Shown here piece by piece: positions 1 through 25,277 of a stretch of DNA of 25,277 nt. The notes under the pieces are model-generated. The model ran no database searches. It was not told the DNA's origin and saw only the letters and a program-made list of their open reading frames with translations. The stretch is taken from positions 1 through 25,277 of IMG/VR virus record IMGVR_UViG_3300046028_000321, one strand, 5' to 3'. The position numbers and the translations under genes are program-made. How positions within the stretch are numbered: position 1 is the first letter of the stretch; each line of letters opens with the position of its first letter. The DNA comes from a virus.

Positions 1-2183
1 GAGAGGCCTGTAGGGTTGATGGGCGCAGCCATAGGTTGCATCGCCTGATTGACGATATTTGCCTGTTGCTGCAATACTTCTCGATCCATGTCCTGCGCAG
101 CCTTAATCTCCGCAGTACTGATCTGTGTGTTGTACTTTAACTCAAGTTCGTATTTCTTTAGTAGTCCATCTTGTGCCATTTGGTCACGGCGGAAGTCATC
201 ATCACGAATCATCTGATCGCGCTTGAGTTCCAACTCAGCCGCCTTCTTCTGAATGTCGGCCTCGATTGACTTGGCCTGTACCTGCGCCAACACCTCTTCA
301 GGGCTTAGTTTTGGTGCTGGGGCTGGTGGTGGCTGGTAGTCGGCAGGGATGGCATTGAAATACTGGCTGGTGTCGGCAAAGCCGGACATTTCCACAATCT
401 TGCGCAATGTGTAGGCGTACTGAGACGGGGTCACCAATGGGTTCTGTGGTCCGAGTTGGGTCAGAGCCTCCTGCTGCTTTGCGGAGATCATCATCAGGGC
501 TTGCATACGCTCGTTCATGTCGCCGTTGCCAAGACCGATATTGATGTTCACGTCCATGTTGGCATTCCAAGCACGGGGGTCGATCTCCACAAAGTCGTTG
601 CGCAGGCGAATCATCCGAGGCTTGTCCTGGTGCGTAGTCATCAAGAACAAGATTCCCTTAAAGAGTTTCTTCATGCCCTCGGCCATCAGACGTGCCGTCA
701 GTTCAATCCGACCTTGGCTTGCGCTGATGGTGGCATTGACTGCGGCCTTAGTGCTGGATTGCAGTGCGTCAGCGTTCAGACCCATCGCCGCCTTGCTCAT
801 GCCGGTGCGGTCTTCCTTGATCTGGTCCATGTAGTCCAGCATCGGGAACGCTGCCTGTCCGACAAACGGGGTGGAGAACGGCTGCACCATGCCAGGCGCG
901 CGCATACGAATGACGGCTCCAGTCTCGTTGTTCAGCACGTCATCCATGTTGACCTGGCCCTCGACCACCGCAGTGCGGGGGTGGATGGACTGCGCCAATG
1001 AGTCAAGGGTGTTGCGCAGAATCTCGGACTTGATCTCTTGCAGGTCGTGCGTGATGTCAAAGATGGACATCGCCTCAAGTGGAGAGGTGTGTGGTTCAGG
1101 GTCGCAGGGGAAGTCCACAAACGGGTTGTAAGACGCGGGTAAGTTGCGGACAACTTTGTAGCCGGCTCCGATACAGCAAATCTTGCGCAGTTCAGGGATT
1201 CCGTCGCCGTCGTAGTCGATACGTGCGTATGCCTCGATGTACAGGACGCGACGCTGCATTGGGTTGGCAGAGTCGTTGGTTCCAAAGGTAGTGGACAGCG
1301 GCTGGCGCGCCAGGTACTCCTCGTTGTTGTCCAAGTCGGTGGAACTGATGTTCTCCTCGATCTCGTCCTCGTCGTAGCCCATTGCCATCAACTCAGCGAC
1401 TGTGGCCATCTTGCGATGGGCAATGATGCCTGCATCGTCAAAGGAACGAGCGCGACGGTCAAGCAGCAACTCTTCGGGTGGGACTGCCATGATCTTGATC
1501 CGTCCATCCTTCATCACGCGCTTGATCTGCACGTCGTGCAGCATCGGGGGTGGTGGCATTGGGACGGGTTGGCCAGTCATCGGGTCGATCTGTGGCTGCA
1601 TCTGCTGCATCTGCATCTCAAATGCAGGGTCAGGGTAAGAGACAACGATTTTGACCTCGGCGGCCTCGTCTTCTAAAAGTTGCAGGGTCTGGTCATCTAG
1701 TCCGCTGTACTCTTCAATTCGGACGCTTTCGACCTCCTCCCACCAGTACTTTGCAATTCCGCACTTACGCACCAGCGCGTCTTTGAAGAGCGCGTAGGTG
1801 GTCATGAAACCGTTGTTGTCCTTGGTGAAGATAAAGTTGGCGTAGTCGGTTGCCTGCTTGGAACCCTCCACGTCTTCAGGACCCTCTGGGGTGTACTCGA
1901 CAACATTCTCTGTGCTGAAAAACACACGCATCAGGCTGGGCAGCATTGCGCTGACTGTGTCGCGGACTTCCATCGCCACGACTTGGGAACGTCCCTCTTC
2001 CTCATTACCGAAGGGATCGCCACGGTAGTACTCAGTGCCACGGGCGCGGGTTGGGGAGATGTCGGTGTCGATATAACTGATTGCGTCGGTGATGTCCTGC
2101 GTAATGATCGCCTGCAACTCGTCATCGTCCATCGGCTCCTGCGCTGAGATGTCGGTGCTGATTGGGAGTTCGTTCATGTTCAT
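1..2183 (-). CDS. Phage portal protein, P22 type (3' end beyond window)
   Basis: About 727 residues are visible, read by hand on the minus strand; the frame stays open to the left edge, so the C-terminus is missing. The product should be the dodecameric ring through which DNA enters and leaves the head. The N-terminal third has the typical P22-type series: TRARGTEYYRG, an acidic GNEEEGRSQVV segment, then VRDTVSAMLPSLMRVFF. Later come IDYDGDGIPELRK and NPFVDFPCDPEPH, and the stem-like segment with MDQIKEDRTGMSKAAMGLNA. The visible C-terminal part is a charged, Gln-rich coiled coil (SPEEVLAQVQAKSIEADIQKK onwards). The start at 2183 overlaps the methyltransferase stop as ATGA, with a GAAGAAAG Shine-Dalgarno stretch in front. 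The family is recognised from motifs and from its place after TerL; about 730 residues fits P22-type portals. Confidence 0.9.
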   Translation of the reverse strand, partial: MNMNELPISTDISAQEPMDDDELQAIITQDITDAISYIDTDISPTRARGTEYYRGDPFGNEEEGRSQVVAMEVRDTVSAMLPSLMRVFFSTENVVEYTPEGPEDVEGSKQATDYANFIFTKDNNGFMTTYALFKDALVRKCGIAKYWWEEVESVRIEEYSGLDDQTLQLLEDEAAEVKIVVSYPDPAFEMQMQQMQPQIDPMTGQPVPMPPPPMLHDVQIKRVMKDGRIKIMAVPPEELLLDRRARSFDDAGIIAHRKMATVAELMAMGYDEDEIEENISSTDLDNNEEYLARQPLSTTFGTNDSANPMQRRVLYIEAYARIDYDGDGIPELRKICCIGAGYKVVRNLPASYNPFVDFPCDPEPHTSPLEAMSIFDITHDLQEIKSEILRNTLDSLAQSIHPRTAVVEGQVNMDDVLNNETGAVIRMRAPGMVQPFSTPFVGQAAFPMLDYMDQIKEDRTGMSKAAMGLNADALQSSTKAAVNATISASQGRIELTARLMAEGMKKLFKGILFLMTTHQDKPRMIRLRNDFVEIDPRAWNANMDVNINIGLGNGDMNERMQALMMISAKQQEALTQLGPQNPLVTPSQYAYTLRKIVEMSGFADTSQYFNAIPADYQPPPAPAPKLSPEEVLAQVQAKSIEADIQKKAAELELKRDQMIRDDDFRRDQMAQDGLLKKYELELKYNTQISTAEIKAAQDMDREVLQQQANIVNQAMQPMAAPINPTGL

Positions 2184-2674
2184 ATCGGTACTTTCTTCAA
2201 GATCACGTACATGGAATCAACGGCGCGGGGTGTCCGCATCAATTCCTCTTGGGGTAATTCTAGGCTAGCACCGTAGTCACTGAGCCTGCACTCAAGGTGG
2301 ATCATCTCGAACTTGGTGTCCTTCCAGCCCAAGTACCACGACCATTCGCAGTAATAAACCCACGACTTCTCGTTGAAGGCGCGGACGTGCGTTGGGTCCT
2401 GCCAGGCTCCAAGGCTCAAGTCGTAGGGTACTTGGATGTGCATCTTGCCACCCATCTCCAGCATATCCCTGCAATTCTTCATGGCCGCCACTAGGTCGGG
2501 CAGGTGTTCGAGTACGTCGTTGGCGATGATCTGAGAGAACTGGCGGCTTGGCACTGGCTTGCAGATGTCCATCACCCAGTCGGCTCCGACATCGTCGCGG
2601 ATGTCTGCGTTGATACAACCCTCGCGCCGGTCTTTGCCGGAGCCGAGGTTAAGAATTGAACCAGTCTGCTGCAT
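2180..2674 (-). CDS. Class I SAM-dependent methyltransferase
   Basis: The 164-residue protein has a Rossmann methyltransferase core. Motif I is ILNLGSGKD near the N-terminus. Next comes NADIRDD, whose acidic residue would bind the ribose of SAM, then NDVLEHLPD and GGKMHIQVPYD, the usual strands 4 and 5 of the methyltransferase-11 type. The frame is open further upstream to 2827, but that part lies inside the glycosyltransferase gene. The ATG at 2674, just before the SAM motif, leaves only a 26-nt overlap and is preferred; it has only a weak CAGG in front. The stop forms an ATGA overlap with the portal start. The substrate is unknown. Because it sits directly after a glycosyltransferase, it could methylate a sugar or another small acceptor (inference). 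A DNA methyltransferase is less likely, since no DPPY-like or PCQ motif is present. Confidence 0.75.
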   Translation of the reverse strand: MQQTGSILNLGSGKDRREGCINADIRDDVGADWVMDICKPVPSRQFSQIIANDVLEHLPDLVAAMKNCRDMLEMGGKMHIQVPYDLSLGAWQDPTHVRAFNEKSWVYYCEWSWYLGWKDTKFEMIHLECRLSDYGASLELPQEELMRTPRAVDSMYVILKKVPI

Positions 2675-3347
2675 AACGTGGCCTGTTTTCAATGATCCAC
2701 GGTTTGGCCTGGGCAGTAAGTTTTTCTCCGTCAAGGCCAATAGTTTGTGAACCAATGTGGTGAACGTAGGATCGGGATAAGTAATGCTGGAACCCAGCGG
2801 CTCGCAGGTCTTCACAGTGGACATCATCGGAGTACCAGTTCAGGGGTGGGAACTTGAACGTGTTCCACGCCTCGTCGCTGATCCACCCGAATATCGGGGA
2901 GAGGCAATGCATCGGAATGATGGAGTCCTCGTAAGGGTATTTGAAGTAATTTAGTTTTTCATTAAACGGGTTCGACCTGATGTTCTGCACAGGTCGGGCT
3001 GCGTCGCATCTTGCCGATACCCAGCCCAAGGGTTCCTTGAATTGCTTCTTGAGTTGCATCACGTCCTCAAGCAGGTACTTGTAACTGGTGGGGGTTACAA
3101 CAATGTCATCGTTTGCCACCACCACGGAACTGAACCCATCGGAAAACGCCTTGTCGATGATGGCGTTGTAGGCATCACCGAAGTTGCTCTTGTCACCCTC
3201 CATCTTGTAGTCGGCCTCAAAGTGGCTGATGACGTGCAAAGGTCCGCGCAGGTAAACGGGAGCCTCTGGGCAGTACTCGTCGATACTTGCCAACATTACG
3301 GCAAGACCCTTGCCGGTGACGGTTGAGATGCAGATCGGAGAAATCAT
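2649..3347 (-). CDS. Glycosyltransferase family 2-like protein
   Basis: The 232-residue protein looks like a GT-A fold. It has an N-terminal strand (MISPICISTVTGKG), then NFGDAYNAIIDKAF followed by SSVVVANDDIVVTP. The NDD matches the acidic metal/nucleotide-sugar binding motif placed after a strand in this fold. Later FGWISDEAW and YSDDVHCEDLRAAG fit the acceptor side. Known relatives transfer a sugar from a nucleotide-sugar donor; donor and acceptor cannot be read here. The frame is open upstream to 3416, but the ATG at 3347 forms an ATGA overlap with the preceding stop and starts exactly at the first strand, so it is preferred. The gene sits among packaging genes with a methyltransferase behind it. 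Decoration of virion, phage DNA or cell surface are all possible (inference). Confidence 0.65.
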   Translation of the reverse strand: MISPICISTVTGKGLAVMLASIDEYCPEAPVYLRGPLHVISHFEADYKMEGDKSNFGDAYNAIIDKAFSDGFSSVVVANDDIVVTPTSYKYLLEDVMQLKKQFKEPLGWVSARCDAARPVQNIRSNPFNEKLNYFKYPYEDSIIPMHCLSPIFGWISDEAWNTFKFPPLNWYSDDVHCEDLRAAGFQHYLSRSYVHHIGSQTIGLDGEKLTAQAKPWIIENRPRYAADWFNS

Positions 3348-3634
3348 TTCGATTTGTTTCTCGCGCTGATCGCCTTTGCCTTGGACTTTGCGTCTGCCTT
3401 GCTTGACGCGCCCCAAGCGTTGAGGCTAAGTAGCAACCGCGTCGGCTTGCCGTCCTTGTACTCAGGACCGGCGTTACCCGCCATCCGCGCAAGAAAACTC
3501 GCACGGCGCGGGTTATCGCCTGACTTGACTGGCGGCTTGATGTCTTGGCCTGCCGCCTTCAGGCTGGCGCGGCCCTTGGCATTCAGACCGCCTTTAGGGT
3601 TTTGACCCTCCTTGCGTTGCCAAGCCGCTGTCAT
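3344..3634 (-). CDS. DUF6321-like small basic phage protein
   Basis: The 96-residue protein starts MTAAWQRKEGQNPKGGLNAKG and has the central stretch RRASFLARMAG followed by a Lys/Ala-rich tail. This looks like the small basic phage proteins collected as DUF6321, recognised from memory of the opening motif and not verified by a search. No enzyme motif or membrane segment is visible; the charge suggests nucleic-acid contact. The frame is open upstream to 3970 but overlaps two other genes. The ATG at 3634 is chosen because it forms ATGA with the stop of the preceding small gene and has GAAGAA before it. Its own stop forms ATGA with the glycosyltransferase start. It belongs to a tightly coupled set between TerL and portal. 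Function unknown. Confidence 0.65.
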   Translation of the reverse strand: MTAAWQRKEGQNPKGGLNAKGRASLKAAGQDIKPPVKSGDNPRRASFLARMAGNAGPEYKDGKPTRLLLSLNAWGASSKADAKSKAKAISARNKSK

Positions 3635-3789
3635 TTCTTCTTCATTGGCTTTTTGGCTGTCTTGGCAGACTTCTTGAAGTCGGCTGCGCTGGGTGCTGCC
3701 TTGCTGCCAACTTTGTTCATCTTCTCGCCGCTGCCTGCCTTGATACGGGCTTGCTTGGCGTTGATATTTGCGTAGAGTCCTGCTTTCAT
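3631..3789 (-). CDS. Small Lys-rich phage protein, 52 aa
   Basis: The 52-residue product begins MKAGLYANINAKQARIKAGS and ends in a run of lysines (KKPMKKK). Small proteins with the LYANI...K.ARI.AGS pattern are common in phages next to DUF6321-type genes; I recognise the pattern, and no function is established that I know of. The gene is bounded by ATGA overlaps on both sides: its start shares bases with the stop of the Cys-rich protein and its stop with the start of the DUF6321-like protein. This coupling, and the pairing with the DUF6321-like gene, supports it as real despite its size. The strong positive charge suggests binding to DNA or RNA (inference). Confidence 0.7.
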   Translation of the reverse strand: MKAGLYANINAKQARIKAGSGEKMNKVGSKAAPSAADFKKSAKTAKKPMKKK

Positions 3790-4277
3790 TCGTCTTCCCC
3801 TTCGGTTTCTGATTCCATCTCTTCGTCTTTGGCCTCGCCGGTGTTAGGGCCACCAACAACCCACGCACGGCAACTACGGCTGGCCGCGCACTTGAAGTCA
3901 AAGATTTCGCAGTAGCCAAGGTCAGCCAACTTGATAACGTCAGCGGGATCAGCGTCGTTGCCGATGCCATCAGCGATGCACTGCTTGATTGAGTCGGATA
4001 CGTTAAACGCCGCGCAGTTACCGCAACGGCTTTGCTTTGCTTCCTCGGCAGACACGTCCCACTCGTCAGCCATGCGCTTCCAGTAAGCCTCGTTTGGCAG
4101 TTTGGGGTTCTCAGGACCGTAGGCCGCGGTGGTTATCGCCTTGGCTCGGTTCTTGAGATTTAGGGTGATGTCTTGAGTTGGAAGCGGACAGTTTGATGTG
4201 TCGGTGTCTTCCTTCATCATCTGATCCATCGCGCCTTGGTAGCGTGACGGGACGCTACGGCTTGTCTGTGTGGCCAT
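3786..4277 (-). CDS. Cys-rich phage protein, possible Fe-S or zinc binder
   Basis: The 163-residue protein has seven cysteines: C30, C85 and C88 (CGNC), C100, C123, C130 and C136. The spacing around SRCGNCAAFNV, DLGYCEIFDFKC and SCRAWVVGGP resembles small phage proteins sometimes labelled high-potential iron-sulfur-like. A zinc site is equally possible. The C-terminus is very acidic (EEMESETEGEDE). The start at 4277 has a clear Shine-Dalgarno (GAAAGGATAGGTA then ATG), so it is the first translated gene of a coupled group that continues with ATGA overlaps through two small genes and the glycosyltransferase. It follows TerL by 30 bp. A role in assembly or packaging is suggested only by position. 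Confidence 0.65.
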   Translation of the reverse strand: MATQTSRSVPSRYQGAMDQMMKEDTDTSNCPLPTQDITLNLKNRAKAITTAAYGPENPKLPNEAYWKRMADEWDVSAEEAKQSRCGNCAAFNVSDSIKQCIADGIGNDADPADVIKLADLGYCEIFDFKCAASRSCRAWVVGGPNTGEAKDEEMESETEGEDE

Positions 4278-4307
4278 TACCTATCCTTTCAAAAACTGAA
4301 TGCCCAA

Positions 4308-5828
4308 TTATGCAACTCTTGGAATATTTCGGCGCAGGGGTTTGTTCCAAACGGAACTTGCCGCCGAGCCGTACATTCCCATGATGGCATCGCTGGCAAA
4401 TGTGAGACAGAATGCGTCACCCCTGTCTGGCGAGGCCAAGCCACGTTTGCGAATCTCATCTTTTCCCTCAATCTGAATCTTGCCGCTTGACGTGAACGAG
4501 TACCTCACGGCAGCCAACTCAGCGATTAGGGACTCATCCCTGGGCATCTTGCAGTCGCGCTGCTCCAGCCAAGCCTTGGCCTTGTGCCACAACTCAGCCT
4601 TCAGGTTTCTGTAGGTCGCACCCATCGCCGGAGACTCCGAGACGTTGATGCCACGCGCTGGCAACTTCAGTTCTCGTAGCCTGTCAACCACTCCAGCACC
4701 CAAACCGATGCTGTCCACAAGAATCTCATGGGGTCGCTGGCTGGGTTGCAGGGCCTCGTACTCTGCAACGACTGCGCCGGTGAGTTGCATCAAGTCCAAG
4801 TTCTTCCAAGTCTTGACGGGTTCTAGGACGGCATTGCCCTGACGCTTGCACAAGGCAGATCGGTCGGAACCGAACCGCGCGACGTCCAATCCCCACACAA
4901 GACGGGCGTGTGCGGAGGGTTCAACGTCACGGTTCGTGGCCATCTCAAGCAATTCCATCGGGATGACGGTGTCGTCGTCTGACCTAGGGAACTCTCCAAG
5001 TACGCGAATACGGAAGGCGTTTGACTCCTCGCCGTACCTTGACCTCATCTCATCAACGTAAGCCTCTGACACTCTGGGTGAGTCGGTGCAGTTGACCCGC
5101 ATCGTGATCCAGTCATCCTTGAGCCTGTTGTGGGTGTCGTAAAAGAACCCTGAACTGCGCACAGGGTTGCCCAGCAGCAGGGTCACGGCAGAGTGTCCCG
5201 ACATGGAACCGGCCGCGGCCTCGAATACCTGCTCGGGGATACCCGACGCCTCATCAGCGACCAGCATCACGTTGTCTGAGTGGACGCCCTGTAGGGCTTC
5301 GGGCTGCTCGGCTCGGCTGGTTCTCGCTGAGATAAAGGCCTCGTTGGGGGCGTCTTTGACCTCGATGCGGTCCTGCTTGACTTCGAGTTGATCTCTCAGG
5401 GTTTCGGGCAGCGCCTTCACCCAGCGCTTCAGTTCCGCGAACAGGGCGTCATAGAGTTGGCTGGATGTGGGGGCCGTCAAGACGATTTTCACTGGGAACC
5501 GTAGGAACAGATACCAAAGGATCGCCCAGGACGCTGCCGTGGACTTGCCGACGCCGTGGCCTGACCTGACGCTGATGCGTCGGTTGCCGTCCGCGATGTG
5601 GGCAAGAAACTCCTTCTGCCAGGTGTCGGGCTGTGTGTTGAGTACCTCTTGGACAAACAGGGTTGGGTTGTGCTTGTAGCGTTTCACGAACGCGATGAAC
5701 GGGTTCTTGTCTTCGGCTGCGGACATGGCCGCGATCTGTTCTATTGCGTCTTTGGTCAATTCCACATTTTTTTTATTTTTTTTTGGGAGAGGGGCGAGTT
5801 CCATAGTGGGGGTGGGGGGTGTGGTCAT
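4308..5828 (-). CDS. terL: Terminase large subunit (packaging ATPase and nuclease)
   Basis: The 506-residue protein is a complete large terminase. The ATPase half has an adenine-binding region (PDTWQKEFL, about 67-75), Walker A SGHGVGKST (89-97), Walker B VMLVADEA (187-194) and the coupling motif LLLGNP (217-222). The RNase H-like nuclease half has GLDVARFGSDRS with D315, ILVDSIGLGAG with D372, and SPDRGDAF with D468/D471 as the likely metal ligands. It cuts concatemeric DNA and pumps it through the portal. The start at 5828 has a weak GAAAG in front; an internal ATG at 5804 lacks any Shine-Dalgarno. Codons 16-21 (KKNKKN) are encoded by a run of nine A, one T and eight A, a possible slippage site. 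The small subunit lies upstream, past a 241-bp gap. Confidence 0.95.
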   Translation of the reverse strand: MTTPPTPTMELAPLPKKNKKNVELTKDAIEQIAAMSAAEDKNPFIAFVKRYKHNPTLFVQEVLNTQPDTWQKEFLAHIADGNRRISVRSGHGVGKSTAASWAILWYLFLRFPVKIVLTAPTSSQLYDALFAELKRWVKALPETLRDQLEVKQDRIEVKDAPNEAFISARTSRAEQPEALQGVHSDNVMLVADEASGIPEQVFEAAAGSMSGHSAVTLLLGNPVRSSGFFYDTHNRLKDDWITMRVNCTDSPRVSEAYVDEMRSRYGEESNAFRIRVLGEFPRSDDDTVIPMELLEMATNRDVEPSAHARLVWGLDVARFGSDRSALCKRQGNAVLEPVKTWKNLDLMQLTGAVVAEYEALQPSQRPHEILVDSIGLGAGVVDRLRELKLPARGINVSESPAMGATYRNLKAELWHKAKAWLEQRDCKMPRDESLIAELAAVRYSFTSSGKIQIEGKDEIRKRGLASPDRGDAFCLTFASDAIMGMYGSAASSVWNKPLRRNIPRVA

Positions 5829-5965
5829 TGGCGGCTTTCTATGGGTTGTGGTCGGTATTTCTTAGGGGCAGCATCAGTCCCGCCCCCGCCGATGGCACGA
5901 AGGGGGGGGTCAGCCGCCAGACGGCCAGAACCCAGCCCCAAGTGGGCAGGATTCCATGATGCGGA

Positions 5966-5982
5966 ACTGTAATTGATACAGT
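5966..5982. repeat. Small inverted repeat in terS-terL gap
   Basis: ACTGTA and TACAGT form perfect 6-bp arms around a 5-bp centre (attga). No T run follows on either strand, so it is not a terminator; an operator half-site pair is possible. A dyad this short could arise by chance. Confidence 0.3.
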
Positions 5983-6006
5983 GTTCATTATGTTAATAAG
6001 ATTGCC

Positions 6007-6062
6007 ACTTACGCACAGGTTATACATGGATTGTGTGGTCGTATGGTACTTATGCACAGGTT
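6007..6062 (+). repeat. Direct repeats with DnaA-box-like words
   Basis: The 15-mer acttaYgcacaggtt occurs at 6007-6021 and 6048-6062, 41 bp apart, with one mismatch. The copies contain TTACGCACA (6009-6017) and TTATGCACA (6050-6058); the latter fits the E. coli DnaA-box consensus TTATNCACA. A perfect TTATCCACA lies close by on the minus strand at 6088-6096, inside the end of terS. The words could be DnaA sites, or TerS-binding repeats of a pac site. Neither is proven. Confidence 0.5.
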
Positions 6063-6069
6063 GATGTGA

Positions 6070-6504
6070 CTAAGTGGACAATTTGGGTGTGGATAAGTCC
6101 TCTAGCACCTCGACATGGCGCAGTGCGTCCATGCGCATCCCTTGTATGTTGATGCTGACCTGCTGACCCTTCTGCTGCGCGTAAGCAGGCGCATTCCACC
6201 TCTCAGCCGTCCAGTGGCGCGTTTGGATGCGTAGTTTGGCCAGGTTGACCTCCTCGATGGACGCTGAGTCGGCGATGTCCAGCGCGTCGGAGACCATCAG
6301 ATCAGCCGCCCTCACACGCGCACGCGAGACCAATTCTACGTTCTCTGGCTTGCTTAACCACACATTCATAGCCGTCCGACCCACGCCTAACGCCATACAC
6401 ACCCGCGTAATCGACTTGCCCTCCTCCAGCATCACGATGATCTGTTCCTGTGGAATCTGATCCAATTTAATCAAGTCCTCCTTGCGTTTCGGTCTACCAG
6501 CCAT
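6070..6504 (-). CDS. terS: Terminase small subunit
   Basis: The 144-residue protein starts MAGRPKRKEDL and has an N-terminal helix-turn-helix (IIVMLEEGKSITRVCMALGVGRTAMNVWL read as two segments, about residues 23-51). The following helical segment (ARVRAADLMVSDALDIADSAS) would serve oligomerisation, and the C-terminal part is loosely structured. The pattern is typical of phage small terminases, which bind the packaging site and recruit TerL. The start at 6504 has AGAAAGGG about nine bases upstream, inside a duplicated GCTTAGAAA. The gene precedes terL on the same strand. It overlaps a perfect TTATCCACA word, and its stop lies in a stretch (6059-6077) nearly identical to one in front of the ssDNA-binding protein gene. 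Confidence 0.85.
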   Translation of the reverse strand: MAGRPKRKEDLIKLDQIPQEQIIVMLEEGKSITRVCMALGVGRTAMNVWLSKPENVELVSRARVRAADLMVSDALDIADSASIEEVNLAKLRIQTRHWTAERWNAPAYAQQKGQQVSINIQGMRMDALRHVEVLEDLSTPKLST

Positions 6505-6571
6505 TTCTAAGCCCTTTCTAAGCGTTTTAGTCTATCCAAGCACCCAACCTATCACCGCACCCATTTTCTCG

Positions 6572-7225
6572 TCAAATTGAGGCATTCCTGCCAGCCTCTG
6601 CCAGTTCCGTGTTGAACTTCTTTGGCAGCGTTGACGGTTTGCTGAAGTCCAAGTCACTTTCCATATCATCGAACCCGCTGTCACCGCCCACCTTCACCAT
6701 CGTGGCTCCGGCATCCAACTGCTTGATCTTGATGACCTCTCGCATCACCGCACCGGCCATCATCGTCTCGATCTCCTCCATGTTCCAGATGTGCCGTCCT
6801 TGTACCTCTGGACGGAACTGGCTGTATAGCAGCGCGTCACCCTTAGTCTTGACAATGACCATCACCGAACCGTCAGCCATCTCATGCTCAATCGCCGCAA
6901 TGTCAGGCATCGGGTTGATCCCGTTCGCAACCGCGTACCGTTCCAAAGCGTCATACCCCGCAATCATTCCCTTGACCGCCTTCTCCAATCTTTCCTCGTC
7001 CCGATTCTCTTGAGCCAACCAGACCCGTTCCATCTGATTCCAGAACTTAGTCCTGAGTTCGGCATCCACCAAGTTAATCAAACGATCAGTACCCCACACC
7101 GCAGTGTGGTCTTTGTTCCGATTGCTGATCGACAACAGCAACGAGTTCAACTTAACCTTGAACGGGTCTGTTGGAAAACTTGGCTGCTCAACCTTTACTA
7201 CTACCGCACGTTTCTTCGTTACCAT
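6572..7225 (-). CDS. Unknown phage protein next to terS
   Basis: The 217-residue product (MVTKKRAVVVKVEQ...) is not a family I recognise. It looks soluble. A helical first half (KFWNQMERVWLAQENRDEERLEKAVKGM, given in the region of residues 60-90) is followed by a strand-rich segment (GSVMVIVKTKGDALLYSQF) and ends in a Ser/Asp-rich tail. The start at 7225 is supported by a strong TTAGAAAGG Shine-Dalgarno eight bases upstream; the frame is open to 7306 but that would enter the palindromic repeat region. It follows the primase-helicase gene and the CCATTTGTAGGA array, which overlaps a candidate promoter, and precedes terS on the same strand. It may act in late-gene control or packaging, or bind the array; this is inference from position. 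Confidence 0.7.
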   Translation of the reverse strand: MVTKKRAVVVKVEQPSFPTDPFKVKLNSLLLSISNRNKDHTAVWGTDRLINLVDAELRTKFWNQMERVWLAQENRDEERLEKAVKGMIAGYDALERYAVANGINPMPDIAAIEHEMADGSVMVIVKTKGDALLYSQFRPEVQGRHIWNMEEIETMMAGAVMREVIKIKQLDAGATMVKVGGDSGFDDMESDLDFSKPSTLPKKFNTELAEAGRNASI

Positions 7226-7260
7226 TTCAAACCTTTCTAATTTCTTACGGGTTCTTCCAT

Positions 7261-7318
7261 ATCGTCCTACAAATGGTGCGGCATCCCTAAAGGGATTTGC
7301 CCGCATTTGTAGGACGAT
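7261..7318. repeat. 58-bp imperfect palindrome within the array
   Basis: ATCGTCCTACAAATG at 7261-7275 is repeated perfectly inverted at 7304-7318 (15-bp arms). Between them sits a second hairpin, ATCCCT/AGGGAT with a 2-base loop (7283-7296). In DNA this could form a cruciform; in minus-strand RNA it would fold as the leader of the gene starting at 7225. No T run follows on either strand, so it is not an intrinsic terminator. Confidence 0.7.
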
Positions 7319-7347
7319 TTATCCTACAAATGGACTCCATTTGTCTA
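7318..7347 (-). promoter_or_regulatory. Candidate promoter embedded in repeat array
   Basis: On the minus strand TAGACA (7347-7342, five of six to the sigma70 -35) is followed after 18 bp by GATAAA (7323-7318, four of six to the -10). It would transcribe the unknown gene at 7225 and probably terS. Three repeat words lie within or beside it, so binding to the array should affect it. Inferred from sequence only. Confidence 0.35.
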
Positions 7348-7455
7348 CCATTTGTCTACCATTTGTAGGACAGATTGCTTCTTTTCTGCTTAAATAACAA
7401 GCAGTTTTCTCATTTCTGATCTTCCATTTGCGTACCATTTGTAGGATTTTCTGCA

Positions 7456-9510
7456 TCAAAACTGCTCTTTTGGCTCATCTTTGAACACAACCCAAACGTA
7501 ATCCTTGAAGATTTCCACTCCATTTGCGTACAGAAATTCGCGTTTATGGCGGCTAAATTCGTTCGATATTTGCTTGGGTGTCTTACCATGACCCCAGACT
7601 TGGGTGAACTTTTCAAGCCAATAATCGATCTTTACGGCCTTGTTTCTCTTACCGTCAAGGTCCCGCATCTCGCCAAATTCCTTAATCGCCTTGTGCAAAG
7701 AGTCAAGACAGATTTGCTGGTTCTTACCAACACCTGACCTGCTTGGCGGTTTTTTCTCCTTCTTTTCCGTGTCCGCCATGACCCTTGTTGCCTCATCCGA
7801 AGGGTTAACGGCAAGGCTGATGACGGGTTCCAATCCCAAACTGGACGCTGATAACTGCACCTCAACCATCTCGAATCCGATCTTGATGTTGTCCGCGCCG
7901 TCCTTTTGCTTGCTGATGGTGAGCAGTCCCGAACCGGCAATACCGTCACGCTTACCGCCCTCCATCCTTAAGAGTTCCAGTTGCGTGTCCACGGCTCCAA
8001 GTAGGGAAGAGTGACCGCGCAACCCTCTGGTGGCATCCTTTCCACTGTGGTGCAAGATCATGATGGTGCAGTCCAGCATCCTTTGGACTCGGCCAATGTT
8101 GGTGATGAACGCCCCCATGTCCTGTGAGTCGTTCTCGTTGCCGCCGCCGAAGGCTCTAGCCAAGGTATCTATTTGCAGCAGGCTGAACTCCACGCCCGTC
8201 TCGTTAATGAGTTGCTGGATGGACAACATGAGTAGGTTGAAGTCCTCTTCCGATGACCGCAAGTTGAGTTGGTGTCTGATGACGTAGATTTCTGCGCCCT
8301 GCTGGGTGTTGTTGTGGAGTTTGCAGGCCCTAATCCTTGCCCCGATACCGCCGTGTCCCTCTCCGCATATATATAGGACTGCGCCAGGAGTCTTGATCTC
8401 GTTACCCATCCACGTCCTGCCCGTAGCCACCGCCTCTGCAATGTCCAAGGCAATAAAGGACTTGTAACTGCCTGGTGGTCCGTACAGCGCGACAAAGGAC
8501 TTCTTAGGTATGACCTTCTCAATCAGCCACTCGACCGGCTCGTCCTGTATCGTGTCCCACGACTCGATGTTCAAGAACAAAGGCTTGGCCTTGGTTGACT
8601 CCTCGTGCATAGGTGCGTTGGAGTCGTAGTCATCCTGTGATGTATTTTCGCTGTGCGAGTCGTACTGTTCGCTGTTCGTTGCGCTATCCGATTCCGTGAT
8701 GGCTGGGAGTTTCTTTGCGAGGTCCGCAAGTTCAGCCCTAGTGCCTCCCATCTTGACCCACTCATGCGCGTCATCGCCAGGGAACGGCAGGTCCAAGTCC
8801 AAGTACCTGATGGACTTGGCCACAGGCATCAGGTTCTTGATTACCTTCTTGGCGTACTCCTGTCCAGCCTTGTCGTTGTCGGGAACCACCACCACGTTCG
8901 CCCCTGCGAAGTATTGGGTAATCTCAGCAGGCCAATGCCCAGCCCCAGCGTGTGACGTTGTGGCTATGGCTCCTATTGATACCAGCGCGTCGGCTGCCTT
9001 CTCGCCTTCGACAAGGTAGATGGCTCTTCCTGCTGTCTTTGCGTCCAATAGTTCGGGGAATCTGTAAGGCACGATTCGGACATCGCCAAGGCGTGAGTGC
9101 CGCCTGCCGAGTGTGTCAACTCTGACCAGTCTGTAGTCCTTGCCCTTCTCCGTGTTCGTCTTGAACCTCTGCTTTATGAACAGGGTGTTCCTGTCCTCGT
9201 CCATGTACTCCCACTCCTGCTCCAACGTCATCGGCTGCGGAGCGAGCGTAGCGAGGCTGCTGAATATCTCCTCGCGTTTGGGTAGTTCCGGCAAAAGACC
9301 CCGATCCCTGATTGCGCCGAATACATCGTTCTGATCGCACCCGCCGTGGCAGTGGAATAAGTACTTGCCGTCCTGAGTCTCCGTGATGGATAGGCTTGGG
9401 TTCTTGTCCCCGTTGCCCTTACCGTGCGATTGGACTGGGCAAGATGCCAGCCACGATCCGTTTGCTTGCTTTGCGTTGCCTAGTGCCTGCGCTATTTGTT
9501 CGGCTTGCAT
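7456..9510 (-). CDS. Primase-helicase (zinc, Toprim and RepA/DnaB-like ATPase)
   Basis: The 684-residue protein joins a primase-like half to a helicase-like half. Near the N-terminus C24, H29, C54 and C58 form a zinc-binding site, with DKNPSLSI and FHCHGGC as in CHC2-type primases. A Toprim domain follows: LVEGEKAAD (166-174) carries the glutamate and VVPDNDKAG (208-216) the DxD. After an acidic linker (about 272-305) comes a RecA-fold ATPase like AAA_25/RepA proteins: Walker A YGPPGSYKS (343-351), Walker B LLQIDTLA (444-451) and the sensor-like ILHHSGK (485-491). It should make primers and unwind DNA at the phage fork. Start 9510 has ACGAGGTAG upstream and lies 19 bases inside the methyltransferase gene. 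A repeat array follows the stop. Confidence 0.9.
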   Translation of the reverse strand: MQAEQIAQALGNAKQANGSWLASCPVQSHGKGNGDKNPSLSITETQDGKYLFHCHGGCDQNDVFGAIRDRGLLPELPKREEIFSSLATLAPQPMTLEQEWEYMDEDRNTLFIKQRFKTNTEKGKDYRLVRVDTLGRRHSRLGDVRIVPYRFPELLDAKTAGRAIYLVEGEKAADALVSIGAIATTSHAGAGHWPAEITQYFAGANVVVVPDNDKAGQEYAKKVIKNLMPVAKSIRYLDLDLPFPGDDAHEWVKMGGTRAELADLAKKLPAITESDSATNSEQYDSHSENTSQDDYDSNAPMHEESTKAKPLFLNIESWDTIQDEPVEWLIEKVIPKKSFVALYGPPGSYKSFIALDIAEAVATGRTWMGNEIKTPGAVLYICGEGHGGIGARIRACKLHNNTQQGAEIYVIRHQLNLRSSEEDFNLLMLSIQQLINETGVEFSLLQIDTLARAFGGGNENDSQDMGAFITNIGRVQRMLDCTIMILHHSGKDATRGLRGHSSLLGAVDTQLELLRMEGGKRDGIAGSGLLTISKQKDGADNIKIGFEMVEVQLSASSLGLEPVISLAVNPSDEATRVMADTEKKEKKPPSRSGVGKNQQICLDSLHKAIKEFGEMRDLDGKRNKAVKIDYWLEKFTQVWGHGKTPKQISNEFSRHKREFLYANGVEIFKDYVWVVFKDEPKEQF

Positions 9511-10922
9511 AGTTGTTCTACCTCGTTTATTCTTTTACCGATCCACGCCATCACAGGCACAGCCATTGAGTTGCCCAAAGCCTTGTACCTCGGTCCATCA
9601 GGGGTTGCCTTGCCCTTTGACTTTATGTCCGTGTAAGTATCGGGGAAGCCCTGCAAGCGCTCACATTCCACAGGGGTCAAACGGCGTACTGCCATTGACT
9701 GTTGCATTGCAACGTGCATTTGGCTACCTTTTGCCAGTGTGCTAACAGGCAGTCCTGCTTCAACCCTTGTGCCATTAACTTTGCTTGTAATCTGCGCCAT
9801 GTCAAAACTAATCGGCTGCGCCACACCATGCACACCTGTGGCATTCAATGTGTACATTGGGCCGCCATCGGTAAACCCGTCACCGTTGCCACCATTCTCA
9901 GGCTTGCGCCCAATAGTGTTCTCGGCTAGGGCGATGGGCTGTATCGCCATATAACCACCCGCTGCATGGTCAATTGAGTTGCTAAAACCGCCCGATGTAT
10001 TGCGAGAAAGCATTGTCCCCGCTACGTCATGCGAGGCGATGGGCTGAACAACGTAAGGTGATTCATGGGTTGAATTTAATGCCAATCCAACATCAAGACT
10101 AAAAGCAGCATTGGCCTGACCACTTGTTACAAACAGAGGTGCTGGAACAAACATTGGGCAACCTGCATTGACGTGCTGATTTTCTAAACCTTGTTTTGTA
10201 CCAAAGGTGGTGTCTAAGGTGCTGCTGATTTCAGCCGGCCAAGTTGCCATCAAGTGACCTTGCGCCGCATCTTGAACGCTTATGCTTTGTCCTGTTCTTG
10301 CACAAAGGCTACCGACTGAAGGGCTTGCTCCAGTGCTGGCGGTAAAACTTTCCCTCTTTTCTCTGCTCGGCGCAGGATTCCCTTGCAAGCTGTCTCGCTC
10401 AAAAAGAACCGCTGCGGCACGCTGCCAGTCTCCAAGGTATCCGACAACGAACACACGTCTGCGTCTTTGGGCCACTCCGAAGTATTGAGCGTCAAGAACC
10501 CTGTATGCGAACCCATACCCGAGTTCGCCCAACCCTCGAAGGAAGGAGGCAAAGTCGTGTCCGCCGTTAGAGGATAAGACGCCAGGGACGTTCTCCCAAA
10601 CCAACCACTTGGGCCGATATTTGTCAGCAATGGCAAGATAGGTGAGCATGAGGTTGCCACGAGGGTCATCCAATCCCTTTCGGAGTCCGGCGACTGAGAA
10701 GGATTGGCAGGGAGTTCCTCCAACGAGAAGATCGACATTTGGTTCAATTGACCACTCCTTAAATTTTGTCATGTCACCCAAGTTGGGTGTGTTTGGGTAG
10801 TGATGTGCAAGCACCTCAGATGGGAATCTTTCAATCTCGGAGTAGGCTACTGCCTCCCATCCAAGTGGATGCCACGCTACTGTTGCCGCTTCTATGCCAC
10901 TGCAAAGTGATAGATATTTCAT
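9492..10922 (-). CDS. C5-cytosine DNA methyltransferase with long target-recognition insert
   Basis: The 476-residue protein carries the C5-methyltransferase motifs in order: I LSLCSGIEA (4-12, SAM binding), IV GGTPCQSFS with catalytic C72, VI WENVPG (about 109-114), VIII AQRRRRVF (151-158), IX RRLTPVECERLQGFP (413-427) and X GNSMAVPV (450-457). It methylates cytosine in duplex DNA; the target site cannot be read. Between VIII and IX lie about 255 residues, rich in Gly, Asn and Ser, with QPI(A/S) recurring at 293, 328 and 369, probably an expanded target-recognition region. In a phage it likely protects against restriction or marks phage DNA (inference). The start at 10922 lacks a Shine-Dalgarno and lies 18 bases past a terminator T run. 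A 152-codon ORF in another frame overlaps residues about 62-214. Confidence 0.93.
   Translation of the reverse strand: MKYLSLCSGIEAATVAWHPLGWEAVAYSEIERFPSEVLAHHYPNTPNLGDMTKFKEWSIEPNVDLLVGGTPCQSFSVAGLRKGLDDPRGNLMLTYLAIADKYRPKWLVWENVPGVLSSNGGHDFASFLRGLGELGYGFAYRVLDAQYFGVAQRRRRVFVVGYLGDWQRAAAVLFERDSLQGNPAPSREKRESFTASTGASPSVGSLCARTGQSISVQDAAQGHLMATWPAEISSTLDTTFGTKQGLENQHVNAGCPMFVPAPLFVTSGQANAAFSLDVGLALNSTHESPYVVQPIASHDVAGTMLSRNTSGGFSNSIDHAAGGYMAIQPIALAENTIGRKPENGGNGDGFTDGGPMYTLNATGVHGVAQPISFDMAQITSKVNGTRVEAGLPVSTLAKGSQMHVAMQQSMAVRRLTPVECERLQGFPDTYTDIKSKGKATPDGPRYKALGNSMAVPVMAWIGKRINEVEQLCKPNK
10280..10738 (-). CDS. Overlapping ORF inside the cytosine methyltransferase gene
   Basis: A 152-codon frame lies entirely inside the methyltransferase gene, on the same strand but another frame, over catalytic motifs IV to VIII. 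It starts MSIFSLEELPAN at the ATG at 10738 (a TTG at 10747 would add three residues). It contains GPSGWFGRTS, NSGMGSHTGFLTLNTSEWP, CSLSDTLETGSVPQRFFL and GILRRAEKRGK. From memory, free-standing phage proteins with NSGMG...TLNTSEWP and GILRRAEKRGK...LP exist in proteobacterial phages, which makes this more than a shadow frame. No good Shine-Dalgarno is visible (GGAG is about 20 bases away). It is either a real overprinted gene or a frame that merely mirrors the conserved methyltransferase codons. No function is known to me. Confidence 0.45.
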   Translation of the reverse strand: MSIFSLEELPANPSQSPDSERDWMTLVATSCSPILPLLTNIGPSGWFGRTSLASYPLTADTTLPPSFEGWANSGMGSHTGFLTLNTSEWPKDADVCSLSDTLETGSVPQRFFLSETACKGILRRAEKRGKVLPPALEQALQSVAFVQEQDKA

Positions 10923-10940
10923 AGTTATATTTTTTAGGGG

Positions 10941-10970
10941 AAAAAAAAGCCGAGGCTGTCACACCTCGGC
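10941..10970 (-). terminator. Rho-independent terminator after ssDNA-binding protein gene
   Basis: GCCGAGG and CCTCGGC (arms of 10949-10970) form a perfect 7-bp stem with an 8-base loop, followed on the minus strand by eight T. It lies 15 bp after the stop of the ssDNA-binding protein gene and should end the regulator-to-SSB transcript. On the plus strand there is no T run. Confidence 0.88.
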
Positions 10971-10985
10971 GTTCGGGACTACGGC

Positions 10986-11549
10986 TTAAAACATCTCGTC
11001 TTCGTCTTCCACTACAGCCGCCTTCGCCGGTGCTTGACGCACTGGTTGGGGTGCTTGTTCCACAGGAGCCGCCACAGCGTCCATTCCCTCGGGACGCGCA
11101 ACCCAATTCACCAACTCGAAGTTGGGGATGCGAGTCGTACCCTTGCCGATCTTCTCCAACTTGGAACCCTTGTACTCAACCACCGGCAACTTGCCAGGGT
11201 TTGCAGCGCGTTGCGCGTCGCAGGTCTTGTACAACTGCTCCAAGCCCATGTTGGGTCCGACACCGTTTGAGGACCACTCGGCTGCGCCGATCTCTTTGTT
11301 GTACAGCGTGACCATGAACCCGCGCTTGTGCTCAGGCGTTGGCTGCGGACCCTTCTTGCCGAGAGACACGTCAGGGTTCCACTCGCGCTGACCAACGGCC
11401 AGCAGCAGCCAGCCTGTCTGCACGTTGTCGATGTCGAACACGACCTTCTTAAGTTGGATTTCCTCGTTGTTTGAGTTTGTCCAAGCGTTGGCTTGGGGCG
11501 AGAAACGGATGTAGTTACCAGAGCCGCCGGAGGATGAGAGATTTAGCAT
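10986..11549 (-). CDS. Putative phage single-stranded DNA-binding protein
   Basis: The 187-residue protein has a strand-rich N-terminal two thirds (GSGNYIRFSPQANAWTN; KKVVFDIDNVQTGWLLLAVG; HKRGFMVTLYNKEIGAAEW) and a Pro/Ala-rich linker. It ends in an acidic tip, VVEDEDEMF. An acidic tail with a terminal aromatic residue is the hallmark of SSB-type proteins, which use it to recruit partners. The body is not a classic bacterial SSB; it resembles phage proteins found beside DUF2800 nucleases. The neighbouring nuclease, resolvase and primase-helicase fit a role in covering single strands during replication or recombination. The Shine-Dalgarno is weak (TTGAAAG, about 15 bases before the ATG). A terminator follows the stop. 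Confidence 0.65.
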   Translation of the reverse strand: MLNLSSSGGSGNYIRFSPQANAWTNSNNEEIQLKKVVFDIDNVQTGWLLLAVGQREWNPDVSLGKKGPQPTPEHKRGFMVTLYNKEIGAAEWSSNGVGPNMGLEQLYKTCDAQRAANPGKLPVVEYKGSKLEKIGKGTTRIPNFELVNWVARPEGMDAVAAPVEQAPQPVRQAPAKAAVVEDEDEMF

Positions 11550-11573
11550 TTAGCGTTTTGCTTTCAAGGTTAT

Positions 11574-11589
11574 GTGACTAAGTAGTCAC
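11574..11589. repeat. Perfect dyad GTGACTA-AG-TAGTCAC
   Basis: Two 7-bp arms around AG lie in the 50-bp gap between the nuclease stop (11600) and the ssDNA-binding protein start (11549). No T run follows on the minus strand. An operator or short RNA hairpin is possible. The left half, with its flank, matches 6059-6077 at the end of terS. Confidence 0.45.
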
Positions 11590-11599
11590 GGGGAGGTGA

Positions 11600-12670
11600 T
11601 TATTGTCCAAGTCCAACTACTTTGGCAAGCGTTAATCCTGAACTTTCTTTTTTGGTGATGTCCTCAAGGACGTGCTTCTTTTCCTTACCCAAGAGTTTCT
11701 CTGCCACCGCAGGGGAAATTATCTCGGTAAGCATGAGTTTGCTGTGTTCTATGCCCGCAGCCTCTAGCGCAACTACTGCCGCCGCCTCATCTATCCACTT
11801 GCGCGTTGCGCGTTTGGGTGACAGTTGCCAGCCTGACAGTACACCGCCGTCTTCCAAGACCTTGGTCGCGTGTTTGCGCAGCGCAGCGATGAAGTCCTCG
11901 ACCATCTCAGACCGAGCCAGCAGGTCGCTGACCACTTCAGGCGCAAGGGTCTTGACATCCAACTTGACGGGGATCAACTCCAACGCCTTGGACTGCGCGG
12001 GACAGATCACCTTGGCTGGGCAGTAACGGCAGGCGTTGGTGGATGGTTTTGGCTGGGCGTTGTCGTCGGCTGCTTCCTTAATTGCAGGCAACAGAACGTC
12101 ATCCATCCACAGGTTCAACGCATCCACCGTCATAGCATGGGTGCGTGTATCTCCTGAGTGCGGTTGGATGATGGACAGCCTGACCATCTCCACGGGCTTG
12201 GTCTTGATCTTGGCCAGCGTACCCAGGGCGTAGATTTTCATCTGCTCACTGTCCGCGTCCACGTACCCGCGTCCCGTCTTCAGGTCTGCGATCTCAAGGA
12301 TGCCGTTACCGAACCCGATCACGTCAGCAGTCCCGCCCAACTTCACGGCCGGCGTATCAAATACCGTCACGTACTGCTCAACCTTTACGGCCCCAAGTTC
12401 AGATTTCAGATTTGTAATGTGGTCAAGGTGAGCCTGGGCAAAGTCCACGTTCTCCTGAGTCATCGTGATGCCCTCAACCTGCTTGCCAAGGTAGGCATCA
12501 GCCTTCTCACCCGTGACAAAGCACTTCTCGGCCAGTGCGTGGATGGCAGTACCGATCTGCGCGGCCTCACCAGCAGGTTCGTAGGGTACACCCTCAGAGA
12601 GTCGTACAGATGCAGGGCAGGCGATCCAGCGGGATGCTGAACTTGGCCGTAGGATTATTTTGTTTTCCAT
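11600..12670 (-). CDS. DUF2800-type PD-(D/E)XK nuclease
   Basis: The 356-residue protein belongs to the RecB/Cas4-like nucleases known in phages as DUF2800. After RPSSASRWIACPASVRLSEG comes AQIGTAIHALAE (about 37-48), then GGTADVIG with D116 and LEIADLKTGRG with D129 and K131, the PD-(D/E)XK catalytic core. Cysteines C214, C217 and C223 (ACRYCPAKVICPAQ) together with C19 could hold a 4Fe-4S cluster, as in AddB and Cas4. It probably degrades or resects DNA ends in phage recombination or host takeover, working with the ssDNA-binding protein behind it. The start at 12670 overlaps the preceding small gene by 16 nt, with GAAAG upstream. Confidence 0.85.
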   Translation of the reverse strand: MENKIILRPSSASRWIACPASVRLSEGVPYEPAGEAAQIGTAIHALAEKCFVTGEKADAYLGKQVEGITMTQENVDFAQAHLDHITNLKSELGAVKVEQYVTVFDTPAVKLGGTADVIGFGNGILEIADLKTGRGYVDADSEQMKIYALGTLAKIKTKPVEMVRLSIIQPHSGDTRTHAMTVDALNLWMDDVLLPAIKEAADDNAQPKPSTNACRYCPAKVICPAQSKALELIPVKLDVKTLAPEVVSDLLARSEMVEDFIAALRKHATKVLEDGGVLSGWQLSPKRATRKWIDEAAAVVALEAAGIEHSKLMLTEIISPAVAEKLLGKEKKHVLEDITKKESSGLTLAKVVGLGQ

Positions 12671-12876
12671 TGTTTTCTTTCGTTGTCCGTGTCGTTGATT
12701 AAGATTTGGTACGCTAACTTGCGCACCTCGGTGCTGACAGCGTGTCCCAAGTCTTCGGGGTCAAGCATTCGTTTCAGCAGCACGGTCTTCTGACCCGACT
12801 GGTGACGCTCGTTCTCCAACTGGGTTCCCAAGTAGATGATGTGGTCACGCATGACCTTGATCTCGTCTGTTGTCAC
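12655..12876 (-). CDS. Small unknown protein between PP-loop and nuclease genes
   Basis: The 73-residue product (MTTDEIKVMRDHIIYLGTQL... ending NERKQWKTK) is mostly charged helix and not a family I recognise. The frame is open upstream to 12993, inside the PP-loop gene. I choose the GTG at 12876 because GGAGATTAA stands directly before it, with the GGAG at good spacing and the TAA being the stop of the PP-loop gene. An ATG at 12912 would overlap that gene by 35 bases, and one at 12852 lacks a Shine-Dalgarno. It overlaps the nuclease start by 16 nt, so it belongs to the same operon. It could be a small helper of the nuclease or resolvase (inference). Confidence 0.6.
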   Translation of the reverse strand: MTTDEIKVMRDHIIYLGTQLENERHQSGQKTVLLKRMLDPEDLGHAVSTEVRKLAYQILINDTDNERKQWKTK

Positions 12877-12877
12877 T

Positions 12878-13708
12878 TTAATCTCCACAAAAACATGAGA
12901 TGCCTTCTTCATTGGGGTCAAACATATCGCGTTGCTCTTTCGAGAATTGCAGCATTGACGCGTAACTTGGCCGGTCTTTGTTGAAAACAGCACCGCTTGG
13001 CTTGGACGCTAACGCTAACGCTTCCATTTTTGCCCACCAAACGGCACGTTCTGGCTTCTCTGCTATCAAACTGGCTATCTGTGACATCGGCTTTAGATAG
13101 CAAAGATCACAATTGCCATGCATGGTTACACCATTGAAGTTTGGAAGCCCGAGATCAAACGATTGTTTCTTCCAAAAGTCACCGACATCCTGCGCCCCGA
13201 TGCCGACACCGGCCAATGGAGCAGACTTGGTTTCGTGCTTACCGTAATCGTTGTTTGTAATTCTTGAGACACGGCGAGGTTCATCTGCACGAATCCCAAG
13301 CATTGAGTCCCACTCAGTCCAGCCAATGAACTTCAAGTAACGATGCATAGTTCTGACTTTGAGTTCGACTGTGCAAAATCTAGCAACTACATTTGGAAGA
13401 TATTGGCGTTTAAGAATTAACGCCTCAAATGGTTCACCGTCGCGGCTGGCACTATCAAAGTCCACCAATTCAAATTTTGATTCTGTGTCTCGGTACTCCA
13501 ACCAAGTAATTGGCACGTTCCAATTCACAGAACAATTTCTAATAAATTCCAGCGTCTCTTCGCATTCTTTTCCTGTGTTAGCAAAAATTACCTTTGCCTC
13601 TTCAGGCAACCCGCCATTGGCCTCCAATATCCTCCACAGCATATAGGCACTGGTTCTCCCACCGCTAAAACTAATGCAGGTAGGGCTGTCAATTTTGAAC
13701 GGATTCAC
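12878..13708 (-). CDS. PP-loop / PAPS reductase-like protein
   Basis: The 276-residue protein has a PP-loop SFSGGRTSAYML (13-24), then VIFANTGKECEETLEFI (about 40-56) and ARFCTVELKVRTMHRYL. These are the phosphoadenosine-phosphosulfate reductase-like pattern, in which the loop binds ATP or its adenylate. Towards the end are HGNCDLCYLKP (a CxxC) and the terminus ISCFCGD. These four cysteines could bind a metal or Fe-S cluster. Related phage proteins are common, but their substrate is mostly unknown; bacterial relatives activate sulfate, make thiolated tRNA, or act in DNA phosphorothioation (DndC). The start is GTG at 13708, overlapping the resolvase stop as GTGA. It sits between RuvC-like and nuclease genes, so a nucleic-acid role is plausible (inference). 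Confidence 0.8.
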   Translation of the reverse strand: MNPFKIDSPTCISFSGGRTSAYMLWRILEANGGLPEEAKVIFANTGKECEETLEFIRNCSVNWNVPITWLEYRDTESKFELVDFDSASRDGEPFEALILKRQYLPNVVARFCTVELKVRTMHRYLKFIGWTEWDSMLGIRADEPRRVSRITNNDYGKHETKSAPLAGVGIGAQDVGDFWKKQSFDLGLPNFNGVTMHGNCDLCYLKPMSQIASLIAEKPERAVWWAKMEALALASKPSGAVFNKDRPSYASMLQFSKEQRDMFDPNEEGISCFCGD

Positions 13709-14178
13709 TTTGTCAACTCCCTCAAGTACCAGTACCCGATCAGCACAGCGTCAGCCCTGCCATCGTCCTTGGCACGAGCAAACTCTTTCTGATGCGATGG
13801 GTACAGTTCCATTGCGCGGCTGCGGGATGCGTCCTTGCCAATCCCGCGTGTGATGGCTCTAGTCCACACCGCAGGCTGCACAAAGGTCTGCGGAACCATC
13901 AGCGCGGCTAAGACTCCCTCAATCACTCCCGCACTGCGGCCAAAGGAAAACATGGAACTCACGCCCTGACCTGGCATTGCTGACACCTTCTCGATCACCG
14001 CGTGTTCTGCCTTCAGTTCAATGATGAGAGTCGCCAGCCCCTGCGCAGACACCTGACGTTTCTGAGTCTTGCCGCGCATGATGGTCACGATTGGCATATC
14101 CGTCACGGACTCCAAGGCTCCGTCAACGTGCAAGGCAACGGCGCCACTCAGACCAGGGTCAATAGAGATGATCCTCAC
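13705..14178 (-). CDS. RuvC-like Holliday junction resolvase
   Basis: The 157-residue protein has an RNase H-fold resolvase layout. IISIDPGLSGAVAL holds D7, AVIEKVSAMPGQG holds E63, and KDDGRADAVLIG holds D139 and D143, the acidic residues that bind two magnesium ions. SMFSFGRSAGVIEGVL (75-90) matches the RuvC region between them. It should cut four-way junctions or branched replication intermediates before packaging. The length is near that of bacterial RuvC (about 170). The start is GTG at 14178 and overlaps the XRE gene stop as GTGA; its own stop overlaps the PP-loop gene start the same way, so translation is probably coupled. Confidence 0.88.
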   Translation of the reverse strand: MRIISIDPGLSGAVALHVDGALESVTDMPIVTIMRGKTQKRQVSAQGLATLIIELKAEHAVIEKVSAMPGQGVSSMFSFGRSAGVIEGVLAALMVPQTFVQPAVWTRAITRGIGKDASRSRAMELYPSHQKEFARAKDDGRADAVLIGYWYLRELTK

Positions 14179-14414
14179 TTGACGGCCTCTTCCATGTCCT
14201 TGGATAGTTGCGTCATCCGTGCAGAGATCAGCGCGTCAACGGCCTCGTTCAACTTGATGATGCTGGAGTACAGGGGGACGGTCTTGCCGGTTGCCCAGCG
14301 TGAGAGTTGGGCTGGGTCAATGTTGGCAACCCTGCCCACGTCGGAGAGCCGAAACCCTGCCGACTTTGCGCGATCTCGGATCGCCTTAATTGCTTGCTGT
14401 GTAGATGTTTCCAT
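14175..14414 (-). CDS. Small XRE/Cro-type DNA-binding regulator
   Basis: The 79-residue protein contains a Cro/C1-type helix-turn-helix: FRLSDVGRVANIDPAQLSRW followed by ATGKTVPLYSSIIKLNEAVDAL (about 21-62). SDVGRVANI and DPAQLSRWATG are the two helices and turn. The rest is a short charged C-terminal helix, and no dimerisation or RecA-cleavage domain is present, so it is Cro-like in size, not a full CI repressor. It is the first gene of the minus-strand early operon and is divergent from the plus-strand early genes. Its leader carries a terminator-like hairpin (14460-14489) and a second hairpin. No Shine-Dalgarno is visible before the ATG at 14414. It probably controls the divergent region (inference). 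Confidence 0.75.
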   Translation of the reverse strand: METSTQQAIKAIRDRAKSAGFRLSDVGRVANIDPAQLSRWATGKTVPLYSSIIKLNEAVDALISARMTQLSKDMEEAVK

Positions 14415-14459
14415 GATTGCGATGTTAAACTAAAGTTGATGAACAGCGCAAGTGTAACC

Positions 14460-14489
14460 AAAAAAGAGGGGAAGCGTGAGCCTCCCCTC
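14460..14489 (-). terminator. Terminator-like hairpin upstream of XRE gene
   Basis: Ten-base arms at 14466-14475 and 14480-14489 pair with one G-T wobble around a 4-base loop, and six T follow on the minus strand (14465-14460). It lies 46 bp before the XRE gene start, so it either stops antisense transcription from the right or acts as an attenuator in the gene's leader. Confidence 0.75.
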
Positions 14490-14499
14490 GAAGGCAACT

Positions 14500-14520
14500 G
14501 CGGGGGAAACAATACCCCGC
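14500..14520. repeat. Second hairpin in the divergent region
   Basis: GCGGGG (14500-14505) and CCCCGC (14515-14520) form a 6-bp G+C-only stem with a 9-base loop, 10 bp from the terminator hairpin. No T run follows on either strand. Together the two stems could make a structured leader on minus-strand RNA. Confidence 0.5.
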
Positions 14521-14543
14521 GTATGTATTTTACAACGGATTAG

Positions 14544-14570
14544 TTGACTAAAATGTACTGGTATTGACTA
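14544..14570 (+). repeat. Direct repeat TTGACTA x2, possible operator
   Basis: TTGACTA occurs at 14544-14550 and 14564-14570, 20 bp apart (two helical turns), the second copy containing the -35 hexamer of the plus-strand promoter. This is the arrangement expected for a repressor site, with the adjacent XRE protein as the obvious candidate. The short word could also be coincidence. Confidence 0.4.
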
Positions 14571-14593
14571 CTTGTGCAAATCTGTGTTATTCT
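14564..14593 (+). promoter_or_regulatory. Sigma70-like promoter for plus-strand early operon
   Basis: TTGACT (14564-14569, five of six) and TATTCT (14588-14593, four of six) are separated by 18 bp, about 45 bp before the first plus-strand gene. A 17-bp spacing to TTATTC is also possible. The region is AT-rich and intergenic. No experimental evidence. Confidence 0.6.
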
Positions 14594-14637
14594 CCTAATC
14601 AATGACAAACCGTCAGATGGCAACTAAAGGAAACAAA

Positions 14638-14883
14638 ATGGCTAAGACAACAACAGCAGTAATTTATCCAGTGGTCGGATTTATGGGCGCAACAAATTGT
14701 GTTCGTGTTTTTGATAAGTCAGTTGATGAAGTTCGTTCAATGGGTCGTACTTCTTGTGAGCGTTTTGATTTGGCAGTTGAAGTGGTCGCATATTTTCTTA
14801 ACGGAGTTGCGACTCCTCAAGTTGCCAAGAAAGATATTCCAGTTTCTTTACTCGGCTCTTGGTCACAAGTAGTCGCTCTTTAA
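14638..14883 (+). CDS. Unknown early protein, 81 aa
   Basis: The first gene of the plus-strand early operon encodes MAKTTTAVIYPVVGFMG... to GSWSQVVAL. I do not recognise the family. It looks like a small soluble protein with strand-forming stretches (TAVIYPVVGF, CVRVF) and one helix (SCERFDLAVEVVAYFLNG). The frame is open from 14602, but the ATG at 14638 has AAAGGAAACAAA in front and is preferred. The same leader (CAACTAAAGGAAACAAAATG) recurs before the next gene. The gene is noticeably richer in A+T than the genes after it. As the first product of an early operon it could be a host-takeover protein (inference from position only). Confidence 0.7.
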   Translation: MAKTTTAVIYPVVGFMGATNCVRVFDKSVDEVRSMGRTSCERFDLAVEVVAYFLNGVATPQVAKKDIPVSLLGSWSQVVAL

Positions 14884-14893
14884 TAAACCAAAC

Positions 14894-14907
14894 GGGGCTT
14901 CGGCCCC
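14894..14907 (+). other. UUCG-tetraloop hairpin between early genes
   Basis: GGGGC and GCCCC flank a TTCG loop (a cUUCGg tetraloop, very stable in RNA) in the 44-bp gap between the first two early genes. No T run follows, so it is not a standard terminator; it may stabilise or process the mRNA. Confidence 0.55.
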
Positions 14908-14927
14908 AGCAACTAAAAGGAAACAAG

Positions 14928-15086
14928 ATGACTGAACAAGAAGAAAAGAAACTCACGGAGCAAGTCGAAGACCTTGCCCAACTCATGCGCGAACTGGCTA
15001 TCGAACGCCGCCAGGTAATGGAGCAAAATAGTTTTCTCCGAGCCATTGGCTCACTTAACGATGGAGTACGAAATGAATACATTTAA
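14928..15086 (+). CDS. Small coiled-coil protein, 52 aa
   Basis: The 52-residue product (MTEQEEKKLTEQVEDLAQLM...) is almost entirely charged helix with heptad-like Leu/Val spacing, typical of a short coiled coil. I know no function. The start at 14928 has AAAAGGAAACAAG in front, a copy of the leader of the previous gene. The frame is open upstream to 14859, but that part lies in the preceding gene and the hairpin gap. The last 14 bases overlap the start of a 27-codon membrane peptide gene. It may pair with the neighbouring coiled-coil protein at 15153 (inference). Confidence 0.65.
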   Translation: MTEQEEKKLTEQVEDLAQLMRELAIERRQVMEQNSFLRAIGSLNDGVRNEYI

Positions 15087-15156
15087 GGACTACGCTTTGG
15101 CCATCGCCATCGGCGTTGCATTGGCAGCATCACTCGTGCAGTGGTGGTCAACATGA
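15073..15156 (+). CDS. 27-aa single-span membrane peptide
   Basis: A very short ORF starts MNTFKDYALAIAIGVALAAS and ends LVQWWST. About 19 residues form one hydrophobic helix with a WW pair at the membrane edge, and the charged N-terminus (K5, D6) lies outside it. The start has GGAG six bases upstream (GGAGTACGAA then ATG). It overlaps the previous gene by 14 nt, and its stop forms ATGA with the next start, so it fits the coupled operon exactly. Function unknown: a regulator of another membrane protein or an inner-membrane host-takeover peptide are possible. A holin is unlikely at this length and in this early operon. Confidence 0.6.
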   Translation: MNTFKDYALAIAIGVALAASLVQWWST

Positions 15157-15419
15157 GCGAGCCAATGCAAAAGGAGATCGATGCCATCGTTGCGATGATG
15201 GCCCCACCACCTAGCAGCACAGGGCTGCTCACCGCCCGTGACGTGCAAGACATCGTCAGACGCGCAGCATCAAAGGGTGCGTTGGTCGGGTGGCTGGCCG
15301 CTGAGAAGGATGTCCACGCAAGGATGTCCCGAACCCTTGGCCAACTGGAGTACGAAAACCAGTGCAACAAGGACAGGGTCAAGGAACTCGAACTTGAGAT
15401 CATTGGGTTGCAGCAGTGA
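15153..15419 (+). CDS. Unknown early protein, 88 aa, C-terminal coiled coil
   Basis: The 88-residue product begins MSEPMQKEIDAIVAMMAPPP. After a Pro/Ser-rich break it has a helical body (TARDVQDIVRRAASKGALVG, WLAAEKDVHARM) and a C-terminal coiled coil ending KDRVKELELEIIGLQQ. No family is recognised. An upstream ATG at 15141 would extend it by four residues. The ATG at 15153 forms ATGA with the membrane peptide's stop and is preferred; it has no clear Shine-Dalgarno, so translation probably depends on coupling. The stop overlaps the next GTG start as GTGA. Confidence 0.65.
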   Translation: MSEPMQKEIDAIVAMMAPPPSSTGLLTARDVQDIVRRAASKGALVGWLAAEKDVHARMSRTLGQLEYENQCNKDRVKELELEIIGLQQ

Positions 15420-15886
15420 GAAAACGCAGCAAGTACAGGCCAAAGCCGCAACTGCCTGACCCATTGGCGTGGGTCCTGAACGGCTTAAAGCCGGTGTCAG
15501 AGGCTGGCATTGTGGATGTGCAGATCAAGAACCACAGCGCAATTGATGCCCTGAGACGTGGCGTTGCCACCCGACTGGACATCGACTACATCATCGAGGC
15601 GTTCAACGTGATGGAGGCACTGTCTCGGCTTGGTGTTGCGTCCGAGTACAAGGACGATATCAGGGCCGCGCAGGACGCACTCTACGCCGCCGCAAAGCGT
15701 GGTGTGGATGCTGGGTATCGGTTTGTGCTGAAGGCTGCGGAACTGAACGCCATCAATCTCGGAATGGAGATACATGATGCCCAGGTCGAGGTGACATCTA
15801 TTGCCACGATGGAACGGGCAATGGACATCGTCCTTGGTGAACTTAAACAGAAACGTGCAAGAGTAATTTTGGAGAAAACAACATGA
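15416..15886 (+). CDS. Conserved phage protein of unknown function, 156 aa
   Basis: The 156-residue protein starts MRKRSKYRPKPQLPDPLAWV and has VDVQIKNHSAIDALRRGVAT, then a long helical part to the end (ATMERAMDIVLGELKQKRA). I recall similar proteins, with the same RKRSKYRPKP opening followed by KIKNH.A...L..G.AT, in many proteobacterial phages; no function is established that I know of. The basic N-terminus could bind nucleic acid. The start is GTG at 15416, overlapping the previous stop as GTGA. The stop forms ATGA with the next start, so it lies in the middle of the coupled early operon. Confidence 0.8.
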   Translation: MRKRSKYRPKPQLPDPLAWVLNGLKPVSEAGIVDVQIKNHSAIDALRRGVATRLDIDYIIEAFNVMEALSRLGVASEYKDDIRAAQDALYAAAKRGVDAGYRFVLKAAELNAINLGMEIHDAQVEVTSIATMERAMDIVLGELKQKRARVILEKTT

Positions 15887-16092
15887 GCAAGATAAAAATT
15901 CAATTGGTTGAAGACGAAGAAGAAACGCCTACCGTGTTCGAGAGGTTTTGGGACAACCTAATGGTGTTTGTTAAATGCGTGGGGGTGTTCGCCGCCATCT
16001 GCTTTGCGATTGGTTACTTCAGCAATACCAAGGCGCAAACTAAACAATGCGAACCCACTAAGACAGTATTAGCAAGGAGTATTTTTAAATGA
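15883..16092 (+). CDS. Small single-pass membrane protein, 69 aa
   Basis: The 69-residue product has an acidic N-terminus (MSKIKIQLVEDEEETPTVFE), one hydrophobic helix (MVFVKCVGVFAAICFAIGYF, about 27-46) and a short basic tail (KTVLARSIFK). It is probably anchored in the inner membrane; which side the N-terminus faces cannot be told. The start forms ATGA with the previous stop and its own stop forms ATGA with the next. It is not like a known holin, since one span and a charged N-terminus are common to many small phage membrane proteins and no endolysin is near. Function unknown. Confidence 0.7.
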   Translation: MSKIKIQLVEDEEETPTVFERFWDNLMVFVKCVGVFAAICFAIGYFSNTKAQTKQCEPTKTVLARSIFK

Positions 16093-16292
16093 ACGAAGAA
16101 CTAATGGACACGGCTAAACAGGCTGGTTTTTGGAAAGATTTGTTCGCTTATCCTGAGTTTAAAGAACACGTTGAAGCCTTTGCCGCCCTAGTAGCAGCAG
16201 CCGAGCGTGAGGCGTGCGCGAAGGTGTGTGAAGATAATTATTTTGCGTTTAAGGCTCTTGAAGCAATTCGAGCAAGAGGAGAAACAAAATGA
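16089..16292 (+). CDS. Small phage protein with AEREACAKVCE motif, 67 aa
   Basis: The 67-residue product contains AAAEREACAKVCEDNYF and ends ALEAIRARGETK. The pattern AEREACAKVCE...A.AIRARG is very common in small proteobacterial phage proteins, recalled from memory; it sits in an all-helical protein with two cysteines five residues apart. No function is known. Its start overlaps the previous stop as ATGA. Its end carries AGAGGAG, which serves as a strong Shine-Dalgarno for the ten-codon ORF that starts inside its stop codon. Confidence 0.75.
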   Translation: MNEELMDTAKQAGFWKDLFAYPEFKEHVEAFAALVAAAEREACAKVCEDNYFAFKALEAIRARGETK

Positions 16293-16321
16293 AAATCCTA
16301 CACACAAAGAAGAACACATGA
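16289..16321 (+). CDS. Ten-codon minicistron MKILHTKKNT
   Basis: This ORF encodes only MKILHTKKNT. Its ATG shares bases with the stop of the preceding gene (ATGA) and is preceded by AGAGGAG at seven bases, a stronger Shine-Dalgarno than most genes here have. Its stop TGA shares bases with the ATG of the next gene. It may be a small peptide, or a relay that carries ribosomes to the zinc-ribbon gene. The frame could also be a chance product of the packed layout. Confidence 0.4.
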   Translation: MKILHTKKNT

Positions 16322-16431
16322 GCCAGTACAAGATATGCGCCAAGTGCTTGGAGTCCAAGCCGCATGATGGTGGGGTGGATATGTCACCCATCAGGTGGAT
16401 ATGCCAGCACTGTTGGCTGCTTAGAAAATGA
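16318..16431 (+). CDS. Zinc-ribbon-like mini protein, 37 aa
   Basis: The 37-residue product MSQYKICAKCLESKPHDGG... ends RWICQHCWLLRK. It has two CxxC knuckles (CAKC and CQHC) 18 residues apart, the layout of a treble-clef or zinc-ribbon fold. Such phage mini-proteins usually bind zinc and may contact DNA or RNA polymerase; which one is unknown. The start forms ATGA with the ten-codon ORF and has a weak GAAG in front. The stop forms ATGA with the winged-helix gene start. Two neighbouring genes encoding DNA-binding folds suggest a regulatory pair (inference). Confidence 0.7.
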   Translation: MSQYKICAKCLESKPHDGGVDMSPIRWICQHCWLLRK

Positions 16432-16793
16432 AGAGGCGAGACAGGGTGATCGAACTCATCACGGCCAAGGCCATGACATCTGTGGAACTGTCCAAGGTGA
16501 TCCACTGCGGACTGCGCGGGACTCAGATCATCATCACGAAGTTGCGCAAGGCAGGGCTGATACACATACAGGCGTACAGAAGGCAGAAGGCAGGCATTGC
16601 TGCGATGTGGCGTTATGGGATAGGGGTAGATGCCGTCAAGCCGCCGCCAGTGCCTTGCGCAGAAAGATCACGCAAGTGCCGTGATGGTCAGGGTGTCGAG
16701 GAACACGCCTTTGCTTTGGCCAGGCAACGTGCAAAGAAGTGGAAGATCAAACGCGACCCGTTGGTGGCCGCGTTCTTTGGGTCAGTAGAGTAG
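16428..16793 (+). CDS. Winged-helix phage regulator, 121 aa
   Basis: The 121-residue protein begins MKRRDRVIELITAKAMTSVE and has a winged helix (LSKVIHCGLRGTQIIITKLR, then KAGLIHIQAYRRQ) in the first 55 residues. This is followed by WRYGIGVDAVKPPP, a basic stretch, and RDPLVAAFFGSVE at the C-terminus. I recall phage proteins with the same G.GVDA.KP... and RDP.VAA.FG end in Burkholderiales phages, annotated as regulators. It should bind DNA. It is the last gene of the plus-strand operon, entered by an ATGA overlap. Its last 12 bases overlap the 3' end of the oppositely oriented virion gene, with no terminator visible between the two. Confidence 0.75.
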   Translation: MKRRDRVIELITAKAMTSVELSKVIHCGLRGTQIIITKLRKAGLIHIQAYRRQKAGIAAMWRYGIGVDAVKPPPVPCAERSRKCRDGQGVEEHAFALARQRAKKWKIKRDPLVAAFFGSVE

Positions 16794-18407
16794 CCCGTAA
16801 CTCTGCATCTGCTTGCGGAGTTCTTCTTCGTTCAAGTCTGCTGCCAACAAATCAGGTGCTGCCACACCCATTGTTGCGGCAATGGCTGCTGTCTTGCGGA
16901 ATGGGTCAAAGGCTGCAAAACGAGAGCGTAATTGTTCTGGCTCAAATGGAATTATTACGTCGTTGACTTGACCGCCACCCTTGCCGCTTTTATCAATTAT
17001 TCCGTTGTATCCAGCCTTCTTGAGAGCATTTGTAACTTTGTCTGGAATAGAGGTCCATACATAAGAATTTTCACCAGCACTAACATCTTTTGAAAGTTCA
17101 TCAATCCATTGCTTTGGCGTATATCTTGTATTTTTATCCCACTGATCTGCACCATACGCTTTAGTACGAGTTTTGTCGTTCTTGAACTGCTCTTTTAGGA
17201 ATGGAATTACTTTGTCTTGCAACTCAGAAACATTGCTTGTATCTAATGGATTTGAAATCATTGCTTTGCCAGTCATCACTCCTTTTGCAGATGCCCAAGG
17301 CGCATTTGTTTGGCTAATTTCATAAGGAAACCCAGCAAGTTTGTAAACTTCAGCAAGTTTGTCTTCGTTGCCGTATAACGTTCCAGACTCGCCCCATATC
17401 TTTCGCAATGCAGTTAATGGATTACCTTTTGATTCACGATTCAAATAATAGTTCCAAGTGTCCTCTGAAACGTTCATTGCATTAACGCCTTCAGGATGAA
17501 GTTTTAATGGCCCACTTGATTGGTCAAAGTCTTCAAAGCCAACTCGTTTAGCCCTGTCAAGTATTTGTGTTTTCTTTTCTTGTGGCAACCTATTCCACAA
17601 CTGCTCAACAGAATATGGAGAAGTACCACGCTCTCCCATAGACTTAGGAAATACTTGGAAATAATTTTGCATTTCTCCCATATCGCTTGCAATACGAGAT
17701 GTGTCTGCCTTATTCATTGAATAGTTAGAAGCAAGTGCTGGTTCATTTGTTCCAAATGGCATTGGCCCAGAAGTAGCCCTCTTTGCGTTGATGTTCTTAC
17801 CTTCAAGCAAACGATCTAATCGTTCTGTTCCATGAAGGTAATCAATTGCACCCATAGCCGCAGCGCGTTCTTCAGCAGTGTTATTTGCAAGTAAACCTAA
17901 TCCACCCTGATCTACTGGCAATGCAGCGCGTTGCTGCGCAATCTGTATTGCTTTATCTTGTGGGTATTTGAATTTAGTTGTTGGGGTGAGCAACCCACCA
18001 CCCTCAACTTGGACAATGCTTGGCATCATCCCCATGCGTTGCATATAGTTCTCTGCCAACTGGCCAGCCTTGGGAGCAACGAACTTTCCGACTGCTTTAG
18101 CACCTGAAACCGCCGGTGCTACCATCGGTAACGCTTGCAGTGCCAATCCCGCAGGGTAGCCGTAATCAGCACCCTGACGTACAGCAGCCGTATTAGGGTC
18201 AAGGATGCTGCCTTCCATTGAGTCAGGCTCCATTCCAAGAAGACCGCCCAACGCGCCATAAAGAGTTGGAAACTGCTCACGTAACGGGGACTGGCTTGGT
18301 CTTGCAACCATTTGCGTCAACTGCTCATCAACGCGGGGTGATGTTCCCTGCATCATCAGATTGCGCTTTTTGGTTTGAGCCATCAACAGTTCGTCAAGTA
18401 GTCCCAT
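16782..18407 (-). CDS. Internal virion protein with ADP-ribosyltransferase-like region
   Basis: The 541-residue protein is the last gene of the virion block. Residues 84-109 are hydrophobic (GYPAGLALQALPMVAPAVSG). From about 190 it resembles the ADP-ribosyltransferase fold found in phage polyvalent and ejected proteins: AIDYLHGTERLDRLL (187-201), SGPMPFGTNEPALASNYS (213-230), then AMISNPLDTSN (382-392), and the frequent end AGYNGIIDK followed by VIIPFEPEQLRSRFAAFDPF (about 466-503). The HGT and the NPLDT are typical; the usual catalytic glutamate cannot be placed with certainty. It may be ejected into the cell and modify a host protein (inference). Residues about 140-475 are encoded by clearly AT-richer DNA than the neighbours. 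Start 18407 has AAAAGG upstream. Confidence 0.65.
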   Translation of the reverse strand: MGLLDELLMAQTKKRNLMMQGTSPRVDEQLTQMVARPSQSPLREQFPTLYGALGGLLGMEPDSMEGSILDPNTAAVRQGADYGYPAGLALQALPMVAPAVSGAKAVGKFVAPKAGQLAENYMQRMGMMPSIVQVEGGGLLTPTTKFKYPQDKAIQIAQQRAALPVDQGGLGLLANNTAEERAAAMGAIDYLHGTERLDRLLEGKNINAKRATSGPMPFGTNEPALASNYSMNKADTSRIASDMGEMQNYFQVFPKSMGERGTSPYSVEQLWNRLPQEKKTQILDRAKRVGFEDFDQSSGPLKLHPEGVNAMNVSEDTWNYYLNRESKGNPLTALRKIWGESGTLYGNEDKLAEVYKLAGFPYEISQTNAPWASAKGVMTGKAMISNPLDTSNVSELQDKVIPFLKEQFKNDKTRTKAYGADQWDKNTRYTPKQWIDELSKDVSAGENSYVWTSIPDKVTNALKKAGYNGIIDKSGKGGGQVNDVIIPFEPEQLRSRFAAFDPFRKTAAIAATMGVAAPDLLAADLNEEELRKQMQSYGLLY

Positions 18408-18418
18408 ATCTGTACCTT

Positions 18419-20368
18419 TTACTTTTGTTGTGTTGGCTGAAGGCGGCCTGCACCGATCTGAGTGACTGCCCCAGGTGCGCCGACCGCTACCTTGTAGGAT
18501 AAACGCTTAATGGCGTCCTGCAACGCAGCCATCGCGCTCTCATCAACCAAAGCATTGCGGACAACTTGAGGGTTTTGAGATACGAGAATTCTTGCGATTT
18601 GATCTGACTGCGCATCTGTCAAGTTGCCGGTGTTCTGTCCCACCAACTTGCGCAGGACTCGGTATCCCGACATGACGTTACCGCTAAGTGCGCTTGTGAC
18701 CTCTTCGGGAGAGATGTTCATCCCGATGCGCTGACCTTGTTGCAGGCTTGCTGCCGTAGGAGAGCCGCCAAGAATGCCGGTGGCAGCACGTTGAGAGCCG
18801 GCTGCCACATTGACAGAGCCAAGCAAATTGTCCAACTGATCTTGAGGGAATACATTGCGCAGAATCTGACCCTCTTTAAGGTTCTCATCGGCAAACCGTC
18901 CCATCATGCTCTTGCGTGATCCTGTGGCCATCCGAGTGCGCGTTGCGTCCATCAGACCTGACCGATACGCCTGCTTTGCGGCAGGAGACATAGACTCAAA
19001 CTCTACAGCGACCTCGTCCGCGCTCTTAGTAAACGCCTTGCGTCCCTCTTGGAACGCGTCACGCGCAGACCGTGTCTGTGCAGCCGTTTGTCTAGCACCA
19101 GCCAACGCCTTGGATGACTGGTCAAGGGAGTTGCGCAACTGCAACTCAACGTCCTTGAGTGCAGTTCCAACGCCGCCAGCACCTTGGGAGAACGCCTTGT
19201 TTGCCTCGTCCTGAATACCGCGACGGACAATTTCCATATCCTCAAGGTTTGGGGTACGACTGTACTCAATGTTCCCGTCCTTGAACGTGAAGAACGGAGC
19301 CTTGCCTGTTGTGGCTCTGTACAGTTGATTGATGTTGTTTGCTGCCTGTGGAGCGCGTTGCAGGGCCGCTGAGAAGGCATCAAGCATTGGCTTGTCAACT
19401 ACGCCGCCCTGCTCAAACGCGGCTGTGTACATGGCGTTCTCTGCAACCTTAATGTCTGCCTCGTCCATCTTGTACTGGCGCAAGATATTCTTGTCGCCTG
19501 TAGGAGACAGCCCAGCGCGCATCTGCTTCATAGCCTCATCACGCATGATGTTGGGACGCGTAGTGAGTGCCTTGCCTATGGTGGCTGACGCAGGACCGCC
19601 TTGGGTGTACATCGCACGTACCATTGACTGCAAGGTGGCGTTCTCTGCCATGATCTCGCCCTTGGCAACCCTGTCCACGATCTCGTCAGTGGTAAGTCCT
19701 GACTCTGTGGCCAGCCGCTGAATCTCTGTCTCTACGGCCTTCGCGCCACGGCCACCAATGGTGCGCCTTGTAAAGTCAATCAGTTTATTGGCCACTGCAC
19801 TACCGCCAGTGAGAAGCGTAGTCCCGACTGGGCCGGCAACTGTTCCAACAGCCATGCCAGGAACAACACGCCCTGACCTTTCAAAGAAGTCACCCTCACC
19901 AGTTGCAAACCCAGTCAGTCCACCCTGCAAGGCTCCAACGCCAGCGGCGCGAGCCAATAACGCAGGGAGTGCGACTGGGGCAGCAGCACCACCCGTTAAG
20001 GTTGTGGCTGCGATTGCAGGCAATATTGCACCGCCAGCCTCATACGCAAGTGCCTCGTATGGGCTATCTTTCCTGTAAGCCTCTAACTTTGATCTGATGT
20101 CTGCAACTGCCGCGTCGTAAGGTACACCGGCCAGCGACTGAAGGTATGCCTCCAACTCGTCGGAACTGCCAAAGGTAATACCCTGCGCAAGAGATCGCAG
20201 TCTCTGACTTGGAGTCTCACCTTGAGGTGCTTGTGGTGCTGGTGCGAGCGCGGCCTGCACTGCCTGTAGTTTTGGCAGCGGGATGGCGTTGTTGTTCCCC
20301 GCCTTGAGTGCTTGCAACTCCTCGACGGTGAAGGTATCAAGAACCTGTTGCAGATCAGTTTGTGCCAT
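18419..20368 (-). CDS. Large internal/ejection-type virion protein
   Basis: The 649-residue protein begins MAQTDLQQVLDTFTVEELQA, then has a Pro/Gln-rich linker and SQRLRSLAQGITFGSSDELE. A long Gly/Ala-rich hydrophobic part (about 112-200, including GGAILPAIAATTLTGGAAAP) follows, and the rest is helical with little sequence identity to known enzymes. The layout matches phage internal proteins that leave the capsid with the DNA and cross the cell envelope, as in P22 gp16/gp20 type proteins; similarity is in layout, not in recognised motifs. Its start codon shares one base with the previous stop (TAATG) and GGAAGAC lies about 13 bases upstream. It is followed at 11 bp by the ART-like gene. Cis-acting enzyme motifs such as a lytic transglycosylase glutamate were not seen. 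Confidence 0.65.
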   Translation of the reverse strand: MAQTDLQQVLDTFTVEELQALKAGNNNAIPLPKLQAVQAALAPAPQAPQGETPSQRLRSLAQGITFGSSDELEAYLQSLAGVPYDAAVADIRSKLEAYRKDSPYEALAYEAGGAILPAIAATTLTGGAAAPVALPALLARAAGVGALQGGLTGFATGEGDFFERSGRVVPGMAVGTVAGPVGTTLLTGGSAVANKLIDFTRRTIGGRGAKAVETEIQRLATESGLTTDEIVDRVAKGEIMAENATLQSMVRAMYTQGGPASATIGKALTTRPNIMRDEAMKQMRAGLSPTGDKNILRQYKMDEADIKVAENAMYTAAFEQGGVVDKPMLDAFSAALQRAPQAANNINQLYRATTGKAPFFTFKDGNIEYSRTPNLEDMEIVRRGIQDEANKAFSQGAGGVGTALKDVELQLRNSLDQSSKALAGARQTAAQTRSARDAFQEGRKAFTKSADEVAVEFESMSPAAKQAYRSGLMDATRTRMATGSRKSMMGRFADENLKEGQILRNVFPQDQLDNLLGSVNVAAGSQRAATGILGGSPTAASLQQGQRIGMNISPEEVTSALSGNVMSGYRVLRKLVGQNTGNLTDAQSDQIARILVSQNPQVVRNALVDESAMAALQDAIKRLSYKVAVGAPGAVTQIGAGRLQPTQQK

Positions 20369-21795
20369 TATCTTGTCTTCCGTTTGATTGCTTCGTCGAT
20401 AGCATTATTCACTCGAAGGTTCCCACTAAGGTCAGTCTGCGAGGTGTACGGAATCACCTGATACATTACTCCAACATCGCTAAAGCCAGGAACCTTCATG
20501 GCAGTTGCGTAAGTATCTTGGTGTTCTTTTATGCGCTGGTTAGCAAGTTTTTGCATAGCCGCCATACCAGTACGCAACTCAGCCGCTGTCATTGTCTGAT
20601 CTCCGGCTGCTGTACGTTTTATCAAGGAACGCTCATTTTCAGTAATAGCACCCTGACCTCTCATTGAAGCCGCAGCAGCAAGTTCAGACTGTGCAAGACC
20701 CTGAACTACTTGACGTGTGTCTTGCAGAGTCTTCTCAGCATCAGGTCCGGCAATATTTAACTGCTTGGCAACACGTAGCATTGAAGTTCTGTAATCAGCG
20801 GCTGGTCCAAGAACTGCGGTATCAAGAGCAGGGGCAATCATGTCAATATTTCGCAAAGTATCGTTAGCACCTTTTGCTGCAAAAAGAGTACCTTTTAGAA
20901 TTTCAATTGCACCAGTTCCACCGGCTGTAGCCATGCTGTTTGGTCCAGGTGGTAACTTGACTACAGTGTTAGGGGCAATTTGAGAACGATACTGTCCTAA
21001 TGCCGCTGTACCCTCTGCCCCAGTTCCACCAAGTGGACGGCCTAGTAAGTATTCAACTGCGCGAATGTCAGATGACTGAGCCTCATAAGGTTGCGCGTCA
21101 CTAACAATTCTGCGCTGTCCTTGCTTGTTGTACTGGACAACAACAGGCTTATTTCCAATCATTAGGTTCTGTGGTGCGCCATACTCTTGCGACGCACTGA
21201 CTGCATCAAGCATTGATTTTGAAAGTTGATCCGCTGGAAGGAGAGACATCAACGCTCTTTGCTCCTGGCTTAAATTTGCGAATGCACCGCTTCGTTGTGG
21301 TTGCTGCATAGATTGAACCTGTGCCGGTGTTGGAAGTTGTCCAATCATATTGGCACGATACACTGTAGGACCAGCAGGCATATTAGGTAGTGCAAGTGAC
21401 TGTTCAGGCGTGATGGCAACACCGGCAGTTGGCATTGAGGCGACTGGCATCTCTTGGCTATAGTCACCCATAAGCATTTTCTGCATACCTGAAAGCAAAT
21501 CCCTTGAACGCTTGGCCTCATCCAACTTCTGCTTGGTCATGATGTTGGCAATGGCTCCTGTCTGAGCCTGCTGATAACCTTGCTGACCAGCACCATAAGC
21601 CTCGCCCAAAGCCTGGCCAAGTCCGATTGGGACTGCGCTTGGACCTGAAGACTTGAGCAGGGACGCGGCCAACGCCATGATTCCCTGATTGTTCATTCTT
21701 GCGCGTTGCTCTTCGGTGAGGTACTCCTCAAGCCCTGAGTCTCCACCGCCAAATAAATTGGAGCCAAGAAGACCGCCAAAATCAAATGCTGCCAT
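20368..21795 (-). CDS. Structural/internal virion protein, 475 aa
   Basis: The 475-residue protein starts MAAFDFGGLLGSNLFGGGDS. It has a Gly/Ala/Gln-rich first part (GLGQALGEAYGAGQQGYQQA), then helical segments including SELAAAASMRGQGAITENER and KLANQRIKEHQDTYATAMKV near the C-terminus. The SMRGQGAITENERSLIKR motif is frequent in phage proteins of this kind, recalled and not searched. It probably belongs to the internal or ejection set made with the two genes after it. The Shine-Dalgarno TTGAGGTGAATC overlaps the preceding gene's stop region. No enzyme domain, signal peptide or clear transmembrane helix was recognised. Confidence 0.6.
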   Translation of the reverse strand: MAAFDFGGLLGSNLFGGGDSGLEEYLTEEQRARMNNQGIMALAASLLKSSGPSAVPIGLGQALGEAYGAGQQGYQQAQTGAIANIMTKQKLDEAKRSRDLLSGMQKMLMGDYSQEMPVASMPTAGVAITPEQSLALPNMPAGPTVYRANMIGQLPTPAQVQSMQQPQRSGAFANLSQEQRALMSLLPADQLSKSMLDAVSASQEYGAPQNLMIGNKPVVVQYNKQGQRRIVSDAQPYEAQSSDIRAVEYLLGRPLGGTGAEGTAALGQYRSQIAPNTVVKLPPGPNSMATAGGTGAIEILKGTLFAAKGANDTLRNIDMIAPALDTAVLGPAADYRTSMLRVAKQLNIAGPDAEKTLQDTRQVVQGLAQSELAAAASMRGQGAITENERSLIKRTAAGDQTMTAAELRTGMAAMQKLANQRIKEHQDTYATAMKVPGFSDVGVMYQVIPYTSQTDLSGNLRVNNAIDEAIKRKTR

Positions 21796-21803
21796 GATTC
21801 ACC

Positions 21804-22553
21804 TCAACCTAAAAGACCAAGAAGACCGCCGATGCCAGCACCAATACCAGTGCCAAGGCCAGGAATTACGGAACCTAGTTGCGCTCCGTACAACGCGCCA
21901 CCTAAAGCACCCGCACCCACATTACGTGAGTAAGGTGTAGTGGTAGACATACCAAGGTTCGGGATGTTGCCGCCAAGTGCTGCGGTAGTCACTCCCAACT
22001 TCTCTGTGCCGATGTTGCGCAGTGCGTCCAACTGACTCTGTAGCAACTGCTGACGCGCACCGCCCAAGGCCATCACGTTCTGACCGCCTTGGATGTTCTG
22101 CGCTCTAGCGTACTGAGCCAAGTTTGCTGCCTGTCCGTAACCCTGCTGACGCATATTCGCTGAGAGGTCAGCGGCCTGCTTGAGTGCTGCGGCGTTAGTA
22201 AGAGCAGCCTGCACACCTTGACGTGAACCGCCAAACGCCTTCGCGCCTGTGGCAGCCTGGCGATCTCTGAGGTCAGCCATCTGACGGCTTGTCTCAACGT
22301 CGCCCAGGCTGCGGTTGATTACGTCCTCTTGGTACGGGTTCATGAAGGCGTTGATGTCCTGCCCACTGAACGGGGTCAGGGACTGGTTAACTACCTGCTC
22401 CTCACCCGCCATGTACATTGGGTTGAAGTCAGCAAACTGCCGCACTGGGAGCGCGGTAGCGACTGACTTTGCCTGACCCAAGTTCTCAAGGTACGCAGCC
22501 TTTAACTGCGGGTCGATGGCTTGGGTTGATGTTGTGGAACCGCCTTTTGACAT
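21804..22553 (-). CDS. Internal virion protein with glycine-zipper C-terminus
   Basis: The 249-residue protein starts MSKGGSTTSTQAIDPQLKAA. Its middle is Gln/Ala-rich helix (RDRQAATGAKAFGGSRQGVQ; ADLSANMRQQGYGQAANLAQ), and the last 40 residues are a glycine-zipper-like hydrophobic stretch (GALGGALYGAQLGSVIPGLG, then GIGAGIGGLLGLLG). Such tails insert into membranes, which fits a DNA-transfer protein that leaves the capsid during infection; this role is inferred from layout and position. The ATG at 22553 has a strong AGGAG eight bases upstream, made partly from the preceding stop codon. The next gene starts 9 bp past its stop. Confidence 0.65.
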   Translation of the reverse strand: MSKGGSTTSTQAIDPQLKAAYLENLGQAKSVATALPVRQFADFNPMYMAGEEQVVNQSLTPFSGQDINAFMNPYQEDVINRSLGDVETSRQMADLRDRQAATGAKAFGGSRQGVQAALTNAAALKQAADLSANMRQQGYGQAANLAQYARAQNIQGGQNVMALGGARQQLLQSQLDALRNIGTEKLGVTTAALGGNIPNLGMSTTTPYSRNVGAGALGGALYGAQLGSVIPGLGTGIGAGIGGLLGLLG

Positions 22554-22564
22554 ATTCGTATCTC

Positions 22565-23551
22565 CTATGCTTCGAGCAAACCGCGAAGTTTGCCCTTTGA
22601 AATCTTGCCTGCGTTGATGGCGTTCATCAACTCGATGCCGTACTTACCAACGGACTTGGCGTTGATGACGTACTCTCCGTCATCCAGTCCACCGTATCCG
22701 TCATCTGGACCCATTGGGTTTGGACCACGTAGCCGATTCATTGTGACTTGGCCACCTTTGTTAAACATACTGCCGTCAATGCCGCCGTCTGATGTCATGC
22801 CATAGCCACTATCTCCAGTAGCGGCTGGCCCTAGTCCAAAGCCTTCTGCTTCAGCCGCATCAGCAATTGCCGCATCTGATGCGGCTTGAGCAGCGGCATC
22901 AGCAGCGGCAGCAGCGGCTTGCTGTCCTTGTGCTGTTGCTGGGTCAATACCCATTGGGTTTGCTGCAATGCCTGCACCTGTCATTCCTGTAACGCCGTAC
23001 CCGCCTTGGCTTTCGGGGGTTCCGTATCCACCACCACCAAAAGTTGATGCAGCACTTGGTGGCGCACCAAACATAGTTCCAGACGTATATCCCGCTATTG
23101 CATCACTCAGGGCTTGCGATGATAATTTTCCAGCCTGTTCTATTTGTCCTGGATTCATAGATTGCGCTATTGTTTGCGCAACCAATCCAAACGGCAACAT
23201 CCCGCCAAGAGCATTTCCGTAAGCATCTAAAAAACCGTATAAACCGCTACCTGTCATCGGGTTAGATAATGGGCTTACATTTGGGCTGTAACCGTCGCCA
23301 GTTGCATAGTCGCCACTTCCACGATCACCGGCAGGAAAACGATTTGGATTATTTAACGCCTGTAGGCGAAGAATCTCATCGTAATTACTTGATGGGCCAG
23401 AATACGCAGAGGTCGGCGTATATGCGTTAAAGCCTCCAGTGTAGGAAGACCCTGGGTTCATAGACTGACGCAGACGCATCAACTCCATGATCTGTGCGTA
23501 TTTGTTGCTGCCAGCAACTGGGCTTTGTGTTTGACCGCCACCTAGACTCAT
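22565..23551 (-). CDS. Gly/Ala-rich virion protein, 328 aa
   Basis: The 328-residue protein has a low-complexity Gly/Ser/Tyr-rich body, an alanine tract (about residues 209-235, QQAAAAAADAAAQAASDAA) and an ordered C-terminus: GYGGLDDGEYVINAKSVGKY then a basic helix ending GKLRGLLEA. The L.DGEYVI.A..V pattern is common in phage structural proteins. The frame is open to 23578, but the ATG at 23551 has AAGGAATTGAT in front and forms ATGA with the stop of the GNAT-like gene, so it is chosen. The low complexity fits a flexible internal or tail-associated protein; nothing points to an enzyme. Function unknown. Confidence 0.6.
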   Translation of the reverse strand: MSLGGGQTQSPVAGSNKYAQIMELMRLRQSMNPGSSYTGGFNAYTPTSAYSGPSSNYDEILRLQALNNPNRFPAGDRGSGDYATGDGYSPNVSPLSNPMTGSGLYGFLDAYGNALGGMLPFGLVAQTIAQSMNPGQIEQAGKLSSQALSDAIAGYTSGTMFGAPPSAASTFGGGGYGTPESQGGYGVTGMTGAGIAANPMGIDPATAQGQQAAAAAADAAAQAASDAAIADAAEAEGFGLGPAATGDSGYGMTSDGGIDGSMFNKGGQVTMNRLRGPNPMGPDDGYGGLDDGEYVINAKSVGKYGIELMNAINAGKISKGKLRGLLEA

Positions 23552-23910
23552 ATCAATTCCTTGCTCAAAATGAACCACTTAGGTTCGTAACCCTCATCCT
23601 TTAAGAACGTCTTCTGCCAACCCTGACGGCCAGCAAGAGATACTCGACTGCAACCCAACTGCTTGCCCCAAGACTCGATGTATGGTCGCATCTGCTTGAG
23701 TTCATCTAGGTCGCCGCCAGCAAGGAAGAAGTGCAAGTCCTTGATTCGCGGGTAGACAATGATCTCAGTAACCACCGCGGATTTAGTGCCAGGCCAGAAC
23801 TGAAATCTGTTACTGGCCACACCCTCCGCAATGTCCTCAATAGTGTGTGTCCCTCCTGAGTATTCTAAAGCCGCTTCGATGTGTTTGCGCAGCGACCAAA
23901 ACTCCTCCAT
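23548..23910 (-). CDS. GNAT-like small phage protein, 120 aa
   Basis: The 120-residue protein starts MEEFWSLRKHIEAALEYSGG. It contains SAVVTEIIVYPRIKDLHFFL, AGGDLDELKQMRPYIESWG and CSRVSLAGRQGWQKTFLKDE. The strand-strand-helix-strand order and the LAGRQGW...L end resemble a trimmed acetyltransferase fold as seen in small phage proteins beside tail genes, recalled from memory. A full acetyl-CoA loop (Q/RxxGxG/A) is not obvious, so catalytic activity is doubtful. The start at 23910 shares its A with the stop of the gp10-like gene (TGATG), with CAGGGA upstream. It probably assists tail assembly or modifies a structural protein (inference). Confidence 0.65.
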   Translation of the reverse strand: MEEFWSLRKHIEAALEYSGGTHTIEDIAEGVASNRFQFWPGTKSAVVTEIIVYPRIKDLHFFLAGGDLDELKQMRPYIESWGKQLGCSRVSLAGRQGWQKTFLKDEGYEPKWFILSKELI

Positions 23911-25277
23911 CAGCGTTTCCCTGCGGTTGTCGTCTCCAGCCGCATCACCCCAACGCGCCAGTCGTCTAGCACGTTGCCTGTAACCTTCATCTTGACGGAC
24001 CGGCCTGAGAACCTAGCATCGGTAGGAGCCTTGGCCGAGAACGGTCCATAGGTAGACTCAGCCGATGTCGGGTACAGCCTTGCCGTGAAGGAGATGGCAA
24101 CCTCGCCCAGTGTCTGCTCGTCGGGGATAACCGACCTGACGGACATGATGTTCTCGCCTGTGCCGATCTCAATGGGTCCTGACTGGGCGTAGACAGAGCC
24201 GCCGTCATAGCCAAAGCCTACCTCATGCTCATAAATGTAGGAATCTGCGCTGACCATCAAGGGGTTGCTGAACACACCCCTGTCAGTGCCAGCCGTGCGG
24301 GACATGGTTCCAATAGCCCAGTGACCCTCACGGTAGTTGTAGGTTACATAGGAATCATTCTCATTTGATGCACTTGATGGGTAGAACCATGTGATCTCGC
24401 CAAACGAAGAGTTGTGTACGGCGTAGACCTTTGAGGCTTGGTTGTAGTTGATGTTGTTGAAGACGTAGTCGGACACTTCGCAGTTCATTGGCTTGACGTA
24501 GCCGTCGTACTGCCAGAACCCTGACTTGGACATCCACATTGCGGAGGTGTCAATGGCCGCTATTGCCTGCGAAGAGATCACCCCGCAGCCCGAGCCGGCC
24601 TTCTCAAACGAGTACACGAATGGCAGACCGATGTAGGTGGCTGTATGAACGTCAACGTCTGTAAACAATAAGTTTACACCTCGGACTCGTTTACCTGCCT
24701 TCAGTGATCCAACTGTGGCTAGTTCAAAGTCTCCAGCCTGATTATTTGACGCGGCAGTCCATACTGTGTTGTTCTCTTGGTCACACCAAGACACTAGACG
24801 GTTATTTCCACCGGCTCCCAACGCGAAGATGATTCGCTCAGAAGTCACCAACAGGGCAGCGCAGCCCGTCGGTGCGTTGGTGATTACAGCCGCCTTTGTT
24901 GGGGTAGTAAAGCCCAACTGCCACTCGTAGAGTTTGCCGTCCGTGTCGCTACACGCCACAAGGTACTCGCCAAAGGTGTCAAGGCTCCACGTCGTGGCAG
25001 GGGCCACCGTCCCAATATCAGGACGCGCAACGCCATAAGAGAACGATCCGTAGGTGTTATAGCCGTAGCCCGTTCCGCTGACTGCGTCTGCTCGGCCCGA
25101 AGTGAAACCCGTTGGGGTAATGTCCTTGACAACGGAGTTCTCGTCCATCGCAAAGAGTTTTGAATGAGTGCCTGCGGCAACAAAACGTCCACCGCTGTTG
25201 CCTCTCCATGCTATCAATCCACGGCATTTACCCGTGAGTTGCGTCTCCGACTTCTTACGCCACCCGCCAATGGGTCG
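23910..25277 (-). CDS. P22 gp10-like tail stabilisation protein (5' end beyond window)
   Basis: The frame is open to the right edge, giving at least 455 residues: the first visible codons read RPIGGWRKKSETQLTGKCRG, which continues into LIAWRGNSGGRFVAAGTHSK, so a TTG at 25217 is an internal codon and not the start. The protein is rich in short beta strands, with repeated W/Y/G motifs (TWSLDTFGEYLVACSDTDGK, LYEWQ; SGFWQYDGYVK; HWAIGTMSRTAG), as in the beta-propeller-like head-completion proteins of P22 gp10 type. These close the portal channel and connect head to tail. The family assignment rests on the GG....TQLTGKCRG...W...G.R..A.GTHSKL opening, which I recall from that family. Its stop overlaps the GNAT-like gene start. 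Confidence 0.8.
   Translation of the reverse strand, partial: RPIGGWRKKSETQLTGKCRGLIAWRGNSGGRFVAAGTHSKLFAMDENSVVKDITPTGFTSGRADAVSGTGYGYNTYGSFSYGVARPDIGTVAPATTWSLDTFGEYLVACSDTDGKLYEWQLGFTTPTKAAVITNAPTGCAALLVTSERIIFALGAGGNNRLVSWCDQENNTVWTAASNNQAGDFELATVGSLKAGKRVRGVNLLFTDVDVHTATYIGLPFVYSFEKAGSGCGVISSQAIAAIDTSAMWMSKSGFWQYDGYVKPMNCEVSDYVFNNINYNQASKVYAVHNSSFGEITWFYPSSASNENDSYVTYNYREGHWAIGTMSRTAGTDRGVFSNPLMVSADSYIYEHEVGFGYDGGSVYAQSGPIEIGTGENIMSVRSVIPDEQTLGEVAISFTARLYPTSAESTYGPFSAKAPTDARFSGRSVKMKVTGNVLDDWRVGVMRLETTTAGKR

What the first reader, a model, noticed from the sequence alone, without database searches (positions are those of the whole stretch)
16782..18407. ADP-ribosyltransferase-like region in an internal virion protein: possible injected effector
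Seen: HGT, SGPMPFGTNEPALASNYS, NPLDT and the end VIIPFEPEQLRSRFAAFDPF in the order found in polyvalent-protein ART domains, placed in the last gene of an ejection-protein block. Known: several phages inject ARTs that modify host RNA polymerase or other targets. Inference: this protein travels with the DNA and modifies a host protein at once after entry. The catalytic glutamate was not placed.
Basis: partly seen in the sequence, partly recalled or inferred. Interest (0 to 1): 0.65.

Follow-up and report, generated by a model that had tools for sequence, protein, structure and literature searches.

The report
Swappable injected ADP-ribosyltransferase of short-tailed phage
The last gene of this phage's DNA-injection block encodes a divergent ADP-ribosyltransferase-fold protein, and in near-identical phages the same position holds completely different proteins, so it looks like an interchangeable cargo slot for proteins injected into the bacterium with the viral DNA.

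Summary
The gene is real: 541 codons on the MINUS strand (18407..16782), last of a P22-type ejection block. All quoted motifs are present, in the stated order. Residues 145-503 form a conserved domain found in at least 118 viral-contig loci and under strong purifying selection. A predicted model (pLDDT 83) best matches ADP-ribosyltransferase (ART) folds: a cyanophage pre-ejectosome domain, AcrIF11, PARP3, PARP14, cholix, exotoxin A. A bridging phage protein links it by sequence to Pfam ART-PolyVal. His192, Phe/Tyr218, Tyr229 and Asp472 are kept in every member examined. The PARP-type catalytic Glu is absent (Val in 54/54). The site resembles the H-Y-D of polyvalent ARTs, as H-[F/Y]-D. The ART call is right; the glutamate looked for does not exist.

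The larger finding lies around the gene. In phages 84-95% identical on both sides, this position carries unrelated proteins. Twenty-four slot proteins combine 7 N-terminal modules with 9 C-terminal types; two share identical first 88 residues but different C-terminal domains. This is a polymorphic cargo slot behind the ejection genes. Packaging, injection, catalysis and target remain inferred. New variant of a known kind.

The parts
16782..18407 (-). whole gene, 541 aa: swappable cargo slot of the ejection block, here carrying an ART-fold protein
18084..18407 (-). N-terminal module (aa 1-108); exchanged independently of the C-terminal domain among relatives
18013..18093 (-). 81-bp island encoding most of KFVAPKAGQLAENYMQRMGMMPS, 93.8% identical in L009 whose flanking cargo DNA is unrelated; the L018 breakpoint (18005) lies just past it
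16899..17975 (-). ART-fold domain with its conserved leading helix (aa 145-503)
17826..17834 (-). His192-Gly193-Thr194, strand 1 (NAD-binding His); H and G 54/54
17754..17756 (-). Phe218 (Phe 31/42, Tyr 11/42): position of the strand-2 Tyr
17721..17723 (-). Tyr229, 54/54, in the helix after strand 2 (second nicotinamide-stacking Tyr by analogy with PARP; analogy from own knowledge)
17292..17705 (-). large mostly helical insert between strands 2 and 3 (aa 235-372)
16992..16994 (-). Asp472 of G-[YF]-[ND]-G-I-x-D, 54/54: proposed third active-site residue
16956..16958 (-). Val484, 54/54, at the position of the PARP catalytic Glu (no Glu here)
18419..20368 (-). 649 aa, gp16-like ejection protein (size and order; short similarity to an annotated DNA ejection protein, E 2e-4)
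20368..21795 (-). 475 aa, gp20-like by size and order
21804..22553 (-). 249 aa, gp7-like by size and order
23910..25217 (-). 435 aa, phage stabilization protein homologue (62% to MW202879)
16313..16781 (.). conserved right flank of the slot: 90-95% identical in phages with other cargo

Best explanation
The gene is the cargo position of a P22-type ejection operon. An exchangeable N-terminal module, probably the address for packaging or ejection, carries a swappable C-terminal effector. The effector here is a divergent ADP-ribosyltransferase of the polyvalent clade with an H-[F/Y]-D site (His192, Phe218, Asp472) instead of H-Y-E. Proposed working: the protein is made late with the virion proteins, packaged, ejected with the DNA, and in the cytoplasm transfers one ADP-ribose from NAD+ to a host target. 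A defence component or RNA polymerase is most likely; the rapid swapping favours anti-defence. Shown here by computation: fold, family, conserved residues, selection, location, cargo swapping. Inferred: packaging, injection, catalysis, target.
For: ART fold: of the 11 PDB entries aligned at Z>=2, nine are known ARTs (AcrIF11 6.6, PARP3 5.4, PARP14 4.6, cholix 4.1, ExoA 3.9) and the best (Z 7.9, rmsd 3.1, 131 residues) is residues 1418-1600 of the cyanophage A4 pre-ejectosome. A canonical ART-PolyVal occupying the equivalent slot in L165 matches the same A4 residues first (Z 10.0) and then ART toxins, with the same strand order. Viral library: polyvalent and ART-PolyVal-named proteins. Sequence bridge: a 680-aa protein of MW202573 has a domain that BLASTs to the family across the HGT (E 5e-16) and over the tail (E 3e-8) and matches PF18760 (E 2.4e-7). 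One family member hits PF18760 directly (E 9e-4). Core profiles: score 31.8 vs shuffled maximum 20.9, pairing Asp472 with the Asp of GIxYLD. Location and swapping. Selection. Precedent for packaged phage ARTs: PMC5512222, PMC9503650.
Against: No Pfam ART hit to this protein itself. Foldseek against PDB gives no E below 1, and the VIA Z values lie in the 'middling' band. The canonical Glu is absent and the strand-2 Tyr is Phe here, so catalysis could be weak or lost. No virion proteomics, no activity data, host unknown. No DNA or protein evidence shows injection.
Confidence: 0.62

Rival explanations
1. Structural ejection module: the ART-fold domain has lost catalysis and serves as a building block of the ejection apparatus, as may be the case for the related domain in the cyanophage A4 pre-ejectosome.
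For: Best structural match is a pre-ejectosome domain; the canonical Glu is absent; the gene lies in the ejection block.
Against: Slot content is replaced wholesale by unrelated proteins in otherwise near-identical phages, which an essential channel part would hardly allow. The domain also sits before terminase-portal genes and inside 875-1650 aa polyvalent proteins. H192, Y229 and D472 are invariant.
Confidence: 0.15
2. NAD+-consuming toxin (NAD glycohydrolase) rather than a transferase: injected to deplete NAD+ in host cells or to exclude other phages.
For: Fold compatible; ART-fold NAD(P) glycohydrolase effectors exist among polymorphic toxins (PMC13285283, listed).
Against: No immunity gene is recognisable next to the slot; the conserved large insert fits target recognition better (AcrIF11 analogy, PMC12421852).
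Confidence: 0.12
3. The gene is a late protein that is not packaged and acts on the host at the end of infection.
For: No direct evidence of packaging.
Against: It starts 11 nt after the gp16-like stop and the slot was filled in 18 of 18 relatives examined. Relatives cluster with ejection or terminase-portal genes, the context the literature takes as a sign of head packaging (PMC9503650).
Confidence: 0.1

Closest known systems
ART-PolyVal (Pfam PF18760), ARTs of phage polyvalent proteins (Iyer et al. 2017, PMC5512222)
   Same: H on strand 1, aromatic on strand 2, Asp at the end of 'GI..D'; same strand order; occurs beside it in the same polypeptides (L080, L088, L095) and in the equivalent slot of another phage (L165)
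   Different: below detection for this protein; Phe in 31/42 instead of Tyr; Val instead of the invariant Asn before the last strand; large helical insert; here a single recognised domain, not multidomain
AcrIF11, an anti-CRISPR ART (PDB 6KYF)
   Same: fold (Z 6.6); literature site H-F-H-D, so also Phe and Asp (PMC12421852); variable helical region between strands
   Different: small early protein of about 137 residues, no N-terminal module, not virion-borne; equivalence of its Asp115 with Asp472 could not be checked
Cyanophage A4 pre-ejectosome protein (PDB 9K3A chain B, residues 1418-1600)
   Same: best fold match for this domain and for canonical ART-PolyVal; part of the packaged ejection apparatus of a short-tailed phage
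   Different: fixed part of a very large ejection protein; its paper was not readable here
T4 Alt
   Same: proposed role: ART packaged and injected to modify host proteins
   Different: R-S-E clade, different active site, myovirus
MuF polymorphic toxins (PMC5576092)
   Same: constant N-terminal virion-related part joined to variable C-terminal effector
   Different: no MuF domain found; several N-modules, not one; sits behind podophage ejection genes

Membership tests
ADP-ribosyltransferase superfamily | split beta-barrel ART fold | tested here: met
   model pLDDT 83; VIA rows are ARTs; control with canonical ART-PolyVal. Moderate Z, so fold rather than function is claimed
ADP-ribosyltransferase superfamily | His (or Arg) on strand 1 | tested here: met
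   H192, 54/54, model residue 48 in strand 44-50
ADP-ribosyltransferase superfamily | catalytic Glu at the start of the late strand (H-Y-E / R-S-E) | tested here: not met
   V484 54/54; neighbour 483 variable. This feature defines subclades only; several accepted ARTs lack it
ADP-ribosyltransferase superfamily | NAD+ binding and transfer | not testable with these tools
   needs biochemistry
ART-PolyVal PF18760 (H-Y-D) | score above Pfam cut-off | tested here: not met
   no hit for this protein; one relative E 9e-4; bridge homologue 26.4 bits vs cut-off 31.2
ART-PolyVal PF18760 (H-Y-D) | H, strand-2 Tyr and Asp of GIxYLD | tested here: inconclusive
   H and D invariant, Tyr replaced by Phe in 31/42. 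That this Asp is the published strand-5 Asp is my assignment
Polyvalent protein | several disparate domains in one polypeptide | tested here: not met
   only one recognised domain plus an N-module here; met by relatives L080, L088, L046
P22-type ejection-block cargo | encoded in the ejection operon behind gp7/gp20/gp16-like genes | tested here: met
   gp7/gp20/gp16 identity rests on size and order plus one short match
P22-type ejection-block cargo | present in the virion and ejected | not testable with these tools
   needs proteomics
MuF polymorphic toxin | MuF domain at the N-terminus | tested here: not met
   no MuF match in Pfam or PHROGs
T4 Alt / VIP2 clade | R-S-E active site | tested here: not met
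   H192 instead of Arg, no Glu; no Pfam hit

The most novel reading that the evidence does not exclude
Short-tailed phages carry a dedicated, recombination-driven cargo slot directly behind the ejection genes: a small set of exchangeable N-terminal address modules joined to a large repertoire of C-terminal effectors delivered in the first minutes of infection. One of these effectors is an undescribed ART subfamily using H-[F/Y]-D with Val at the classical Glu position and a large target-reading insert, most likely acting against host defences.
Probability: 0.42. Interest if true: 0.78.

Novelty: new variant of a known kind. Interest (0 to 1): 0.62.

Why it matters
If right, comparing phages that differ only in this slot gives a natural experiment: same virion and same genome flanks, different injected protein. 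It would give a systematic way to mine unknown early-acting effectors (nine C-terminal types in 24 slot proteins seen here, most without any annotation) and to identify the N-terminal signal that sends a protein through a short-tailed phage's ejection channel. It also describes an ART subfamily without the classical glutamate that present profiles miss.

Tried and rejected
Direct Pfam, PHROGs and NCBIfam searches of the protein: no meaningful hit. Sequence searches of PDB with the protein and with profiles A2, A3 and A5: only chance matches. LptG (E 0.008) was rejected because profile searches and the structure do not support it. Bacterial genomes: 394 pattern matches, none a relative, so no prophage source was found. 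Plasmids and sequenced phages: none, apart from a 41-aa match that became the bridge protein. My first idea, PARP-like H-Y-E with a shifted Glu, was dropped: position 483 is variable and 484 is Val in every member. A first single-linkage N/C table may merge modules too freely; it was redone with stricter rules on slot proteins only. The A4 ejectosome paper was not held. AcrIF11's sequence could not be obtained, so its Asp115 could not be aligned with Asp472.

Full report
OBSERVATION. The window is one complete IMG/VR record of 25,277 bases. The ORF lies on the minus strand, 18407..16782, 541 aa.

FAMILY. The full protein finds 16 relatives in viral contigs, most of them over short parts only. 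An alignment of the C-terminal part brings at least 118 loci. None was found in 84,980 bacterial and archaeal species genomes. Over 54 distinct members, H192, G193, S213, G214, P215, Y229, D472, V484, Q492 and R494 never vary. Position 218 is Phe in 31 and Tyr in 11 of 42. Against L018, dN is 0.002 and dS 0.057; against more distant members dS is saturated while dN is about 0.2. The protein is therefore functional.

FOLD. AlphaFold2 with 42 sequences gave pLDDT 83 and pTM 0.67. Foldseek finds nothing significant in PDB; its best row is 6kyf, the anti-CRISPR AcrIF11, itself an ART. Realignment with VIA-align gives 11 rows at Z 2 or more: residues 1418-1600 of the cyanophage A4 pre-ejectosome (Z 7.9, rmsd 3.1, 131 residues), AcrIF11 (6.6), PARP3 (5.4), PARP14, cholix, exotoxin A, and a single unrelated row at the bottom. 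As a control I predicted a canonical ART-PolyVal, the protein that fills the equivalent slot in L165. Its best match is the same stretch of the A4 protein (Z 10.0), followed by diphtheria toxin CRM197, ParT, cholix and exotoxin A. Both models have the order: strand 1 with His, strand 2, helix, helical insert, strand 3, helices, 'GI..D' strand, loop, last two strands. The Z values are moderate, but nearly all rows agree on one superfamily.

SEQUENCE LINK TO KNOWN ARTs. One family member matches PF18760 (ART-PolyVal) at E 9e-4. A 680-aa protein of phage record MW202573 (annotated 'DNA repair protein') holds a domain that aligns with family members from the leading helix through HGT (47% over 89 aa, E 5e-16) and again over the tail (E 3e-8). 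The same domain matches PF18760 at E 2.4e-7, though below the curated cut-off, next to another ART above it. Profile-profile alignment of the cores scores 31.8 against at most 20.9 in 60 column shuffles, and pairs Asp472 with the invariant Asp of 'GIxYLD' in ART-PolyVal.

ACTIVE SITE. In PARPs the catalytic Glu opens the strand that aligns with VIIPF. Here that position (484) is Val in 54/54 and the residue before it is variable. The 20 ART-PolyVal sequences also lack a Glu there: they have an invariant Asn, with invariant His, Tyr and Asp. Iyer et al. describe polyvalent ARTs as H-Y-D (PMC5512222). AcrIF11 is described as H-F-H-D (PMC12421852). I therefore propose H192-F218-D472.

GENOMIC POSITION. 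Upstream, in order, lie a homologue of the P22-type stabilization protein (62% to MW202879), then 120, 337, 249, 475 and 649 aa genes, then this gene. P22 gp7, gp20 and gp16 have 229, 471 and 609 aa in the same order (PMC8954989). The 649-aa protein has a short match to an annotated DNA ejection protein (E 2e-4). An Sf6-type small terminase and a large terminase lie elsewhere in the window. In other phages the same domain sits just before terminase and portal genes, or between them, or inside proteins of 875-1650 aa that carry a canonical ART-PolyVal, a GNAT or a PcfJ domain.

CARGO SLOT. Contig L009 is 88.6% identical to the window over 18390-22807 and 94.8% over 16313-16808, but the DNA between is unrelated except for an 81-bp island at 18013-18093; its slot protein has 891 aa. 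Conversely L018 carries the same ART domain and right flank (97.8% over 16313-18005) with an unrelated N-terminus and only a 22% gp16-like neighbour; its breakpoint lies 8 bp past the island. Anchoring on the 649-aa and 475-aa genes gave more loci. In all 18 loci where it could be read the slot is filled; the start lies 9-14 nt after the gp16-like stop, apart from two loci (L175, L181) where the script took an upstream alternative start. Left and right flanks are 84-95% identical while the slot content differs completely. Under strict clustering, 24 slot proteins comprise 7 N-modules and 9 C-types in 16 combinations; L018 and L160 are 100% identical over residues 1-88 and then carry the ART or an unrelated domain. 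One cargo is a canonical ART-PolyVal (L165) and one has DUF7178 (L168); four others have no Pfam match above cut-off.

MECHANISM. Best-supported reading: late expression with the virion proteins, packaging and ejection directed by the N-module, then mono-ADP-ribosylation of a host target by the C-domain. Shown by computation: family, fold, conserved residues, selection, position and swapping. Inferred: packaging, injection, catalysis, target. Literature precedent: polyvalent proteins and T4 Alt (PMC5512222, PMC9503650). Fast exchange of cargo at a fixed position is what an arms race with host defences would produce; that is an argument, not a proof.

NOVELTY. ARTs in virion-borne phage proteins are predicted in the literature, so the kind is known. 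Undescribed in what I could search: this ART subfamily, which Pfam does not recognise in this protein, and the combinatorial cargo slot behind podophage ejection genes. Two literature searches for such a slot found nothing relevant, but the library lacks most subscription journals.

Noticed in passing
window 16428-16793 (+): Convergent 121-aa ORF overlapping the end of the ART gene by 12 bp; looks like a small winged-helix DNA-binding protein by eye, no Pfam hit. It lies in the conserved right flank of the slot.
   Followed up: partly
window 18013-18093: 81-bp island encoding KFVAPKAGQLAENYMQRMGMMPS recurs in slot proteins and in terminase-proximal proteins of other phages with unrelated sequence on both sides; possible recombination anchor or functional signal.
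   Followed up: partly
L107 8636-10675 (MW202573.1): 680-aa protein annotated 'DNA repair protein' matches ART-PolyVal at two places and has a third ART-like stretch by eye.
   Followed up: partly
L080 4173-9122: 1650-aa polyvalent protein, lying between terminase and portal genes in sister locus L083, with an ART-PolyVal, a second ART-like stretch by eye and the present ART domain.
   Followed up: partly
window 12878-13708 (-): PAPS reductase-like auxiliary gene.
   Followed up: no
window 9492-10922 (-): C5 cytosine DNA methyltransferase, Pfam match in two pieces.
   Followed up: no
window 22565-23578 (-): The 337-aa gene has a patchy similarity pattern: relatives with near-identical neighbours share only parts of it, so it may be a second variable position.
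   Followed up: no
L106 (MW202879.1) 21304-22818: Nearest sequenced record carries at its slot a 505-aa protein related (about 31%) to slot proteins of L180/L188, separated from the gp16-like gene by an extra 130-aa gene labelled 'high potential iron-sulfur protein'.
   Followed up: partly
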